From Erythrobacter donghaensis (GTDB lineage: Bacteria > Pseudomonadota > Alphaproteobacteria > Sphingomonadales > Sphingomonadaceae), in the NCBI RefSeq assembly GCF_002155425.1, contig NZ_MUYG01000010.1:310001-374000 (forward strand): a stretch of DNA of 64,000 nt, given 5' to 3'. The first letter of the stretch is position 1. Every line of letters starts with the position of its first letter. Below, piece after piece: positions 1-64,000 of this stretch. Made by a program: the position numbers and the translations under genes. The notes beneath the pieces were generated by a model. That model did no database searches, was not told the origin of the DNA, and saw nothing but the letters and a program-made list of their open reading frames with translations.

Positions 1-232
1 TGGCCGGGGCATAGGCCTCGACCGCCTGCGGCTTGGATGAGCCGCGATAGCCGCGCTGGTCGGGCGCGATGCAGCGGTAGCGATCTTTGAAATGCGCGAT
101 CTGGTGACGCCACGTCCGATGGCTCTCGGGAAAGCCGTGGAGGAAGATCAGCACCGGCGCATCGACCGGCCCTTCGTCGACGATGTCGAGGTGGATGCCG
201 TTGGGCAGATGGACGCGCTTGAGGTCAAACAT
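1..232 (-). CDS. alpha/beta hydrolase, C-terminal part outside window
   Basis: The visible N-terminal 77 residues begin MFDLKRVHLPNG and contain the oxyanion-hole motif HGFPES at about residues 32-37, followed by WRHQI and APDQRGYRGSS. This is the opening of an epoxide-hydrolase or haloalkane-dehalogenase-like alpha/beta hydrolase. The catalytic nucleophile, acid and histidine lie beyond the window edge, so the substrate cannot be judged. The start codon overlaps the stop of the upstream SDR gene as TGATG, so the two are probably translated together. Confidence 0.85.
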   Translation of the reverse strand, partial: MFDLKRVHLPNGIHLDIVDEGPVDAPVLIFLHGFPESHRTWRHQIAHFKDRYRCIAPDQRGYRGSSKPQAVEAYAPA

Positions 233-1041
233 CACTGCTGCTCCAGCTTGTCCATATAGCCCTTGGCGACCATGCCTGCGACCTGATCGAACAACGCCTC
301 GGGCGTGCGGCGCGCTTCGCCCATGGCAAGTTCCATGCCTTCCGCGACGATGATCTCGCGTGTCCCCTTGGCAATTTCGTCGAGCATCTGGCGCGCCGCG
401 ACGTCGGCCGGGATGCCCTCGTCGATCGCCCTATCGCTGCGCCCGCGCTGCGTGCCATCGGCGTTGAGCGCGTTGCGCGAGACATTGGTGGCGACCGAGC
501 CGGGATAGATGGTGTGGACGGTGACGCCGTTGACGGTCAGCTCGGCGCGCAGCGCATCGGCATAGCCCGCCAGCCCGAACTTGGCGGCGGAATAGGCCGT
601 GCGCATCGGCACGCCGACCTTGCCCGCGATCGAGGAAATGAACCCCAGCGCTCCTGACCCCCGCTCCGCCATGTGGCCGATCAGCCCTTGCGTGAAGGCG
701 ATCTGGGCGAGGAGATCCACTTCGATGATGTCGCGATAGACCTGCATCGAGGTCTTGAGCGCGCGGCTCCTCTGCGAGATGCCGGCATTGGCAAAGGCGA
801 TGTCGACACCGCCCTTCCAGTCAATCGCCTTTGCCGTGGCATCAGCCAAAGCCGCCTCGTCGCGCACATCGAAGGCGAGGATCAGCGTCTCGCCGCAATC
901 CGCCGCGACTTCGGCGAGGCGCGCCGCGTCACGGCCCGACAGCACCACATGCGCACCCCGTGCGGCCAGCTCCCGCGCGAGCGCCGCGCCAATGCCCGAT
1001 GATGCCCCGGTGATCCACGCCACCTTGCCCGTATAGTCCAT
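232..1041 (-). CDS. SDR family oxidoreductase
   Basis: A 269-aa classical short-chain dehydrogenase/reductase. The cofactor motif TGASSGIG lies at residues 11-18, the NAG motif near residue 86, and the catalytic Ser (about 137), Tyr150 and Lys154 in YSAAK are all present, so it should be an active NAD(P)-dependent oxidoreductase. The substrate is unknown. The ATG at 1041 is preferred to the GTG at 1044 because GGGAGAG lies 8 bases before it. It is coupled by TGATG to the downstream alpha/beta hydrolase and follows the pirin gene on the same strand. Confidence 0.92.
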   Translation of the reverse strand: MDYTGKVAWITGASSGIGAALARELAARGAHVVLSGRDAARLAEVAADCGETLILAFDVRDEAALADATAKAIDWKGGVDIAFANAGISQRSRALKTSMQVYRDIIEVDLLAQIAFTQGLIGHMAERGSGALGFISSIAGKVGVPMRTAYSAAKFGLAGYADALRAELTVNGVTVHTIYPGSVATNVSRNALNADGTQRGRSDRAIDEGIPADVAARQMLDEIAKGTREIIVAEGMELAMGEARRTPEALFDQVAGMVAKGYMDKLEQQ

Positions 1042-1066
1042 CACTCTCTCTCCCGAAGCTGTGCTT

Positions 1067-1945
1067 TCAGGGATAGCTGACCGTCTTGGGCTTGTCGGGC
1101 AAGGGGATAAATTCTTCCTCGTCGCCGGGGACGAGCGGGAAGCTGCCCGCGCGCCAATCGTCCTTGGCCTGATTGATCCGTTCGCGGTCCGAGCTGACGA
1201 AGTTCCAGAACACGTGGCGCTTGGTGGCGAATGCTTCCCCGCCCAGCAGCATCACGCGCCCGCCGCTTTCGCTCGACAGGCGCATCGCTGCGCCCGGTGC
1301 GAGCACGGCGAGCTGATAGCGCTCCAGCGCCACGCCATCGACCGCCGCGCTGCCATCCACCAGCATCACCGCCCGCTCGTCGGCCTCGGCGTCCAGAGGG
1401 ATCGCGCCGCCCGGTTCCAGCACGATATCGGCGTAGATCGTTTCGGCATAGGTGGTGGTCTGCGCGCGGGTTCCCCATAGGCTGCCCATGATGACGCGCG
1501 CCTGTGCGCCGCTGTCTTCCACCACGGGCAGATCCTTGACCGCCTCGAATGCCGGGTCGATCTCCTCGCGCCCGTCAGGGAGCGCCAGCCAGGTCTGCAT
1601 TCCGAAAATCCCGGGATTGGTCGCCAGCTCGCCTTGCGGGCTGCGTTCGGAATGGACGATCCCGCGCCCTGCGGTCATCAGATTGACCTGTCCGGGGCGG
1701 ATCGTGGCGAAGGTGCCGAGGCTGTCGCGGTGGTCGATCGCGCCGTCGAACAGCCAGGTGACGGTGGCGAGATTGATGTGGGGGTGGGGGCGCACGTTCA
1801 TGCCGTCACCGGTAAGGTCGGCCGGGCCGAATTCGTCGACGAAGATGAAGGGGCCGACCATGGTGCGCGCCTTCGAGGGCAGCACGCGGCGCACGGTGAA
1901 AGCGCCCAGATCGTGCGTGACGGGGGTGATGGTCTGGGTGATCAT
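1067..1945 (-). CDS. pirin family protein
   Basis: A 292-aa bicupin of the pirin family. The N-terminal cupin carries PHPHINLATVTWLFDGAIDHRDSLG (shown here as its key parts PHPHINLAT and HRDSLG), the usual metal-binding His region, and is followed by GRGIVHSER. Family members bind Fe(II) and some show quercetinase activity; the actual role here is unknown. The start chosen is the ATG before ITQTITPV, because it overlaps the stop of the Nudix gene as ATGA; a longer upstream reading would run far into that gene. Only a short gap separates it from the SDR gene downstream. Confidence 0.92.
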   Translation of the reverse strand: MITQTITPVTHDLGAFTVRRVLPSKARTMVGPFIFVDEFGPADLTGDGMNVRPHPHINLATVTWLFDGAIDHRDSLGTFATIRPGQVNLMTAGRGIVHSERSPQGELATNPGIFGMQTWLALPDGREEIDPAFEAVKDLPVVEDSGAQARVIMGSLWGTRAQTTTYAETIYADIVLEPGGAIPLDAEADERAVMLVDGSAAVDGVALERYQLAVLAPGAAMRLSSESGGRVMLLGGEAFATKRHVFWNFVSSDRERINQAKDDWRAGSFPLVPGDEEEFIPLPDKPKTVSYP

Positions 1946-2412
1946 GCGCCTGTCTCCTTTGCGATCATGTCGGCAAGGTTGGCAGGGAAGATTGGTTCCT
2001 TCCAGTTCGCCAATTCGGCGAGGGTGAACCACCGATGCTGCGTCATCAGCGCCTGTTCGAGCGCAGTGTGGCGGCTGGTGTCGATCCGCGCTGCGGCGAC
2101 GCGGACGAGGAAGAAGCGTTCGTCGGCCTGCACCGGCTCGCCTTCGACCGTGACGAACTCGGGCGTCATCCGCGCGATCTGAGGGCCGGGATCGACAGCA
2201 AAGCCGGTCTCCTCGAGCAATTCGCGCCGCGCTGCATCCTCGAAGCTTTCACCCGGCTCGCATTCGCCGCCCGCCGTCACCCAGAAGGGTTCGCGCCCAG
2301 GCACGTCATAGCGGAACATCAGCGCGCGCCTCTCGGGATCGAGCACGATCAGCCGCGCTGCGCGGCGCAGGCGCAGGGCGGGGTTGAGGCTATCGCGATC
2401 GTCAAGGCTCAT
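1942..2412 (-). CDS. Nudix hydrolase
   Basis: A 156-aa Nudix hydrolase. The Nudix box covers about residues 48-70, with GGE...REL.EETG and all the acidic metal ligands. The rest of the protein is a minimal single domain. Members cleave nucleoside diphosphates linked to another moiety; nothing here fixes the substrate. Both ends overlap neighbours as ATGA (BolA upstream, pirin downstream), which indicates translational coupling in a BolA-Nudix-pirin-SDR-hydrolase operon. Confidence 0.93.
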   Translation of the reverse strand: MSLDDRDSLNPALRLRRAARLIVLDPERRALMFRYDVPGREPFWVTAGGECEPGESFEDAARRELLEETGFAVDPGPQIARMTPEFVTVEGEPVQADERFFLVRVAAARIDTSRHTALEQALMTQHRWFTLAELANWKEPIFPANLADMIAKETGA

Positions 2413-2675
2413 TCAGCGGGCACACCCGCCTTGATCGCCACCGCGTGCACCCTCTGGCCCACGATATCGCCCAGCGCTGCGATCACAGCGCGCTGGCGGG
2501 CGAGGCGGTTCATGCTCGCAAAAGCCTCGGCCTCGATCTCGATCGTGAAATGCGACTCGCCCGATCCGTCGTCGCCCATGTGGCCCGAATGCTTGGCACT
2601 GTCGTTGATGATGGCGAGCCGCGTCGGCGCAAAGGCCTCGGTCAATCGGACGCGCATTTCCTCGGCTACGGACAT
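2409..2675 (-). CDS. BolA family protein
   Basis: An 88-aa BolA/IbaG-type protein. It has the single class II KH-like fold, with SGESHFTIEI holding the conserved His and HAVAIKAG near the C terminus. BolA proteins pair with monothiol glutaredoxins and bind [2Fe-2S] clusters, and BolA itself affects transcription. The start is the ATG before SVAEEMRVRL; an upstream in-frame Met would add a charged peptide not typical of the family. This is the first gene of the minus-strand operon and is divergent from the J-domain gene with only 79 bases between them. Confidence 0.9.
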   Translation of the reverse strand: MSVAEEMRVRLTEAFAPTRLAIINDSAKHSGHMGDDGSGESHFTIEIEAEAFASMNRLARQRAVIAALGDIVGQRVHAVAIKAGVPAE

Positions 2676-2754
2676 CGGGTTTTTCCTTTTTTGCAAGCAT
2701 TGCGGGCCAATTCGGACTTGGAACTTGGGGCCCCAATCGCCATTCTTGGCCCCT

Positions 2755-3348
2755 ATGCCTTCACCACGATTTCACGGCCGCGTCGAGAGCCCGGGGCGCG
2801 TTTGCGAGGCCCCCGGCTGCCGCGAGGCGGGCGAATTCCGCGCGCCCGGACGGCGCCCGCATGGCTTCGACGGGCCGGGCGAATGGCGCTGGTTCTGCCT
2901 CGATCACGTGCGCGAATTCAACGCAGGATACGACTGGTTCGAGGGGCTGAGCGCCGAGGAGATCATTCGCGCGCAGTCGCCCATTGCAGGCTGGCAGACC
3001 GAAAGCCGCGTCTTCCGCCCCACCGCCGGGATCGCCGACGCGCCGCGCTGGGCCGACTATGCCGATCCATTGGATGCGATCAGCGCCCGCGCGCGCGGGA
3101 TCAAGTCGCGCGCCGAGCGTGAGGGGCGGATGGCCGCGACGGGGCGGTTCAGCCGCGAGGAGGCGAGCGCGCTCGAAGTGATGGGCCTTGGCTCCGACAC
3201 AGACCGCACCCGGCTCAGGCGGCGCTATTCCGAACTGGTGCGCCGTTACCACCCCGACCGCAACGGCGGCGACCGTCGGCACGAGGCGCAGCTGACGGCT
3301 GTGGTGGACGCCTATCAATTGCTCAAGAAAAGCGCCGCGCTGGCGTAG
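2755..3348 (+). CDS. J-domain protein with N-terminal Cys/His cluster
   Basis: A 197-aa protein with a J domain at its C terminus. The HPD tripeptide is at about residues 166-168 in YHPDRNGGD, preceded by the helix RLRRRYSELVRR, so it should stimulate the ATPase of an Hsp70 (DnaK). The N-terminal half has C17, C22, C48 and H51 (C-x4-C-x25-C-x2-H), a possible zinc site. It lacks the G/F and substrate-binding parts of DnaJ. This architecture is common in alphaproteobacteria, but the client is unknown. The start is the ATG at 2755; the upstream open frame overlaps bolA antisense and looks non-coding. Confidence 0.88.
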   Translation: MPSPRFHGRVESPGRVCEAPGCREAGEFRAPGRRPHGFDGPGEWRWFCLDHVREFNAGYDWFEGLSAEEIIRAQSPIAGWQTESRVFRPTAGIADAPRWADYADPLDAISARARGIKSRAEREGRMAATGRFSREEASALEVMGLGSDTDRTRLRRRYSELVRRYHPDRNGGDRRHEAQLTAVVDAYQLLKKSAALA

Positions 3349-3352
3349 AGGC

Positions 3353-3799
3353 TCAGAGCCTCCGGCGGAAGAACACCACCCGCTCGGTCTCCTCGAACCC
3401 CAAAGCCGCGTGGAAGCCATGGCTGGCGGTGTTGTCCAGCAGCGCATCCGATGCCAACTCGGCGCACCCGCGCGCGCGGCCCCATTCTGCTACCGCCTCG
3501 GCCAGCGCGCGGCCGATCCCGGTGCCGCGTACTTCGGGCAGGATGAAGGCGCCCTCGCCAAATGCCACTGGCGACGTGTCGCACCCGTTGACATAGTCGT
3601 GCCGGATGCTGGCTTCGACAAATCCCACAACACGACCCCGGGCGTCCTCGGCAAGAAACGCGATCTGGTCGGGGTCGCCCGTCAGGAAGGTTTCGGCAAT
3701 ATCGGCGGCGTGGGCGTCTGCATCATCGTCGGGCCAGAGCTGTGCGCGCAGCACGGACCACGCCCCAAGATCGGCTGCGGTGGCTTCGCGCACCTTCAT
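3353..3799 (-). CDS. AAC(6')-I-like aminoglycoside N-acetyltransferase (GNAT)
   Basis: A 148-aa GNAT protein. The acetyl-CoA loop RGTGIG is at residues 91-96. Unlike generic GNATs, it carries the stretches EASIRHDYVNG...TSPVAF.EG (63-83) and SDALLDN..SH..H..LGFEETERVVFF (118-144). These closely follow chromosomal aminoglycoside 6'-N-acetyltransferases of the AAC(6')-I group (such as the Ig/Ih/Iz types, recalled from memory). The likely reaction is acetyl transfer to the 6' amine of aminoglycosides; the native substrate may differ. The start overlaps the stop of the GST gene as ATGA, so its translation may depend on that disrupted gene. Confidence 0.85.
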   Translation of the reverse strand: MKVREATAADLGAWSVLRAQLWPDDDADAHAADIAETFLTGDPDQIAFLAEDARGRVVGFVEASIRHDYVNGCDTSPVAFGEGAFILPEVRGTGIGRALAEAVAEWGRARGCAELASDALLDNTASHGFHAALGFEETERVVFFRRRL

Positions 3800-4398
3800 G
3801 AGCGTTCCTGCACCTCCGCAATCAGCCTGCCATCGATGGCATTGGCCTCGGCATAGGCAGGCCGCTGGGTGATGCGCTCGACATAGGTTTTGAACGCTGG
3901 TCGCTCGGGGATCGAGCCGAAGCGCAGGCCCCAGACGAACTGGCTGCCGACATAGGTATCGGCCATCGTGAAGCGGCTGCCTGCTACGTAGTCGTTGGCC
4001 TTGAGCCAGCTCTCGATAGTATCGAGCGCGAGGTCGAGGCTGCCGAAGCCCGCCATGCCCTCTTTGCCCTCCGGCACTTCCCAGCCCATCGCCTTGCTGA
4101 TTACCGCTTGTTCGAGCGGCCCGGCGGCAAAGAACAGCCAGCGGAAATAGGCCGCGCGGTCATGCGCGTCAGGGAGCAACCCTTTTTCGGGGTGCGTCTC
4201 GGCGAGGTAATGGTTGATCGCCGCGCATTCGGTGACGACGTGATCGTGCGAGCCGTGATGGTGCACCAAGGTGGGCACCTTGTTCATCGGGTTCAACTCT
4301 TTGAGTATCCCCGGCCGTGTCGGCCAGTCGAACACCACCTGCTGATAATCCGCGCCCGCTTCGTGCAGCGCCCAGCGCGCGATCTGCCCGCGGCTCAT
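3796..4398 (-). CDS. glutathione S-transferase, 5' end cut off by a nonsense codon
   Basis: The 200 residues from the internal ATG form a GST. The N-terminal thioredoxin-fold part has NPMNKVPTL with the cis-Pro and ETAA-like VTECAAINHYL, and an all-helical C-terminal domain follows. It starts abruptly at MSRGQIARW, without the first beta strand. In the same frame upstream, 4428-4399 encodes MAAFTF-stop-TVA, where family members have FYT-type sequence. The upstream ATG has GGGGAGG 8 bases before it; the internal ATG has no ribosome site. The gene is therefore probably a recent pseudogene, or expressed weakly from the internal start. Its 3' end overlaps the AAC(6')-like gene. Confidence 0.85.
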   Translation of the reverse strand: MSRGQIARWALHEAGADYQQVVFDWPTRPGILKELNPMNKVPTLVHHHGSHDHVVTECAAINHYLAETHPEKGLLPDAHDRAAYFRWLFFAAGPLEQAVISKAMGWEVPEGKEGMAGFGSLDLALDTIESWLKANDYVAGSRFTMADTYVGSQFVWGLRFGSIPERPAFKTYVERITQRPAYAEANAIDGRLIAEVQERS

Positions 4399-4428
4399 GG
4401 CGACGGTTTAGAAGGTGAATGCGGCCAT
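4399..4428 (-). pseudogene. original 5' end of the GST gene with in-frame TAA
   Basis: Read on the minus strand, this stretch is ATG GCC GCA TTC ACC TTC TAA followed by ACC GTC GCC, in frame with the GST body. It restores the missing first beta strand if TAA replaces a Tyr codon (TAC or TAT). A strong ribosome site (GGGGAGG, 4443-4437) lies 8 bases before the ATG, and the start comes 3 bases after the stop of the DUF1428 gene, as expected in this tightly packed operon. Confidence 0.75.
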
Positions 4429-4431
4429 GGC

Positions 4432-4803
4432 TCAGGCCTCCCCTACGAACAGCGGCTCGAACCCGCCGAAGATCATCCGCTTGCCGTCGAAAGGCATGTC
4501 GCTGCCATCGGGCGCTCCGAATTCGGTTTCCATCCGCGGGTCGGCCATGAGCTTGTCGTGGCTGGCATCGGCGGTGGCGCGGTCGGGCCAGGTCATCCAT
4601 GAAAAGACGATCTTCTCATCCCCTTGCGCCTTCACCGCTCTGCGGAAGTCGGTCGAGCTGCCGTCCTTCACGTCGGCCTCCCAGCATTCGATCTGCGAGA
4701 GCGCACCGTAATCCTTGGCGATGTCCCAGAACTTGCGGGCGACTTCGCGGTAGGCGTCCCTGTTGCCCTCGGGCACGGGTATCACGAAACCTTGGACGTA
4801 CAT
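4432..4803 (-). CDS. DUF1428 domain-containing protein
   Basis: A 123-aa protein of the DUF1428 family (YbaA-like dimeric alpha-beta barrel fold): MYVQGFVIPVPEGNRDAYR at the start, FWDIAKDYGALSQIECWEADV, KIVFSWMTWPDRATAD and MPFDGKRMIFGGFEP. Its biochemical role is not established. The ATG at 4803 is preceded by GGAGGGAGA, and longer in-frame readings run into the divergent promoter. It is the first gene of the DUF1428-GST-acetyltransferase operon and is divergent from the HxlR regulator 67 bases away, which suggests regulation by it. Confidence 0.9.
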   Translation of the reverse strand: MYVQGFVIPVPEGNRDAYREVARKFWDIAKDYGALSQIECWEADVKDGSSTDFRRAVKAQGDEKIVFSWMTWPDRATADASHDKLMADPRMETEFGAPDGSDMPFDGKRMIFGGFEPLFVGEA

Positions 4804-4854
4804 CGCAGATCTCCCTCCTCGCCGACTCGATCCTTGCCGAATGTGCGCGCATCG

Positions 4855-4869
4855 GTTACTTAAAGCAAC
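4855..4869. promoter_or_regulatory. HxlR-type operator-like palindrome
   Basis: GTTACTTAAAGCAAC is a 15-bp palindrome with one mismatched pair, in the 67-bp gap between the DUF1428 gene and the HxlR gene. Many HxlR regulators bind short AT-centred palindromes of GTAC/GTTAC type in their own divergent promoter. Function is inferred from position and symmetry. Confidence 0.55.
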
Positions 4870-4870
4870 A

Positions 4871-5554
4871 ATGAAGTTACCAAAAGAAACTGAGGGGGCG
4901 CCGCATGGCAGGTGGTATGCCGACGCCTGCGGTACGGCCTTCGCGCTCGAATTGCTGGGCGAGCGCTGGGCGATGCTGATCGTGCGCGAACTGATGCTGG
5001 GCGGGCGCCGCTTTTCCGACTTGCGCGCCAGTCTGCCCGCGATCAGCGCCAAGGTGTTGACCGAGCGGCTGGCGGGGCTTGAGGCAAGCGGCGTGCTCAC
5101 CCGCCGCCAGCTGCCGCCCCCGGCGGCGACGCAGGTCTACGAGCTCACCGAGTGGGGCTACCGCGCCGAGCCGCTGTTGCAGGAGCTCGGGCGCTGGGCC
5201 GCGCTCTCGCCGCAGCACGATCCAACCCTGCCGATGTCCGCGGTGTCGATGATGCTGTCGCTGCGCACCATGTTCGATCCCGCCCGCGCGGGCGAGCGCG
5301 AGGCGTGGATCGGCTTCGACATCGCCGGGGAGACCTTTCTTGCGCGACTCAAAGGCGGGCAATTGCCGATCGCGCGCCGCCCGCTGGCAGACCCGGACTT
5401 TGCCTTCACCGCGCGCGATGCGCAGGTGCTGGTCGCGCTGTTCTACGGCAAGGTCGACCCCGAGGCGCTGGAACAGGACGGGGCGCTCGCGATCAGCGGC
5501 AACCGGGCTGCGGCGCTCGATTTCGTCAGTCTGTTCGACATTCCGAAACTCTAG
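4871..5554 (+). CDS. HxlR family transcriptional regulator
   Basis: A 227-aa protein. The N-terminal 110 residues are an HxlR winged helix: CGTAFALELLGERWAMLIVRELMLGGRRFSDL (key parts LLGERWAMLIVREL and RFSDL), then ISAKVLTERLAGLE and a wing to YELTEWG. The conserved N-terminal Cys is present. The C-terminal about 100 residues look like the SCP2/ligand-binding domain found in longer HxlR proteins. The ATG at 4871 lacks an evident ribosome site. Its stop and that of the convergent oxygenase gene share the palindrome CTAG at 5551-5554. It most likely controls itself and the divergent DUF1428 operon. Confidence 0.88.
   Translation: MKLPKETEGAPHGRWYADACGTAFALELLGERWAMLIVRELMLGGRRFSDLRASLPAISAKVLTERLAGLEASGVLTRRQLPPPAATQVYELTEWGYRAEPLLQELGRWAALSPQHDPTLPMSAVSMMLSLRTMFDPARAGEREAWIGFDIAGETFLARLKGGQLPIARRPLADPDFAFTARDAQVLVALFYGKVDPEALEQDGALAISGNRAAALDFVSLFDIPKL
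4876..4890. promoter_or_regulatory. second operator-like repeat, 21 bp from the first
   Basis: GTTACCAAAAGAAAC repeats the upstream 15-mer at 11 of 15 positions, exactly 21 bp (two helical turns) downstream. It overlaps codons 2-7 of the HxlR gene. Two same-face sites would suit binding of two HxlR dimers and autorepression; this is inference. Confidence 0.45.
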
Positions 5555-6390
5555 GTCTGGCGGAACGCCCAACGCAGCGTGCGGCCCATGCCCCAGGTCG
5601 CCGCGCGCGCCGGGAGGGCGGTCAGCATCGGGCGTTGCAACCGCAGCATCTGGCGCGCCCAGTCGGGCAGCATCGCGACCGCATCGGCGGTGATCATGGT
5701 CTGCACCGCCACCGGCGTGCCCTTGGGCCGCTGGCTTAGCACTAGCTGCGCGACCTCGCGCGCCTCTGGCGAAGTGGCGAGATCGTGGCGCAACTCGCGG
5801 AAAATCCGCTCGGCCTCGACACGCGTTTCGGGCACCGGATCGGCCCCCAGCATCCGGGCGATCACCGCGAACTGGCGGTAATATTCGTCCTGCTCATGCC
5901 CCGGCATGTCGGGGCGGACGTGGCGCAGATAGCCCGCAAGGAAGCTTTGCGCTTCGGTCACATGGACCCACGCCAGTGTTCTCGGATTGGTCGCTTCGTA
6001 GGCTGTGCCATCAGGCAAGGTTCCGCCGACCTTGGCGTGGATGCGGTTCACGCGTTCGATCGCTTTCAAGGCCTTGTCGCGGTGGCCGAAGGTGGTCACC
6101 GCGATGAACCGTGCGGTGCGTTGCAGCCGCCCGTGCATGTCTTCGCGGAAATTGGAGTGATCGAGCACGCCTTGCAGCGCGTGCGGGTGGAGCATCTGGA
6201 GCAGCAGCGCACGCACGCCGCCGGTCATCATGCCAACGATATCGGCATGCACCAGCCGGATCGGCGTATCGCGCGCGAACAGCGCCTCGTCAGACGGCGG
6301 GGTGGGGGTCTGCCCGGCGCTGGCATCGTGAAACACGCCGCGCACCTGAGAAACCAGTTTGAGGCGCAGCGATTCGACCGGATCGGGCAT
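5551..6390 (-). CDS. oxygenase MpaB family protein (DUF2236)
   Basis: A 279-aa protein of the MpaB/rubber-oxygenase-like family (former DUF2236). It has the conserved run LLQMLHPHALQGVLDHSNFRED, read here as HPHALQGV and SNFRED, and later TFGHRDKAL, IHAKVGGT.PDG..Y.A and WVHVTEAQSFL. Characterised relatives are haem b oxygenases; the substrate is unknown. The start is the ATG before PDPVESLRLK. The gene is convergent with the HxlR gene, sharing CTAG as both stop codons, and divergent from cobS. Confidence 0.88.
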   Translation of the reverse strand: MPDPVESLRLKLVSQVRGVFHDASAGQTPTPPSDEALFARDTPIRLVHADIVGMMTGGVRALLLQMLHPHALQGVLDHSNFREDMHGRLQRTARFIAVTTFGHRDKALKAIERVNRIHAKVGGTLPDGTAYEATNPRTLAWVHVTEAQSFLAGYLRHVRPDMPGHEQDEYYRQFAVIARMLGADPVPETRVEAERIFRELRHDLATSPEAREVAQLVLSQRPKGTPVAVQTMITADAVAMLPDWARQMLRLQRPMLTALPARAATWGMGRTLRWAFRQT

Positions 6391-6505
6391 GGAACGAATA
6401 TAGGCACGATCGGGGCCCGCAAAAGACGCGCTCGTCAATTTGCGAGGGCGGGGCAGCAAACCACCGCTTGCGGCCAAGCGCCATGCGCTCTAACCGAACC
6501 CCACG

Positions 6506-7495
6506 ATGACTTCAGCTTCCAAGAACACTGTCGCCGGCGAAAACGCCTTGCCCACCCAGCCCGACACCAAGGTCGATGTCCGCGAGGTCTTCGGCATCGA
6601 TGTCGACTGGCAGGTGCCCGCCTTCTCGCAAGGCAGCGAACACGTGCCCGAGACCGATGGCGCCTATGTCTTCGATCCCGACACCACGCTGGCGATCCTC
6701 GCAGGCTTCGCGCACAACCGCCGCGTGATGGTGCAGGGCTATCACGGCACCGGCAAGTCGACCCATATCGAACAGGTCGCCGCGCGCCTCAACTGGCCGA
6801 GCATCCGCGTCAATCTCGACGCGCATATCAGCCGCATCGACCTCGTCGGGCGCGATGCGATCGTGCTGAAGGACGGTTTGCAGGTCACCGAATTCAAGGA
6901 AGGCATCCTGCCCTGGGCGCTCCAGCACCCGGTGGCGCTGACCTTCGACGAATATGACGCCGGGCGGCCGGACGTTATGTTCGTGATCCAGCGCATCCTC
7001 GAATTCGATGGCCGGTTGACTCTGCTCGACCAGAACCGGGTGATCACGCCCAACCCGTGGTTCCGGCTCTTCGCCACCACCAACACCGTGGGCCTTGGCG
7101 ACACCAGCGGGCTCTATCACGGCACGCAGGCGATCAATCAGGCGCAGATGGACCGCTGGAACATCGTCGTAGCGCTGAATTACCTCAAGCCCGAGGTTGA
7201 GCAGCAGATCGTCAAGTCCAAGACCCCGGACGCCGACGACAAGCTGATCGCGGACATGGTGAAGGTGGCCGAACTGACCCGGCAGGGCTTCATCAACGGC
7301 GACATCTCGACCGTGATGAGCCCGCGCACCGTGATCACGTGGGCGCAGAACGCGGCGATCTTCGGTTCGGTAGGCTTCTCGTTCCGCTTGAGCTTCCTCA
7401 ACAAATGCGACGAGGCGGAGCGCACGCTGGTGGCCGAATACTACCAGCGCGTCTTCGGCGAGGACCTGCCGGAAGGCGCGGCGAAGAAGCGGTAA
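6506..7495 (+). CDS. cobS: cobaltochelatase subunit CobS-type AAA+ ATPase
   Basis: A 329-aa MoxR-class AAA+ ATPase. It has Walker [10 protein letters not shown] with K84, Walker B LTFDEYD, and the CobS N-terminal signature ([17 protein letters not shown]). In aerobic cobalamin synthesis CobS and CobT form the ATP-driven chaperone of CobN, inserting cobalt into hydrogenobyrinic diamide. The length is that of the family. cobT, which usually follows cobS in this group, is not next to it; an exported protein of unknown function and a penicillin-binding protein follow. Confidence is high for the family and moderate for the role. Confidence 0.9.
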
Positions 7496-7564
7496 TCGCC
7501 TGAATTCGCGTTGACGCCGGGCCGCGTCCGGCTATTTTTGCCCTGACGTTGAAGGGGGCAAAAA

Positions 7565-8425
7565 ATGATCATGCGCGGCGCGCTCGGTTCAGGTCTGGCG
7601 GCTCTCGCCGCTGCATTTCTGGCTGGCCCGCTGGTAGCGCAGGAGGCCGATGGCCCCGATGTCGAATTCCGGCAGGTTCCGGCCGTCTTCGTGCCGGCCA
7701 TGGCAGGGAGCGGTGAGGAGGTGTTCGAGGAAATCGGCATCGTCCTGCTGTTCCCGCTGCTCTGGCCTTCGTCCACACGCATTGATGAGGACGTGACACT
7801 CTCGTTCCGCGGCCAGCAGACCGTCATCAAGGCTGGCACCTTGCTGCCGCGGGTGATGGTCAGGAAGGCTGGCGAGACGGATATCTGGCGCCAGCCGTTC
7901 TGCGTCCGCTCGCGCAACAAGGCCCGCAACGAAGGGCTGCCCATCCTGCTCCAGCAGCTCAACGACCTGACCAAGAGCCTGCGCGACGGCCAGCTGTGCC
8001 TCGAAGACAGCGCCGGAGACGGCCAGCTCGATCGCGCGCTGGCGCTCGGATATGGCACGAAGGTGATCGACCTGGGCGAAATCCCCGCACAGCGCTACGA
8101 GGAAAAGCGCGGCGCGTTTATCGGGGAGGGGAATTCGGCGTTCCTCAGCCTGGCGACTGTCAGGGAGAATAGGGTCGAACTGGAGCTCAAGATCCTCATC
8201 GACGATGAATGGGTCGACCAGTTCGATTCGCTGCGAATGGGCGACATCACGCTGAACCGCAAGAACGTGTTCGCCGTCGGTGAAAAGTCGGCCTACAGCC
8301 CCTTTGCCGGGATCGAGATCGAATTGCTCGAAACCAACCGCCGCGACAATTCGGCGCGGATTCGCTGGCGACAGGTCAGCGACGAGGTTCGGGTCTATCC
8401 CATTCCCGAAAAGCGCAAGCTTTAG
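7565..8425 (+). CDS. exported protein of unknown function
   Basis: A 286-aa protein with a signal peptide (basic start, hydrophobic run to about residue 24, probable cleavage after LVA in GPLVAQEA). The mature part has two Cys (FCVRS and LCLED) that could form a disulfide, is rich in acidic and basic residues, and ends EVRVYPIPEKRKL. I do not recognise the family. GGGGG lies just before the ATG. It lies between cobS and the penicillin-binding protein on the same strand. Confidence 0.75.
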   Translation: MIMRGALGSGLAALAAAFLAGPLVAQEADGPDVEFRQVPAVFVPAMAGSGEEVFEEIGIVLLFPLLWPSSTRIDEDVTLSFRGQQTVIKAGTLLPRVMVRKAGETDIWRQPFCVRSRNKARNEGLPILLQQLNDLTKSLRDGQLCLEDSAGDGQLDRALALGYGTKVIDLGEIPAQRYEEKRGAFIGEGNSAFLSLATVRENRVELELKILIDDEWVDQFDSLRMGDITLNRKNVFAVGEKSAYSPFAGIEIELLETNRRDNSARIRWRQVSDEVRVYPIPEKRKL

Positions 8426-8471
8426 TCCCTCTTGCCCCCAAGTGTCCTATCCTGATAACACAGCGTCGACC

Positions 8472-10655
8472 ATGGCGCTGTTTGATCGATTCTGGAAAGG
8501 CTCCCGTGCCGATACGCCCGAAGGCGCGGGCAGGCCTGCCGGGTACTTCCCGCTGTATGAATCCTCGCGCCCCATTGAGGATGAGGACGACGACGATCTC
8601 CCGCGTCCCAAGGTCTCGGCCACGCCCGATTACGAGACATGGGACGCGCGGCTCGGCGAAATCGACGAGGCGCTGGTCGTTACCGAGAAGCGCCGCCTCA
8701 GGTGGTGGCAGCGCGATTACTGGCGCGCGCGCAGCAAGTGGTGGTGGACGGGGCGGGGCGTGCTGGCGGCGCTGGCGCTCTTCGTCACGCTGATCGGCTG
8801 GCTGGCGATCACCGCGCCGCTTTCCAAGAGCCTTGAGCCCATCGCGCCGCCGCAGGTGACGCTGCTCGCCAGCGACGGCACGCCAATCGCGCGGCAGGGG
8901 GCGGTGGTGGAGGCTCCGGTCAAGGTCGCCGACCTGCCACCGCACGTGGTCGAAGCCTTCCTCGCGATCGAGGACCGGCGGTTCTATTCGCATTGGGGGA
9001 TCGACCCGCGCGGGATCGCCCGGGCGGCGTGGACCGGCTATGGCGGCGGCTCGACGATCACCCAGCAGCTCGCCAAGTTCACCTTCCTCACCCCTGAGCA
9101 ATCCGTCAGCCGCAAGGCGCGCGAGGCGCTGATCGCGCTGTGGATGGAGAGCTGGCTGACCAAGGACGAGATTCTCGAGCGCTACCTCTCCAACGCCTAT
9201 TTCGGCGACAACCAGTATGGCTTGCGCGCCGCCAGCCTGCACTATTTCTACCGCCAGCCCGAAAAGCTGCGGCCCGAACAGGCGGCGATGCTGGCGGGGC
9301 TGTTGCAGGCGCCGTCGCGCTATGCGCCGACGAAGCATTACGACAAGGCGAAGAAGCGCATGGATCTGGTGATCCAGTCGATGGTCGATGTCGGCTATCT
9401 GACCAAGGCCGAGGCGGACGCGCTGCCCGATCCGCGCATCGACGTGCGCACCCGCGACGATAACCTGCCGACCGGCACCTATTTCGCCGACTGGGCGCTG
9501 CCGCTGGCGCGCGAGGGGATGGAGGCGAGCTATTCGAAGCAGACGCTCACCACCACGCTCGATTCGCGGCTGCAGGCGCTCGCCAGCCGGATCGTCGGCC
9601 GCGCGCCGCTGGGCAAGGCACAGGTTGCGCTGGTGGCGATGCGGCGCAATGGCGAGGTCGTGGCGATGGTGGGCGGGCGTGATTACCGCAAATCGCCCTT
9701 CAACCGCGTGACGCAGGCAAAGCGCCAGCCGGGATCGACCTTCAAGACCATCGTCTATCTCGCCGCGCTGGAGAACGGGTGGGAGCCGGACGACACCATC
9801 CCCAACACCCCGATAACGCAGGGCAGCTACCGCCCGAAAAACGCGCGCGAGCAATATTCCGACCAGATCACGCTGGAAGACGCCTTTGCCCGGTCGAGCA
9901 ATGTCGCGGCGGTGCGATTGTTTCAGGCGGTGGGCAGCGAGAAGGTGATCCGCACCGCGCGGCGGCTGGGCATTTCTTCGCCAATGACCGAGGGCGACCC
10001 GAGCCTCGCGCTCGGCACCTCCTCGATGACGCTGATGGAACTGACCGCGGCCTATGCCGGGATAGCCGCCAACGAATATCCGGTCGAACCCCATGCTTTC
10101 CCGCGCGGCGAGCAGAGCTGGCTCGAATGGCTGACCACCCGCACCGACAGCATGTCGAGCGGCACGCACGAGGATCTCGAAGGGATGCTGCGCGCCGCGA
10201 TCAACCGGGGGACGGGGCGCAATGCCGTGCTGCCCATCGCCAATTATGGCAAGACCGGCACGACTCAGGATTACCGCGACGCGCTGTTCGTGGGCTATGC
10301 GGGCGATCTGGTGGTGGGGGTGTGGGTCGGCAATGACGACAACACCCCGCTGGGCGGCATCACCGGCGGCAGTCTGCCCGCGCGGATCTGGGCCGATTTC
10401 ATGCGCGCCGCGCTCAAGATCGACGCCGCGCCCGCGCCGGTGGCGGAGGACACTCCCGATCCCGAAGGCCCGGTCCAGCCGCTCGACGTGATCGAAGGCG
10501 GCGAGATTCCTCTCGGCGAGGACGGCACCAGCCTCCAGGTCGACCGCGAGGGCATGACCTTGCGGCAGGAAGGCGTGCCGATCGAACTGCGGCTCGACGG
10601 GGGCGGGGTGGTGATCCAGCCCGCGCCTGCCCCAAGCGCGCAGCCGCCGCCGTGA
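8472..10655 (+). CDS. class A penicillin-binding protein (bifunctional transglycosylase/transpeptidase)
   Basis: A 727-aa PBP1-type enzyme that polymerises and cross-links peptidoglycan at the inner membrane. It has a cytoplasmic tail of about 95 residues with acidic run EDEDDDD, one membrane segment (about 96-116), and a GT51 domain with catalytic Glu167 in EDRRFYSHWGID and GGSTITQQLAK. The transpeptidase has Ser422 in PGSTFKT, SSN near 480 and KTGTT at 594-598. A 70-residue acidic and Pro-rich C-terminal tail follows. The start is the ATG giving MALFDRFWKG; the longer upstream reading overlaps the preceding gene. Confidence 0.93.
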   Translation: MALFDRFWKGSRADTPEGAGRPAGYFPLYESSRPIEDEDDDDLPRPKVSATPDYETWDARLGEIDEALVVTEKRRLRWWQRDYWRARSKWWWTGRGVLAALALFVTLIGWLAITAPLSKSLEPIAPPQVTLLASDGTPIARQGAVVEAPVKVADLPPHVVEAFLAIEDRRFYSHWGIDPRGIARAAWTGYGGGSTITQQLAKFTFLTPEQSVSRKAREALIALWMESWLTKDEILERYLSNAYFGDNQYGLRAASLHYFYRQPEKLRPEQAAMLAGLLQAPSRYAPTKHYDKAKKRMDLVIQSMVDVGYLTKAEADALPDPRIDVRTRDDNLPTGTYFADWALPLAREGMEASYSKQTLTTTLDSRLQALASRIVGRAPLGKAQVALVAMRRNGEVVAMVGGRDYRKSPFNRVTQAKRQPGSTFKTIVYLAALENGWEPDDTIPNTPITQGSYRPKNAREQYSDQITLEDAFARSSNVAAVRLFQAVGSEKVIRTARRLGISSPMTEGDPSLALGTSSMTLMELTAAYAGIAANEYPVEPHAFPRGEQSWLEWLTTRTDSMSSGTHEDLEGMLRAAINRGTGRNAVLPIANYGKTGTTQDYRDALFVGYAGDLVVGVWVGNDDNTPLGGITGGSLPARIWADFMRAALKIDAAPAPVAEDTPDPEGPVQPLDVIEGGEIPLGEDGTSLQVDREGMTLRQEGVPIELRLDGGGVVIQPAPAPSAQPPP

Positions 10656-10693
10656 TCCGGCGCGGCGGGTGAGCGCCCCGGTCGAAGCGGGGC

Positions 10694-11089
10694 TCAGACC
10701 ATCAGGATGTTCATGACCGCCGTGGCGATGGGCCGCGCGCGGTCGGTTTGCCAGGCTTCCACCGTGACATTGGCATTGCGCCGCCCCAGCCGGGTGATCC
10801 GCCCCACTGCAAAGCTCGCCTGCGACTTGCCCGCCGCGAGATACTGGACGGTGATGTTGATCGGCTTCATCACCGGATCGCGCCCCGCCGCCAGCAGCGC
10901 GGTGCGCAGGGCCGCATAGCCCGCATTCTCCAGCAGTCCCGCGGTCGCTCCGCCGTGGAAATGCTGCGGGCGGCCTTCGACCAGCGGGCCGAAATCGACC
11001 GTCAGGACAGGCATTCCGCCCTCGCTCTCGCCGGTCGCGACGATCCCGAGTGAGCGGGCATAGGCGGGCAGCTCCAGACCTTCAGGCAT
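10694..11089 (-). CDS. PaaI family thioesterase
   Basis: A 131-aa hotdog-fold protein with HFHGGATAGLLENAGYAA, the usual HGG-containing catalytic helix of PaaI-type acyl-CoA thioesterases, and a C-terminal VEAWQTDRARPIATAVMNILM strand. It overlaps the second thioesterase gene by 8 bases and is the last gene of the long minus-strand operon. A small hairpin (GCCCCG / CGGGGC, 10675-10693) lies between it and the convergent PBP gene. The acyl substrate is unknown. Confidence 0.88.
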   Translation of the reverse strand: MPEGLELPAYARSLGIVATGESEGGMPVLTVDFGPLVEGRPQHFHGGATAGLLENAGYAALRTALLAAGRDPVMKPINITVQYLAAGKSQASFAVGRITRLGRRNANVTVEAWQTDRARPIATAVMNILMV

Positions 11090-11564
11090 CGCCGCCTCCC
11101 TGCACCGCCGGGTTCGTGGAGCGCGGATCGGCGCCGATGGTCATGAAGACGCCCGCGACATGGGCGACCGGATCGTCGGGATCATCGTCATAGGCGATCC
11201 CGCGCACGAAGGCCGCCGAGCGGGTCAGCCGATAGCATTCGACCCGCCCGCGCACGCTCGCCCGTTCGCGCGCTGGGCGCTGGTAATCGACGCGCAGGTC
11301 AAGCGTGGCAACCGGCGCGAAGGTGCCGCGCGTCTGCCAGATCGCCATGCCGCTCGCCATGTCCATGAGGCTGATGATCGGCCCCGAGGCGAGCACCGGG
11401 CGGGTGGCATCCCCCAGCAGATCCTCGCGCCAGGGCAGTTCGAGCTCGACCCAATTGTCGCCCTGATCGGTGAAGCGCAGGCCCAGCCAGCCGGTGTGAC
11501 CGTGGCGGAAGAACCACTTGGAGGCTTCGCGCGCATCGAACCGGGGGGACGGGGGCGTGGTCAT
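11082..11564 (-). CDS. PaaI family thioesterase (second copy)
   Basis: A 160-aa hotdog protein, divergent in sequence from its neighbour. It has HTGWLGLRF near the N terminus, PVLASGPIISLMDMASGMAIW as the hotdog helix (Asp in place of the usual Glu), and DYQRPARERASVRGRVECYRLTRSAAF as the core strands. Paired hotdog genes in one operon may form heterodimers or act in sequence. The start is ambiguous: ATG at 11564 (MTTPPSP) or ATG at 11576, and neither has a clear ribosome site. Confidence 0.85.
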   Translation of the reverse strand: MTTPPSPRFDAREASKWFFRHGHTGWLGLRFTDQGDNWVELELPWREDLLGDATRPVLASGPIISLMDMASGMAIWQTRGTFAPVATLDLRVDYQRPARERASVRGRVECYRLTRSAAFVRGIAYDDDPDDPVAHVAGVFMTIGADPRSTNPAVQGGGDA

Positions 11565-11618
11565 GGCATGGCGCATAGGGGCAAGGATGCGCGGCGCGCA
11601 ATGGTCGAATTGGCAGGC

Positions 11619-11816
11619 CTAGGGCATCACCGCGATGACGATGCCGACGATCGCTGCGATCACCAGCACGATCAGGAACAGCCGCCAGCAACCCCGGCGA
11701 CGGCGACGGTCGGGAGCGAAGGCATCTGCGGCGACATCTGCACCAATGTCGCCCAAAACCTCGGCGGCGACCTCAACCGCGCCGCCGATCACCTCGCCGA
11801 CCGCATCGTCCACCAT
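11619..11816 (-). CDS. small predicted membrane protein
   Basis: A 65-aa protein: an acidic, Ala/Val-rich N half (VEVAAEVLGDIGADVAADAF), an RRRRR cluster near residue 40, then one hydrophobic segment (LFLIVLVIAAIVGIVIAVM) at the very C terminus, as in a tail-anchored protein. Its ATG directly follows the TAG of ruvX, with GGGGG about 10 bases upstream, which supports real translation. The family is not recognised. Confidence 0.65.
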   Translation of the reverse strand: MVDDAVGEVIGGAVEVAAEVLGDIGADVAADAFAPDRRRRRGCWRLFLIVLVIAAIVGIVIAVMP

Positions 11817-12305
11817 CTAGAGAATACCCCCCGCCAGCCGGTCGATCGCGCCTTGCAGGATTACCGCGGCGGCATGGCTGTCGATCGCGGCGGCGCGCTT
11901 GGCGCGGCTCATGTCTTGCCCGATCATCGCGGCTTCGGCGGCCTGGGTCGACCAGCGCTCGTCCCACAGCAAGACGGGGAGGGAGAAGGCCTCGGCGCAG
12001 TTGCGGGCATAGGCGCGGCTGGCCTGCGCGCGGGGGCCTTCGGAGCCGTCCATGTTGCGCGGCAGGCCGAGCACGATGCCGCGGATCGAGCGGCTCTTGA
12101 TGAGCGCCGCCAGCGTCTCGCGGTCGCGGCCCCACTTGCCTCGGCTTATGGTGGTGCCGTTGGTGGCAAAGCGCCATCCCGCATCGCAGGTCGCGGTGCC
12201 GATGGTCTTGGTGCCGAGGTCGAGCCCGAGCAGCGCGCCGCCCGCTTCCCCCACAGCCTCGCCAAAGGCGCGCGCGTCTTCGAAGATCAGGCCGGCGGTG
12301 TCCAC
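11817..12305 (-). CDS. ruvX: Holliday junction resolvase-like RuvX (YqgF)
   Basis: A 162-aa RNase H-fold protein. It shows LLGLDLGTKTIGTA with the first catalytic Asp, VLGLPRNMDGSEGPRA, LLWDERWST with the second acidic site, and IDSHAAAVILQ with the last Asp. RuvX proteins process the 5' end of pre-16S rRNA in E. coli. The start is taken as the GTG giving VDTAGLIFEDARAF. It overlaps the 3' end of the DUF3089 gene by 19 bases; no ATG lies between it and the conserved core. Confidence 0.88.
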   Translation of the reverse strand: MDTAGLIFEDARAFGEAVGEAGGALLGLDLGTKTIGTATCDAGWRFATNGTTISRGKWGRDRETLAALIKSRSIRGIVLGLPRNMDGSEGPRAQASRAYARNCAEAFSLPVLLWDERWSTQAAEAAMIGQDMSRAKRAAAIDSHAAAVILQGAIDRLAGGIL

Positions 12306-13435
12306 GCGTCCGCCCGCCGGATCACGTCCGCTTTGGTGTTGGCCCAGAACAGCGGCAGGTCGTAGACGTGGTAGTTGTTCCCCGGCAGCACATAGGCGCC
12401 CATTTCGGGCGGTGGGCCGATCAGCAGCAGGCCGCTGGGCGCGCAGCGGGCGGGGACCAGCGCAGGGACAAGCGTGCCGCTCTCCATCGTTGCCTCGGGC
12501 ACCAGCGTGCCGAGATTGGCGCTGGCGGGAGCCGTTCCTCCGACGCCGCCGGTGAGCGGATTGGTGCACAGGATCGGGCTGTTACCCGGCGCATCGCCAT
12601 CGAGCGCCGGGGTCTTGCCATAGGCTTCGAGCACCAGCGCCGGATCGGCCGGTTCGGCAAAGCTCGACCAGCTGATGATACAGCCGGTCTGGTTGGGCAC
12701 GGCGCAGGCCGGGAAGCCGATCACCGGCAGATCATGCTCCACCGAAACCGGCCAGCCGATCACATAGGCCGCCACCAGCCGCGCGGCGACGGGCGTAGCC
12801 TGCACTTCCTCGGCCAGCAGGCGCTTGAGGTGCAGCGACCCTTGCGAATGACCCGCCAGCACGATCGGCATGTCCGGATCGACCGAGGACAGGAAATAGC
12901 GGAACGCCTCGCGCACGTCGGCATAGGCAGCGTCGATCGCCTGCTTGCCCTCGGGCGCGTCGGTGAGGAAGGCGCCCATCGTCGCCTGACGATAGCGCGG
13001 GCCCCAGATTTCCGAGGCGGCATTGAAGGGGCTCGCCATGCCGCGCAGATAGATGCGCGCGATCCGCTCGGCTTCAGGGTCGCCGCCATTGGCGAGCGGG
13101 GCGTTCCAGCTGGTGCGGTTCACATAGCTGGTGGGATGGATGAAGAAGACTGCAAAGGCGCGCGCGGGCGGATCGGCGGGGGTGGGCAGCATGCCGCGAT
13201 CAGTGGCATAGGCCGGCTGCCAGCGCGCCGGGTCGCTCACCCCGATGCCGGGGCGCGAATACCACAGGGCGGGGTCTTCCCACGCATTGGCCTGCATCGG
13301 TGCTACGGGCGTGAAGTCGACCGAAGGCACCGTCGCCCACTTGGTCAGCTGCGCCGGAAACAGCGCCAGCGCAAAGCCGCCCGCGATCACCAGCACGATG
13401 CAGGCAGCGACAAAGTAGAGGAACTTGCGGGCCAT
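12287..13435 (-). CDS. DUF3089 domain alpha/beta-hydrolase-like protein
   Basis: A 382-aa protein with an N-terminal membrane anchor (about residues 4-26), so it is probably periplasmic and inner-membrane-tethered. The DUF3089 body includes FFIHPTSYVNRTSWNAPL, YRQATMGAFL, and the nucleophile elbow AGHSQGS, followed by YVIGWPV and CIISWSSFAEPAD. Four or more Cys in the C half may form disulfides. The substrate is unknown. It sits between lepB and ruvX, 20 bases after lepB. Confidence 0.88.
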   Translation of the reverse strand: MARKFLYFVAACIVLVIAGGFALALFPAQLTKWATVPSVDFTPVAPMQANAWEDPALWYSRPGIGVSDPARWQPAYATDRGMLPTPADPPARAFAVFFIHPTSYVNRTSWNAPLANGGDPEAERIARIYLRGMASPFNAASEIWGPRYRQATMGAFLTDAPEGKQAIDAAYADVREAFRYFLSSVDPDMPIVLAGHSQGSLHLKRLLAEEVQATPVAARLVAAYVIGWPVSVEHDLPVIGFPACAVPNQTGCIISWSSFAEPADPALVLEAYGKTPALDGDAPGNSPILCTNPLTGGVGGTAPASANLGTLVPEATMESGTLVPALVPARCAPSGLLLIGPPPEMGAYVLPGNNYHVYDLPLFWANTKADVIRRADAWTPPA

Positions 13436-13455
13436 GGCCGATGTGTCTCGTCAGC

Positions 13456-14358
13456 TCACTTGGCGGCCTGGCCCTCGGCCAGCGCGGGGCGCAGCGTCGT
13501 CCACGCCCGGTCGCCGCGAAGGCTGGAGAACCAGCTTGCCGGGTTCCAGGTGGTCGACCCGTCGAGGCTGAAAGTGATGAACTCGGCGCGCCCGCCGATA
13601 TTGGCCATCGGCACCGGCCCGCCAAGACCGTCGGCAATCGCCGGTGCGCGGCTGTCGGCGGAAAGATCGCGGTTGTCGCCCATCACGAAGACCGAATCCG
13701 CAGGCACGGTGATCTCGTCGTAATTGTCGAGATCCTGATCGCGGTAATCGATGGTGAGGTAGGTCGCGCCGTTTGGCAGGGTCTCGCGCCAGGTGGGCGG
13801 GTCGAAATAGTCGCGCCCGTCGGGGCCGGTCTTGCGATACTGCTCGAACGCCTGAAGGCACGCGCGCTCGCCGCTCTCGTCGCGGCACATCAGCTCCGGC
13901 TCGAACGGCAGGCGCACCTGAGGCACGACTTCGCGCTGGATCGGCTTGCCGTTGAGGATGATTACGCCATCCTTCACCGCGATCCGGTCTCCCGGCAGGG
14001 CGACCACGCGCTTGATGTAGTCGATATCCTCATCCGGGTGCACAGGGATCACGATGTCGCCATATTGCGGCGTCGCCGGCCAGATCCGCCAGCTGCCGCG
14101 CGGCAGCAGGTGGAAGCTCGCCGAGGCCCATGACCAGCCATAGGGATATTTGCTCACCACCAGCCGGTCGCCCACCCACAGGGTCGGCATCATCGAGGTC
14201 GAGGGGATGTAGAACGGCTTGGCGACGAGGCTGTGGAACGCCAGCACCGCCAGCAGCATCAGCGCAAGGCCGCGGATTTCGGCGAGCCAGTTGACCTTGT
14301 CGGATGCGTCGCTGTCAGTCACGCTCGGGCTTTCGTCGGTTGCGATGGGGGTTGCCAT
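13456..14358 (-). CDS. lepB: signal peptidase I
   Basis: A 300-aa type I signal peptidase with a Ser/Lys dyad: Ser55 in PSTSMMPTL, just after a single membrane segment (about 28-46), and Lys116 in YIKRVVALPGDR. Box E (GDNRDLSADSR) is also present. It removes signal peptides from exported proteins on the periplasmic face. The ATG at 14358 has GAAGAG about 7 bases upstream; a TTG 15 bases earlier is an alternative. It follows acpS, but rnc and era, which often follow lepB in alphaproteobacteria, are not here. Confidence 0.93.
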   Translation of the reverse strand: MATPIATDESPSVTDSDASDKVNWLAEIRGLALMLLAVLAFHSLVAKPFYIPSTSMMPTLWVGDRLVVSKYPYGWSWASASFHLLPRGSWRIWPATPQYGDIVIPVHPDEDIDYIKRVVALPGDRIAVKDGVIILNGKPIQREVVPQVRLPFEPELMCRDESGERACLQAFEQYRKTGPDGRDYFDPPTWRETLPNGATYLTIDYRDQDLDNYDEITVPADSVFVMGDNRDLSADSRAPAIADGLGGPVPMANIGGRAEFITFSLDGSTTWNPASWFSSLRGDRAWTTLRPALAEGQAAK

Positions 14359-14369
14359 GGGAGGGCTCT

Positions 14370-14771
14370 TCAAAGGGGAACGGCTTCGATGATGACGAAG
14401 GCCTGCGCCCAGGGGTGATCGTCGGTAAGCGTCAGGTGTATGCGCGCCTCATGGCCTTTTGGCGTCATTTCTTCAAGCCGCAAAGCCGCCCCGCCGGTGA
14501 GCGCCAGCGTCGGCGCGCCCGAGGGGGCGTTGACGACGCCGATGTCCTTCATGAAGACGCCGCGCTTGAACCCGGTGCCGACCGCCTTGGAGAAGGCCTC
14601 TTTGGCGGCGAAACGCTTGGCGTAGGTGCCCGCGATGGTGAAGGGGCGGCGGCGCGCCTTGGCGATCTCGACATCGGTGAAGACGCGGTTCTCGAACCGC
14701 TCGCCATAGCGGGCGAGCGAATTGCCGATCCGCTCGATATTGCAGAGGTCGCTGCCCATGCCGATGATCAT
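14370..14771 (-). CDS. acpS: holo-[acyl-carrier-protein] synthase
   Basis: A 133-aa AcpS-type phosphopantetheinyl transferase that moves 4'-phosphopantetheine from CoA to acyl carrier protein. It has [14 protein letters not shown] with the metal-binding Asp, [15 protein letters not shown] with the conserved Glu and Lys, and a C-terminal ALRLEEM...[19 protein letters not shown]. The start overlaps the stop of the upstream membrane-protein gene as ATGA. The length is usual for the family. Confidence 0.93.
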
Positions 14772-15052
14772 TTGAGCGCCCTTATAATCACCGCCACCAG
14801 CAGGCCCACCGCGACCACGTGGAGCATCACCTGCGCCTTGAACAGCGGGTGCGCGAAGTCGCCCTTGGCCACCCGGGACGCGCCGACGAAGCCGAAGATC
14901 ATCAGCGCCACCCAGCCGACGGCGAAGACCTGCATCACCCCGGTATTGAGTGCAAAGCCGAGAAAGCCGACCGCGAGCAGGAACAGCGCGGCGGCGGCCA
15001 AGGCCCAGCGCTTCTGCGCACCGGTGAGCGTGGGGAGTTCGGGCTCGCTCAC
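14768..15052 (-). CDS. small integral membrane protein
   Basis: A 94-aa protein with three predicted membrane segments (about 16-36, 39-58 and 72-91) and the short conserved-looking loop [16 protein letters not shown]. Genes of this kind sit between pdxJ and acpS in several Sphingomonadales, but I do not know a function. It starts 2 bases after the pdxJ stop and ends overlapping acpS. Confidence 0.75.
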
Positions 15053-15054
15053 GC

Positions 15055-15819
15055 CTAGCGCACCTCGTCCATCAGCTCGCGCATCCGGCGGATCGCGTTT
15101 TCGAGGCCGACGAACACCGCCTCGCCGATCAGATAGTGGCCGATGTTGAGTTCCGCGATCTGCGGGATGGCCGCGATGGGCTGGACGTTGTCGAAGGTGA
15201 GGCCGTGGCCCGCGTGCGGCTCGATCCCGTTCTTGGTGGCGAGCGCGGCCATGTCGGTGATGCGGCGCAATTCGCGGGTCACGCGCTCGGCGTCATTATC
15301 GAGGAAGGCGTGGGCATACTCGCCGGTGTGGAATTCGACCACCGGCGCGCCGAGGCGCAGCGCGGCGTCCAATTGGCGCTCGTCCGCCTCGATGAACAGC
15401 GAGACGCGGATGCCCGCGGCGCGCAGTTCCTCGCAGATAGGCGCCAACGTGTTGTGCATCCCCTCCGCGTCGAGCCCGCCCTCGGTGGTGCGCTCCTCGC
15501 GCTTTTCGGGGACGATGCAGGCGGCGTGCGGCTTGTGGCGCAGCGCAATGGCGAGCATCTCGGGCGTTGCCGCCATTTCGAGATTGAGCGGCAGGTTCGT
15601 CGCCGCCTGAATGCGGGCGAGGTCCTCGTCGCGGATGTGGCGGCGATCTTCGCGCAGGTGCGCGGTGATCCCGTCACCGCCGACCGCTGCGACAATCTCC
15701 GCCGCGCGCACCGGATCGGGATGATCCCCGCCGCGCGCGTTGCGGATCGTGGCGACGTGGTCGATGTTGACGCCCAATCTGAGGGGATTGGGGCGTAGGG
15801 GGCGGGGGGAGTGGGTCAG
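15055..15819 (-). CDS. pdxJ: pyridoxine 5'-phosphate synthase
   Basis: A 254-aa TIM-barrel enzyme that condenses deoxyxylulose phosphate with aminoacetone phosphate to pyridoxine 5'-phosphate. Family marks are [62 protein letters not shown] and [15 protein letters not shown] (each shorter in the key residues HxxT, E and H). The proposed start is CTG at 15819, giving [18 protein letters not shown]. It has AAGGA 6-7 bases upstream inside the pyrE end. The first TTG, at 15777, has no ribosome site and would leave only one residue before GVN. Confidence 0.92.
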
Positions 15820-15821
15820 GG

Positions 15822-16403
15822 CTATTCCTTCCGGCTGCCGGGCTTCGTCACTTCTACGGCCGCCAGGCTCGCGGGGATGTCATTCTCGTCATAGGTCGGA
15901 AAATCAATGGCGAGCAGCGGGTAGAAGGGCACGCCCAGATCGACCGACCCGCAAGACCGGTCGATGATTGCGCATTCGGCGATCACCTCGCCGCCTTCGC
16001 GGGCGACCGCTGCGATGGCTTCGCGGCTGGAGAGGCCGGTGGTGACCACGTCCTCGACCATCAGCACCTTCGCGCCCTTTTCGAGAGCAAAGCCGCGGCG
16101 CAGGTGGAACACGCCGTCCGGGCGTTCGAGGAACAGCGCGTCCTTGCCCAGTGCCCGGCCGACTTCGTGGCCGATGATGATCCCGCCCATCGCCGGGGAG
16201 ACGACGACATCGACCTGTTCGCGCACCTCGGCAGGGATGCCCGCCACCACTGCCTCGGCCAGCCGCGCGGCGCGTGCGGGGTTCATCAACACCCGCGCGC
16301 ATTGGAGATAGTGCCCGCTGTGCCGCCCCGACGACAGCTTGAAATGGCCTTCGAGCAGCGCGCCCGACTGGCGGAATTCGGCGAGAACTTCTTTTTGCGT
16401 CAC
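15822..16403 (-). CDS. pyrE: orotate phosphoribosyltransferase
   Basis: A 193-aa type I phosphoribosyltransferase making OMP from orotate and PRPP. The PRPP loop is VLMVEDVVTTGLSS, and GHFKLSSGRHSGHYLQCARV and SPAMGGIIIGHEVGR are family-typical. It starts with GTG, with GAGG 7 bases before it. It is the first gene of the minus-strand pyrE-pdxJ-acpS-lepB operon. pyrC lies at 33 kb, so the pathway genes are dispersed. Confidence 0.93.
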   Translation of the reverse strand: MTQKEVLAEFRQSGALLEGHFKLSSGRHSGHYLQCARVLMNPARAARLAEAVVAGIPAEVREQVDVVVSPAMGGIIIGHEVGRALGKDALFLERPDGVFHLRRGFALEKGAKVLMVEDVVTTGLSSREAIAAVAREGGEVIAECAIIDRSCGSVDLGVPFYPLLAIDFPTYDENDIPASLAAVEVTKPGSRKE

Positions 16404-16441
16404 AGGGCTTCCTCATGGAAAACGTTGGGGAAATGGCCGAC

Positions 16442-16471
16442 TTGCGCTTGCCACATGGCGGCTTGCATAAT
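16442..16471 (+). promoter_or_regulatory. possible sigma70-type promoter for the cox operon
   Basis: Within the 245-bp gap between pyrE and coxB, TTGCGC (16442-16447) and CATAAT (16466-16471) are 18 bp apart. They would give a leader of about 170 nt before coxB. The rest of the gap shows no gene. Low certainty, as only hexamer similarity supports it. Confidence 0.35.
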
Positions 16472-16648
16472 TTTCTCCCTAGAAGCGCTTGAGGCCCTCG
16501 GCAAGCGCGGCTAAGGGCAAGGTTCAGGCAAGCCTATGGGCTGGCCAGACGCCATCTGGAGCGGGTCCGAGGGGCCAGAAGCGACAGGCGGTATGGGATC
16601 AGATTCGAACCATTTGGACACATTCTCATGGGTCAGAGGCACACCCGT

Positions 16649-17680
16649 ATGAAAAATTCAATTCTGGCGCTGCTGGCAGCCGGACTTGCGGCTTTTGCGC
16701 CGCTGAGCGTGGCGGCGCAGGATGCCGCCGCTCCCGCTGTGGCCGAGGCCGTTCAGGTCGTAGGCGCTCAGACTGCGCCCGGCGCTGAAGCGGGCGTTGG
16801 CAATCTGACCCCGGCTGAAGCGTCGGCCGCGCCTGCGGGTGAGGGTGCTTACATCCCGATGGCTCCGACCGAGGGCAAGGGCATGCCGACCTCCTACGAG
16901 GACGATCCGCTCAAGAGCATGACCTTCCAGGATCAGTACACCGCCAACGGCGAATATGCGCTGGGGATGCACGATTACGTCCTGCTGCCGGTGATCACCG
17001 CGATCAGCCTGCTGGTGTTGGGCCTGCTGCTTTATGTGGTGATGCGCTTCAACCGCAAGGCCAACCCGGTCGCTTCCAAGACCACGCACAACACCGCGAT
17101 CGAAGTGATCTGGACGATCGTTCCGGTGATCATTCTGGTGATCATCGCTGTCCCTTCGATCACGCTGCTGGCCCGCCAATATGAAACCCCGCCCGCTGAC
17201 GCGGTCACCATCAAGGCGACCGGCTATCAGTGGTACTGGGGCTACACCTATCCCGACCACGGCGATATCGAGGTGATCTCGAACATGCTCGACCCGGCCG
17301 AAGCGGTGAAGCGCGGCGAGCCCGGTCAGCTGGCGGTGGACAACCGCATGGTCGTGCCCGCTGGCGTGCCGCTGCGTATCCAGACCACCGCCAGCGACGT
17401 GATCCACGCCTTTGCCGTGCCATCGCTGTGGTTCAAGATGGACGCCGTTCCGGGCCGTCTGAACGAGAAGCTGCTCACCATTCCCGAGCCGGGCGTCTAT
17501 TACGGCCAGTGTTCGGAACTGTGCGGCGCGCGTCACGGCTTTATGCCGATCGCCGTCGAAGCGCTGCCCCCGGCCGAATTCGCTGCCTGGGTGCGCGCGC
17601 AAGGCGGCTCCATGCCCGGCGAGGAAGCGGCTGCTGCCGCTCCGGCTGCGCCCGAAGCGGCTCCGGCTGCGGCAAACTGA
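16649..17680 (+). CDS. coxB: cytochrome c oxidase subunit II
   Basis: A 343-aa aa3-type oxidase subunit II. It has a signal peptide (to about AAQDA), an Ala/Glu-rich spacer, two membrane helices, and a C-terminal cupredoxin domain with the CuA ligands in YGQCSELCGARHGFMPI and the electron-entry region YQWYWGYTYP. It accepts electrons from cytochrome c on the periplasmic side. GAGG lies 9 bases before the ATG at 16649, and an ATG 21 bases earlier has no such site. A 30-residue Ala/Pro/Glu tail ends the protein. First gene of the operon. Confidence 0.95.
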   Translation: MKNSILALLAAGLAAFAPLSVAAQDAAAPAVAEAVQVVGAQTAPGAEAGVGNLTPAEASAAPAGEGAYIPMAPTEGKGMPTSYEDDPLKSMTFQDQYTANGEYALGMHDYVLLPVITAISLLVLGLLLYVVMRFNRKANPVASKTTHNTAIEVIWTIVPVIILVIIAVPSITLLARQYETPPADAVTIKATGYQWYWGYTYPDHGDIEVISNMLDPAEAVKRGEPGQLAVDNRMVVPAGVPLRIQTTASDVIHAFAVPSLWFKMDAVPGRLNEKLLTIPEPGVYYGQCSELCGARHGFMPIAVEALPPAEFAAWVRAQGGSMPGEEAAAAAPAAPEAAPAAAN

Positions 17681-17717
17681 ACACGACAAGATCAAGAAGC
17701 GAGAAGAGTAGCTGACC

Positions 17718-19430
17718 ATGGCAACCACCGCAGAAGGCTTCGATGCCCACCACGATCATGGGCATGACGCCCACGATCACGCGGACCACAAGCCGGGCTT
17801 TTTCGCCCGCTGGTTCATGTCGACCAACCACAAGGATATCGGCACGATGTACCTGATCTTCGCGATTATCGCGGGGATCGTTGGCGGTGCGATTTCGGGC
17901 ATCATGCGCGTCGAACTGGCCGAGCCGGGCATCCAGTATCTCGGCTGGTGGGCGCAGCTGATGGGCGGCGCGAGCGACGTGAACACCGCGCTCCACATGT
18001 GGAACGTGTTCATCACTGCGCACGGCCTCATCATGGTCTTCTTTATGGTCATGCCGGCGATGATCGGCGGCTTCGGCAACTGGTTCGTCCCGCTGATGAT
18101 CGGCGCGCCGGACATGGCCTTCCCGCGCATGAACAATGTCAGCTTCTGGCTGACCGTGGCGGGCTTCTTCTCGCTGCTGTTCTCGCTCTTCGTCCCCGGT
18201 GGCACCGGGCCGGGCGCCGGCACGGGCTGGACGGTCTATGCGCCGCTGTCGACCAGCGGTTCGGTCGGCCCGGCGGTCGACTTCGCGATCTTCTCGCTGC
18301 ACCTTGCGGGCGCAGGCTCGATCCTGGGTGCGACCAACTTCATCACCACCATCTTCAACATGCGCGCGCCGGGCATGACCCTGCACAAGATGCCGCTGTT
18401 CGTGTGGTCGGTTCTGGTCACCGCCTTCCTGCTGCTGCTGGCGCTGCCGGTGCTGGCTGCTGCCATCACCATGCTGCTGACCGACCGTAACTTCGGCACC
18501 ACCTTCTTCAACCCGGCGGGCGGTGGCGATCCGGTGCTCTACCAGCACCTGTTCTGGTTCTTCGGCCACCCGGAAGTTTACATCATGATCCTGCCGGGCT
18601 TCGGCATGATCTCGCAGATCATCGCGACCTTCAGCCGCAAGCCGGTGTTCGGCTATCTCGGCATGGCCTACGCCATGGTCGCGATCGGCGTGGTCGGGTT
18701 CATCGTCTGGGCGCACCACATGTACACCGTGGGTCTCGACGTGAACACGAAGATGTACTTCACCGCGGCGACCATGGTGATCGCAGTGCCGACCGGCGTG
18801 AAGATCTTCAGCTGGATCGCGACGATGTGGGGCGGCAGCCTCAGCTTCAAGTCGCCGATGGTCTGGTCGATGGGCTTCATCTTCCTGTTCACCGTGGGCG
18901 GCGTGACCGGCGTCGTGCTCGCCAATGGCGGGATCGACGACAACCTGCACGACACCTACTATGTCGTCGCGCACTTCCACTACGTGCTGTCGATGGGCGC
19001 GGTGTTCTCGATGTTCGCGGGCTTTTACTACTGGTTCCCGAAGATGAGCGGGCGGATGCATTCCGAGCTGCTGTCGCACATCCACTTCTGGACTTTCTTT
19101 GTCGGCGTGAACGTGATCTTCTTCCCGCAGCACTTCCTGGGGATGCAGGGGATGCCGCGTCGCTATCCCGACTATCCGGAAGCCTACCATTTCTGGCACG
19201 AGATCAGCACCTACGGGTACTACATCATGGCCGGTTCGATGGTGTTTTTCTTCGTCAACATCCTCTACGCGCTGGTCGCCGGCAAGAAGGCCGAAGCCAA
19301 CCCGTGGGGCGAAGGCGCGACGACGCTCGAGTGGACCCTGCCGAGCCCGCCGCCCTACCACCAGTTCGAAACGCTGCCGGTGATCACCGACAGCATGGAC
19401 TACCACGATCACCGTCCGGCGACGGCGTGA
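17718..19430 (+). CDS. coxA: cytochrome c oxidase subunit I
   Basis: A 570-aa catalytic subunit of the haem-copper oxidase, with twelve membrane helices. It has a His-rich N terminus ([16 protein letters not shown]), [19 protein letters not shown], the cross-linked His-Tyr pair in [22 protein letters not shown] and [17 protein letters not shown] binding haem a, a3 and CuB. The D- and K-channel segments appear intact (type A oxidase). It reduces oxygen to water and pumps protons. It lies 37 bases after coxB. A 10-bp hairpin follows before ctaB. Confidence 0.96.
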
Positions 19431-19460
19431 TCAGCTCCCTCACCGGAGAATGACATAAGG

Positions 19461-19490
19461 AGGGAGCGCAGGTCAGTGCCTGCGCTCCTT
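19461..19490 (+). terminator. intra-operon hairpin between coxA and ctaB
   Basis: GGAGCGCAGG (19463-19472) pairs perfectly with CCTGCGCTCC (19479-19488) around a TCAGTG loop; two further weak pairs extend it. Only TT follows, so complete termination is unlikely. It may partly terminate transcription or protect the 3' end of the coxBA message, keeping structural subunits in excess over assembly factors. Confidence 0.6.
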
Positions 19491-19509
19491 GCCGATGGAA
19501 ACCAAGAGC

Positions 19510-20436
19510 ATGGCCACGAGCGCAACCACAACACCTGCGATGATGCCCACGGAATGGCGCGATTTCTTCGCGCTGACCAAGCCGCGGGTGATGACGCTGG
19601 TGATCTTCACCGCGATCTGCGGTGTGCTCGCGGCCCCCGGCAGCATCCACCCGGTGATCGGCTTCACCGCGATCCTCGCCATCGCGATGGGCGCGGGCGG
19701 GTCGGCGGTTCTCAACATGTGGTGGGAAGCCGATATCGACGCCGGGATGAAGCGGACCATGAGCCGCCCTCTGCCTGGCGGCCGGATGCGGCGCGAGGAT
19801 GCGCGCGATTTCGGGATTTTCCTGTCGGCGGTGTCGGTGGGGCTGATGGGCCTTGCGGTGGGCTGGCTGGCGGCCTCGCTGCTGCTCGGCGCGATCATCT
19901 ATTACGCCGTGATCTACACCATGTGGCTGAAGCCGCGCACCCCGCAGAACATCGTCATCGGCGGCGGCGCGGGCGCCTTTCCGCCGCTGATCGGCTGGGT
20001 CGCCGTCACGGGCGAGATTACCGCGATGCCGATCCTGCTCTTCGCGATCATCTTCTTCTGGACCCCGCCGCACTTCTGGGCGCTCGCGCTGTTCGTGCAG
20101 ACCGATTACGAAAAGGTCGGTATCCCGATGCTGCCGGTGGTCGCGGGCGAACGCGCCACGCGTCGCCAGATCATGGGCTACACCGTGCTGCTCGCGCCGA
20201 TCGCGGTCGCGCCGTGGTGGATTGCCGGGACGAGCTGGATCTATGGCTCGGTCGCGGTGGTGCTTTCGGCGCTCTTCCTTCTGCTGGCGCTGCCCGTTTT
20301 CACCCGCAGCCGGGCCGAAACGGACGCGATGCTGCCCGAAAAGCGCTTGTTCAAGTTCTCCATCGTCTATCTTTTCGTGCTGTTCGCCGCGCTGGTGGCA
20401 GACCGTGTGGCGGCCTATCAGGGGCTGATCGCATGA
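19510..20436 (+). CDS. ctaB: protohaem IX farnesyltransferase (haem O synthase)
   Basis: A 308-aa UbiA-superfamily membrane enzyme that farnesylates haem b to haem O, the first step to the haem a of the oxidase. [21 protein letters not shown] (key NxxxDxxxD and KRT.SRPL) and [12 protein letters not shown] are the two prenyl-diphosphate motifs. About nine membrane helices are predicted. The start may be the ATG at 19510 (MATSATT) or at 19495; neither has a strong ribosome site, and the coxA-ctaB hairpin ends just upstream. Confidence 0.94.
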
Positions 20437-20564
20437 CCCCCGAGGAAGAGCGCGAATTTATCCGCCGTCGCAGGGCGCGCAACTGGGTTGTCGCGGGGAC
20501 GCTGCTGTTCTTCGTGGTGCTGTTCTACGCCATTACCATGGTCCGCATCGGAGGGCAGGGCTGA
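20433..20564 (+). CDS. 43-aa single-span protein in the cox operon
   Basis: [18 protein letters not shown] is followed by one membrane segment ([19 protein letters not shown]) and a short tail, RIGGQG. ATG overlaps the ctaB stop (ATGA) and its TGA overlaps the ctaG start (TGATG), so translation is well supported. Similar small proteins, sometimes called CoxF or assembly-related, lie between ctaB and ctaG in alphaproteobacteria. The positively charged N terminus should face the cytoplasm. Its role in oxidase assembly is inferred from position only. Confidence 0.8.
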
Positions 20565-21163
20565 TGGCGTCTGCCGCGCCCCTCAACGACGATACCGCCC
20601 GGCGCAATCTGCGCACCGGGCTGATCGCCTTTGCGGGCGCGCTGGCGATGCTCGGCCTCGGCTATGCCTCGGTGCCGCTTTACCGGTTGTTCTGTCAGGT
20701 GACCGGCTTTGGCGGCACGACCATGACCGCGACTGAGAGTGACGCGGCGCGTGCTGCGGCGGGCGTAACCGGGCAGAAGATCTCGATCCGCTTCGACGCG
20801 ACCGCGGCAATGGGGATGCCCTGGACCTTCCGGCCGACGCAGCCGACCGACACCGTCACCATCGGCGAGCGCGACATCGCGACCTATGTCGCGCGCAACG
20901 ACAGCGATTTCCCGATCACCGGCATGGCGACCTTCAATGTCGAGCCGGAGCAGGCGGGCAAGTATTTCAACAAAATCCAGTGCTTCTGCTTCACCGAGCA
21001 GACGCTGCAGCCCGGGCAGGAGGTGATCATGCCCGTGCTCTACTTCGTCGATCCGGCGATGCTGGACGATCCGAACATGAAGGGTGTCGAACAGATCACC
21101 CTCAGCTACACTTTCCACCGTTCCGAGACGTCGCAAGCCGCGGCGCCCCGGAGCTCGAATTGA
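20564..21163 (+). CDS. ctaG: cytochrome c oxidase assembly protein CtaG (Cox11)
   Basis: A 199-aa Cox11-type copper chaperone that delivers Cu to CuB of subunit I. One N-terminal membrane helix (about 18-38), the conserved Cys in LYRLFCQVTGFGG, and the copper motif KIQCFCFTEQTL are visible, followed by PVLYFVDP. The periplasmic Ig-like domain ends in a short polar tail. Its start overlaps the 43-aa gene, and coxC follows after 30 bases. Confidence 0.95.
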   Translation: MASAAPLNDDTARRNLRTGLIAFAGALAMLGLGYASVPLYRLFCQVTGFGGTTMTATESDAARAAAGVTGQKISIRFDATAAMGMPWTFRPTQPTDTVTIGERDIATYVARNDSDFPITGMATFNVEPEQAGKYFNKIQCFCFTEQTLQPGQEVIMPVLYFVDPAMLDDPNMKGVEQITLSYTFHRSETSQAAAPRSSN

Positions 21164-21193
21164 TCCGCTAAACCCAGGGACGGGAACTTCCAC

Positions 21194-22063
21194 ATGGCTG
21201 GCAAGGCAAACCACGACTATCACATCCTCGAACCCGATATCTGGCCGCTGGTCGGCTCGTTTTCGGCGCTCACCTTCACCAGCGGCATGGTGCTGAGCTT
21301 CCACCCCGAAGTCTTTGGAGCCGCTTCCAGCTTCGTCATGTGGGCAGGTCTCGCGGGCCTGATCGCGACTTTCTTCATGTGGTTCAAGAACATCGTGGTC
21401 GAAGCCCAGCGCGGCGACCACACCCCGGTGGTGCAGCTTCACATGCGTTACGGCATGATCCTGTTCATCGCTTCGGAAGTGATGTTCTTCGTCGGCTGGT
21501 TCTGGAGCTTCTTCGACTTCGCGCTGTTCCCGAGCCCGCTCGAATATGACGCGGCGACGGGCGCGACGACCAGCCTGTTCGGCACAGAGGGCGCGCTTGC
21601 GCAGTTCATCCCTGAAGGGATGGAAGTGCTCGATCCCTTCGCGCTGCCGCTACTCAACACGCTGATCCTGCTGTGCTCGGGCACCACCGTGACCTGGGCG
21701 CACCATGCGCTGATCCACGGCGACCGCACTGGCCTCAAGCAGGGCCTGTGGGCCACGATCGCGCTGGGCGCGCTGTTCAGCTGCATTCAGGCCTACGAAT
21801 ACAGCGCCGCGCCCTTCGGCTTCGGCGGCAATACCTATTCGAGCGCTTTCTACATGGCGACCGGCTTCCACGGGTTCCACGTGCTGATCGGGACGATCTT
21901 CCTCGCGGTCTGCCTCTACCGCGCCTATCTCGGCCACTTCACCCCGCGCCAGCACTTCGGCTTCGAAGCGGCGGCGTGGTACTGGCACTTCGTCGACGTG
22001 GTGTGGCTGTTCCTGTTCGTCGCCATCTACGTGTGGGGCGGCTGGGGCGCTGAATTCCACTGA
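21194..22063 (+). CDS. coxC: cytochrome c oxidase subunit III
   Basis: A 289-aa membrane protein with seven predicted helices. Typical segments are HDYHILEPDIWPLVGSF, HTPVVQLHMRYGMILFIASEVMFF with the conserved Glu, TTVTWAHHALIHGDR, and FYMATGFHGFHVLIGTIFL, ending in AAWYWHFVDVVWLFLF. Subunit III binds lipid and sustains proton uptake into the D channel. Its stop overlaps the next gene as TGATG. Confidence 0.96.
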   Translation: MAGKANHDYHILEPDIWPLVGSFSALTFTSGMVLSFHPEVFGAASSFVMWAGLAGLIATFFMWFKNIVVEAQRGDHTPVVQLHMRYGMILFIASEVMFFVGWFWSFFDFALFPSPLEYDAATGATTSLFGTEGALAQFIPEGMEVLDPFALPLLNTLILLCSGTTVTWAHHALIHGDRTGLKQGLWATIALGALFSCIQAYEYSAAPFGFGGNTYSSAFYMATGFHGFHVLIGTIFLAVCLYRAYLGHFTPRQHFGFEAAAWYWHFVDVVWLFLFVAIYVWGGWGAEFH

Positions 22064-22437
22064 TGCGTCCGGACGAAAGTCCGAGTGAACAGAAGGGGCA
22101 GCCGGGACTCGTCTCGGCTGCCCTTTCCGGTTTGTGCCCCCGCTGCGGCGCGAAGTCGCTGTTCACCGCGCCTGCCGCTCTGGCTGAGCAATGCGCGCAG
22201 TGCGGCCTCGATTTCCGCAAGCTGGAGCGGGGCGGGCGGTTCGTCGGGGTGATCACCATGCTGCTGGCGCTGGCGCTGATCCTCGCCGCGCTGGCGGTCG
22301 ACGAATGGCTGAAGCCGCCGCTGTGGGCGAGCTTCCTGTTCTGGGGGCCGGCGACGGTGGGCAGCGTCGTCTTTGGCCTCAGGTTTTACAAGACGATGTG
22401 GGTCTATCACCAATTCGAGGAAAGCCAGCAGCCATGA
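22063..22437 (+). CDS. DUF983 family protein
   Basis: A 124-aa protein with an N-terminal zinc-ribbon-like CPRCG...CAQCG pair (about residues 25-50), then two membrane helices and the loop FRKLERGGRFVG. DUF983 proteins are frequently encoded in cox operons of alphaproteobacteria, but their task is not established. The start overlaps the coxC stop (TGATG) and the 3' end overlaps SURF1 (ATGA), so it is made together with the oxidase. Confidence 0.88.
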   Translation: MRPDESPSEQKGQPGLVSAALSGLCPRCGAKSLFTAPAALAEQCAQCGLDFRKLERGGRFVGVITMLLALALILAALAVDEWLKPPLWASFLFWGPATVGSVVFGLRFYKTMWVYHQFEESQQP

Positions 22438-22997
22438 CCGTCCGCCGCGTGCCGATCATTCCCACTATCATCGTGCTGGCGGCCGTCGCCACGATGATTG
22501 GACTGGGCATCTGGCAGCTGGGGCGCAGAGCCGAGAAGGAGGTGCTGCTGGCGCGCTACGAAGCGGCGGCAGGAAGCAGCGAAACCGTCGGCTTTCCCTT
22601 GGGTGGTGCGGGTGAAGCGGTGCTGTTCCGACGTAGCGCTCTGACCTGTCTCGGCGCCGAGCGCATCGAGGCGGTATCGGGCACCTCGGCGACGGGGCAA
22701 AAGGGCTGGGTGCAGCGTGCATGGTGCATCGTGAGCGACGACGCGACCGTTCCGGTCGATCTCGGCTATACCCGCGACATTGCCGCGCCCGCCTTCACCG
22801 GAGGCACCGTCAGCGGCATCATCGCTCCCGGGCCGCGCCTTGTCGCCGACCCGCCGCTTGCCGGGTTGCAGCCGATGGCCAAGCCCGATCCCGGCGATCT
22901 GCCTAACAATCACCTCGCCTATGCCGGACAGTGGTTCTTTTTCGCGCTGACGGCGCTGGTCATCTACGTGCTGGCATTGCGTCGCCGTCGGCGCTAG
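22434..22997 (+). CDS. SURF1 family oxidase assembly protein
   Basis: A 187-aa SURF1 protein: a first membrane helix (about 9-27) with the family motif LGIWQLGRRAEKE, a soluble periplasmic loop, and a second helix near the C terminus after NNHLAYAGQWFFFALTALVIY. SURF1 binds haem a and helps its insertion into subunit I. It is shorter than many homologues because the loop is compact, but both helices are intact. It starts at an ATGA overlap with DUF983 and is followed 10 bases later by thrC. Confidence 0.9.
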   Translation: MTVRRVPIIPTIIVLAAVATMIGLGIWQLGRRAEKEVLLARYEAAAGSSETVGFPLGGAGEAVLFRRSALTCLGAERIEAVSGTSATGQKGWVQRAWCIVSDDATVPVDLGYTRDIAAPAFTGGTVSGIIAPGPRLVADPPLAGLQPMAKPDPGDLPNNHLAYAGQWFFFALTALVIYVLALRRRRR

Positions 22998-23007
22998 TCC
23001 GCCGCCC

Positions 23008-24423
23008 ATGCAATATGTCTCGACACGCGGCAGCGCACCGGCGCTGGAATTCGAAGGAGCAACGCTCGCGGGCCTCGCCAGCGATGGGGGTCTCTATCTC
23101 CCCGTCGAATGGCCGCGTTTCACCGCAGACGAGATCCGCGCCATGCGGGGCCTCGCCTATCCCGATCTTGCCGCGCGGATCATGGCGCCCTTCGTCGCGG
23201 GCAGTCTGACCGAGGACGAGTTGCTCGCTCTCTGCCACGCGGTCTATGGCGATTTCGGCCACGCCGCCGTCACCCCGCTGGTGCAGCTCGATCAGCAGCA
23301 CTGGCTGCTCGAACTCTTCCACGGGCCGACGCTCGCGTTCAAGGACGTGGCGCTGCAATTGCTCGGGCGGCTGTTCGAGACCTTCCTCGCCCGGCGCGAC
23401 GAACGCCTCACCATCGTCGGCGCGACCAGCGGGGACACGGGTTCCGCTGCCATTCAGGCGGTCGCCGGGCTGGAGCGCGTGGAGATTTTCATGCTCCACC
23501 CCAACGGCCGCGTCAGCGATGTCCAGCGCCGCCAGATGACCACGGTGCGCGCGCCCAACATCCACAACCTCGCGATCGAGGGCAGCTTCGACGACGCGCA
23601 GGCCCACGTGAAGCGGATGTTCAACGACGCCGACGTGACCGCCACGCTGAATCTCGGCGCGGTCAATTCGATCAACTGGGCGCGGTTGATGGCGCAGGTG
23701 GTCTATTACTTCGCCAGCGCCTTGCAACTCGGTGCGCCTGACCGGACGGTGGCCTATTCGGTGCCGACCGGCAATTTCGGAGACGTGTTTGCAGGCTATG
23801 TCGCAGCGAAGATGGGGCTGCCGATCGAGAAGCTGATCGTCGCGACCAATATCAACGACATCCTCCACCGCGCGCTGTCGAGCGGTGACTATTCGGCGGG
23901 CGGGGTGACCGCCACGATCACACCCTCGATGGACATTCAGGTGTCTTCCAACTTCGAACGTCTGCTGTTCGACGCGGGCGGGCGCGACGGCACCGCGATG
24001 GGCGAGCAGATGCGCGCTTTCGAGGCGTCCAAGGCCATGCAGCTCACTAACCGCCAAGCGCAAGGCGCATCGGCGTTGTTTACCAGCGCCCGCGCTGACC
24101 AGACCGAAACCGCGCGTGCGCTGCAATGGGCTTACCGCTCGGCCGGGCAAGTGATCGACCCGCACACCGGGGTCGGCCTTCACTGTGCTCAGGCGCTTGC
24201 CGACGCCGTTCCTGCGGGCGTGCCGATCGTTACGCTCGCCACGGCGCACCCCGCCAAGTTCCCCGACGCGGTCGAGCGCGCCATCGGCGTGCGCCCCGCG
24301 CTCCCGGCGCGCGTCGGCGATCTGTTCGGGCGCGAGGAGAGCTTCGTCGAGCTTGCCGGCGACTATGCCACCACCCGCGATCATGTGCTCGGCCACGCGG
24401 CGGGCGCAGGCGCGGCAGGGTAA
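23008..24423 (+). CDS. thrC: threonine synthase
   Basis: A 471-aa PLP enzyme converting O-phosphohomoserine to threonine. The PLP lysine is K112 in GPTLAFKDVALQLLG, with GATSGDTGSAA as the phosphate-binding loop and VPTGNFGDVFAGY further on. The N terminus MQYVSTRGSAPALEFEGATLAGLASDGGLYLP contains the family start (YVSTRG, DGGLY). It is read through from the cox operon and its TAA overlaps the next ATG (TAATG). Confidence 0.95.
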   Translation: MQYVSTRGSAPALEFEGATLAGLASDGGLYLPVEWPRFTADEIRAMRGLAYPDLAARIMAPFVAGSLTEDELLALCHAVYGDFGHAAVTPLVQLDQQHWLLELFHGPTLAFKDVALQLLGRLFETFLARRDERLTIVGATSGDTGSAAIQAVAGLERVEIFMLHPNGRVSDVQRRQMTTVRAPNIHNLAIEGSFDDAQAHVKRMFNDADVTATLNLGAVNSINWARLMAQVVYYFASALQLGAPDRTVAYSVPTGNFGDVFAGYVAAKMGLPIEKLIVATNINDILHRALSSGDYSAGGVTATITPSMDIQVSSNFERLLFDAGGRDGTAMGEQMRAFEASKAMQLTNRQAQGASALFTSARADQTETARALQWAYRSAGQVIDPHTGVGLHCAQALADAVPAGVPIVTLATAHPAKFPDAVERAIGVRPALPARVGDLFGREESFVELAGDYATTRDHVLGHAAGAGAAG

Positions 24424-25322
24424 TGGCAACCCTCGTCCAGCAACCGCTGGTGATGGAATGCACCGGCTGGGACTCCTACCGGCTGATCGATAGCGGCGCG
24501 GGGCGCAAGTGGGAGGGTTTCGGCCCCTACAGCTTCATCCGCCCCGAACCTCAGGCCCTGTGGCAGCCCCGGATCGACAACTGGCAGGCGGCGGGCGAGT
24601 TCATCCCCGGCTCGAACGAGGACGGCGGCGGGCGCTGGCAGTTTTCGGGGCAGATGCAGAACCGCCTGCCCGACGATGGCTGGGAGCTGGCGTGGAACGA
24701 GGTGCGCTTCACCGCACGCCCCACGCCCTTCCGGCACCTGCAATTCTTCCCCGACATGGCCCCGGTGTGGGACTGGATGCGCGCGCGGCTCGCCGGGATG
24801 GACGCGGCCGAGACGATGAACCTGTTCGGCTACACCGGCCTCGGCACGCTGGCACTCTCGCAGCATGGCCGCGTCACCCATGTCGATGCGTCGAAAAAGT
24901 CGGTCGCTCAGGCGCGCGAGAATGCCGCGCTGTCGGGCATGGCCGAGCGCCCGATCCGCTGGCTGACCGACGATGCCGCCAAGTTCACCGCGCGCGAGGT
25001 GCGGCGGGAGCGGCGCTATGACGGGATCATTCTCGACCCCCCCAAATTCGGGCGCGGGCCGGAGGGCGAGGTGTGGCGGCTGGAGGAGCATCTCCCCGGC
25101 CTCGTCACCGATTGCGCCCGTTTGCTCGATGCGGACAGCCGCTTCCTGTTCCTCACCGTTTATGCCGTTCGCATGAGCAGCCTCGCGATTGCCGGCCTGC
25201 TCGAAGAGGCGCTCAGCCACCTGCCGGGCCGGATCGAACATGGCGACCTTGCCGTGCGCGAGGAGGGGGAGGGCGCTCGCCTGTTGCCAACCGCAATCTT
25301 CGCGCGGTGGAGCAATCCCTGA
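24423..25322 (+). CDS. class I SAM-dependent methyltransferase (RlmI/RlmK-like)
   Basis: A 299-aa methyltransferase resembling the COG1092 rRNA m5C group. The SAM-binding region is MNLFGYTGLGTLALSQHG.VTHVDASKKSV and the catalytic/base-binding motif is IILDPPKFGRG. It lacks the N-terminal PUA domain of E. coli RlmI, so the substrate (probably rRNA) is uncertain. Translation is coupled to thrC by TAATG. Confidence 0.85.
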   Translation: MATLVQQPLVMECTGWDSYRLIDSGAGRKWEGFGPYSFIRPEPQALWQPRIDNWQAAGEFIPGSNEDGGGRWQFSGQMQNRLPDDGWELAWNEVRFTARPTPFRHLQFFPDMAPVWDWMRARLAGMDAAETMNLFGYTGLGTLALSQHGRVTHVDASKKSVAQARENAALSGMAERPIRWLTDDAAKFTAREVRRERRYDGIILDPPKFGRGPEGEVWRLEEHLPGLVTDCARLLDADSRFLFLTVYAVRMSSLAIAGLLEEALSHLPGRIEHGDLAVREEGEGARLLPTAIFARWSNP

Positions 25323-25377
25323 CGGGCCCGCCTCGGGCACTGGACTTGTGCGCCCCATCCTGCCAACGCGCGCGGCA

Positions 25378-25764
25378 ATGACCGACACCCTTACCCTCGA
25401 AGTCAACGATCTCGTCGTCGATGTCCTCACCGGCATCTATTCCGAGGAGACCGGCAAGCCCCAGCCGCTGCGCATCTCGATTGCGGCGCGCTACAAGGTC
25501 GCGGATCGCTACGAGCCCGATACGCCGCTGGAGGCGTCCAAGAATTACATGGACCTGAAGTTCGCCGCGTCGGCCGGGCTGCCGCAGGGGGTGCACTTCA
25601 AGCTGATCGAGGCGGTCGCCGATCACATTTGCGAGACCCTGTTCGTGCAGGATGCGCGGGTAGAGGCGGTGACGGTCAAGATCGTCAAGCTGGCGATTGC
25701 CGAGGCGGACGAACAGATCGGCATCACGCTCCACCGTGAGCGGCGCACAGACCACGGGGGCTGA
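25378..25764 (+). CDS. folB: dihydroneopterin aldolase family protein
   Basis: A 128-aa tunnelling-fold protein: LEVNDLVVDVLTGIYSEETGKPQPLRISI at the N terminus, NYMDLKFAASAGLP in the middle and FKLIEAVADHICETLF with the conserved Glu, and VTVKIVKLAIAEADEQIGITL at the end. FolB cleaves dihydroneopterin to hydroxymethyldihydropterin in folate synthesis. The helix after the GIY motif and KIVK strand fit, but the sequence is somewhat divergent. The ATG at 25378 is the only reasonable start. Confidence 0.85.
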   Translation: MTDTLTLEVNDLVVDVLTGIYSEETGKPQPLRISIAARYKVADRYEPDTPLEASKNYMDLKFAASAGLPQGVHFKLIEAVADHICETLFVQDARVEAVTVKIVKLAIAEADEQIGITLHRERRTDHGG

Positions 25765-25768
25765 CCGG

Positions 25769-26119
25769 GTGCAGCGCCAGCTCGACGTCGGCCTGCTGCC
25801 CGAAACCGCGCTGGATGCGGCAACTGCTTTCATGGCGCTTTACCTCGAACCGGCGCGAGCTCTGCTGGCAGAGCCTGCCACCACCGCGCTGGTGATCGTC
25901 CTGCCGCCCGCGCCCTACGACCACCGCGACTGGCGGCTGGCGTTGGCCCGCGATCTGGCGCGCGAGGCGACGCCCCGCCGCGTGAACGTGGTCGCAGGGC
26001 GGCCCGGAGAAGCGCTGGCGGCGACCTTGCGATTTTTGGCAGATGCGCCCGGGGTGACAGGGCAGTATCTGGTGTGCCATGACATCGCACGTGCCCACGA
26101 ACGCGCCTCGCAAGCCTGA
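25769..26119 (+). CDS. hypothetical protein, degenerate Rossmann-like
   Basis: A 116-aa protein starting at GTG, 4 bases after the folB stop. It has a core VIVLPPAPYDHRDWRLALARDLAREATPRRVNVVAG followed by LAATLRFLADAPGVTGQYLVCH. The pattern is like the C half of an SDR (RVN..AG and GVTGQ) without the cofactor site, so it may be a remnant of an SDR domain kept as a small protein. Its 3' end overlaps moaA by 41 bases. The function is unknown. Confidence 0.65.
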   Translation: MQRQLDVGLLPETALDAATAFMALYLEPARALLAEPATTALVIVLPPAPYDHRDWRLALARDLAREATPRRVNVVAGRPGEALAATLRFLADAPGVTGQYLVCHDIARAHERASQA

Positions 26120-27146
26120 CCTCATCCTGCTGCGCGACCCTGAGGCCGCGCCGCCGCCGCTGGTCGATTCCTTCCAGCGCCGCATCACCTATCTGCGCCT
26201 CTCGGTCACCGACCGCTGCGACCTCCGGTGCTCCTATTGCATGCCCGAGCGCATGACCTTCTTGCCGAAGAAGGAGGTGCTGAGCCTTGAGGAGCTCTAC
26301 GATCTCGCCACCGGCTTCATCGCGCGCGGGGTCACCAAGATCCGCATCACCGGCGGTGAGCCGCTGGTGCGGCGTGACATCATCGACCTGTTCACCGCGC
26401 TCGGGCGCAGGCTGGGGCATGACCTGGCCGAACTGACACTGACCACCAACGGCACACAGCTTGCCGAACATGCCGAGGCGCTGGTCAAGGCGGGGGTTCG
26501 GCGAGTCAACGTCTCGCTCGACACGCTCGACCGGGCAAAATTCGCGGAGCTGACCCGCCGCGACGCCTTGTCGCAGGTGCTGGAGGGCATCGCCGCGGCC
26601 AAGACGGCGGGGCTGAAGGTGAAGCTCAACGCCGTGGCGCTGAAGGGCGTCAACGAGGACGAACTGCCCGACCTGATCGCATGGGGTCACGGCGAGGGTC
26701 ACGACGTGACGCTGATCGAGGTGATGCCGCTGGGCGATGTCGAGGAGGAGCGGCTCGACCAGTACCTCCCGCTCGATCAGGTGCGCAGCAAGTTGGAACA
26801 GCGCTGGACGCTGACCGAGAGCGACCATCGCACCGGCGGCCCCTCGACCTATGTCGACATCGCCGAGACCGGCGGCAGGCTCGGCTTCATCACCCCGCAC
26901 ACCAGCAATTTCTGCGCAGGCTGCAACCGGCTGCGGGTGACCGCAACCGGCCAGCTCTACCCCTGCCTCGGCGGGGGCGAGCAGGTCGATCTGCGCGCTG
27001 CCTTGCGCTCCGACGATCCGCCCGCGAACCTCGCCGCCGCGCTGGACGAGGCGCTGCGGATCAAGCCCGAGAAGCACCACTTCCGCATGGACACGCGCGG
27101 GGCCGCCCCGGCGCTACCGCGGCACATGTCGATGACGGGGGGCTGA
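26079..27146 (+). CDS. moaA: GTP 3',8-cyclase MoaA
   Basis: A 355-aa radical-SAM enzyme that starts molybdopterin synthesis from GTP. The SAM-cluster motif is C47-x3-C51-x2-C54 in DRCDLRCSYCMPERM. The second cluster uses NFCAGCNRLRVTATGQLYPC. The C-terminal GG needed for activity is present (SMTGG). The first 25 residues are a Pro/Ala-rich extension. It overlaps the preceding gene by 41 bases and moaD follows after 4 bases. Confidence 0.95.
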   Translation: MTSHVPTNAPRKPDLILLRDPEAAPPPLVDSFQRRITYLRLSVTDRCDLRCSYCMPERMTFLPKKEVLSLEELYDLATGFIARGVTKIRITGGEPLVRRDIIDLFTALGRRLGHDLAELTLTTNGTQLAEHAEALVKAGVRRVNVSLDTLDRAKFAELTRRDALSQVLEGIAAAKTAGLKVKLNAVALKGVNEDELPDLIAWGHGEGHDVTLIEVMPLGDVEEERLDQYLPLDQVRSKLEQRWTLTESDHRTGGPSTYVDIAETGGRLGFITPHTSNFCAGCNRLRVTATGQLYPCLGGGEQVDLRAALRSDDPPANLAAALDEALRIKPEKHHFRMDTRGAAPALPRHMSMTGG

Positions 27147-27150
27147 GCGG

Positions 27151-27390
27151 GTGGTCACCGTGGTCTTCCTCGGCAAGCTCGCCGACCTGGCAGGCGCGCC
27201 CTCGCTACAGCTACCCGCGCCGCTCGGGTGGGAGGGGCTGAAGGCCGCGCTGCCCCCGGCGGTTGCCGAAGCGCTGGCCGATCCGCGCAACCGCGTGGCG
27301 GTGAACGGCGCGCTGATCGCAGACAAGCCCGGCTTGCAGGCTGCGGCGGGCGACGAGATCGCGCTGCTCCCGCCGGTATCGGGGGGCTGA
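27151..27390 (+). CDS. moaD: molybdopterin synthase sulfur carrier subunit MoaD
   Basis: A 79-aa ubiquitin-fold protein, starting at GTG. It ends in SGG, the C-terminal Gly-Gly that is thiocarboxylated to give sulfur to molybdopterin. VTVVFLGKLADLAG and VAVNGALIADKPGLQAAAGDEIALLPPVSGG are typical (given here as its parts). It is coupled to moaE by TGATG. Confidence 0.92.
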   Translation: MVTVVFLGKLADLAGAPSLQLPAPLGWEGLKAALPPAVAEALADPRNRVAVNGALIADKPGLQAAAGDEIALLPPVSGG

Positions 27391-27836
27391 TGCGCGACAT
27401 CCGCCTGCTGCCCCACATGTTCATCCCCGGCACGCTGATTGGCCCCTTCACGCAGGCCAATCCGGGGCTGGGCGGGGTGTGCACTTTCGTGGGCGAGGTG
27501 CGGTATGACGAGGGGGTGGAGGCGCTCGAACTCACGCATTACGAGCCGCTCACCCTGCCGGGGATGCATGAGCTGGCCGACCGCGCCTTCGAACGCTTCA
27601 CCCTGATGGGTCTCCTCATGGTCCACCGCGTGGGTATGATGCGCCCGGGCGAGCCGATCGTCTGCGTCTCGGCGGCCGCGCTCCACCGCCGCGACGCCAT
27701 CGATGCGGTCGACTTCTGCATGGACCACCTGAAAAGCGCCGCGTGGTTCTGGAAGCGCGAGAAGCGCGGTGATGGCTGGCACTGGATCGAACCGCGGACG
27801 CAGGATCATGCCGATCTCGCCCGCTGGCAGGCGTGA
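27390..27836 (+). CDS. moaE: molybdopterin synthase catalytic subunit MoaE
   Basis: A 148-aa MoaE. It has GGVCTFVGEVR, LTHYEPLTLPGMHELADRAF, VHRVGMMRPGEPIVCVSAAALHR and the active-site Lys residues in DHLKSAAWFWKRE. It inserts two sulfurs from MoaD into precursor Z. It completes a moaA-moaD-moaE unit; moaB/mog and moaC are not in the window. The stop is directly followed by the Fnr box of the next gene. Confidence 0.94.
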   Translation: MRDIRLLPHMFIPGTLIGPFTQANPGLGGVCTFVGEVRYDEGVEALELTHYEPLTLPGMHELADRAFERFTLMGLLMVHRVGMMRPGEPIVCVSAAALHRRDAIDAVDFCMDHLKSAAWFWKREKRGDGWHWIEPRTQDHADLARWQA

Positions 27837-27837
27837 T

Positions 27838-27851
27838 TTGATCCCGGTCAA
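27838..27851. promoter_or_regulatory. Fnr/FixK-type box
   Basis: TTGATCCCGGTCAA matches the TTGAT-N4-GTCAA form of the Fnr/FixK consensus. Its centre (27844.5) is 41.5 bp before a predicted start at about 27886, for which TAAATC (27874-27879) would be the -10. This is exactly a class II activation geometry. The downstream gene is the membrane protein at 27908, and an Fnr-type regulator gene lies just beyond it. Confidence 0.7.
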
Positions 27852-27907
27852 AGCAGAGGCGCGCCACGCAGGGTAAATCCCTTTCCGACACAGGAAAGGA
27901 TTGTCCC

Positions 27908-28345
27908 ATGAGCCACATCGTTCACGACCTTCTTGCCAGCGGCGACGCGCGCATCGTTCCAGCTCCCGCCGAAGCGCCGGTGCGTCACCAGGTCGAGACC
28001 GACCGCAATTTCGGCCTGCCGAGCGCGCTCTACGCCGCGACCGTGGCGGGCTATCTCGGCTTTCTGCTGGTGGTCGGCAGCGCCTTTGCCAATCCGGTGC
28101 TGGCGATCCCGATGGCGATTTTCGTGGTGTTCATCGTCGCTGGCTTCGGCGTCCCGGCGATCTGGACCCGGCTGGCGGGGAACACCTCCGAACCGCAGAC
28201 CATCGGCGAGTTCGGTGCGCGCGGGATCATGACCCACACCGGGCGGCTGGCCGCCAAGGACGCGACCATTCAGGTGCTGATCCTGCCGGTGCTGCTGGTG
28301 GTCTGGGGTCTGTCGGTGGCGGTGATCGCGGCGGTGGTCGCCTGA
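27908..28345 (+). CDS. membrane protein of unknown function under an Fnr box
   Basis: A 145-aa protein. It has an acidic and polar N terminus of about 35 residues, two close hydrophobic segments (about 41-61 and 63-85) and a third at the C terminus (about 120-143). The loop between has GNTSEPQTIGEFGARGIMTHTGRLAAKDA, which I do not recognise (IGEFGARGI being its core). AAGGA lies 7 bases before the ATG. The Fnr box upstream suggests induction by low oxygen. It is convergent with the Fnr-type gene. Confidence 0.78.
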   Translation: MSHIVHDLLASGDARIVPAPAEAPVRHQVETDRNFGLPSALYAATVAGYLGFLLVVGSAFANPVLAIPMAIFVVFIVAGFGVPAIWTRLAGNTSEPQTIGEFGARGIMTHTGRLAAKDATIQVLILPVLLVVWGLSVAVIAAVVA

Positions 28346-28361
28346 CGCGAAGGGTTTGGTT

Positions 28362-28395
28362 CGGGGCGGTGGCCCACTCCCACGCTACCGCCCCG
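28362..28395. terminator. bidirectional hairpin between convergent genes
   Basis: CGGGGCGGT (28362-28370) pairs perfectly with ACCGCCCCG (28387-28395) across a 16-base loop. It lies between the membrane protein gene and the Fnr-type gene and includes the latter's stop codon. There is no strong T run on either side, so it may act as a weak terminator or a barrier to read-through. Confidence 0.45.
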
Positions 28396-29074
28396 ATATT
28401 TCGTGCAGCAATTCGGGGTTGCGCAGGGCGATCCCGCGTTTCCCCTCGCGCAGAATCGCGCCCATGTCTTCCAGCTCGCCCAGCTTGCGGCTGACGGTTT
28501 CGATCGTGAGGCCGAGCATGTTGGCGATCTCGCCGCGGGTCAGCGGCAGTTCGAAACGCTGCGCGAGGTGGCACGAGCTGTCGCTCGCGGCGGCGGCGAA
28601 ATCGTGGAGCAGGGCGGCCAGCCGCGCCTCGGCGCTGGCGTGGCCGGTGAGTTCAAGCAGGTTGCGGGTCGCAAGCAGATCGGCCTGACTGCGGCGCAGT
28701 AGCGCGCGGGCAAGGGCGGGGTAATCCTCGATCGCGCGTTCGATATCGGCGCGCGCGAAGGTGCAGAGGCGGCTTTCGGTCAGCGCGACGACATCGTGAT
28801 GCGCAAAAGGCGCGAACAGCTCGCCGATGAAGCCTGCCGGGTGGACCAGCGCGAGGATCTGCTCGTTGCCATCGACATCGACCGCCGAGACCTTGAGCGC
28901 TCCGGTCAGCAGAGTCGCGCAGGCGGCTTCCTCGTCGCCCGCGGCGAACAGCATCTCGCCGCGTTTCAGCGTGCGGGTGCGCCCGGCGGCGGCCATGGCG
29001 TCGCGTTCTTCCGGTGTCAGCACCGCGCAGGCTGCGGTTTCCTTGACCGGGCAGGTGGCGCAGGCGAGGTTCAT
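28385..29074 (-). CDS. Crp/Fnr family regulator, FnrL-like with Fe-S cysteines
   Basis: A 229-aa regulator. Cysteines at C5, C8 and C16 (C-x2-C-x7-C) and C104 match the four ligands of FnrL-type [4Fe-4S] sensors. The cyclic-nucleotide-binding-fold domain is followed by a helix-turn-helix, LPLTRGEIANMLGLTIETVSRKL, with the E..SR pattern that reads TTGAT half sites. It is expected to be active without oxygen. The ATG at 29074 is chosen because AGGTGA lies 8 bases upstream and it overlaps the preceding lipoprotein gene (ATGA); a GTG 18 bases earlier is less likely. Confidence 0.92.
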   Translation of the reverse strand: MNLACATCPVKETAACAVLTPEERDAMAAAGRTRTLKRGEMLFAAGDEEAACATLLTGALKVSAVDVDGNEQILALVHPAGFIGELFAPFAHHDVVALTESRLCTFARADIERAIEDYPALARALLRRSQADLLATRNLLELTGHASAEARLAALLHDFAAAASDSSCHLAQRFELPLTRGEIANMLGLTIETVSRKLGELEDMGAILREGKRGIALRNPELLHEISGR

Positions 29075-29580
29075 GACCCCATCACCTGCCACAGCCGCGC
29101 GATTCCCGCATCCTGCCGTGCCAGCAGCGCTGCGGCCTGACCCTGCGCTTCGACCAGCTCAGGCTCGGGAGCGAGCGCCGTGGCGGCTTGCGCCACCAGC
29201 GCATCGATCGCGGCGAGCGCTGTGGCTGTCTTGGCACGCTCGGCATCGAGATCGGCGAGCGCCACCACCGCGGCACTGCGCGCACCGCTTTCCCAGGATT
29301 GCCCGGCAGCCGCGCGCACAAGTCGGCCCGCCTCGGGCTCGCGGCGCTGGAAGGCGGTATCGGCAGCGGTGATCGTGGCCATCAGATCGGCGAGGCTGGC
29401 AGCGTCGGTGATCGGGCGAATCGGGGCAGGCGCAGGCGTCGGGAGCGGTGCAGGCAGCAGCTCGCCGCGTTCGAACGGGCGCAGCGCGAGCGAAGGATAG
29501 GCATCCTCGCCCTGCGCGCAGCCGCCCAGCAGCGCTGGTAGCGCCGAGAAAATCCAGATTTTGTGCCGGTGTGCTCGCAT
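29071..29580 (-). CDS. predicted lipoprotein coupled to the Fnr-type gene
   Basis: A 169-aa protein with a lipoprotein signal: basic start MRAHRHKIW, hydrophobic run, and lipobox LLGGC with C21. The mature part begins AQGEDAYPSLALRPFERGELL, then a Pro-rich stretch (PAPLPTPAPAPIRPI), and then a helical, Ala-rich region that may be coiled. The family is not recognised. It overlaps the Fnr-type gene (ATGA). GGGA precedes the ATG. Confidence 0.78.
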   Translation of the reverse strand: MRAHRHKIWIFSALPALLGGCAQGEDAYPSLALRPFERGELLPAPLPTPAPAPIRPITDAASLADLMATITAADTAFQRREPEAGRLVRAAAGQSWESGARSAAVVALADLDAERAKTATALAAIDALVAQAATALAPEPELVEAQGQAAALLARQDAGIARLWQVMGS

Positions 29581-29679
29581 GGTGATCCCATGTCCTGTTA
29601 TCATGACACCCGCAAATGGCAAAGACAGCCGACACCGCCGACAGTTCGACTTTTTGGCGACAGGATCGCTGCTCAGGCG

Positions 29680-29708
29680 TTGACTTGACGCAGCCTTTCT
29701 TCTAACGG
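29680..29708 (+). promoter_or_regulatory. likely sigma70 promoter of rplU-rpmA
   Basis: TTGACT (29680-29685) and TAACGG (29703-29708) are 17 bp apart in the 236-bp gap between the divergent lipoprotein and rplU. They would give a 5' leader of about 100 nt. The leader holds no gene I can support. Confidence 0.4.
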
Positions 29709-29816
29709 CTCGCCTTCTTTACGGGGCTGCATCCGCGCTAGCCTCGCATTGCTGTTCGGATGGTGTGGCAAATGCCTCCCTTTTCCGGACCTGCACAGAC
29801 AAGAGAGTTTAGAGCC

Positions 29817-30197
29817 ATGTTCGCTGTAGTGCGCACGGGCGGCAAGCAATATCGGGTTGCCGCCGGAGACAAGATTGCCGTTGAAAAGCTCGCTGGCGAA
29901 GCCGGCGACACGATCACCCTGGGCGACATCCTGCTCGCCGGCGAAGGCGACGATCTCGCCGACGTGGCCAAGGTGACCGTCTCGGCCGAGATCATCGCCC
30001 AGGCGAAGAGCGAAAAGGTGGTCGTCTTCAAGAAGCGCCGCCGTCACAACTATCGCCGCAAGAACGGCCATCGCCAGCAGATGACCCTGCTGCGCATCAC
30101 CGCCGTGGGCGCGGAAGAAAAGAAGGCTCCGGCCAAGAAGGCCGCCGCCAAGAAGACCAAGACCGAAGACGCCCCCGCGGCGGCCTCGGCTGAATAA
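29817..30197 (+). CDS. rplU: 50S ribosomal protein L21
   Basis: A 126-aa L21. The family body is [28 protein letters not shown] (start shown in parts: [12 protein letters not shown]), [21 protein letters not shown] and LLRITAV. After about residue 98 a Lys/Ala tail ([14 protein letters not shown]) extends the protein beyond the E. coli length, as in many Sphingomonadales. The start is the ATG at 29817; a longer reading of 19 residues has no family match. rpmA follows after 14 bases. Confidence 0.95.
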
Positions 30198-30211
30198 GGA
30201 GCGACTGAACC

Positions 30212-30481
30212 ATGGCACACAAGAAAGCAGGCGGTTCGTCGCGTAACGGTCGTGATTCGGCCGGTCGTCGCCTTGGCGTGAAGAAGTTCGGCGGTCAGGA
30301 AGTGATCGGCGGCAACATCATCATTCGTCAGCGCGGCACCCGCGTGTACCCGGGCGTGAACGTGGGCATGGGCAAGGACCATACCCTCTATTCGCTGACC
30401 GAAGGCGTCGTGCGTTTCCACGCAGGCAAGCTCGGCCGCAAATACGTCAGCGTAGATGCGATGGCCGAAGCCGCCGAATAA
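30212..30481 (+). CDS. rpmA: 50S ribosomal protein L27
   Basis: An 89-aa L27 with the usual N terminus [16 protein letters not shown], which reaches the peptidyl-transferase centre, and [18 protein letters not shown]. There is no N-terminal leader to be cleaved. It is the second gene of the rplU-rpmA operon and is followed by three consecutive hairpins. obgE, often the next gene, is not here. Confidence 0.96.
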
Positions 30482-30510
30482 GCGGACGATTCGCTAAAGG
30501 GATCGTCCGC
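30482..30510 (+). other. hairpin 1 downstream of rpmA
   Basis: GCGGACGAT (30482-30490) and ATCGTCCGC (30502-30510) form a perfect 9-bp stem around an 11-base loop, starting one base after the rpmA stop. No T run follows, so it does not look like a terminator by itself. Confidence 0.65.
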
Positions 30511-30521
30511 AAGGATGGTCC

Positions 30522-30542
30522 TGATCGGTGAAAGACCGATCA
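30522..30542 (+). other. hairpin 2 downstream of rpmA
   Basis: TGATCGGT (30522-30529) and ACCGATCA (30535-30542) form a perfect 8-bp stem closed by GAAAG. It lies between the first hairpin and the terminator and shares their strand. It may be a protein- or RNA-binding element, or part of a stable 3'-derived RNA. Confidence 0.6.
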
Positions 30543-30546
30543 TCAG

Positions 30547-30593
30547 AGGGAGACAGGACCGTCCTCGAACCGAGGGGGTCCGTCTCCCTTTTT
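30547..30593 (+). terminator. long Rho-independent terminator after rplU-rpmA
   Basis: A stacked stem: AGGGAGAC (30547-30554) with GTCTCCCT (30582-30589), GGACC with GGTCC, and CCTCG with CGAGG closed by AAC, followed by TTTTT. This is the strongest terminator-like structure in the window. Confidence 0.85.
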
Positions 30594-30695
30594 GTTTCTC
30601 CCTCGAAACAATCGCGCGATTTCAATGTTTCGCGTGCACGAAATTGTCATGCGCCCGTCCTATCGGCGGCGTGGGGCGAGAATGGGAGAACTCGC

Positions 30696-31232
30696 ATGTT
30701 CCACCGCAGCGAAAGACTGTTCCTGAGACCCGCTTTCCCCGAGGATGGCAGCGCCATTCTTGCCGCGATCGGGGAGGAGGCGATCGTGCGCAACCTTGCG
30801 CGCGCGCCCTGGCCCTACACGCTGGACGACGCCCAGGCCTTCGCCGCGCTGCCGCAGGACCCGCGCCTGCCGCACTTTCTCGTCACGCTCCCCGGCGTCG
30901 GAGTGATCGGCTCCGCGGGGATGGGCGAGCATGAGGGCGAGCCCGAGATCGGCTACTGGATCGCGCGCGCACACTGGGGGCAGGGCTACGCCACCGAGGC
31001 GGCCTCAGCAGTGCTGCGGATTGCCCGCACGCTGGGTCATCGTCGGATCGTGGCGGGGCACTTCATCGACAATCCTGCCTCAGGCAAGGTACTGAGAAAG
31101 ATCGGCTTCCACCCCACCGGGCGGATCACCAAACGCTTCAGCCTGGCGCGGGGAGAGGCGGCGGAACTGGCCGAATATGCGCATGATCCCGAAGCTGAGG
31201 TAGACCCCGCCCCGCTGGCCCGCGCCGCCTGA
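30696..31232 (+). CDS. GNAT family N-acetyltransferase (RimJ/RimL-like)
   Basis: A 178-aa acetyltransferase. It has SERLFLRPAFPEDGSAI at the start, EIGYWIARAHWGQGYATEAASAVL as the acetyl-CoA region (GQGYATEA loop), and HFIDNPASGKVLRKIGFHPTG. The pattern is of ribosomal-protein N-terminal acetyltransferases. The start ATG at 30696 follows the terminator by 103 bases; upstream frames are not conserved-looking. It is commonly near rpmA in this group. Confidence 0.88.
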   Translation: MFHRSERLFLRPAFPEDGSAILAAIGEEAIVRNLARAPWPYTLDDAQAFAALPQDPRLPHFLVTLPGVGVIGSAGMGEHEGEPEIGYWIARAHWGQGYATEAASAVLRIARTLGHRRIVAGHFIDNPASGKVLRKIGFHPTGRITKRFSLARGEAAELAEYAHDPEAEVDPAPLARAA

Positions 31233-31317
31233 GCGGGGCGGGCCAACGGCGGCAGTCTGCGCGGGTTGTCAGTGCTGCTTGTTCGCCCGTGCGAAAGGCG
31301 TTAGCGTCAGAGCAACC

Positions 31318-31935
31318 ATGACCCAGCGCAAGCGTCTTACCCCCGAAGAATCCCGAAATTCCGCCCTCGTCGCCGCCCGAACCCTGCTCATTGAGGCTGG
31401 GCCGCAGGCCGTTACGCTGAAGGCTGTGGCCGGGCGCATAGGTCGGACTCATGCCAATTTGCTGCACCATTTCGGCTCGGCCTCGGGCTTGCAGAAGGCG
31501 CTGGCGGAGCATCTGGCGCGGTCTGTCTGTCAGACGATCATCGATGCGGTGCGCGCCAGCCGCGCAGGGTTGGCATCGGCACGCGAGGTGGTCGACCTCG
31601 CCTTCGATGCCTTTGACCGGGAAGGTGCAGGCGCGCTGACCAGCTGGATGCTGCTGACCGGAAATGAAGACGCGCTCGACCCGATCATCGGAACGATCCA
31701 CGATCTGGTCGACGAATTGTCGGCGGGGGAGCCCGAATATCCCGAATGCAAGCAGCGGATCGAGCGCGATACGCTGACGCTGGTGCTGATGGCGCTGGGC
31801 GATGCCCTGATCGGCGGGGCGCTGGCCAAGTCGCTGGGGCTACCGCGCGATGCGGCGCGGGAGCGCGCGTCTGAATTGCTGGCCGCCGCGATTGCGCAGC
31901 GGCAGAGCGTGCTGGCGCAGGCTCAGGGCACCTGA
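31318..31935 (+). CDS. TetR/AcrR family regulator
   Basis: A 205-aa TetR regulator. The N-terminal DNA-binding domain has LVAARTLLIEAGPQAVTLKAVAGRIGRTHANLLHHFGS, in which AVAGRIGRTHANLLHHFG is the helix-turn-helix. The remaining helices form a ligand domain with no close match that I recall. The ligand and targets are unknown. Its end overlaps the convergent ygfZ gene by 13 bases. Confidence 0.87.
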   Translation: MTQRKRLTPEESRNSALVAARTLLIEAGPQAVTLKAVAGRIGRTHANLLHHFGSASGLQKALAEHLARSVCQTIIDAVRASRAGLASAREVVDLAFDAFDREGAGALTSWMLLTGNEDALDPIIGTIHDLVDELSAGEPEYPECKQRIERDTLTLVLMALGDALIGGALAKSLGLPRDAARERASELLAAAIAQRQSVLAQAQGT

Positions 31936-32663
31936 TCGACGCCGACCGCGGTGCGCTGCCAGGCGGGCAGGGCGGCGGGATCGAGGCTCTCCACCCGCAG
32001 ATGGTCGACCGCGAGGCCGAGATCGGGATAGGCCGCCACGCGCCGCGCTTCGTCCGACGCCGCCAGCGGCACCACCACCAGCCGGCGGTTGACCTTCTGC
32101 CGCCAGTTCATCCGCGCGGTGTTCTCCTGCCCGACATAGCAGCCCTTGGTGAAGCTGACGCCGTGGAGCTCGACCGCATTGGTCTCCAGCCACAGGATAT
32201 CGCCCATCTCACCCGCGCCCTCGGGCACGCCCAGCGACAGGCGATGCGCCTGCCACGCCGCATCGGCGGGATCGCCCGCAGGCTCGGCCAGCCAGCGGTA
32301 CCCGAGTTCGGGCAGGCGCGGATCGGGCGCGGCGCCGGGCTGCTCCACCAGGCTCCAGTGCACCGCCAGCGAATCGTCGCGGCGGATGTCGATCTTGCGG
32401 CGCAGGCGATACATCGAAAGGCGCTTCACCAGCGCATCGGCGTGCTCCGCCTCGCAATCGAGCAGCAACCCGGCGGGATCGCGCCACACCAGAAAATCGA
32501 ACATGTGCTTGCCCTGCGCGCTCAGCAGCGCGGCGTAGCAGGGCAGCGGGCCTGTGACGTCGTTGGTGACGAGGCCTTGCAGGAAGGCGGCGACGTCCTC
32601 GCTTTCGTCGAGCGCGGAGAGGCGCACCAGAGCGCGGGCGGTGAGGTGGGTGGCAGTGGTCAT
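31923..32663 (-). CDS. ygfZ: folate-binding protein YgfZ
   Basis: A 246-aa protein of the YgfZ/IBA57 family, with FLQGLVTNDV at the N terminus and the signature KGCYVGQENTARM, whose Cys is conserved. These proteins use tetrahydrofolate and help the maturation or repair of some Fe-S proteins, such as MiaB. The length is shorter than that of E. coli YgfZ (326 aa) but typical for alphaproteobacteria. Confidence 0.9.
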   Translation of the reverse strand: MTTATHLTARALVRLSALDESEDVAAFLQGLVTNDVTGPLPCYAALLSAQGKHMFDFLVWRDPAGLLLDCEAEHADALVKRLSMYRLRRKIDIRRDDSLAVHWSLVEQPGAAPDPRLPELGYRWLAEPAGDPADAAWQAHRLSLGVPEGAGEMGDILWLETNAVELHGVSFTKGCYVGQENTARMNWRQKVNRRLVVVPLAASDEARRVAAYPDLGLAVDHLRVESLDPAALPAWQRTAVGVDQVP

Positions 32664-32787
32664 GTCCCGCCCAAAGTGGTCGGCATGGGTGCGGTGTCAA
32701 GCGGCGTCTCGGACCGGGGCGCATGACGCTTCCATGCAATGCGCGATTGCGCGGAGGCGCTATATCTGCGTGCAAAACAGGGAGACG

Positions 32788-33090
32788 ATGATGGAAGTGC
32801 TGACAACCGACATGCGCAACCAGCTGATGCAGCTCGGCATTCTGGCCCATCACGAGCAGGAAAGCCTGCTGGCGCTGGCCAAGCGCTGCGCCAAGACGTC
32901 GGGCCTGCCGCTGGGCGGTGCGGGCGCGGTGATGGCGGCCAAGGCCGGGACAGTCGCGCTGCCAGGGATCGGAACGGTGTCGGGGGCGACAGCCGGGTTT
33001 CTGGCCGGTCTGGCGACGGGCACGGCCTCGTGCATGGGGCTGAACCTTGCCGCGCGTGACGAGCTGAAAAAGCTCGCCAAGGGGCAATAG
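32788..33090 (+). CDS. small glycine-rich hydrophobic protein
   Basis: A 100-aa protein. Residues 15-45 are a soluble helix (HHEQESLLALAKRC), followed by Gly/Ala-rich hydrophobic stretches (GGAGAVMAAKAGTVALPGIGTVSGATAGFLAGLATG) like a glycine zipper, and a charged end. It may insert in membranes. Either of two adjacent ATGs (32788 or 32791) follows GGGAGA. A TATATC-like -10 lies upstream. The family is not recognised. Confidence 0.72.
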   Translation: MMEVLTTDMRNQLMQLGILAHHEQESLLALAKRCAKTSGLPLGGAGAVMAAKAGTVALPGIGTVSGATAGFLAGLATGTASCMGLNLAARDELKKLAKGQ

Positions 33091-33148
33091 GCGCGCGAGA
33101 CGCCATCGGGCACTGGAAACAGCGGAGCGCCCGGCGTAAGGCGCGCAC

Positions 33149-34186
33149 ATGACCGACCGCCTCACGATCCGCCGCCCTGACGACTGGCACCTGCATTTCC
33201 GCGATGGCGCCATCATGCGCGCGGTGGTGCCCTACACCGCGCGGCAGTTCGCACGTGCGATCGTGATGCCCAACCTCACCCCGCCGGTGACGACGACTGC
33301 GCTTGCTGCCGCCTATCGCGACCGGATTCGCGCCGCCGTTCCCGAGGGTGTGGCCTTTGAGCCGCTGATGACCTGCTACCTCACCGACGACACCGATGCC
33401 GACGATCTGGCGCGTGGGGCGGCGGAGGGCGTGTTCACCGCGGCCAAGATGTATCCCGCCAACGCCACGACCAATTCGGCGGCGGGCGTGACCGATGTCG
33501 AAAAACTCTATCCTGTCCTCGCGCGGATGGAGGCCGAGGACATCGTGCTGTGCATCCACGGCGAGGTGACCGATCACGCCATCGACGTTTTCGACCGCGA
33601 AAAGGAATTCATCGACAGGCACTTGCGCGCGATTGTTGCGAACTTCCCGAAGCTGCGCGTGGTGTTCGAGCATATCACCACTGCCGATGCGGTCGATTTC
33701 GTGATGGAGGCCGGGCCGCAGGTCGCCGCGACGATCACGCCGCAGCATCTCCACATCAACCGCAACGCCATGCTGGTGGGCGGGATCCAGCCGCACAATT
33801 ACTGCCTCCCCGTCGCCAAGCGCGAGGAGCACCGCCTCGCCCTGCGGCGCGCGGCGACCTCGGGCTCGGCGAAATTCTTTCTCGGCACCGACAGCGCGCC
33901 GCACCTGCGAAGCGCCAAGGAGAGCGCCTGCGGCTGCGCGGGCATCTTCGGCGCGCCCTATGCGCTGGAAAGCTACGTCACCGTGTTCGACGAGGAAGGC
34001 GCGCTGGAGCATTTCGAGGGCTTCGCCTCGCTCCACGGCCCGGCCTTTTACAAGCTGCCGGTGAACGAGGACACAGTAACACTAGAACGCACTGAAATCG
34101 CGGTGCCTGCCTGTCTCCACGTGACCGGCGAGGAGATCGTGCCCTGGCATGGTGGGCAGACTCTGCGCTGGAAATTCGTGGGTTAA
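33149..34186 (+). CDS. pyrC: dihydroorotase (type II)
   Basis: A 345-aa homodimeric-type dihydroorotase that closes carbamoyl aspartate to dihydroorotate. The metal ligands are H14 and H16 in DDWHLHFRDG, the carboxylated Lys is in FTAAKMYPANATT, and HGEVTD, HITTAD and GTDSAPH complete the site. The length agrees with E. coli PyrC. It is separate from pyrE and convergent with rarD, both genes using TTAA (34183-34186) for their stop codons. Confidence 0.95.
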   Translation: MTDRLTIRRPDDWHLHFRDGAIMRAVVPYTARQFARAIVMPNLTPPVTTTALAAAYRDRIRAAVPEGVAFEPLMTCYLTDDTDADDLARGAAEGVFTAAKMYPANATTNSAAGVTDVEKLYPVLARMEAEDIVLCIHGEVTDHAIDVFDREKEFIDRHLRAIVANFPKLRVVFEHITTADAVDFVMEAGPQVAATITPQHLHINRNAMLVGGIQPHNYCLPVAKREEHRLALRRAATSGSAKFFLGTDSAPHLRSAKESACGCAGIFGAPYALESYVTVFDEEGALEHFEGFASLHGPAFYKLPVNEDTVTLERTEIAVPACLHVTGEEIVPWHGGQTLRWKFVG

Positions 34187-35109
34187 GCAGCGCTTTTGCG
34201 CTTGGCCCACAAGTCCCACACGAACACGCCCACCGCGATCCAGATCAGCACGAAGCTGGCGAGCTTGGCCGGGGCGAGCGGCTGTTCGAACACGAACAGG
34301 CCGAGAAAGAACACGATCGTCGGCGCGAGATACTGGATGAAGCCGAGCGTCGAATAGTCCATCCGCCGCGCGGCCAGCGCAAACATCAGCAGCGGCACGG
34401 CGGTCACCACGCCGGAAAAGACGATCACCACGCTCAGCCATGCATCCTGCCCGAAGGACGAGCCTTGCGGGCTCGCCGCATACCACGCGGCGATGCCGAT
34501 GGCGGCGGGCAGCAAGATCGCGCTCTCGATCGTCAGCCCGGGGAGCGAGCCTACAGCGACCTGTTTGCGAACAAGGCCATAGAGGCCGAAGCTGATGCCG
34601 AGTGACAGGCTGATCCACAGGCTGGTGAGCGCGCCCGCCGCCAGCAGCGCCACCGCCACCCCGGCAATTGCAACAGCGAGCCACTGGCGCTTCGACAGGC
34701 GCTCGCCCAGCACCAGTGTGCCGAGCAGCACGTTGATCAGCGGATTGAGGTAGTATCCGAGGCTGGTCGCATAGACCTCGCCCGCCATGATCGCCCAGAT
34801 ATAGACGAACCAGTTAATCCCGATCAGCACCGAGCTTGCCAGCAGCGCGAGCAGCGTGCGCCGGCTCTTCAGCGCAGCGAGCAGCTCGGGAAACTGGCGG
34901 CGGACAGCGACGATCACGAGGCACAGCGGCAGCGTCCAGATGATCCGCCAGCCGACGAATTCGAACGGCGGCACGCTCTGCACCAGAATCAGGTAGAGCG
35001 GCAGGAAGCCCCAGATCGTGTAGGCCCCGATCGCCGGGGCCAGCCCCGATGCGGAACGCTGGTGTCCGGCGACGGGGGCGGACGCGGCGGCGGTGGAAGG
35101 GGCTCTCAT
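34183..35109 (-). CDS. rarD: RarD family EamA transporter
   Basis: A 308-aa transporter with ten predicted membrane helices in two EamA repeats. It has GAYTIWGFLPLYLILVQSVPPFEFVGWRI, SLGYYLNPLINVLLGTLVLGERL and YSTLGFIQYLAPTIVFFLGLFVF, typical of RarD. The family takes part in metabolite export, including chloramphenicol tolerance in some species; the substrate here is unknown. The start ATG at 35109 follows a 294-bp gap that holds one of the two 29-bp elements. Confidence 0.9.
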   Translation of the reverse strand: MRAPSTAAASAPVAGHQRSASGLAPAIGAYTIWGFLPLYLILVQSVPPFEFVGWRIIWTLPLCLVIVAVRRQFPELLAALKSRRTLLALLASSVLIGINWFVYIWAIMAGEVYATSLGYYLNPLINVLLGTLVLGERLSKRQWLAVAIAGVAVALLAAGALTSLWISLSLGISFGLYGLVRKQVAVGSLPGLTIESAILLPAAIGIAAWYAASPQGSSFGQDAWLSVVIVFSGVVTAVPLLMFALAARRMDYSTLGFIQYLAPTIVFFLGLFVFEQPLAPAKLASFVLIWIAVGVFVWDLWAKRKSAA

Positions 35110-35193
35110 GGCGCGCGTGCGTTACGGGGCGTCGGGCCTGCGTGCAAGCGACCTTGCGCGATGAACGGTGGCTGTCGGCGTTGCTGCCGATTC

Positions 35194-35222
35194 GTTCAGA
35201 ATAATCGCTCTATAAATGAACA
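35194..35222. repeat. 29-bp intergenic element, copy 1
   Basis: The element begins GTTCAGAATAATCGC and ends TATAAATGAACA; GTTCA and TGAAC at its ends are inverted. 24 of 29 positions are identical to 63695-63723. It lies 85 bp before rarD, on the strand opposite to it, in a gap of 294 bp that otherwise holds no gene I can support. Confidence 0.75.
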
Positions 35223-35403
35223 ACACCGCGAGGCAGACCGCCTCGAACCCTCTTGCGGCCATTCCCACCAAATGGTCGCCAGCGCGAGGCGGCTTCGTGC
35301 CTCTCGCGGAAAGCGCCTTCGGATTGCCGGTTTCGGCATCCGGAGGCGTTTTCATTTTTGCCTGCAAGGGGGAGGAGTGGCGGGAAATTAACCATCCTGT
35401 GCG

Positions 35404-36174
35404 ATGGCCAAGGCGATGCGCCGCTTGCCTGCCATGATGTTGCTGAGCCTCGCGCTCGCTGCCTGCGCCGATGAGGCTGCGCGCGAGGAGCAGACCCGCG
35501 CGGCGCTGATCGCCACCGATCCGGTGATGGCCCGCGCACTCGCCGATCCGCTGATGAGCGATCCCGATCTTGCCAGCCGAAACGAGGCCAACGCCGCGCT
35601 TGGCTTTGCCGACAGCCATGCCCTGCCGGTCATCGCCGCCAGCGCCGCCGATGCTGGCGCTGCGCGCGACCGGATGCGGCTCGAACTGCTGGCCGAGGGG
35701 CCGATTCCCAACCTGCCGCGCGCGGTCAGGCCGGGCGCGGGGGTCACGCCGCTCGGCCCGATGGCGATCCCCGAGGCGCTGCTTGCGGCAGTCGGTGCGC
35801 CGGCGACGTGCGCATCGGGCTTGAAGGAAGACTTCGCGCTCGCCGCCAGCCTGCCGCCGCTCGCCGCCCTGCCGCCACAGGCTATGGTGGTGCAGGCGGG
35901 CGGAGCCGATGGGCCGGGCTGCGCCTTGCGCATCATCCGTTATCGCACGGCCGCGGGGCCCGAGGATGTGCTGCAATACCACTATGCCAAGGCCCGCCGT
36001 GCGGGGCTCAAAGCCGTGCGCCACGCAGTGCCCGAGGATATTCTGCGTGCCGAGGGGAAGGGAGGCGAAAGGCTGACGGTTCATGCCCGTCCGGGTGCAC
36101 ATGGCCTTACCGCAGTCGATCTGATCACCCTCGCGCCCCGAGGGCCCGCGGTCAGGACCGGATCCCGACCGTGA
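35404..36174 (+). CDS. predicted lipoprotein
   Basis: A 256-aa protein with lipobox LALAAC and C21 after a short basic and hydrophobic leader. The mature part is Ala-rich and acidic at first (ADEAAREEQTRAAL), then has CASGLKEDFALAASLPPLAALP and GCALRIIRYRTAAGPEDVLQYHYAKARRAG, the latter recurrent in Sphingomonadales lipoproteins as far as I recall. The two Cys (about 139 and 178) may pair. The function is unknown. Its end overlaps astD antisense by 23 bases. Confidence 0.75.
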   Translation: MAKAMRRLPAMMLLSLALAACADEAAREEQTRAALIATDPVMARALADPLMSDPDLASRNEANAALGFADSHALPVIAASAADAGAARDRMRLELLAEGPIPNLPRAVRPGAGVTPLGPMAIPEALLAAVGAPATCASGLKEDFALAASLPPLAALPPQAMVVQAGGADGPGCALRIIRYRTAAGPEDVLQYHYAKARRAGLKAVRHAVPEDILRAEGKGGERLTVHARPGAHGLTAVDLITLAPRGPAVRTGSRP

Positions 36175-37564
36175 TCGCCGCGCGCGGTTGGTCCATCTCG
36201 GTGCTGGCGACCGGGTAGGCGCAGTAATCGGCGGCGTAATAAGCCGCCGGGCGATGATTGCCGGACAGGCCTATCCCGCCAAACGGCGCCTTGGACGAGG
36301 CTCCGTTGGTGGGCGAGTTCCAGTTGATGATCCCGGCGCGGATATTGGCCCAGAACCGGCCGTAATCGTCGGGCGTGCCGCCGATCAGCGAGGCCGAGAG
36401 GCCGTAGACGGTGTTGTTCGCCTCGGCGATCCCGGCGTCGAGATCGGGGACGCGGATCACTTGCAGCATCGGGCCGAACAGTTCGATATCGGGGCGCTCA
36501 GGCACGTCGGTCACGTCGATGATGCCGGGGCTGAGATAAGGCAGGTCGATCACCGTGCGGCGCATGTGCAGCAGCGCACGCCCGCCTGCAGTCAGCAGCG
36601 CGAGGAAGCTTTCGGTCAGCCGGTCGGCAGCCTCGTTGTCGATCACCGGGCCCATGAAGGGCTGCGGCTCGCCCATCGGATCGCCCACCATCAGCCGGCG
36701 CGTCATCGGCACGAGTTCGGCCATCAGCGGCTCGAACATGCTCTGCGTGACGATCAGCCGCCGCGCTGCCGTGCAGCGCTGCCCGGCGCTGGTGAAGGCG
36801 CTCTTGATGATGAGGGCTGCGGCATCGGCCACACGGGGGGTGTCGATCACCACGATCGGGTTGTTGCCGCCCATCTCCAGCGCCACGATCTTGCCCGGAT
36901 TTGCGGCTAGCTTGCGGTTGATCGCGATCCCCGCCTGCGCCGATCCGGTGAACAGCACGCCGTCGACGCCCGGATGCGCGACCAGCGCTTTGCCCTGTTC
37001 GGGCCCGCCGATCACGCACTGGATCACGTCTTCGGGAACGCCCGCACTGTGGAAGGCGGCGACCAGCGCCTCGCCCACGGCGGGGGTCTTTTCGGAGGGT
37101 TTGAACACCACCGCATTGCCCGCCATCAGCGCCGGGATGATGTGGCCATTGGGCAGGTGCGCAGGGAAGTTGTAGGGGCCCAGCACCGCCATCACGCCGT
37201 GCGGCTTGTGGCGCAGCGCAGCGCTCGCCTGCAACCCGGCGTCGAACTTCTTCTTGCCGGTGCGTTCGGCGTAGGACTGCACCGAGATATCGACCTTGTT
37301 CACCACTGCATCGACTTCGGTGCGCGCTTCCCACAGGGGCTTGCCGGTCTCGCGCGCGATCAGTTCGGCAAAGGTATCGGCATCGCGGCGTACGATATTG
37401 CTGAAGGCGCGCAGCAACGCGATCCGCTCGGTGAGAGCGCGTGCCGCCCAGGGGGGCCAGGCGCGCCGCGCAGCCGACACCGCTGCCTCGACATCGCTCA
37501 CAGGGCCGCGCCACAGCTCCTCGCCGTTGGCAGGCTGGGTGGAGATGAGGATATCGTCGCTCAC
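36152..37564 (-). CDS. astD: succinylglutamate-semialdehyde dehydrogenase
   Basis: A 470-aa aldehyde dehydrogenase. The best match among the superfamily is AstD: LISTQPANGEELWRGP at the start, GPYNFPAHLPNGHIIPALMAGN, the catalytic Glu in ALEMGGNNPIVV and Cys in SAGQRCTAARRLIV, and NWNSPTNGASSKAPFGGIGLSGNHRP. In the arginine succinyltransferase pathway it oxidises succinylglutamate semialdehyde. astA, astB, astC and astE are not near. The start is taken as the GTG giving VSDDILIS; ATG 33 bases earlier is possible. Confidence 0.85.
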   Translation of the reverse strand: MSDDILISTQPANGEELWRGPVSDVEAAVSAARRAWPPWAARALTERIALLRAFSNIVRRDADTFAELIARETGKPLWEARTEVDAVVNKVDISVQSYAERTGKKKFDAGLQASAALRHKPHGVMAVLGPYNFPAHLPNGHIIPALMAGNAVVFKPSEKTPAVGEALVAAFHSAGVPEDVIQCVIGGPEQGKALVAHPGVDGVLFTGSAQAGIAINRKLAANPGKIVALEMGGNNPIVVIDTPRVADAAALIIKSAFTSAGQRCTAARRLIVTQSMFEPLMAELVPMTRRLMVGDPMGEPQPFMGPVIDNEAADRLTESFLALLTAGGRALLHMRRTVIDLPYLSPGIIDVTDVPERPDIELFGPMLQVIRVPDLDAGIAEANNTVYGLSASLIGGTPDDYGRFWANIRAGIINWNSPTNGASSKAPFGGIGLSGNHRPAAYYAADYCAYPVASTEMDQPRAAITVGIRS

Positions 37565-37649
37565 GTCGTGTCTGTCTGCCCGATCTGCACCTGCCATCCC
37601 GCGCTGCACCTAACTGCAATGAAATTGAAAAGATAGGGGTAGGGCCGGA

Positions 37650-39047
37650 CTACGCATGACCCGCAGGCAAGGGCGCAGGGCCGTGGGCCTCGCCCATCCG
37701 GCGGATCGCGGCCACCTTGGCGTGGAGCGGCCCCCAGTCGTCATCCGCAGCGATCGCGGCCCAGATCGCCTCGACCTCCTCGATCAGCAGGGATTGCGGG
37801 GTTTCGCCCAACCAGTAGGGATGGTCGGACGCGACAGGGCGGTAATGGCTGAAGGCTTCGGGCAAGCCGCGCCCGCCGCGATGCGCGAAGAAGAAGGCGT
37901 CGGGCTGCACTGCGGACGCGCGCATCTGCGCCTCGCACCCCGCGACAAGCTGCGTGTCTTCCTCAATCCCCTGCGGCTCGACCCCCAACCGCCAGCACCA
38001 CCGCCGCGCGACCGCCGCCATGTAGAGCGGCCCGAAGCGTTCGAGCGCGGCGACCAGCGGCGCAGTTTCGGCATGGAGCCGCAGCGCCACCGCCAACTGC
38101 CCGCAGTTCCAGTGCAGCGCCTCGGGCTGGCGGCCGAAGGCGTAAAGGCCCCCGTGATCGAAATAGGCCGCGGTGAAGCCCGGATCCCATTCGGGCAGCC
38201 AGCGCCACGGGCCATAGTCGAAGCTTTCGCCGGTGATATTCATGTTGTCGGTGTTGAGCACCCCGTGGACGAAGCCTGCCACCATGTAGCTGGCGGCGAG
38301 ATCGGCCATCCGTTCGACCACGGCATGCATCAGCCGGATCGCGGGCTCGTCGCGGCCCGGCGCGTTCTCGGGCGGGGGCGAGGCGGGGAATTGGGTGAGG
38401 CAATAGTCGATCAGCGCGCCCATCTCCTCGGCCTGCTCCAGAGCGAGCAGCCGCTGGAAGGTGCCGAAGCGGATGTGGGAATGGCTGAGGCGCACCAGCA
38501 CGGCGGAGCGGGTGGGTGAAGGCTCGTCGCCGCGCCACAGGCTCTCGCCGGTCTCGATCACGCTGAGGGTTTTCGAGGTGTTGACGCCAAGCGCCTCGAG
38601 CATTTCGGTGGCGAGAATTTCGCGTACCGCGCCCTTCAGCGTCAACCGCCCGTCGCCGCTGCGGCTCCACGGGGTCTGGCCCGACCCCTTGGTGCCAAGG
38701 TCGAGCAGGCGGCCGGCATCATCGCGCATTTGCGCAAACAGGAAGCCGCGCCCGTCGCCGATCTCGGGGTTGTACACCCGGAACTGGTGCCCGTGATAAC
38801 GCAGCGCGAGCGGCTGGGGGAGATTGCCTTCGAGCGGCGCGAAGCGCCCGAAGTGCTGCACCCATTCCGCGTCGCTCAGCCCCGCCAGCCCGACGCTCAC
38901 AGCCGCGCGGTCGTTGCGCCAGCGCAGTTGCACCTCGGGAAAGTCCGCCGGGGCGACCGGGTCTCCCAGCCAGTCGGCGAGGGCGAGGATGGCAGGATCG
39001 GCCAGATAGGGCACATCGCATTCGGCGGGTTGCACAGGCTCGCTCAT
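37650..39047 (-). CDS. selO: SelO family protein (YdiU), short C terminus
   Basis: A 465-aa pseudokinase-fold protein of the SelO family, which in E. coli AMPylates proteins using a flipped ATP. GTKGSGQTPWSRSGDGRLTLKGAVRE (key SGQTPWSRSGDGR) and HGVLNTDNMNITGESFDYGP with the metal-binding Asn and Asp are intact. The C terminus ends at ...PAGHA and lacks both the NPxxxxR region and the terminal Cys of E. coli SelO. The start is the ATG before SEPVQPAECDVP. Divergent from the next hydrolase. Confidence 0.9.
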   Translation of the reverse strand: MSEPVQPAECDVPYLADPAILALADWLGDPVAPADFPEVQLRWRNDRAAVSVGLAGLSDAEWVQHFGRFAPLEGNLPQPLALRYHGHQFRVYNPEIGDGRGFLFAQMRDDAGRLLDLGTKGSGQTPWSRSGDGRLTLKGAVREILATEMLEALGVNTSKTLSVIETGESLWRGDEPSPTRSAVLVRLSHSHIRFGTFQRLLALEQAEEMGALIDYCLTQFPASPPPENAPGRDEPAIRLMHAVVERMADLAASYMVAGFVHGVLNTDNMNITGESFDYGPWRWLPEWDPGFTAAYFDHGGLYAFGRQPEALHWNCGQLAVALRLHAETAPLVAALERFGPLYMAAVARRWCWRLGVEPQGIEEDTQLVAGCEAQMRASAVQPDAFFFAHRGGRGLPEAFSHYRPVASDHPYWLGETPQSLLIEEVEAIWAAIAADDDWGPLHAKVAAIRRMGEAHGPAPLPAGHA

Positions 39048-39120
39048 CCCGCGATAGTGGGCGCAACGGGGTCTGCGCGCAAGCACCGCGGCCCGACGAT
39101 CAAAGGGAATACCGCCGCCA

Positions 39121-39987
39121 ATGGCTGCCACTTACGAAGATCGCTACTGGACCAGCAGCGACGGGCTGAACCTGCATTATCGCAACTATCCCGGACCGGA
39201 GGGTTCGGACAGGCTGCCGGTGCTGTGCATGCACGGCCTCACCCGCAACGCCCGCGATTTCAGCGCGCTGGCCGAGGAACTGGCCACCGCTCGCCGGGTG
39301 ATCGTGCCCGAGATGCGCGGGCGGGGGATGAGCGATTATGCCCCGGATTCCGACACCTACTCGCCCGTCACCTATGTCGCCGATGTTGAAAAGCTGCTGG
39401 CCGAACAGGGGATCAGCCGCTTCGTGGTGGTCGGCACTTCGATGGGCGGCCTGATGATGATGCTGATGGCCGCGCGCGAGCCCGGTCGCATGGCGGCGGT
39501 GGTGATGAACGACATCGGCCCCGAGGTCGATGCGGCAGGCCTTGCGCGGATTTCGGGCTATGTCGGGCAAGGGCGCAGCTACCCCACCTGGGTCCACGCC
39601 GCGCGCGGGCTGGCCGAGGCGCATGAGGCCGCGTTTCCCGACTACGATCTCGACCAGTGGCTGGAAATGGCCAAGCGCACCATGGTGGTGAGCCAATCGG
39701 GGCGGATCGTGTTCGATTACGACATGGCCATCGCCGAGCCTTTCGCCAAGCCCGGCAACGCCGCACCGTCCAACCTGTGGCTCGCTTTCGAGGCGCTGAC
39801 CGGCGTGCCGATGCTGCTGGTGCGCGGCGCGCTGTCCGATCTGCTGAGCGAGGACACGGTGCGCCAGATGAGCGTGCGCAATCCGGCGATGCGCACCATC
39901 ACCGTGCCGCGCGTCGGCCATGCTCCGACGCTTGATGAGCCCGAGGTGCGCGCCGCGATCGCCGCGTTGTTCGACGGGGCCGCGTGA
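39121..39987 (+). CDS. alpha/beta hydrolase
   Basis: A 288-aa hydrolase. It has the oxyanion loop CMHGLTRNARDF, the nucleophile elbow VVGTSMGGLMMM (Ser in GTSMGG), and the catalytic His in PRVGHAPTLDEPE near the end. The cap region contains the Trp-rich DLDQWLEMAKRTM. The substrate is unknown. Its TGA overlaps the GTG of the glycosyltransferase (GTGA). Confidence 0.9.
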   Translation: MAATYEDRYWTSSDGLNLHYRNYPGPEGSDRLPVLCMHGLTRNARDFSALAEELATARRVIVPEMRGRGMSDYAPDSDTYSPVTYVADVEKLLAEQGISRFVVVGTSMGGLMMMLMAAREPGRMAAVVMNDIGPEVDAAGLARISGYVGQGRSYPTWVHAARGLAEAHEAAFPDYDLDQWLEMAKRTMVVSQSGRIVFDYDMAIAEPFAKPGNAAPSNLWLAFEALTGVPMLLVRGALSDLLSEDTVRQMSVRNPAMRTITVPRVGHAPTLDEPEVRAAIAALFDGAA

Positions 39988-41126
39988 GCCCGAGTGCGGG
40001 GGGCACGGTGCCCCGTATCCTCCACTGCCATTCGACCTTCGCCGCCGGGGGCAAGGAGGTGCGCTGCGCCCGGCTGATGAACGGCTGGGGTGACCGGCTG
40101 GAGCACACCATCGTCTCCGCCGAACCCGAGGCGATGGGGGCCGCCGCGCTGATCGCGCCCGATGTGCCGGTCAGCATCCCGGACGATTTCCCCGCGATGA
40201 AGGGCAAGCCCACCCCGGCGCGGCTCGCGCGGCTGGCGCGGGCGCTCAAGGGCTACGATCTGGTGTGCACCTATAACTGGGGCGCGATGGATGTTGTGAT
40301 GGCGCACCGCCTGTTTGCCGGGCCGCAGGGTCTGCCGCCGCTGGTGCATCACGAGGACGGTTTCAACGAGGACGAGGCCGAGCGGCTCAACCCGGCCCGC
40401 AATCTCTATCGCCGCGCCGCGCTGGCCGGGGCGGCGTGCCTTATCGTGCCTTCGACCGGACTCGAAGCGATTGCACGCGAGGCGTGGCATCAGCCGCCCG
40501 CGCGCCTGCGCCGCATTCCTAACGGCATCGACACCGCCGCCTTCGCCGCATCCCCCGATCCGGCCGCCTTGCCGATCCGCAAGGGCGAGGGCGAGTTCTG
40601 GGTCGGCACGCTGGCGGGCCTTCGCGCGGTCAAACGGCTGCCCGATCTGGTCGCGGCGTTCGAGGCACTCCCGCCCGAATGGCACCTCGTGATGTGCGGG
40701 GAGGGGCCGGAGCGCGGGGCGATCCTGACCGAGGTCGAGGCACTGGGGCTTGCTGCGCGGGTGCACCTGCCCGGCAATGTCGATCCGGCGCGGGCGGTGG
40801 GCCTGTTCGATATCTTCGCACTGTCCTCCGCCTCGGAGCAATTCCCGCTCTCGGTGGTCGAGGCGATGGCGGCAGGCCTGCCGGTGGCGGCGACCGATGT
40901 CGGGGATATCCGCGCTATCCTTGCGCCCGATAACGCTGCTGTGCTCACGCCCGCGAACGATCCGCAATCGCTGGGGAAGACCTTGGCCGCGCTCGCCGCC
41001 GATCCGGCACTGCGCGCGCGGCTGGGGGCCGAAAACCGGGCGCGCGCGGCCGCGCATTTCGACATCGCCGCGATGCGCGCTGCCTACGAGGATGCCTACA
41101 GCACCGCGATGGGCCGTTCGTTCTAG
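39984..41126 (+). CDS. glycosyltransferase family 4-like protein
   Basis: A 380-aa GT-B glycosyltransferase. The N domain has HCHSTFAAGGKEVRCARLMNGWG and the C domain has FWVGTLAGLRAVKRLPDLVAAF, HLVMCGEGPERG and the E-x7-E motif in SASEQFPLSVVEAMAAG. It is a retaining enzyme of GT4 type; the sugar and acceptor are not known. It starts with GTG overlapping the hydrolase. It may take part in envelope glycan synthesis, but no other polysaccharide genes are near. Confidence 0.9.
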   Translation: MSPSAGGTVPRILHCHSTFAAGGKEVRCARLMNGWGDRLEHTIVSAEPEAMGAAALIAPDVPVSIPDDFPAMKGKPTPARLARLARALKGYDLVCTYNWGAMDVVMAHRLFAGPQGLPPLVHHEDGFNEDEAERLNPARNLYRRAALAGAACLIVPSTGLEAIAREAWHQPPARLRRIPNGIDTAAFAASPDPAALPIRKGEGEFWVGTLAGLRAVKRLPDLVAAFEALPPEWHLVMCGEGPERGAILTEVEALGLAARVHLPGNVDPARAVGLFDIFALSSASEQFPLSVVEAMAAGLPVAATDVGDIRAILAPDNAAVLTPANDPQSLGKTLAALAADPALRARLGAENRARAAAHFDIAAMRAAYEDAYSTAMGRSF

Positions 41127-41252
41127 GCCCCTTGCGCTTCATCCCCCGTTCAATCGCCGCGCCCCATTTGCGTGTCCCCGCGCAGGTGGCATTGCGCCAA
41201 GGGGCGCAGGTGCCTAAAGAGCGCGCTCGCCGTATCGCGCAAGCTGCGGCGC

Positions 41253-42074
41253 ATGACTGACACGAGGAACACGAAGGCCCCCATGGCGCGCACTCCCACC
41301 ATCCCGACCCCCACCCCTTCGGCCGAGGACGAGGTGCTGATCCGCGAGATCGACGAGGCGGTGCGCGAGGATGCGCTCTATTCCTTCATGCGCGATCACG
41401 GGATGAAGGTGCTGGGCGTGATTCTGCTCGGCGTGGCGGGGCTGGGCGGTTGGCTGATCTATGATCACTATGCCGAACAGGCACTGGAGCAGCAGTCCGA
41501 AGCGCTGATCTCGGCGCTCGACTATGCCCAGCAACGCGATTTCGACACGGCGAACAAGAAGGTCGCCCCGCTGCTCGGCGCGGATGCCTCGCCCGGTGCG
41601 CGCGCTGCGGCGCGGTTCATTCAGGCGGGCGGGTTGATCGAACAGAACAACACGGCAGGCGCCGCCAATCTCTACAAGATGGTCGCCGACGATGCCGAGG
41701 CCCCGCCGGCGCTGCGCGACCTTGCGCGGATCCGCGAAGTCACGCTGAAATACGACCAGATGCAGCCCGCAGACGTGATCGCGCAGCTTGCCCCGCTGGC
41801 GAAGCCGGGCCATCCCTTTTTCGGTTCGGCCGGGGAGCTGGTGGCGATGGCGCATCTCGAAAAGGGCGACCGCAAGGCGGCGGGGATGATCTTCGCCGAT
41901 ATCGCCAAGCAGGAAGACCTGCCCGAAACCCTGCGCAGCCGCGCGCGCCAGATGGCCGGGCTGATGGGGGTCGACGCGGTGGTCGATGTCAACAAGCTGC
42001 TCAAGGACGAAGGCGTGACCACGTCCGATGATGCACAAGCGACCGGCGCGCCTGCTGCCGCGCAGGTCAGGTAA
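41253..42074 (+). CDS. tetratricopeptide-like membrane protein (YfgM-like)
   Basis: A 273-aa protein with one membrane segment (about 53-72) and a periplasmic helical repeat domain: ALEQQSEALISALDYAQQRDFDTA, RAAARFIQAGGLIEQNNTAGAANLYKMV and ELVAMAHLEKGDRKAAGMIFADIAKQEDLPETLRSRARQM (TPR-like repeats in shortened form). The N-terminal 50 residues are polar with a Pro/Thr run. Its place just before bamB is the usual place of YfgM-like proteins, which assist outer-membrane protein traffic in E. coli. Confidence 0.85.
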   Translation: MTDTRNTKAPMARTPTIPTPTPSAEDEVLIREIDEAVREDALYSFMRDHGMKVLGVILLGVAGLGGWLIYDHYAEQALEQQSEALISALDYAQQRDFDTANKKVAPLLGADASPGARAAARFIQAGGLIEQNNTAGAANLYKMVADDAEAPPALRDLARIREVTLKYDQMQPADVIAQLAPLAKPGHPFFGSAGELVAMAHLEKGDRKAAGMIFADIAKQEDLPETLRSRARQMAGLMGVDAVVDVNKLLKDEGVTTSDDAQATGAPAAAQVR

Positions 42075-42090
42075 GATTGGACGGACGGGA

Positions 42091-43437
42091 ATGACGACGA
42101 CGAAATTTGCGCGCGCCGCGCTGCTTGCCGGTGTGTTCGCCGCCGGATTGACCGGCTGCAAGGGCGGGCTGTTCGGCGGCGGGGACGAAAAAACCACGCC
42201 GACCGTCGGCAACCGCGTGCCGATTCTCTCGCGGATCGAAAGTGGGGCCGAGGTCGATCCTTCGCTCGCCGCGATCAGCGTGGTGCTGCCGCCGCAGCGC
42301 GCCAACCCCGAATGGGCGCAGCCCGGCGGTTCGGCCAGCAAGTCCTATGGCCACCTTGCGCTGGCCGACAATCCGCAGAAGGTATGGACCGCCAAGGTTG
42401 CCGGATCGACCAACCGCATGCGGCTCGCCTCCTCGCCGGTGATCGGCGGGGGCAAGGTGTTCGCCGAGGGCACCGATGGCCTGATCGTCGCCTTCGACAA
42501 GGCCACCGGCGCGCGGCTGTGGACCCGCGATGATGGCGACATGACCAAGGATCAGGCGCCTTCGGCTTTCGGCGGCGGAGTCAGCTACGAAGCGGGCAAG
42601 CTTTACGCCACCAATGGCGTGGGCGATGTAAAGGCGCTCGATGCCGAAACCGGCGAGGTGCTGTGGAAGGTCAAGCCCGCAGGCCCGCTGCGCGGATCGC
42701 CCACCATCGCCTTCGGCCAGTTGTTCGTGATGACGCAGGACAACCAGCTGATCTCGCTCAGCATCACCGATGGCTCGCTGGTGTGGGACGAAAGCGGATC
42801 GAACACCCAGTCGGGCGTGTTCGGCGTCGCTGCGCCTGCCGCGGGGCAGGGCACGGTGATCGCGGGCTATTCCAGCGGCGAGCTGTCGGCCTATCGCTAC
42901 GAGAACGGCCGCACCCTGTGGTCGGACGCGCTGGCGCGCACCAACATCTCGACCTCGGTCGGTTCGGTCACCGATATCGACGCCGATCCGATCATCGATT
43001 CGGGGCGCGTCTATGCGCTGGGGCAGGGCGGGCGCATGGCCGCCTATGAACTGCTTACCGGCCAGCGCATCTGGGAGCTCAACCTTGCCGGCATTTCCAC
43101 CCCGGCGATTGCGGGCGAGTGGATCTTTACCCTCACCGACGATGCGCGCCTGCTTGCGATCGCCCGGTCTTCGGGCCGGGTGCGCTGGATCAATCAGCTG
43201 CAGGCCTACAAGGACGAGAAGGACAAGAAAGGCCCGATCTTCTGGACCGGCCCGGTGCTTGCCGGGGGCCAGTTGTGGGTCGCCAGCTCGCGCGGCGAGG
43301 TATGGAAGGTGAGCGCGGGCGAAGGCTCGGCCAGCCTCTTTGCCGAGCTTGACCAGCCGGTCAGCCTTGCTCCGGTGGTAGCTGACGGGATGCTGTTCGT
43401 GATGGACGACGGCGGCACGATCCACGCCTGGAAGTGA
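42091..43437 (+). CDS. bamB: outer membrane assembly lipoprotein BamB-like
   Basis: A 448-aa PQQ-repeat beta-propeller lipoprotein. Lipobox AGLTGC with C23. Repeats such as GGGKVFAEGTDGLIVAFDKATGARLW, YATNGVGDVKALDAETGEVLWK and RVYALGQGGRMAAYELLTGQRIWEL (only parts quoted as evidence: DAETGEVLWK, LLTGQRIWEL) give the eight-bladed fold. BamB supports the BAM complex in inserting outer-membrane proteins. The start is the ATG at 42091, 16 bases after the TPR gene; der, which often follows, is absent. Confidence 0.9.
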   Translation: MTTTKFARAALLAGVFAAGLTGCKGGLFGGGDEKTTPTVGNRVPILSRIESGAEVDPSLAAISVVLPPQRANPEWAQPGGSASKSYGHLALADNPQKVWTAKVAGSTNRMRLASSPVIGGGKVFAEGTDGLIVAFDKATGARLWTRDDGDMTKDQAPSAFGGGVSYEAGKLYATNGVGDVKALDAETGEVLWKVKPAGPLRGSPTIAFGQLFVMTQDNQLISLSITDGSLVWDESGSNTQSGVFGVAAPAAGQGTVIAGYSSGELSAYRYENGRTLWSDALARTNISTSVGSVTDIDADPIIDSGRVYALGQGGRMAAYELLTGQRIWELNLAGISTPAIAGEWIFTLTDDARLLAIARSSGRVRWINQLQAYKDEKDKKGPIFWTGPVLAGGQLWVASSRGEVWKVSAGEGSASLFAELDQPVSLAPVVADGMLFVMDDGGTIHAWK

Positions 43438-43585
43438 TGTCCTACCCCGGCTTTGCCCCGGTGTGCGCCGTTGCGGGGTCGTTGGCGGGTTGTTGTCGGG
43501 TTGTTGTGCGCTTTGGGCGGCCTTTTCGCCAATCCGGGGCGCAATTGCCGGGGTGTTAACCCTTGTCTTGTAGGACGATGCGGCC

Positions 43586-44989
43586 ATGAATCCGCATCCG
43601 TCCCCCTCTCCAACTGCGCCCCCGCGCAGCGACGTGTCGACCGGCGTCGGCCTGATCGGGCTGGTGGGCCTGTTCGGCTGGATCGCCTTCTGCCGCGCCT
43701 ATCCTGAAATTGCTGCAATGCTCAGTCTCGGCGGAGAGCTGTCGGGGGCACGCGGCGTGCTCTCCGGGCCGCTGGCGGCGCTCGCCGCGATGCTGTTCAC
43801 CGCCGTGCCGATGGCGCTGTGGTCGGTGCTGGTCGACAAGGTCCACCTGCGCCCCTCCACGGGCATCGACTGGAGCCTCAGGCGTCCCTTGCCCGATGTC
43901 ATGCCGGTGGCGGTGGTCAAGCTGGTCGGGCTGTGGGCGACCTGGGCGCTGCTGGCGACCTTCTATGCGTTGGCTCGGTGGTACTGGAGCGGCAATTACG
44001 TCTTCGCGATGGAGGTGTTGAGCATCGCCATCCTGCCGCTGGTGGTGCTCTCGGTGCCCTATGTCATCTGGCTCGACCGCTATCTGGTGGAGCCGCGCGA
44101 CGGGGCCTTCCAGTTCGGCGCCTTCGTGCTGGGCGGCGGGGTGATCGGCCGCGAGCAATGGGACCGCGCGGGGCTGGCCAAGCACTGGCGCGCGTGGATC
44201 ATCAAGGGCTTTTTCGGCGCCTTCATGATCTCGATCCTGCCGCCCGGTTTCGCGCAGATCGTCGAGGCCGATCCGGCGGCGCTGCTGGCCAATCCGGTCG
44301 AATTCATCACGCTACTGGTGACGCTGCTGTTCGTGATCGACGTGCAGATCGGCACGGTGGGCTATCTGCTCACCCTGCGCCCGCTGGATTCGCATATCCG
44401 GTCGGGCAATCCCTTCCTTGCCGGATGGCTGGCGGCGCTGATGTGCTATCCGCCCTTCGTGTGGGGCATCATCGGGCCGGATCAGCAGATCCTGAGCTAC
44501 GAGGCCGGAACGCCGGGCTGGGCGCACTGGTTTGCCGGAAACACGGCGTTGCTATGGGCCTGGGGCGGAGTGCTGGTGGTGCTAACCGGCGTCTATGCCT
44601 GGGCGACGGTGGTGTTCGGCATCCGCTTTTCGAACCTTACCTATCGCGGGGTGCTGACCCACGGCCCCTATCGCTTCACCCGCCACCCTGCCTATCTGTC
44701 GAAGAATCTGTTCTGGTGGGCGAGCGTGCTGCCCTTCCTCGTCACCGGCGGATCGGTGATCGAGGGGGTGCGCAACAGCATCTTCCTGCTCGCGGTCAAC
44801 GCCATCTACTACTGGCGCGCGCGCACCGAGGAGGCGCATCTGCTCGCCGAAGATGCGAAGTACCGCGAATATCACGCATGGATGGAGAGCCACGGGCTCA
44901 TCACCGCGCCGCTGGTGCGGTTGAAGCGGGCGATTGTCGGAGGCGGCGTGCGTAGCCCCGAAGAGACGCATCCCTTTCCGGCTGAATAG
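43586..44989 (+). CDS. ICMT-like membrane methyltransferase family protein
   Basis: A 467-aa protein with about ten membrane segments. The C-terminal region has VLTHGPYRFTRHPAYLSKNLFWW and the ending EEAHLLAEDAKYREYHAWME, the SAM- and lipid-binding pattern of the isoprenylcysteine methyltransferase/phospholipid methyltransferase superfamily. Prokaryotes lack the CAAX substrate; lipid or small-molecule methylation is possible. The N half is a long additional membrane domain without a recognised family. The 148-bp gap before it has no gene. Confidence 0.82.
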   Translation: MNPHPSPSPTAPPRSDVSTGVGLIGLVGLFGWIAFCRAYPEIAAMLSLGGELSGARGVLSGPLAALAAMLFTAVPMALWSVLVDKVHLRPSTGIDWSLRRPLPDVMPVAVVKLVGLWATWALLATFYALARWYWSGNYVFAMEVLSIAILPLVVLSVPYVIWLDRYLVEPRDGAFQFGAFVLGGGVIGREQWDRAGLAKHWRAWIIKGFFGAFMISILPPGFAQIVEADPAALLANPVEFITLLVTLLFVIDVQIGTVGYLLTLRPLDSHIRSGNPFLAGWLAALMCYPPFVWGIIGPDQQILSYEAGTPGWAHWFAGNTALLWAWGGVLVVLTGVYAWATVVFGIRFSNLTYRGVLTHGPYRFTRHPAYLSKNLFWWASVLPFLVTGGSVIEGVRNSIFLLAVNAIYYWRARTEEAHLLAEDAKYREYHAWMESHGLITAPLVRLKRAIVGGGVRSPEETHPFPAE

Positions 44990-44996
44990 GGGCGCG

Positions 44997-45296
44997 TCAG
45001 GTCGGCTCGCCCGCGTCGGCGGTGTAGAGCTGCAGGTTGCGATCGGTAATGCCGAAGCGGGCGAATTGCTGCCGCCACTCAGCCAGATGCGGCGCCGCGA
45101 AATGCGCATCGAGCGCTGCCCGGTCGCGCCATTTCTCGATCACATGGATGAGCCCGGCGTCCAGAACGTCGAGCGCATAGGCATAATGAAGGCAGCCATC
45201 CTCACGCCGCGATGCCTCGATCATCTCCGACATCACGGGCCTGATTTTGTCGAGCGTGCCCGGCGGAATGCGAATGGTGCCGACGATCAGGATCAC
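44997..45296 (-). CDS. antibiotic biosynthesis monooxygenase (ABM) domain protein
   Basis: A 99-aa ferredoxin-like-fold protein: VILIVGTIRIPPGTLDKIRPVM, SRREDGCLHYAYALD, LIHVIEKWRDRAALDAHFAAPHL. ABM proteins act as small quinol or polyketide oxygenases or as signal-related enzymes (YgiN-like). The GTG start is inferred: GAGG lies 5-8 bases upstream, and it begins 10 bases after the gshA stop. It is the last gene of the gshA unit. Confidence 0.85.
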   Translation of the reverse strand: MILIVGTIRIPPGTLDKIRPVMSEMIEASRREDGCLHYAYALDVLDAGLIHVIEKWRDRAALDAHFAAPHLAEWRQQFARFGITDRNLQLYTADAGEPT

Positions 45297-45306
45297 CCCG
45301 GCCTCG

Positions 45307-46677
45307 TCAGAACGACTGTTCGTATACGCGGCTGATGTCGCCGTTCCATTCGCCGTGGTAAGCGTCGAGCAGGCGCTGGGCGGGCACCTTGCCGGTTGCC
45401 ACGATCTCGTCGAGCGCTTCGAGATAGCCGGTCTCGTTATCGCCGCTGCCGTTGAGCCGCGCGCGCGCCTTGAGGCCGGAATGCGCGATCTTGAGCACCT
45501 CGCGCCCCAGATCCTGCAAGTTGCCGCAATCGGGCGAGCGGGTGGCGAGCGCAAGGCGCGGGACTTCGTTGCGCAGCCGTTCGCGCTCCTCCATCGACCA
45601 GCCCTTGACCAGATCCCACGCCGCATCGAGCGCGCCTTGATCGTAGAGCAGCCCGACCCAGAAGGCGGGCAGCGCGCAGATGCGGTTCCACGGGCCGCCA
45701 TCCGCGCCGCGCATTTCGAGGAAGCTTTTCAGGCGCACCTCGGGGAAAGCAGTGGAGAGGTGATCCCACCAATCGCTCTGCGTCGGGCGCTCGCCGGGGA
45801 GGACCGAAAGCTTGCCGTCGAGGAAGTCTCGGAAACTGAGCCCCGCCGCATCGATATATTTGCCCTCGCGGAAGACGAAATACATCGGCACGTCGAGCAT
45901 GTATTCGGCCCAGCGCTGATAGCCGAAGCCCTCCTCGAACACGAAGGGCAGCATTCCGGTGCGGTGCGGATCGGTGTCCGACCAGATGTGCGAGCGGTAA
46001 CTCAGGAATCCATTGGGCTTGCCCTCGGTGAAGGGAGAATTGGCGAACAGCGCGGTCGCCAGCGGTTGCAGCGCGAGGCTGGTGCGGAACTTCTTCACCA
46101 TGTCGGCTTCTGAAGAATAGTCGAGGTTCACCTGGATCGTGCAGGTGCGCAGCATCATGTCGAGGCCCATAGAGCCGACGCGTGGCATGTGCCGCAGCAT
46201 GATATCGTAGCGGCCCTTGGGCATGATCGGCAGTTCGGCGCGGGTCTTGTCGGGCCACATGCCGAGGCCGAGATAGCCGACCCCGCATTTCTCGCCCACT
46301 TCCTTGACCTGCGCGAGGTGGCGACCCGTCTCCGCGCAGGTCTGGTGCAGGTTTTCGAGCGGCGCGCCCGACAGCTCCAGCTGGCCTGCCGGTTCGAGGC
46401 TGATTGCCCCGTCCTCGCCCTTCAGGGCGATGACGTTTCCGCCTTCCTCGACCGGGCTCCAGTCGAATTTTTCGAGGCCTTTCAACAGGTCGCGGATGCC
46501 GCAGGGCTCGTCATAGGACGGCGCACGGTGATCGGAGCGCTTGTAGACGAGCTTTTCGTGCTCGGTGCCGATGCGCCACTTTTCGGGCGGCTTCTCGCCG
46601 CCGATCATCGGCAGGGTCAGCTGGTCGAGGCTCTCGATGACCGGATCTTCGGCGGTGGTGACTTCGCGTGTGCTCAT
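45307..46677 (-). CDS. gshA: glutamate-cysteine ligase
   Basis: A 456-aa GCS2-type (plant/alphaproteobacterial) glutamate-cysteine ligase: KWRIGTEHEKLVYKRSDHRAPSY, ISLEPAGQLELSGAPLENLHQTC, MPKGRYDIMLRHMPRVGSMGLDMMLRTCTIQVNLDY and RSHIWSDTDPHRTGMLPF (short parts cited as evidence: GTEHEK, LEPAGQLELSG). It makes gamma-glutamylcysteine in the first step of glutathione synthesis. The ATG at 46677 is preferred to a TTG at 46683. Glutathione use in the window includes the GST gene. Confidence 0.94.
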   Translation of the reverse strand: MSTREVTTAEDPVIESLDQLTLPMIGGEKPPEKWRIGTEHEKLVYKRSDHRAPSYDEPCGIRDLLKGLEKFDWSPVEEGGNVIALKGEDGAISLEPAGQLELSGAPLENLHQTCAETGRHLAQVKEVGEKCGVGYLGLGMWPDKTRAELPIMPKGRYDIMLRHMPRVGSMGLDMMLRTCTIQVNLDYSSEADMVKKFRTSLALQPLATALFANSPFTEGKPNGFLSYRSHIWSDTDPHRTGMLPFVFEEGFGYQRWAEYMLDVPMYFVFREGKYIDAAGLSFRDFLDGKLSVLPGERPTQSDWWDHLSTAFPEVRLKSFLEMRGADGGPWNRICALPAFWVGLLYDQGALDAAWDLVKGWSMEERERLRNEVPRLALATRSPDCGNLQDLGREVLKIAHSGLKARARLNGSGDNETGYLEALDEIVATGKVPAQRLLDAYHGEWNGDISRVYEQSF

Positions 46678-46795
46678 CGACAAGGCCCTCTCTGGCCGGT
46701 TGCTTTAGAAAACGGGTTTGCCGCTGGGAAGGCAAATTCGCCTTTGCGCGGGCCAAGCCGGTTTGTCTTGCAAAATCCGCCTTGGCGACGCGCGT

Positions 46796-47620
46796 CTACC
46801 AGTCTCCGGCGGTGGCCATCCACACCGAAAGCGCGGCGATCGCGGCGGTCTCGCCCCGCAGGATGCGCGGGCCGAGGGTGATCGGGCGGGCTTGCGGATG
46901 GGCGCGGATTGCGGCGCGCTCGGCCTCGTCGAAGCCGCCTTCCGGGCCGGTGAGGATCGCGGCTTTGATGTCTGGCGCGCCCCCGCGCAGGCGGGGGCCT
47001 CCGTCCGGTTCGCGCCCCTCAGCATGAGGTCCCCGCCTTCGCGGGGACTCGCAGAGCGCTGCGAAAGCCGCAGCAGCAGGCTCACCCCCGTTCTCGTCGG
47101 CGAAGAACAGCACGCGTTCTTCGGGCCAGCTGGCGAGCAGCGCGTCAAGCTTCACCGGCTCGGCCAGCTGCGGCAGCGCGGTGCGGGCGCATTGCTCGGC
47201 GGCCTCGGTGGTGATTGTGCGGGCGCGCTCAAAGTTGAGCTTGTCGGCGACACAGCGGCGGGTGAGGATCGGCTGGATGCGGGCCACGCCCAGCTCGGTC
47301 GCCTTTTCGAGGATCAGGTCGAAGCGGTCTTTCTTGAGCAGCGCGGGGCACAGCCACAGATCGGGCACCGCTTCGCGCGGGCGGAGCATCTCGGCGACTT
47401 CCAGCACCACGTCGCGCTTGCCGACCTCACTGACGCGCGCGGCCCATTCGCCGGTGATGTCGTCGCACAGGATCACGATGTCTCCCGCGCCCACGCGCAT
47501 CACGCGGGCGAGGTAATGGGCCGGATTGCCCTCGATCCGCACATCCGCACCGGCGCGCAGTTCGCCCGTGACGAACAGGCGCGGTGCGCTTTTCGGGGGC
47601 CAGGCAGGAGTGGCGGGCAT
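46796..47620 (-). CDS. rsmE: 16S rRNA m3U1498 methyltransferase with an in-frame palindromic insertion
   Basis: A 274-aa RsmE. It has an N-terminal PUA-like part (HYLARVMRVGAGD), then the SPOUT domain with KKDRFDLILEKATELGVARIQPI, the SAM knot ILTGPEGGF and LGPRILRGETAAIAAL. Between residues about 192 and 214 it has the Arg/Gly/Pro-rich stretch SPRRRGPHAEG..PDGGPRLRGG, which is encoded by a palindromic DNA element (46979-47048) and does not look like RsmE. The insertion sits just before the knot, in a loop, so activity may be kept. Confidence 0.92.
   Translation of the reverse strand: MPATPAWPPKSAPRLFVTGELRAGADVRIEGNPAHYLARVMRVGAGDIVILCDDITGEWAARVSEVGKRDVVLEVAEMLRPREAVPDLWLCPALLKKDRFDLILEKATELGVARIQPILTRRCVADKLNFERARTITTEAAEQCARTALPQLAEPVKLDALLASWPEERVLFFADENGGEPAAAAFAALCESPRRRGPHAEGREPDGGPRLRGGAPDIKAAILTGPEGGFDEAERAAIRAHPQARPITLGPRILRGETAAIAALSVWMATAGDW
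46979..47048. repeat. palindromic repeat element inside rsmE
   Basis: Three hairpins lie side by side: GCCCCCGC/GCGGGGGC (46979-46986 and 46991-46998, loop GCAG), CCTCA/TGAGG (47017-47021 and 47025-47029) and GTCCCCGC/GCGGGGAC (47029-47036 and 47041-47048, loop CTTC). The two end hairpins have nearly the same sequence. The design matches the short palindromic repeats found between genes in Sphingomonadales, here inside a gene and read in frame. Confidence 0.8.
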
Positions 47621-47659
47621 GGCTTGGCCCTAGGCGCGCGGCACGCTAGAGCGCAAGCG

Positions 47660-48568
47660 ATGAACGAACAGATCGTCCCTGACTCTGAACATCGCGGCAT
47701 GGTCGCCCGCCTGCCGCAGCTTCCGCGCGATCTTGCCATGCTCGCCCGCTTCGACCGGCCGATCGGGTGGTGGCTGCTGTTCTGGCCCTGCGTCTTCGGG
47801 GTGTGGCTGGCGGGGGCGGGCGCGCAATTTGCGCTGCTCGGCTGGCTGCTGCTCGGGAGCATCGCGATGCGCGGGGCGGGGTGCGTCTACAACGACATCG
47901 TCGATGCCGATCTCGACCGGCAGGTGGCACGCACTGCCTTGCGTCCGGTGGCGAGCGGGCGGGTGTCGAAGAAAGTCGCATGGGCGTGGCTCATTGCGCT
48001 GTGCCTCGTCGGGCTGGTGGTGCTGCTGCAACTGCGGCTCGAAGCGCAAGTGGTCGCTCTCAGCAGTCTCGCACTGGTCGCCGCCTATCCCTTCATGAAG
48101 CGCATCACCTGGTGGCCGCAGGCGTGGCTGGGGATGGTGTTCACTTGGGGGCTGCTGGTCGGCTGGACTGAGCTCAGGTGGGACAATTGGGAGGTGCTCG
48201 CCTGCCTCTATGCTGGCGCGATCTGCTGGGTGATCGGTTACGACACGATCTATGCGCTCCAGGACCGCGAGGATGACGCGATGGTCGGTATCCGCTCCTC
48301 GGCGCTGGCGATGGGCGCGCGGGTGCAGGGCGGGATAGCGGGTTTCTATGTTGCCGCTGTCATCCTGTGGGGCGCCGCCTTCTGGCTCTACCGCGCGGAC
48401 TGGATCGCGCTGCTCGCGCTGCTGCCGGTGGCCTGCCATCTGCTGTGGCAGGTGGCGACGCTGAATGCGGATGACCCCGCCAATCCGCTTGATCGCTTCC
48501 GCGCCAACCGCTGGGCCGGGGCGCTGATGGCGGCGGCGTGCTACGTGGTCGGGAACGCGGGGGTCTAG
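47660..48568 (+). CDS. ubiA: 4-hydroxybenzoate octaprenyltransferase
   Basis: A 302-aa UbiA prenyltransferase for ubiquinone synthesis, with eight or nine membrane helices. The first Asp-rich motif is GCVYNDIVDADLDRQVARTALRP (NDIVDADLD) and the second is YALQDREDDAMVGIRSSA (DREDD). LARFDRPIGWWLLFWP is the usual start of the domain. The gene is divergent from rsmE with a gap of 39 bases. Confidence 0.92.
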   Translation: MNEQIVPDSEHRGMVARLPQLPRDLAMLARFDRPIGWWLLFWPCVFGVWLAGAGAQFALLGWLLLGSIAMRGAGCVYNDIVDADLDRQVARTALRPVASGRVSKKVAWAWLIALCLVGLVVLLQLRLEAQVVALSSLALVAAYPFMKRITWWPQAWLGMVFTWGLLVGWTELRWDNWEVLACLYAGAICWVIGYDTIYALQDREDDAMVGIRSSALAMGARVQGGIAGFYVAAVILWGAAFWLYRADWIALLALLPVACHLLWQVATLNADDPANPLDRFRANRWAGALMAAACYVVGNAGV

Positions 48569-48573
48569 GGGCG

Positions 48574-49203
48574 GTGTGCAACCTCTACCGCATGACCCAG
48601 AACGCCATCGAGGTCGCAGCGTGGTTCGATGAAGTGGAGCGCGCGCAGGGCGCCAATTTCGCCGAGGAGGTCTATCCCGGCTATACCGGCTTGGTGGTGG
48701 CGGAAGGGGCCGTCAGGCCCATGACATGGGGCTTCCCGCTGGTGCTCAAGGGCAAACAGGGCCAGCCGTTGAAGCCCAAGCCGGTCAACAATGCGCGCTC
48801 CGACAAGCTCCAGACCGGGTTCTGGCGTCATGCCTTTCACAAGCGCCGCTGTCTGATCCCGCTCAGCGCCTGGGCCGAGGCGCAGGGGGCCAGAGGGCGG
48901 ATGACGCGCACGTGGTTGTCCCTGCCCGGCGCGCCATTGTTTGCGGTGGCGGGCGTCTGGCGGCCGTCCGAGGAATGGGGCGATTGCTATTCCATGGTCA
49001 TGACCGCGAGCGAGGGCACCGAGGCGGCGAGCGTCCATGAACGGATGCCGGTGCTGCTCGCGCCCGAGGATCACGCGCGCTGGCTGGCCGCCCCGGCCGA
49101 GGACGCGCTCGATCTGTGCCGGGGGTGGGAAGGGCCGCTCGTCATCGACCACACTGACCAGCTGTGGGCCAAGGGAACGGGGAGCCAGCCGGGGCTGCTT
49201 TAG
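48574..49203 (+). CDS. SOS response-associated peptidase (YedK/HMCES)
   Basis: A 209-aa SRAP protein. The start is the GTG giving MCNLYRM, so that Cys2 is at the N terminus once Met is removed, as is needed to cross-link to abasic sites in single-stranded DNA. RPMTWGF, NNARSDKL with the conserved Asn and Arg, and HERMPVLL with the active His-Glu are visible. The start of a longer upstream reading would hide Cys2 and is rejected. Confidence 0.92.
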   Translation: MCNLYRMTQNAIEVAAWFDEVERAQGANFAEEVYPGYTGLVVAEGAVRPMTWGFPLVLKGKQGQPLKPKPVNNARSDKLQTGFWRHAFHKRRCLIPLSAWAEAQGARGRMTRTWLSLPGAPLFAVAGVWRPSEEWGDCYSMVMTASEGTEAASVHERMPVLLAPEDHARWLAAPAEDALDLCRGWEGPLVIDHTDQLWAKGTGSQPGLL

Positions 49204-49571
49204 CTGTAGCTGACCACTTCGAACTCGATCCCGTCCCAGTCGAAGAAGTAGAACCGCCGCCCCGGTTCGTAGTCGGCGTGATTGAAGGGGACGAGGCCCG
49301 CCTCCGTCACCACCGTCTCCGCAGCGATAAGGTCCTCGACCACCAGCCCGACATGATTGAGCGGCATCCCCTTGGCAAAGCGCTCCACCGGCGCGCCCCG
49401 GGTATAGACCGCGATGTAATCGCGCGCGCTGCCCACGTGGATCGTCTCACCGCCCATTTGCGAGGGGCCGCGCCAGCGTATGTGCCAGCCCATCAATTGC
49501 TCCAGCAGAGCGGCAGTGCGGTCGATCTCGGAGACAGTGATGTTGACGTGTTCGAGAAAGCCGGTGGCCAT
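49200..49571 (-). CDS. VOC family protein
   Basis: A 123-aa glyoxalase/bleomycin-resistance-fold protein made of two beta-alpha-beta-beta-beta modules: FLEHVNITVSEIDRTAALLEQLMGWHIRW and LNHVGLVVEDLIAAETVVTEAG, ending FYFFDWDGIEFEVVSYS. Metal ligands seem to be H8, H77 and E119, as in glyoxalase-like enzymes. The substrate is unknown. It is divergent from soxR, with a SoxR-box-like site in the gap. Its stop overlaps the convergent YedK gene. Confidence 0.9.
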   Translation of the reverse strand: MATGFLEHVNITVSEIDRTAALLEQLMGWHIRWRGPSQMGGETIHVGSARDYIAVYTRGAPVERFAKGMPLNHVGLVVEDLIAAETVVTEAGLVPFNHADYEPGRRFYFFDWDGIEFEVVSYS

Positions 49572-49647
49572 GCTGTGTCCTTTCGTTAAGTCGGCGACGC
49601 GCGAGCCGCGGGGCGGGTGCGAATCGGTGAGCTTGCACAGCTTGCGA

Positions 49648-49665
49648 TCTCAACCTAACTTGAGG
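49648..49665. promoter_or_regulatory. SoxR-box-like operator
   Basis: TCTCAACCTAACTTGAGG matches 15 of 18 bases of the E. coli soxS SoxR box (CCTCAAGTTAACTTGAGG, recalled). It is flanked by AGCTTG (49639-49644) and CAAGCT (49667-49672), an outer inverted repeat. It lies in the 120-bp gap between the divergent VOC gene and soxR, so SoxR probably controls one or both. Confidence 0.7.
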
Positions 49666-49691
49666 TCAAGCTTTATCGCCGAAGGTGCCCC

Positions 49692-50147
49692 ATGCCCGTC
49701 GCCCGACTTAAACCCACGGACCTCATCACCATCGGTGAAGTCGCGCGCCGCACCGGGCTAAGTGTCTCGGCGATCCGCTTCTACGAGGAGCAGGGGCTGG
49801 TCGAACCGCTGCGCACCGGCGGCAACCAGCGGCGCTTCCTGCGCTCCGACATCCGACGGCTGAGCTTCATCCTGATTGCCCAGCGGCTCGGCCTGTCGCT
49901 CGCCGAGATTGCCAGCGCACTCGCCAGTCTGCCGCACGGGCGCACGCCCACCGCGCGCGACTGGGAGGCGATCAGCGCCGCGATCCGCGCGCGGCTCGAT
50001 GCGCAAATTGCCGATCTTGTGCGCACCCGCGACCGGCTCGACGGCTGCATCGGCTGCGGGTGTCTCAGCCTGAGCCACTGTGCGATCTGGAACCCGCAGG
50101 ATGCGCTGGGCGAGGAGGGGCCGGGCGCCCGCAAGCTGCTGGCGTGA
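49692..50147 (+). CDS. soxR: redox-sensitive transcriptional activator SoxR
   Basis: A 151-aa MerR-family regulator. The helix-turn-helix TIGEVARRTGLSVSAIRFYE is at residues 13-32. The [2Fe-2S] ligands are C119, C122, C124 and C130 (CIGCGCLSLSHC), at exactly the E. coli SoxR positions. SoxR is activated when the cluster is oxidised, often by redox-cycling compounds. No soxS is near; a SoxR-box-like site lies before it, and the ABC export genes follow on the same strand. Confidence 0.94.
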   Translation: MPVARLKPTDLITIGEVARRTGLSVSAIRFYEEQGLVEPLRTGGNQRRFLRSDIRRLSFILIAQRLGLSLAEIASALASLPHGRTPTARDWEAISAAIRARLDAQIADLVRTRDRLDGCIGCGCLSLSHCAIWNPQDALGEEGPGARKLLA

Positions 50148-50293
50148 AGGGGCCAACCGCAGGCCCGCATCGACCAACGACGCGCAGGCTCGATCAAATG
50201 CGGGTATTGGCCCACCAATGCGGCTTTATCTCGCCGCGCATGGCGCTAGATTGGCCATCTATTGCAAGCGATTGCAGCAAGGGGGTCACAGAC

Positions 50294-51190
50294 ATGCTCG
50301 AACTCGCCAGCGTCAGCCACACCTATCCCAACGGCACTCATGCGCTCGACGATGTGAGCCTGTCGATCCCCAAGGGTATGTTCGGCCTGCTGGGGCCGAA
50401 CGGCGCGGGCAAATCGACGCTGATGCGCACCATCGCGACCTTGCAGGCGCCGACTCACGGCGCGATCCGCTTCGGCGATATCGACGTTCTGGCCGAGCCC
50501 GACCGGCTGCGCCGCACGTTGGGCTATCTGCCGCAGGATTTCGGCGTCTATCCGCGTGTTTCGGCCTATCAGATGCTCGATCACATGGCGGTGCTGAAGG
50601 GCGTGAACAACGGCGCAGAGCGCAAGGCGATGGTCGAGCATCTGCTCAACCAGACCAACCTCTGGGCGGTGCGAAGCAAGGCCATCGCGGGCTTTTCGGG
50701 CGGGATGCGTCAGCGCTTCGGCATTGCGCAGGCGCTGATCGGCGATCCGCATCTGATCATCGTCGATGAACCCACCGCCGGGCTCGACCCGGAAGAGCGC
50801 AACCGTTTCCTCAATCTGCTGGCCGGGATCGGCGAGAACGTGGTCGTGATCCTCTCGACCCATATCGTCGACGATGTTGCCGACCTGTGCCCGCGCATGG
50901 CGGTGTTGGCGGGCGGCAAGGTGCGGCTGGAGGGCGCGCCGCTCGAACTGATCGCCTCGACCAAGGGGCGCGTATGGCAACGCACCGTGCCGCACACGCA
51001 GCTCGCAGAGATGCAGGCGCAATACGAGGTCATCTCGCACCGCTTCTTTGCGGGCGATATCGTCGTGCACGTGCTCAGCGAGACACAGCCCGAAGGCTTC
51101 GCCCCGGTCAGCGGCGGGCTGGAGGATGTCTATTTCGCCACGCTGGCCGAAACCCGCCGCGCCACCGCTCCCGCCGCGCAAGCCGCGTAA
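50294..51190 (+). CDS. ABC transporter ATP-binding protein
   Basis: A 298-aa ATPase: Walker A GPNGAGKST with K40, Q loop LPQDFGVYPR, signature FSGGMRQR, Walker B LIIVDEPTAGLDPEER and the H loop STHI. After about residue 215 it has a C-terminal domain of about 80 residues (EVISHRFFAGDIVVHVLSE) of its own. It pairs with the fused permease-peptidase gene 15 bases downstream. The start ATG at 50294 has GGGGGTC 9 bases upstream; a longer in-frame reading overlaps soxR. Confidence 0.93.
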   Translation: MLELASVSHTYPNGTHALDDVSLSIPKGMFGLLGPNGAGKSTLMRTIATLQAPTHGAIRFGDIDVLAEPDRLRRTLGYLPQDFGVYPRVSAYQMLDHMAVLKGVNNGAERKAMVEHLLNQTNLWAVRSKAIAGFSGGMRQRFGIAQALIGDPHLIIVDEPTAGLDPEERNRFLNLLAGIGENVVVILSTHIVDDVADLCPRMAVLAGGKVRLEGAPLELIASTKGRVWQRTVPHTQLAEMQAQYEVISHRFFAGDIVVHVLSETQPEGFAPVSGGLEDVYFATLAETRRATAPAAQAA

Positions 51191-51205
51191 GGGAGGGCAC
51201 CGCTC

Positions 51206-54200
51206 ATGCTGACCGCCAGCCTTGCCGGCTTCGAAATCCGCTATCAGCTGAAGAACCCGGTGTTCTGGGTTTCGGTGATGATCTTCTTCCTGATCGGTTT
51301 CGGGATCAGCGCCAGCGAAGATCTCAGCATCGGCACGCCGGGATCGGTGCACGAGAATTCGCCCTTTGCCGTCACCTTCGCGCTGGGGATTCTGGCGCTG
51401 TTCTATCTCTTCGTCATCACCTCCTTCGTCGCCAACGCCGTGGTGCGTGACGATGTGACCGGGTTCGGCCCGATGATCCGCGCAACGCCGGTGGGACGCA
51501 CGCAATTCCTCGCCGGACGCTTTCTTGGCGGACTGGTGATCGCGTTGATCGGCTATGCCGCCGTGCCGCTCGGGATTGCGCTGGGCGCGGCGATGCCGTG
51601 GGTCGATCCCGAGACGCTGGGGCCGGGAGGCTTTGCCGCCTATGCCTGGCCGTTCCTCGTTATTGCGGTGCCCAATATCATCCTGTCCTCGGCGCTGCTG
51701 TTCAGCCTCGCGACCATCACCCGGTCGATGCTGGCGAGCTATCTCGGCGTGCTGGTGCTGGTGATGGGTTATCTCGTCATCAGCGTCATCGTCGGGGCCG
51801 ACCCGGCCAATCAGGACGCCGTCGCCCGTTACGAGCCGCTCGGCATGGGCGCGATCGGCGAGGTCTCGCGCTATTGGACGGCGGCAGAGATGAACTCGCG
51901 GCTGATACCGCTTGAAGGCAATCTGCTGTTCAACCGCCTTTTCATTCTGGGGCTGTCGGCGGTCTTCCTCGGCCTTGCATGGGCGCGCTTCAGCATGACC
52001 GACCGCGCGCCCTCGCGCTGGCGGCAGCGGCGGCTGGCCAAGCAGGCCGCGCGTGCTGCCAAGGCTGAGACGGTGCAACCGCGCACGCTTGCCGCACCCG
52101 TCTCCCGCAGCTTCGGCTTTGGCCATGCCTGGGCGAGCTTCATGGCGCGCCTCAGGACCGAGATGATGCTGGTGCTCAAGAGCCCCGGCCTCATCGTGCT
52201 GTTGCTGCTGGCGCTGGCCTTTATCGCGCTCAACCTCGCCTTTGCGCAGACGATCTTCGGCACGCCGTCCTATCCGCTCACCGCCAATGTGATCACCTCG
52301 GTGCTCATCAACATGTTCCTACCGAGCCTGATCGTCGCGGTCTTCTATGGCGGTGAGCTGGTGTGGCGCGAGCGCGACGTGAAGATCGGCGAGATCGTCG
52401 ATGCCACGCCCGTCCCGGCCTGGGCGATGTTCGTGCCCAAGATTCTCGCGATCTTTCTGGTGCTGATCACCATGTCGCTCGCCGGAATGGTGACGGGGAT
52501 CGCCTACCAACTGATCAAGGGCGCGCCGAGCATCGATGTCGGCCTCTACCTTACCGCCTTCGTCGTGCCGCAGAGCATCGACCTGCTGCTGGTCGCGGTG
52601 CTGGCGGTGTTCTTCCAGGTCCTGAGCCCCAACAAATATGTCGGCTGGGGCCTGTTTCTGGTGTGGTTCCTGACGCGCATCTTCCTGTCGAACCTTGGCT
52701 ACACCAACATGCTCTACAGCTTCGGGGGCACGCCCGCCGAGCCGTTGAGCGACATGAACGGCACGGGCGAATTCTGGAAGGGCGGCGCGATCGCGCGGGC
52801 CTATTGGGCGAGCTTCGGCGTGCTCTTGCTGGTGCTGGCGCATTGGGCCTGGCCCAAGGGCACGGTGGTCGCCGTTCTGCCCCGCCTCAAAGGCATGGCG
52901 CGGCGGATCACCCCGGTCTCGGGCGGGATCGCGGCGGCGGCGCTGGCGGGCATGGTCGGCACCGGCGTGGTGATTCATCAGAACATCAAGGTGCTCAACT
53001 CCTACGAAACCTCCGACGAGGCCGAGGTCCGCGCGGCGCAATACGAGCGCAAGTATCTGAAATACGAAAACCTGCCGCGCCCGGTGGTGACCGACGTTGC
53101 TTTCGATGTCGCGATCTACCCCGAAGACCGCCGCATGACCGTCACCGGCCATTACGACCTGCGCAACGACAGCGGCGCGCCGATCCGCGAAGTGCACATA
53201 CGGCAGGGCGACGACGAGGCGGTGTTCGAAAAGCTTGCGATCGGCGGCGCAAGCCTTGCCAGCCATGACACACGCCACGCTTACCGCATCTACCGCTTCG
53301 ACACGCCGCTCGCACCCGGAGCGACGACGCGGCTCGATTTCGCCTCGCAGATCTGGCGGCGCGGCTTTGCCAATCGCGGGGCGGCGACCGATATCGTCGA
53401 CAACGGCACTTTCGTGAACAATTTCACCTTCGCGCCGCTGATCGGGATCGACCGCCGCGGGATGTTGCAGGATCGCACCGCGCGCCGCCGTCAGGGCCTG
53501 CCTGACGAGCTGCGGATGCCCCGGCTTGAAGATACCGCCGCACAGGGCCGCAACTATATCGGTGCAGACTGGGTCAATTCGCGCATCACGATCTCGACCA
53601 GCGCCGATCAGGTGCCGATCGCGCCGGGCAACAAGCTGTCCGACGAAGTCAAGGGCGACCGCCGGGTGGCGGTGTTCCAGAGCCCGGCGCCGATCCTCAA
53701 CTTCTTCTCGGTGCAGTCGGCGCGCTATGCCGTGGCCGAGGAGCAGGCGGGCGACGTTCTTCTGAGCGTCTATCACGACCCCCGCCACACCTGGAACGTG
53801 CCGGCAATGCTCAAGGCGATGAAGACCAGCCTCGGCTATTACGAGCGCGCTTTCGGCCCCTACCAGTTCGGCTATGCGCGGATCATCGAGTTCCCCGGCT
53901 ATTCGAGCTTCGCGCAGGCTTTCGCGGGCACGATGCCCTATTCCGAAAGCATCGGCTTTGCCGCCGACGTGCGCGATCCCGAGGTGATCGACTATGTCAC
54001 CTTCGTCACCGCGCATGAGGTGGGCCACCAATACTGGGCGCACCAGATCGTGGGCGGGGACATGCAGGGCTCGACCATGCTGTCGGAAACGCTCGCCGAA
54101 TATTCCGCGCTGATGGTGATGAAAGAGCTCTATGGCGAGGACAAGATCCGCCGTTTCCTCAAGTTCGAGCTCGACCGCTATCTGGCCGGGCGCAAGGGCG

Positions 54201-54805
54201 ATGTGGTGGGCGAACAGCCGCTGATGCGGGTCGAGGACCAGCAGCACATCCATTACAACAAGGGCGGGATCGCGATGTATCTGCTCCAGCACCGGCTGGG
54301 CGAGGACGCCGTGAACCGCGCGCTGGCGCGGCTGATCGCGCGCTACAAGTTCAAGCCGGCGCCCTATCCCCGCAGCCTCGACCTGATTGCCGAGCTGCGC
54401 AAGGAAGCCAGAACGCCGGAGGATCAGGCGCTGATCACCGACCTGTTCGAAACAATCACGATCTACGATCTCAAGGCCAAGGAAGCGGTCACCACGCAGC
54501 TGCCCGATCTGACCTACCGCACCCGCATCACGATCGAAGCGGGCAAGTTCACTGCTGACGCCAAGGGCAACGAGACCCCCGCGAAGCTCGCCGAGAACAT
54601 CGAAGTCGGCGTTTTCACCGAAAGGCCCGGCAGCGGCGTGTTCGACCGCGCCAAGGTGCTGTCGATGAAGCGCTTTCCCGTGCGCGGCGGCAAGCAGGTG
54701 ATCGAGGTGGTGACCAAGGGCGCGCGCCCGACCTTTGCCGGGGTCGATCCCTACAACTTCTACATCGACCGGGATTCGGACGATAATGTCGTGCCGGTGA
54801 CTTGA
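51206..54805 (+). CDS. ABC transporter permease fused to an M1-like metallopeptidase
   Basis: A 1199-aa fusion. Residues 1 to about 590 are an ABC-2-type permease with about 12 membrane helices in two halves. From about 600 a soluble part continues with the M1-type beta domain (VAIYPEDRRMTVTGHYDLRND) and a zinc site H937EVGH941 plus LSETLAEY, with Glu at HExxH+20 (x19 spacing, against x18 in classical M1). The M1 exopeptidase motif GAMEN is replaced by GTMPYSES. The peptidase should lie in the periplasm. The substrate is unknown. Confidence 0.9.
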   Translation: MLTASLAGFEIRYQLKNPVFWVSVMIFFLIGFGISASEDLSIGTPGSVHENSPFAVTFALGILALFYLFVITSFVANAVVRDDVTGFGPMIRATPVGRTQFLAGRFLGGLVIALIGYAAVPLGIALGAAMPWVDPETLGPGGFAAYAWPFLVIAVPNIILSSALLFSLATITRSMLASYLGVLVLVMGYLVISVIVGADPANQDAVARYEPLGMGAIGEVSRYWTAAEMNSRLIPLEGNLLFNRLFILGLSAVFLGLAWARFSMTDRAPSRWRQRRLAKQAARAAKAETVQPRTLAAPVSRSFGFGHAWASFMARLRTEMMLVLKSPGLIVLLLLALAFIALNLAFAQTIFGTPSYPLTANVITSVLINMFLPSLIVAVFYGGELVWRERDVKIGEIVDATPVPAWAMFVPKILAIFLVLITMSLAGMVTGIAYQLIKGAPSIDVGLYLTAFVVPQSIDLLLVAVLAVFFQVLSPNKYVGWGLFLVWFLTRIFLSNLGYTNMLYSFGGTPAEPLSDMNGTGEFWKGGAIARAYWASFGVLLLVLAHWAWPKGTVVAVLPRLKGMARRITPVSGGIAAAALAGMVGTGVVIHQNIKVLNSYETSDEAEVRAAQYERKYLKYENLPRPVVTDVAFDVAIYPEDRRMTVTGHYDLRNDSGAPIREVHIRQGDDEAVFEKLAIGGASLASHDTRHAYRIYRFDTPLAPGATTRLDFASQIWRRGFANRGAATDIVDNGTFVNNFTFAPLIGIDRRGMLQDRTARRRQGLPDELRMPRLEDTAAQGRNYIGADWVNSRITISTSADQVPIAPGNKLSDEVKGDRRVAVFQSPAPILNFFSVQSARYAVAEEQAGDVLLSVYHDPRHTWNVPAMLKAMKTSLGYYERAFGPYQFGYARIIEFPGYSSFAQAFAGTMPYSESIGFAADVRDPEVIDYVTFVTAHEVGHQYWAHQIVGGDMQGSTMLSETLAEYSALMVMKELYGEDKIRRFLKFELDRYLAGRKGDVVGEQPLMRVEDQQHIHYNKGGIAMYLLQHRLGEDAVNRALARLIARYKFKPAPYPRSLDLIAELRKEARTPEDQALITDLFETITIYDLKAKEAVTTQLPDLTYRTRITIEAGKFTADAKGNETPAKLAENIEVGVFTERPGSGVFDRAKVLSMKRFPVRGGKQVIEVVTKGARPTFAGVDPYNFYIDRDSDDNVVPVT

Positions 54806-54814
54806 GCGGGTGCC

Positions 54815-55354
54815 CTAGCTCTCCGGCCCCAGTTCCGGGTCGAGATCGCGGGGCCGCGCGAAGTGGACAAGCTCGGCGCAATAGCGCTTCAGCTCGCTCC
54901 AATGGGCGATGTCGCATTCGAGCACGGCATAGGCGGCGGTCGGGAATTTCACGACCGCTTCCTTGAACAGCGCGTTCTCCTTGCCCGGCGCGACCAGTTC
55001 GAGCAGCACGTCCTGCAGGCCCGGATTGTGGCCCGAGATCAGGATCGTTTTCGCTTCGTCATCTCCGCTGCCGGCATGGGCTTCGATCGTCTCGACGATG
55101 GTGTCGAAGCTGGCGAGGTAGAGCCGCTCGTCATAGATCGGTCTGACATCGGGCAGGGCGCTCTCAAGCGTTAGCTTGACCCGCACCGCGGGGCTGGCGA
55201 TCACCTTGTCCCACTTCACCCCATGGTCGCGGATGTGCTGGCCGATCTTGGCCGCGCCCTTGCGCCCACGGGCGTTCAGCCCGCGGTCGAAATCGCGCTG
55301 GCTGGTGTCGTCCCAGTCCGACTTGGCGTGGCGCAGGAGGCCCAGAATCTTCAT
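54815..55354 (-). CDS. sixA: SixA-type phosphohistidine phosphatase
   Basis: A 179-aa histidine phosphatase. It has LLRHAKSDW with the catalytic RHAKS, ASPAVRVKLTLE and ILISGHNPGLQDVLLELV with the second His. It is of SixA type, which removes phosphate from His residues of phosphotransfer proteins; the real target is unknown. It overlaps the helicase gene by ATGA (the helicase is upstream). Confidence 0.9.
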   Translation of the reverse strand: MKILGLLRHAKSDWDDTSQRDFDRGLNARGRKGAAKIGQHIRDHGVKWDKVIASPAVRVKLTLESALPDVRPIYDERLYLASFDTIVETIEAHAGSGDDEAKTILISGHNPGLQDVLLELVAPGKENALFKEAVVKFPTAAYAVLECDIAHWSELKRYCAELVHFARPRDLDPELGPES

Positions 55355-58110
55355 CGTTGCAAGGCTCCTCCCGCGTGCTCGCTCGGCTGCTGCACAACAC
55401 CAGCGGCGAGGCGTTGTAAAGCCTCATCGAGCGTCAGGCGCAGCACCGGGGTGCCTTTGGGGAAGGCGCTGAGCAGACGGGTGGGGAAGGCGGGGGAGAG
55501 CACGATGAAGTGCCCCGCATCGTCCTTTGAACGGATCAGCCGTCCGAAGGCCTGCGCCAGCCGGGCGCGGATGATGCGGTCGTCATAGGCAGAGCCGCCG
55601 CCTGCCAGCCGCCGCGCCTTGTGGAGGATATCCGGCCGCGGCCAGGGCACCTGCTCCAGCACCACGCAGCGCAGGGAATGGCCGGGAACGTCGACCCCGT
55701 CGCGCAACGCGTCGGTGCCGATCAGGCTGGCGCGCGGATCGTCGCGGAAGATGTCCACCAGAGTCCCCGTGTCGATCGGGTCGACATGCTGGGCATAGAC
55801 CGGGAGTCCGGCGCGCGCGAGCCGGTCGGCGATGCGGCCATGCACCGCGCGCAGCCGCCGGATCGCAGTGAACAGGCCGAGCACCCCGCCGCCCGACGCC
55901 TCGATGATCCGCGCATAGGCCCCGGCGAGCGCGGGCAGATCGCCCTTGGCGATGTCGGTGACGATCAGCACCTCGGCGCGGGCAGCGTAGTCGAAGGGGC
56001 TTTCGGCGGCGGAGAGCAGCGGCGCGACCTCGACATGGGCCGCGCCGGAGCGGGCAATCGCGCTGGCCCATTTCTCGTCAGGCGCGTCGGCATCGGTGGT
56101 GCGGTCGGTCAGGGTCGCGCTGGTCAGCAGCACGCCGTGTGCGGGTTCAAGCACGACGCGGGCGAAGGGCTTCATCGGGTCGAGCCAGCGGCGATGGATC
56201 GCGATGTCGAATTCGCGCGCGTCGGAGCGGTCGACCGCGAGCCAGTCGACGAATTCGGGATCGGCGGGGCCGCCCAGCCGGTCGAGCAGGGCTTCCCACG
56301 CGGCGATCAGATCGATCCGCCACGCCAGCGCGAAGCGTGCACCTTCGATCCGCGCGCGGCCCTGTGCGTCGAGCCAGTCGGGCGGTTCGGCGAGGATCGC
56401 CTCCAGCCGCCCGCCCAGTCGGATCAGCGGCACACGGATACTGGCGAGCGCCTCGGCTGCGGCGCTGGCGGCTTCGATCACCTCTCCGGGAAGGCCCGCC
56501 GCCTCGGTCTCGATCCCGTAGCCCGCCTCCTGCCCGCCGCTCTCGTCGCGGGCGTAGGTGGCGGTGCGCACCGCGGCGAGCAGGGCTTCGATGGGGCCGA
56601 AGGGGCTGTTCTCGGCAAGGCGCTGGAGCCAGCCGTCGGAGGGTAGCAATTGCCCCGCCTTGCAGGCGGCGGCGATGGCTTCCGCGCCGGCATCGTCATA
56701 GCTGGCAAGGTCTGCGAGCCTTGCAGCAAGGCCCCGCCTGCGTCCGCGCGCTTCGCGTTCGGGGCCCATTATCCAGCGCCTGAGTTCGATCGTCTCCTGC
56801 CCGGAGAGCGTGGCGGCGAAGGTCGAATCAGCGGCATCGAAGACGTGGTGGCCTTCGTCGAAGATCAGCCGCGTCGGGCGCTGGTTGGGATCGCGGGCGC
56901 GGGCTGCATTGACCATCACAAGCGCGTGGTTGGCGATCACCAGATCGGCTTGTGCGGAATCCCTCGCGGCGCGCTCGATGAAGCATTTGCGGTAGTGGGG
57001 GCACCCGGCATAGATGCATTCGCCGCGCTGGTCGGTCAGTGCCGCGATCCCGCGCTTCCTGAACAGCGTGCCGAGCCAGCCGGGCAGGTCGCCGCCGATC
57101 ATGTCGCCATCGCGCGTATAGGCCCCCCAGCGCGCCACCAGCTGCGCCAACACCGCGGGCCGTCCGGCAAAGCCACCTTGCAGAGCGTCCTCAAGATTGA
57201 GCAGGCAGAGGTAATTCTCGCGGCCCTTGCGCACCACCACCGGCGGGGAGCCGTCGCCGCGCTTGGCGGGCCATGCCCGGCGGCTCTCGGCGCGCAGCTG
57301 GCGTTGCAGGTTCTTGGTAAAGGTCGAGACCCACACCGTGCCGCCGCTCAGGCCTGCCCAGACCGAGGCCGGGGCGAGATAGCCCAGCGTCTTGCCGATG
57401 CCCGTCCCCGCCTGCGCCAGCGCCAGATGTGGCCGGCCGGGGGAGGAGCGCGGCCCGAAGATGCGCGACACGTCGGCGGCATAGGCGCGCTGGCCCTCGC
57501 GGCTTTCTGCACCCTCGCCGGTAAGGCGCGCGAGTTGCGCCTGCACCGCCTCGGCCCCCAGTTCGACTTGCCGTGGGGCAGCGCGCTCGCCGGCCTCCTC
57601 CCATTCGGGCAGCTTGGCGAACAACCAGCGTTCGGCCCGCTCAGGCTTGGCGATGTGGGCCTTGAGCACCTGTGCCCAGGGCCAGCGCAGCCGTTCGAGC
57701 GATTGCAGCGCGCTCCACGCGCCTTCGCGCTCGGGCCAAGCGGGATCGCGGCACACCGCCGCCAGCGCACCCGCCGCCTGCTGGAGCAGCGCAGGCACTG
57801 CCGCGTCGTTTGCAGGGACCGGAAGCCCCAGCGCCTCGGCCAGCCCGCGCGGGGTGGGCACGCAGAACCGCGCCGGGTGGACAAAGGCGAAAGCCTCGAG
57901 CAGATCGAGCCCCGACAGATCGGGATAGCCCAGCCGGCTCGCCACCAGCGGGGCGTTGATCAGCAGCACCGGGGTGTCGGCAGCGGCCATGATCGCATCG
58001 CCCTTCGACACCGCGGTGGTGCGGCCGTCGGCGGCACACAGCCAGTGCCCGCCATGGCTGGCGTGGAGCGCTGTCAGAGGGAGGGGATCGGGGAGGCTCA
58101 CACCGGCCAC
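55351..58110 (-). CDS. ATP-dependent helicase of DinG/XPD type
   Basis: A 919-aa superfamily 2 helicase. Walker A GTGIGKT is at residues 235-241 and DEGHHVFD is the DEAH box. The Fe-S cluster Cys are in NYLCLLNLED and ECIYAGCPHYRKCF (four Cys, as in DinG and XPD). Motif VI-like QAFGRLIRSKDD is near the C terminus. The first 180 residues have no known domain. It starts at GTG; a second GTG is 9 bases on. Confidence 0.88.
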   Translation of the reverse strand: MAGVSLPDPLPLTALHASHGGHWLCAADGRTTAVSKGDAIMAAADTPVLLINAPLVASRLGYPDLSGLDLLEAFAFVHPARFCVPTPRGLAEALGLPVPANDAAVPALLQQAAGALAAVCRDPAWPEREGAWSALQSLERLRWPWAQVLKAHIAKPERAERWLFAKLPEWEEAGERAAPRQVELGAEAVQAQLARLTGEGAESREGQRAYAADVSRIFGPRSSPGRPHLALAQAGTGIGKTLGYLAPASVWAGLSGGTVWVSTFTKNLQRQLRAESRRAWPAKRGDGSPPVVVRKGRENYLCLLNLEDALQGGFAGRPAVLAQLVARWGAYTRDGDMIGGDLPGWLGTLFRKRGIAALTDQRGECIYAGCPHYRKCFIERAARDSAQADLVIANHALVMVNAARARDPNQRPTRLIFDEGHHVFDAADSTFAATLSGQETIELRRWIMGPEREARGRRRGLAARLADLASYDDAGAEAIAAACKAGQLLPSDGWLQRLAENSPFGPIEALLAAVRTATYARDESGGQEAGYGIETEAAGLPGEVIEAASAAAEALASIRVPLIRLGGRLEAILAEPPDWLDAQGRARIEGARFALAWRIDLIAAWEALLDRLGGPADPEFVDWLAVDRSDAREFDIAIHRRWLDPMKPFARVVLEPAHGVLLTSATLTDRTTDADAPDEKWASAIARSGAAHVEVAPLLSAAESPFDYAARAEVLIVTDIAKGDLPALAGAYARIIEASGGGVLGLFTAIRRLRAVHGRIADRLARAGLPVYAQHVDPIDTGTLVDIFRDDPRASLIGTDALRDGVDVPGHSLRCVVLEQVPWPRPDILHKARRLAGGGSAYDDRIIRARLAQAFGRLIRSKDDAGHFIVLSPAFPTRLLSAFPKGTPVLRLTLDEALQRLAAGVVQQPSEHAGGALQR

Positions 58111-58175
58111 GATGGGCGAGACCTCGCGATAAGTAAACGACTCTGAGGGCGCTTATGCGGAACCGCTGGCGCGGA

Positions 58176-59357
58176 TCAGGCGACGGCCTTCAATACCTGC
58201 AAATCGCCCTCGCAGATCGCCGCGACGACACGGTCGCGGCCATCGGCCTTGGCGCAATAGACGGCCTGATCTGCGCGGTGGATCGCCGCCTTTACCTCGA
58301 CCCCCGGTGCGCGACGGTGGAAGCCTACGCTGGCCGTCACGCGCGTTTCGGCCAGCGGCCCGTCGAAGGTGATGGCGGATACCGCCTCGCGCACCGCCAG
58401 CGCCAGCGCCGATGTGCCGGGCGCATAGTCGTGCCCGACCAGCGCGACGAATTCCTCCCCGCCCGTGCGGCACACCTCGCCGAACGCGCCGAGCAGCGCT
58501 GCCAGCCGCGCGCTCACCCGCTGGAGCACCACGTCGCCTGAATCGTGGCCGAACAGGTCGTTGATCTTCTTGAAGTGGTCGAGGTCGATCACGATTACCG
58601 CGCCGATCTGCGCGCCGCCCGCTTCCTCGTCGTCGGCAATCAACCGGTCGAGGCGCCGCCGGTTACCGAGCTTGGTCAGCGGATCGATCTCCGTCTCCTC
58701 AATCCGGCTGCGCAGCATGTCGTAGCCGATCGACATCATCAGCACGATCCCCACCAGCATGCCGGTCACCGCGCTGGTCATGTGGAAGACGAGCGCGAGA
58801 CCCGAATAGAACTCGCGCAAAGCCTGCGTCGTTTGTCCGACCGGGTTAATCAGCGCGACCACGGCCCGCGCCGCATAGGCAAAGCACGCGCTTGCGGTGA
58901 TGAAGAAGGCGATCCGGTCGATCGTCGAGGCTCTGCGGAACGACCACATCACCGGTAGCGCCGAGAGGATGATCGCAGCGCCGATCGCCTGCACCGCGAC
59001 GGCGCGGAACCAGTATTCGGGCGACCAGGGCACATAGGGCATGACCAGCAGGCTGCCCACCATGGAAATCGCGAGGGCCGCCGCGCCCGCCCGCTTGCGA
59101 TGGCGCGACAGGAAGGCCTGAATCATCGCCAGCAGAGCGAAGTAATGGGTCGTGATCGACAGCCATGGCCACCAGTCGATCTGGCTGTGGTCGCGGTAGC
59201 CATCGACGCTGATCGAGATGCAGGCGATCAGGAATCCGAGCGAGGCCCAGCGCGCGGCCGGCAGCCGCCGATCGGCCAGCGCGATCAGTCCCAGTGACAG
59301 CGAAAAGATCGCATACATCGCCGGGATCAGGATAAAGAAGGTGGTGCCCGCTGACAT
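58176..59357 (-). CDS. membrane-bound diguanylate cyclase (GGDEF)
   Basis: A 393-aa protein with six predicted membrane helices (residues 6-210) followed by a GGDEF domain (about 220-390). The active motif is GGEEF at 299-303, with DPLTKLGNRRRLDRLI and IDLDHFKKINDLFGHDSGD as usual. It makes c-di-GMP. The RxxD inhibitory site is not seen five residues before the motif (the sequence is LLGAFGEVCR). No EAL domain is attached. The start is the ATG giving MSAGTTFFIL. It is divergent from lysS. Confidence 0.9.
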   Translation of the reverse strand: MSAGTTFFILIPAMYAIFSLSLGLIALADRRLPAARWASLGFLIACISISVDGYRDHSQIDWWPWLSITTHYFALLAMIQAFLSRHRKRAGAAALAISMVGSLLVMPYVPWSPEYWFRAVAVQAIGAAIILSALPVMWSFRRASTIDRIAFFITASACFAYAARAVVALINPVGQTTQALREFYSGLALVFHMTSAVTGMLVGIVLMMSIGYDMLRSRIEETEIDPLTKLGNRRRLDRLIADDEEAGGAQIGAVIVIDLDHFKKINDLFGHDSGDVVLQRVSARLAALLGAFGEVCRTGGEEFVALVGHDYAPGTSALALAVREAVSAITFDGPLAETRVTASVGFHRRAPGVEVKAAIHRADQAVYCAKADGRDRVVAAICEGDLQVLKAVA

Positions 59358-59467
59358 GGTTCACCGCCGTAAGCCAAGAGAGTTGAGAATGCGCTAAGCC
59401 GCGCCGCGCTCGCAGGCTGCGCGCTTCGCGCTTGCAACATTGGGCACAGGCCATAAAAGCCTCGGCG

Positions 59468-61075
59468 ATGACTGACACCGCTCTGATCGACGCCGCGATG
59501 CAATCCAAGGCCTGGCCGTTTCAGGAGGCGCAGCGCCTTGCCAAGCGGCTGCCGCAGGGCAAGCCGGGCGGGGTGCTGTTCGAGACCGGCTATGGCCCCT
59601 CGGGCCTGCCGCATATCGGCACCTTTCAGGAAGTGCTGCGCACCACGCTGGTGCGCCGTGCCTACGAGACGCTGACCGGGCAGCCGACCCGGCTGGTGGC
59701 CTTCAGCGACGACATGGACGGCCTGCGCAAGGTGCCGGACAACGTGCCGAACAAGGCGCTGCTGGACGCCAATCTCGGCAAGCCGCTGTCGCGCATCCCC
59801 GATCCGTTCGAGAAGTTCGAAAGCTTCGCCGCGCACAACAACGCGATGCTGCGCGACTTCCTCGACCGGTTCGGCTTTGAATATGAATTCGTCAGCTCCT
59901 CGGATTGCTATAATTCGGGCCGCTTCGACGATGCGCTGCGGGGCGTGCTGACGAATTTTCAGGCGATCCTCGACATCATGCTGCCCACGCTGGGCGAAGA
60001 GCGCCGCAAGACCTATTCGCCCGTCATGCCGGTTAGCCCGACAACCGGCGCGGTGTTGCAGGTGCCGGTAGAGGTGGTGGATGCCGCCGCCGGGGTCATC
60101 CGCTTCACCGACGAGGACGGCAGCGTGGTCGAACAGTCAGCCTTGGGCGGCATGGCAAAGTGCCAGTGGAAGGTCGACTGGGCGATGCGCTGGGTGGCGC
60201 TGGGCGTCGATTACGAGATGTATGGCAAGGATTTGACCGACTCTGGAATCCAGTCGGGCAAGATCGCCCGCGTGCTCGGCGGTCACAAGCCCGAGGGGCT
60301 GATCTACGAGCTGTTCCTCGACGCGCGAGGAGAGAAGATCTCCAAGTCCAAGGGAAATGGCCTCTCGATCGAGGAATGGCTGCAATATGGCAGTCCCGAG
60401 AGCCTCGGCCACTACATCTTCGCCAATCCCAAGAGCGCCAAGCAGTTGCACGCCGGGGTGATCCCCAAGGCGGTCGACGATTACTGGCAGTTCCGCGCCG
60501 CGATCCCCGGGCAGGAAATCGACAAGCGGCTCGGCAATCCGGTGTGGCACCTACTGCGCGCCAACCAGCGCCACGAGGGCGTGGATGCGCCCGGGCAGGG
60601 CGAGGCGCTGCCGGTGCCCTTTAGCCTGCTGCTGAACCTCGTGGGCGTGCTCGGCGCGGGCGCGACGCGTGAGGCGGTGTGGTCGTACCTCGGCAATTAT
60701 GTCGAGGACGCCGATCCGGCGGCGCACCCGGCGCTCGATGCGCTGGTGGACAAGGCGCTGGCCTTTAACCGCGATTTCGTTGCACCGACACTGGCGAAGC
60801 GCGCGCCTGCTGGCGGCGAGGTGGGGGCCTTGCAGGCGCTCGACGCGGCGCTCGAGGCGGCCGATCCTGCGACCAGCGCCGAGGACTTGCAGACCATCGT
60901 CTACGAAATTGGCAAGATCGAGGAGTTCGGCTTCGAGTCCCTGCGCGACTGGTTCAAGGCGCTCTACGAAACGCTGCTGGGGAGCGAGCAGGGTCCGCGC
61001 ATGGGCAGCTTCATCGCGCTTTACGGCATCGCGCCGACGCGCCAGCTGATCGCCAAGGCACTGGCCAAGGCCTGA
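59468..61075 (+). CDS. lysS: lysine--tRNA ligase, class I
   Basis: A 535-aa class I LysRS (LysK type). The HIGH-like motif is in GYGPSGLPHIGTF with H49, and KISKSKG is at 290-296, both class I marks. The class II enzyme shares no similarity. It charges tRNA-Lys. In alphaproteobacteria this class I form is the usual lysyl-tRNA synthetase. The start ATG at 59468 is the first in frame. SH3-like protein follows 17 bases later. Confidence 0.94.
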   Translation: MTDTALIDAAMQSKAWPFQEAQRLAKRLPQGKPGGVLFETGYGPSGLPHIGTFQEVLRTTLVRRAYETLTGQPTRLVAFSDDMDGLRKVPDNVPNKALLDANLGKPLSRIPDPFEKFESFAAHNNAMLRDFLDRFGFEYEFVSSSDCYNSGRFDDALRGVLTNFQAILDIMLPTLGEERRKTYSPVMPVSPTTGAVLQVPVEVVDAAAGVIRFTDEDGSVVEQSALGGMAKCQWKVDWAMRWVALGVDYEMYGKDLTDSGIQSGKIARVLGGHKPEGLIYELFLDARGEKISKSKGNGLSIEEWLQYGSPESLGHYIFANPKSAKQLHAGVIPKAVDDYWQFRAAIPGQEIDKRLGNPVWHLLRANQRHEGVDAPGQGEALPVPFSLLLNLVGVLGAGATREAVWSYLGNYVEDADPAAHPALDALVDKALAFNRDFVAPTLAKRAPAGGEVGALQALDAALEAADPATSAEDLQTIVYEIGKIEEFGFESLRDWFKALYETLLGSEQGPRMGSFIALYGIAPTRQLIAKALAKA

Positions 61076-61092
61076 CCAAAGGAGGCATCGCA

Positions 61093-61512
61093 ATGCGTTC
61101 TCGCCTGATAGTCCATTGCACCGCACTGACCGCACTGATTCTCGCGCCCGCCAGTCAGGCACAGGAGCAGGCGGCACCCGAAGAGAGCCGCCGCCCGGTC
61201 ATGCTGGCAGGCGGGGAGGACGTTGATCCTTGCGCGCTCGGCATGATCCAGGATCCGCCGACGGGCGGCGAGACGGGGGCGATCCTCGTCTTTGCAGGGC
61301 CGTCCAGCGAATTCGAGGTGGTCGATACACTGGGGGACGGCAACAGCGTGTGGGTGTGCGATGTCGTCGGCGACATGCTGGGCATCGTCTACAGCCATGA
61401 CCCCGACTGGGATTGCGACATTCCGAACCCTGAACCGGAAACCCGCCCCTATTTCGGCCCGTGTGCCTCGGGATGGGTGAAGTCGGAGTGGGTCGAGGTG
61501 ATTGCCGGGTAG
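61093..61512 (+). CDS. exported SH3-like domain protein
   Basis: A 139-aa protein with a signal peptide (cleavage probably after ASQAQ). The mature part has the SH3-like pattern VFAGPSSEFEVVDTLGDGNSVWVCDVVGDMLGIVYS and ends CASGWVKSEWVEVIAG, the common end of bacterial SH3b domains (GWV...WVE). Four Cys may make two disulfides. AAAGGAGG gives a perfect ribosome site. The ligand is unknown; such proteins often bind the cell wall. Confidence 0.8.
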   Translation: MRSRLIVHCTALTALILAPASQAQEQAAPEESRRPVMLAGGEDVDPCALGMIQDPPTGGETGAILVFAGPSSEFEVVDTLGDGNSVWVCDVVGDMLGIVYSHDPDWDCDIPNPEPETRPYFGPCASGWVKSEWVEVIAG

Positions 61513-61522
61513 CAGGGCAGCG

Positions 61523-62203
61523 CTACTTCCACTGACGGGTGCGATACCACTTGGTGATGATGTATTTGACCCCCGCCACCACCGGGGTCCCGGCATGGAG
61601 AGTTGCCGGATTGGGGCGGCCGTCGGGCAGGGCATTGTTCCACAGCAGCAACGCGCCCGGCTGCGGCTCGATCTGGATACCGAGCTGGGTGAAGGCGGTC
61701 GCGCCGCCCGCTTCGACCGGATTGAGATAGGCCATCGCGGTCCAGCTGCGCTGCCCGCCGCGCGCTTCCTCCTGCGGCCAGTAGCTTTCGGAGGTGTAGA
61801 ACCAGTCGTTATGCGCCTTGAACTGCTGGCCGGGCTGATAGCGCTGGCCCTGCACCGGCTCGCCGATCATTGCCTCGACCCCGAGCAGTGCATCAATCCG
61901 CGCCGAGATCGCCGCGACGAAGGAGTCCTGCGGATCGAGATCGCCCGAATAGGACGTCCGAAAGCCGCTCGCATAGTCGATCTCGTGCAGCGCCGAAGGC
62001 CGTGCGATGGCATCGATCATGCTGCACAGGCGGGCGCATTCGTCATCGTTCAGGAACCCGCCGACCGCGAACAGCTCGACCGGATCGACCGGCACGCGGT
62101 AGACCGTCGGATCGGCCGCCAGCCGTTCGCGCACCGCCGCACCGAGGCGGGCGAGGGCCGCCTGATCGGGAACGGTCTCGGGGCTGGGCGCTGCGGCAGT
62201 CAT
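61523..62203 (-). CDS. 2OG-Fe(II) oxygenase (prolyl 4-hydroxylase-like)
   Basis: A 226-aa double-stranded beta-helix dioxygenase of P4H type. The Fe ligands are H131, D133 (HNDWF) and H203 (LHAGTPV), with K214 as the 2-oxoglutarate site (KYIITKWYR). VGGFLNDDECARL is the usual beginning of the domain. No signal peptide, so it acts in the cytoplasm. The substrate is unknown. It lies upstream of, and on the same strand as, no coupled gene: a terminator and the RcnB-like gene come from the other side. Confidence 0.9.
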   Translation of the reverse strand: MTAAAPSPETVPDQAALARLGAAVRERLAADPTVYRVPVDPVELFAVGGFLNDDECARLCSMIDAIARPSALHEIDYASGFRTSYSGDLDPQDSFVAAISARIDALLGVEAMIGEPVQGQRYQPGQQFKAHNDWFYTSESYWPQEEARGGQRSWTAMAYLNPVEAGGATAFTQLGIQIEPQPGALLLWNNALPDGRPNPATLHAGTPVVAGVKYIITKWYRTRQWK

Positions 62204-62270
62204 CGCGCCAGACTAGCAAGCGCACGCGGCCCGGCCAAGTCGCTGCGCGCGCCTGCGCCCGCACGAAAAA

Positions 62271-62296
62271 GCCCCGCCGGATTGCTCCGACGGGGC
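62271..62296 (-). terminator. Rho-independent terminator of the RcnB-like gene
   Basis: On the minus strand GCCCCGTCGG (62296-62287) pairs with CCGGCGGGGC (62280-62271) across AGCAAT, with one mismatch, and TTTTT follows (62270-62266). It lies 24 bases after the stop of the RcnB-like gene. Confidence 0.85.
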
Positions 62297-62319
62297 TCTC
62301 GCTCAATTCCGGTGAAGAC

Positions 62320-63594
62320 CTACCAGAAGAAGTTCTCAATCACATCAACCACCTCGCCGGTGTAGATATCGACCAGCAGCACATCGTCATAATACCTAAC
62401 CCACTGATAGGGGCCGTAGGCTGGCGGCAGGCGATAGGCCCAGGGGTCGTTGATGAAGAACCGCGGCTGGAAGAACAGGCTGTCCAGGTAGAAGCCGATA
62501 TTCACCCGGCTGTAACGGTGCGCACGGAACGGGGCGTAATAGGGGCCGGGACGGTACAGGAACTGGTTCCCGCGCCGGTAATCGATCCAGTTGTAATTGC
62601 GCCCACCGCGCCAGCCGCGATCCCAGCGCCGGAAATCGCGCCGGTCCCAGCCGGGACGGCCGTTCCAGCTCCAGCGCCAGTCGTCACGCCGCCAATCGCG
62701 CCGCTGATCGCGGGCGTCGCGGCGGCGATCATCGCCGCGCCACTGGTCACCGCGCCGTCCGTCGCGCTGCCAATCGTCGGCCCGGCGTGCGTCACGTCTG
62801 ATGTCACGGACCTGATCGCTGAAGCCGCCTCTGCCGCGCTGATCGAAGCGACGGTCGCCAAAGCGACGGTCGCCGCGGTCTTCGATCCGGTCGGCCCTGC
62901 GGTCGCCGCGATCTTCGATGCGGTCAGCCCTGCGGTCGCCGCGATCCTCGATCCGGTCGGAGCGGAAATCGGTCCGGCGGTCGACTCGGTCGGCGGCCCT
63001 ATCCCGGCCGCGCCGGTCGAGCTGATCGGCACGGACATCGCCGCGGCGCTCGATCCTGTCGGCCCGGAATTCACTGCGACGATCGACCTGATCGGCGCGA
63101 ACTTCACTGCGACGGTCGACGCGGTCAGCGCGAACTTCGCTGCGACGGTCGATGCGATCAGCCCGGCCGCGGCGCGGCTGGGCGGCGCTTTCGGCAGCGC
63201 TCACCCGGGCACGGACATCGCCGCCAAACCCGCGCGGCGGAGCACTGCTGACAGGCGCGGCGGCACGCACCGGGGCCTGACGCGGCGCTTCAAAGCGGGC
63301 TTGTGCGGGCCGGGGAGCTTCGGCGCGGGCGGGGCGCGGAGCCTCCGCGCGGGCTGCCGGGCGAGGGGCCGCAGCGCGCTCGGCACGCGGCGGCGGAGCA
63401 GCGCGCTGAACCGATGCGCGTGCCGGACCGCCGCGCACTTCGCTGCGCGGTGCCGCACGTTCGGCTCTCGCCTGAGCGCGGGCTTCGAACCCGCTGCGGC
63501 GATCCTGCGCTTCGGCAGCGGTGGCGGGAAGGGTCAAGGCGAGCGCCGCAGCCAGAGCTGCCAGCGATCCGCCTCGTGCAAGGAAGGTCATCAT
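62320..63594 (-). CDS. RcnB-like exported protein with Arg/Asp-rich repeats
   Basis: A 424-aa protein. It has a signal peptide ending TAAEA, a Pro/Ala/Arg-rich region (about 40-120), a long stretch of 10-12-residue repeats such as DRRSEVRADRVDRRSEV and three copies of RADRIEDRGDR, then an RDDWRWSWN region and a C-terminal beta domain ending in YDDVLLVDIYTGEVVDVIENFFW. The last part (YRVPV-less but with VDIYTGEVV) is as in RcnB-family proteins, which affect Ni/Co efflux in E. coli. The ATG at 63594 is preferred over 63609. Confidence 0.85.
   Translation of the reverse strand: MMTFLARGGSLAALAAALALTLPATAAEAQDRRSGFEARAQARAERAAPRSEVRGGPARASVQRAAPPPRAERAAAPRPAARAEAPRPARAEAPRPAQARFEAPRQAPVRAAAPVSSAPPRGFGGDVRARVSAAESAAQPRRGRADRIDRRSEVRADRVDRRSEVRADQVDRRSEFRADRIERRGDVRADQLDRRGRDRAADRVDRRTDFRSDRIEDRGDRRADRIEDRGDRRADRIEDRGDRRFGDRRFDQRGRGGFSDQVRDIRRDARRADDWQRDGRRGDQWRGDDRRRDARDQRRDWRRDDWRWSWNGRPGWDRRDFRRWDRGWRGGRNYNWIDYRRGNQFLYRPGPYYAPFRAHRYSRVNIGFYLDSLFFQPRFFINDPWAYRLPPAYGPYQWVRYYDDVLLVDIYTGEVVDVIENFFW
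62868..62966. repeat. three 33-bp tandem units in the RcnB-like gene
   Basis: Units at 62868-62900, 62901-62933 and 62934-62966 each begin GGTCGCCGCG and contain TCGATCCGGTC-like bases; units 1 and 2 differ at four positions, and unit 3 diverges in its last bases. They encode the RADRIEDRGDR repeats on the minus strand. The unit is a multiple of 3, so copy-number change would keep the frame. Confidence 0.85.
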
Positions 63595-63694
63595 ATAAAA
63601 GGCCTCCAATATCGCCCGCCCACCACAAGCGGTCTGTTGAGATGGCCTGCAATAGCCTGCTCCATCTGTCGCAGCGATGAACCGACTGGTCGAT

Positions 63695-63723
63695 GTTCAG
63701 AAAAATTGCGTTGTAAATGAACA
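63695..63723. repeat. 29-bp intergenic element, copy 2
   Basis: The element begins GTTCAGAAAAATTGC and ends TGTAAATGAACA; 24 of 29 bases match copy 1 at 35194-35222. Here the arms are longer, ATGTTCA and TGAACAT. It lies 101 bp before the RcnB-like gene on the minus strand and 51 bp before the next plus-strand gene. Confidence 0.75.
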
Positions 63724-63774
63724 TGGGCGCCGAGGTGCTTGACGTTGAGGCCGATGCGGCCAATGGGCCGGGGC

Positions 63775-64000
63775 ATGTTCGACACGCTCGATGATGCCCT
63801 CGCCGATTGCCGCAACCGCCTGATTCGCGCGCCCCGCGACCGCAAGTCGCCGATGCATGCGCCGGTGATCGTGACCGGCGATGTCGATGCACGGGTGATG
63901 GTGCTGCGCGCCTTCGACGCGGCCGACTGGCGACTGCGCCTCCACACCGACACGCGCGCACCCAAGGCGAGCGTGATCGCCGCCGACCCGCGCGTCGCCG
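63775..64000 (+). CDS. pyridoxamine 5'-phosphate oxidase family protein, cut by the window end
   Basis: The first 75 residues are visible, starting MFDTLDDALADCRNRLIRAPRDRKSPMHAPVIVTGD (start MFDTLDDAL, then RDRKSPMHAPV) and continuing ARVMVLRAFDAADWRLRLHTDTRAPKASVIAADPRVA. The pattern R.VVLR...... L.FHTD.RS.K is that of FMN-binding PNPOx-like flavoproteins. It may oxidise pyridoxamine phosphate or bind another flavin substrate. In-frame ATGs at 63763 and 63754 are other possible starts. Confidence 0.82.
   Translation, partial: MFDTLDDALADCRNRLIRAPRDRKSPMHAPVIVTGDVDARVMVLRAFDAADWRLRLHTDTRAPKASVIAADPRVA

Follow-up and report, generated by a model that had tools for sequence, protein, structure and literature searches.

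We analysed a stretch of 64,000 nt from Erythrobacter donghaensis (contig NZ_MUYG01000010.1, positions 310,001 to 374,000), referred to below as the window. It contains two open reading frames on the plus strand, separated by 15 nt: one encodes an ABC ATPase subunit of 298 aa (50294–51190; Pfam ABC_tran) and the other a protein of 1199 aa in which a permease is fused to a peptidase (51206–54805). The adjacent, uninterrupted frames confirm the two-gene arrangement and the length of the second protein given in a preliminary description of the locus. The source genome carries a single copy of the pair, and the nearest named relatives among the matches listed are 77–81% identical and titled Porphyrobacter and Erythrobacter. 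In Pfam, the fusion protein matches Peptidase_M1 over residues 871–1054 with 32.8 bits (cut-off 27.7) and ABC2_membrane_3 under the cut-off, and no NCBIfam model matches it.

The solved structures nearest to the ATPase in sequence are the ABCA and NosF ATPases. Since ABCA lipid transporters are its nearest solved relatives (E 6.6e-53 against ABCA4), the system may have a lipid or lipopeptide as its cargo. The preliminary description gave the ATPase an extra C-terminal domain; at a length similar to that of NosF (308 aa), the subunit shows no sign of being unusual.

We built a full-length AlphaFold2 model of the fusion protein from 57 sequences (mean pLDDT 89.8, pTM 0.85) and also modelled the membrane half separately. 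The first exporter half (residues 1–267, TM1–6; 51206–52006, plus strand) is NosY-like, superimposing on 7o12_E with Z 19.5 and an rmsd of 3.2 over 234 aligned residues. The second half (residues 305–553, TM7–12; 52118–52864, plus strand) is PmtD-like (6xjh_A; Z 16.5, rmsd 3.1, 234 aligned), and both halves jointly match the mycobacterial efflux pump 8k1o_A (VIA Z 16.9, rmsd 4.9, 459 aligned). Foldseek E-values for the permease half are weak, the best being 2.7e-3, so the exporter fold is carried by the VIA alignments; absence from the VIA lists is not counted as evidence. Two six-helix halves and a helix before TM1 in the model are those of a predicted type V (ABC-2) exporter. The expected partner is strictly present: the permease was found in all 125 fetched loci, and in all 121 of those with at least 950 nt of upstream sequence an ATPase gene lies no more than 200 nt upstream of it. 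Some of the fetched loci represent one place reached by two routes and many have cut flanks. The gene caller produced some wrong genes and missed frames below 50 aa, and the positions of the ATPase and soxR genes were therefore recounted by tblastn.

The NosY match raises the possibility that the ABC part is a motor. As in the action proposed for NosFY on NosD, ATP-driven movement of the permease might open and close the M1 domain on the outside, with little being transported. Such a motor is favoured by NosY being the best structural match of residues 1–267 and by the presence of NosF among the matches of the ATPase; against this, the whole permease resembles an efflux pump and its second half resembles PmtD, and we regard the motor as improbable.

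The preliminary description had counted 12 membrane helices. We find 13, and this correction is the one that matters most for the mechanism. The additional helix (residues 572–596; 52919–52993, plus strand) follows a positive inside loop, residues 548–571, with a mean net charge of +6.1 over the 57 sequences; inside loop 262–326 averages +7.1 over the same set. Exceptions among the inside loops are 389–407, which is slightly negative (−1.7), and 81–97, which is neutral. The outside loops are all neutral to negative, and the stretch past helix 13 has a charge of −2.4. Thirteen helices and positively charged inside loops thus place the peptidase domain, according to the model, on the outer side of the membrane, where the pump opens.

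This domain (residues 610–1197; 53033–54796, plus strand) adopts an M1 peptidase fold in the model. It matches 1z1w with a VIA Z of 24.1 (rmsd 4.6, 460 aligned) and the Deinococcus two-domain M1 enzyme 6ifg_A with a Z of 23.9 (rmsd 3.1, 391 aligned). Together with the Pfam match above cut-off, the fold bears out the M1-like peptidase that had been proposed. Sequence and alignment identify the putative zinc motif as HEVGH (residues 937–941; 54014–54028, plus strand) and the third ligand as E961, which follows H941 after 19 residues (54086–54088, plus strand). The catalytic tyrosine is predicted to be Y1017 (54254–54256, plus strand), which lies in the motif HY-x-KG and in the alignment falls opposite the Tyr of the ERAP2 motif YNKG. 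We aligned the window protein with its homologs from 56 of the 79 remaining loci of a contig collection, chosen to limit redundancy; one locus (L091) was dropped for a frame shift and 29 stops. H937, E938, H941, E961 and Y1017 are invariant in all 57 sequences, window included.

The wider set comprises 146 non-identical fused homologs from all sources with open frames of at least 850 aa, a requirement that leaves split or partial copies outside. All five catalytic residues are kept in 142 of them. Counted by rows, the window enters twice, giving 143 intact rows of 147. The 74 rows from the contig collection were found by motif patterns and are biased for the zinc motif; the site is nevertheless intact in 66 of the 68 rows not picked by motif (including the window's own copy). 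Two of the four plasmid rows have an intact zinc site.

The H941–E961 spacing is x19 in 142 of the 143 zinc-bearing rows (the window counted twice) and x16 in the remaining one. Ordinary M1 loci of related genomes show x18 in 29 of 30 cases, the thirtieth being a wrong frame. Since x19 is fixed here and x18 is found in ordinary M1 enzymes, the spacing is a mark of the family, and the HExxH-x19-E site claimed earlier holds well beyond the window.

In M1 aminopeptidases, the Glu of GAMEN grips the free N-terminal amine of the substrate. By HMMER alignment to ERAP2, GAMEN pairs with F902-A-Q-A-F906 (53909–53923, plus strand), placing A905 at the Glu position. By hhalign against M1 enzymes of related genomes it pairs with G908-T-M-P-Y912, placing P911 there. 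Either way the Glu is absent, and with it the GxMEN exopeptidase motif; the proposed replacement of GAMEN by GTMPYSES is thus right as to the missing Glu and uncertain as to its place, which hhalign supports and HMMER shifts. The adjacent segment T909-M-P-Y-S-E914 (53930–53947, plus strand) forms the strand before the zinc helix, and its residues T909, S913 and E914 are invariant in 57/57 sequences. E914 is a doubtful candidate for the amine anchor: in the HMMER alignment it falls opposite the YRE Glu of ERAP2, and hhalign conflicts with that alignment.

Because the GAMEN Glu is absent and the x19 spacing is fixed, the sequence supports the view, already held in the preliminary description, that classical aminopeptidase action is doubtful. 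HExxH and the third Glu are present with x19, not x18, and we therefore call the domain a divergent M1-fold peptidase rather than a classical M1 aminopeptidase. Plasmid annotation gives homologs the name 'M1 family aminopeptidase'. The missing Glu also bears on the idea that the pump exports amino acid products, which PMC3924187 proposes for TC 3.A.1.145.1. The amine anchor of an aminopeptidase is missing by two alignments, and an outward pump cannot draw on the products of a peptidase that lies beyond it; we consider this idea very unlikely.

Homologs with broken zinc ligands had been named as the finding that would show the domain to be structural only. Such proteins exist: zinc ligands are lost in 4 of the 146 non-identical homologs (L056, L086, L167 and L169). 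L056 and L086 have RExxR in place of the motif and are near-copies from two genomes of a single genus; both genomes carry an intact copy as well. The other two are on plasmids: L167 (Zymomonas mobilis) likewise reads RExxR, and HExxH is absent from L169 (Pseudoalteromonas). Their existence indicates that the M1 domain can serve without cutting. Nevertheless, they are only 21–27% identical to the window protein, and so the test succeeds for these four and leaves the domain in the window's own lineage not shown to be structural only. That the domain is generally a structural or binding module draws on the same four proteins; set against five catalytic residues invariant in all 57 aligned sequences and intact in 142 of 146, it appears extremely unlikely.

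We considered a single zinc-dead clade and rejected it, since a tree of 57 rows built from permease columns only requires two changes to account for the loss of zinc ligands. In this tree, the grouping of L167 with L169 is flagged for long-branch risk, and support for the position of L056 and L086 is weak. A further genome search yielded no new zinc-dead lineage; it matched 27 of 398 genomes, its draw largely repeats the sample of 397 genomes described below, and all places found were already known.

Three of the four zinc-dead members lie near a TonB receptor. L169 is flanked by Fec-type uptake genes on one side and a TonB receptor on the other, and a thioesterase gene is present farther upstream; two ABC genes and likewise a TonB receptor precede L167. 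A TonB receptor is found beyond the regulator gene adjacent to L056, and the fetched flanks of L086 contain ExbB/ExbD. A TonB receptor is near 7 of the 115 loci of the remaining set. It should be noted that the TonB, Fec and ExbB queries were taken from the zinc-dead loci themselves, so that these four are positive by construction and 7/115 is probably an undercount. Zinc-bearing members of the second subfamily in Pseudoalteromonas shioyasakiensis (see below) also adjoin a TonB receptor, and we take the TonB link of the zinc-dead members as a lead only.

Immediately upstream of the pair in the window is soxR (49692–50147, plus strand; TIGR01950, 188.3 bits, cut-off 116.9), with 146 nt between its end and the ATPase gene. 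This agrees with the statement that the pair follows soxR directly, which holds for the window and fails as a general trait: by tblastn recount, soxR is near the pair in 4 of 125 loci, and all four come from the eight loci that share 76% identity or more with the window. The soxR link is therefore specific to this lineage, soxR being a neighbour in close relatives only. A SoxR-box-like site (49648–49665, plus strand) lies upstream of soxR, with two mismatches to CCTCAAGNNAACTTGAGG, which we take to be the SoxR box consensus. It is a single place that matches on both strands; 100 shuffles gave a mean of 0.28 matches, with two or more in 6 of 100. The gap between soxR and the ATPase gene is without a SoxR-box-like site and holds one terminator-like hairpin (0.4 expected). 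We do not claim soxR as a regulator of the pair, since the box-like site precedes soxR and the hairpin separates soxR from the ATPase gene.

Apart from the ATPase gene, nothing is widely conserved around the permease, so the conservation of nearby genes, which had been named as a check, holds for the ATPase (121/121) and for no other gene. In a comparison of 85 loci, the largest cluster after the permease and the ATPase occurs in 10 loci and at scattered positions. We also searched for a small gene that might encode a peptide substrate, as had been suggested. We compared 1292 short frames lying no more than 500 nt from 123 loci; the widest clusters cover six loci, all of them close relatives of the window, and these frames are probably shadow frames of the downstream genes. 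The suggestion thus finds no backing in these loci, where no short frame is conserved beyond 6 of 123.

A second subfamily has a more constant setting. Its six loci (L080–L085) are 21–25% identical, have an intact zinc site and adjoin a divergent kinase/LytTR (LytS/LytTR) pair in 6/6 cases (checked with Pfam on L082). A seventh case, also checked with Pfam, is found in two strains of Pseudoalteromonas shioyasakiensis. Pairs of the LytS/LytTR type also occur in other branches, on two plasmids of Hymenobacter and at a locus of Paucibacter. Of two other Bacteroidota plasmids, one has a lone LytTR gene approximately 4 kb downstream and the other none.

LytS/LytTR regulators are often tied to peptide sensing, and this setting is one reason to consider self-protection as the main rival to export and maturation. 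The pump would lift membrane-active peptides or lipopeptides, foreign or own, from the inner membrane, and the peptidase would destroy them. Mechanically this is the same machine, with its cargo arriving from outside and being destroyed instead of matured. Self-protection would also account for the lack of a conserved substrate gene beside the pair, for its uneven distribution in the genus (13 of 24 genomes, including partial matches and a genome that has just the second subfamily) and for the copies in 28 plasmid records. Against it, we know of no resistance phenotype for the pair, and a LytS/LytTR pair is near one locus of the window's own subfamily, besides a Hymenobacter plasmid. We therefore see self-protection as possible and clearly the less likely course.

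Units of this kind are widespread. In a collection that represents each species by a single genome, at least 586 of the 592 pattern-matched stretches listed encode a relative. Of 397 genomes sampled from the window's phylum, 31 contain a match that spans permease and peptidase; this count excludes the short one-part matches included in the raw tally of 43. For Acidobacteriota, the phylum of L164, the figure is 19 of 198 sampled genomes (single rows counted); the raw tally of 147 consists mostly of short matches, chiefly to the M1 part. Seven of the 28 plasmid matches cover at least 80% of the query, and they occur in Pseudomonadota, Bacteroidota, Acidobacteriota and Gemmatimonadota among others; one-by-one inspection covered the plasmid matches other than H8, H10, H11, H13–H15, H17–H23 and H25–H28. 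No relative was found among viral contigs, and PHROGs gave no match.

We favour a two-gene exporter that passes a peptide-like cargo on to an M1 peptidase, active though non-classical, at the outer face of the membrane, and give this reading a probability of about one in two. Two copies of the ATPase would drive one permease chain that holds both exporter halves. Cargo such as a peptide, a lipopeptide or a non-ribosomal peptide would enter the pump from the cytoplasm or the inner leaflet and leave it on the far side of the membrane, where the M1-type domain, held at the exit by the thirteenth helix, would bind zinc and cut the cargo by the usual zinc–tyrosine chemistry of M1 enzymes. As it lacks the amine-gripping Glu, the domain probably does not trim residues one at a time from a free N-terminus.

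Export and cutting of a peptide, as first suggested for this locus, is the best-supported reading. It is favoured by the type V fold of both halves, the outside-facing M1 fold, the 13 helices, the invariant catalytic residues and the pairing with the ATPase. PmtCD exports phenol-soluble modulin peptides, and the match of the second half to PmtD counts in the same direction, as does the second subfamily with its identical architecture and constant LytS/LytTR neighbours. On the other side stand the lack of a conserved substrate gene near the pair in the 85 and 123 loci compared, the few zinc-dead members, an ATPase nearest to ABCA, the weak Foldseek values and the disagreement of the two alignments on the place of GAMEN.

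A more specific proposal starts from the lost amine anchor. The type V exporter might deliver N-acylated substrates (lipopeptides or non-ribosomal precursors), and the M1 domain would cut these N-blocked peptides at export; at the siderophore-like loci, among them that of Pseudoalteromonas NC201 with its zinc-dead pair, the zinc-dead exporter might bind a peptide siderophore and leave it uncut. We put this forward as a speculative and rather unlikely scheme. The natural zinc-dead proteins and the regulator-linked subfamily provide ready controls and entry points to the cargo. If the unit does export and cut, it would be a frequent case of an ABC pump coupled to a metallopeptidase in one chain.

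Compared with known systems, the window protein shares with peptidase family M1 (PepN, ERAP2, LTA4H, tricorn factor F3 and the Deinococcus two-domain M1 enzyme) the fold, HExxH, the third Glu and the catalytic Tyr. It differs from them in its x19 rather than x18 spacing, in lacking the GAMEN Glu and in its fusion to a permease. The membrane fold of each half is shared with NosFY, PmtCD and the mycobacterial efflux pump 8k1m–8k1p, whose ATPase is Rv1218c and whose permease is presumably Rv1217c. The permease as a whole resembles the tandem mycobacterial one, to which the window protein adds the thirteenth helix and the peptidase. PCAT systems also combine peptidase and exporter in one chain, and their C39 domain is a cytosolic, N-terminal cysteine peptidase; the window protein, in contrast, has a zinc domain that is C-terminal and predicted to lie outside. 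At E 0.001, its only Pfam matches are the C-terminal Peptidase_M1 and ABC2_membrane_3, and its ATPase is encoded by a separate gene, so that it does not have the make-up of a PCAT.

ZmaM, a prodrug-cutting peptidase fused to an ABC half-transporter (PMC9889268), likewise joins peptidase and ABC transporter in one protein and is, by analogy, a precedent. Its peptidase is a serine enzyme of the beta-lactamase superfamily located ahead of the transporter part; the two are not homologous, and the likeness is one of analogy, not of family. If the window protein does cut N-blocked peptides at export, it would be a zinc counterpart of the ZmaM peptidase-transporter.

The closest described system is Q1D520 of Myxococcus xanthus, which PMC3924187 (2013) presents as an ABC-2 exporter of 1200 aa with 13 TMS and a C-terminal Peptidase M1 domain; it was placed in a new family, TC 3.A.1.145, with an amino acid or derivative as the suggested cargo. 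Compared by description, the window protein shares its size, helix number and domain order, including the ABC-2 permease, the 13 TMS and the C-terminal M1 domain. A literature search, short of most subscription papers, yielded no second paper on this family and no functional study of a fusion of this type. The architecture is thus already published and the window pair appears by its layout to be a member of the described family, with nothing seen that contradicts membership; in addition to this architecture, we observe a subfamily linked to LytS/LytTR regulators and rare zinc-dead members.

In eight of the loci fetched for homologues of the permease-peptidase fusion (L080-L085, L264 and L266), the protein belongs to the second subfamily and ends shortly past the catalytic domain. 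The fusion gene at these loci is adjoined by a divergent LytS/LytTR two-component pair. In locus L007 (G007:C137:31342-34840), the fusion gene is made up of two overlapping frames and is therefore broken or mis-assembled in that genome.

Two homologues whose M1 domain has lost zinc ligands are encoded on plasmids. On Zymomonas mobilis plasmid pZZM404 (L167:286-10070), a TonB receptor gene is followed in series by two ABC permease-ATPase genes and then by the ATPase and zinc-dead M1 permease genes. Pseudoalteromonas plasmid pNC201 (L169:67-11634) carries, in this order, genes for a thioesterase, a Peripla_BP_2 protein, Fec-type permeases and their ATPase, an ABC ATPase with the zinc-dead M1 permease, and a TonB receptor, and the whole looks like a siderophore locus.

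At 49200-49665 in the window, a glyoxalase-like gene and a SoxR-box-like site are found, the site lying between this gene and the divergently oriented soxR. Downstream of the fusion gene, 55351-58110 on the minus strand encodes a DinG/YoaA-like helicase of 919 aa, whose top NCBIfam score is 212 bits versus a cut-off of 680 and in which approximately 200 residues lie N-terminal to the helicase match. The helicase gene is adjoined by a sixA-like gene, the similarity of which is below cut-off.
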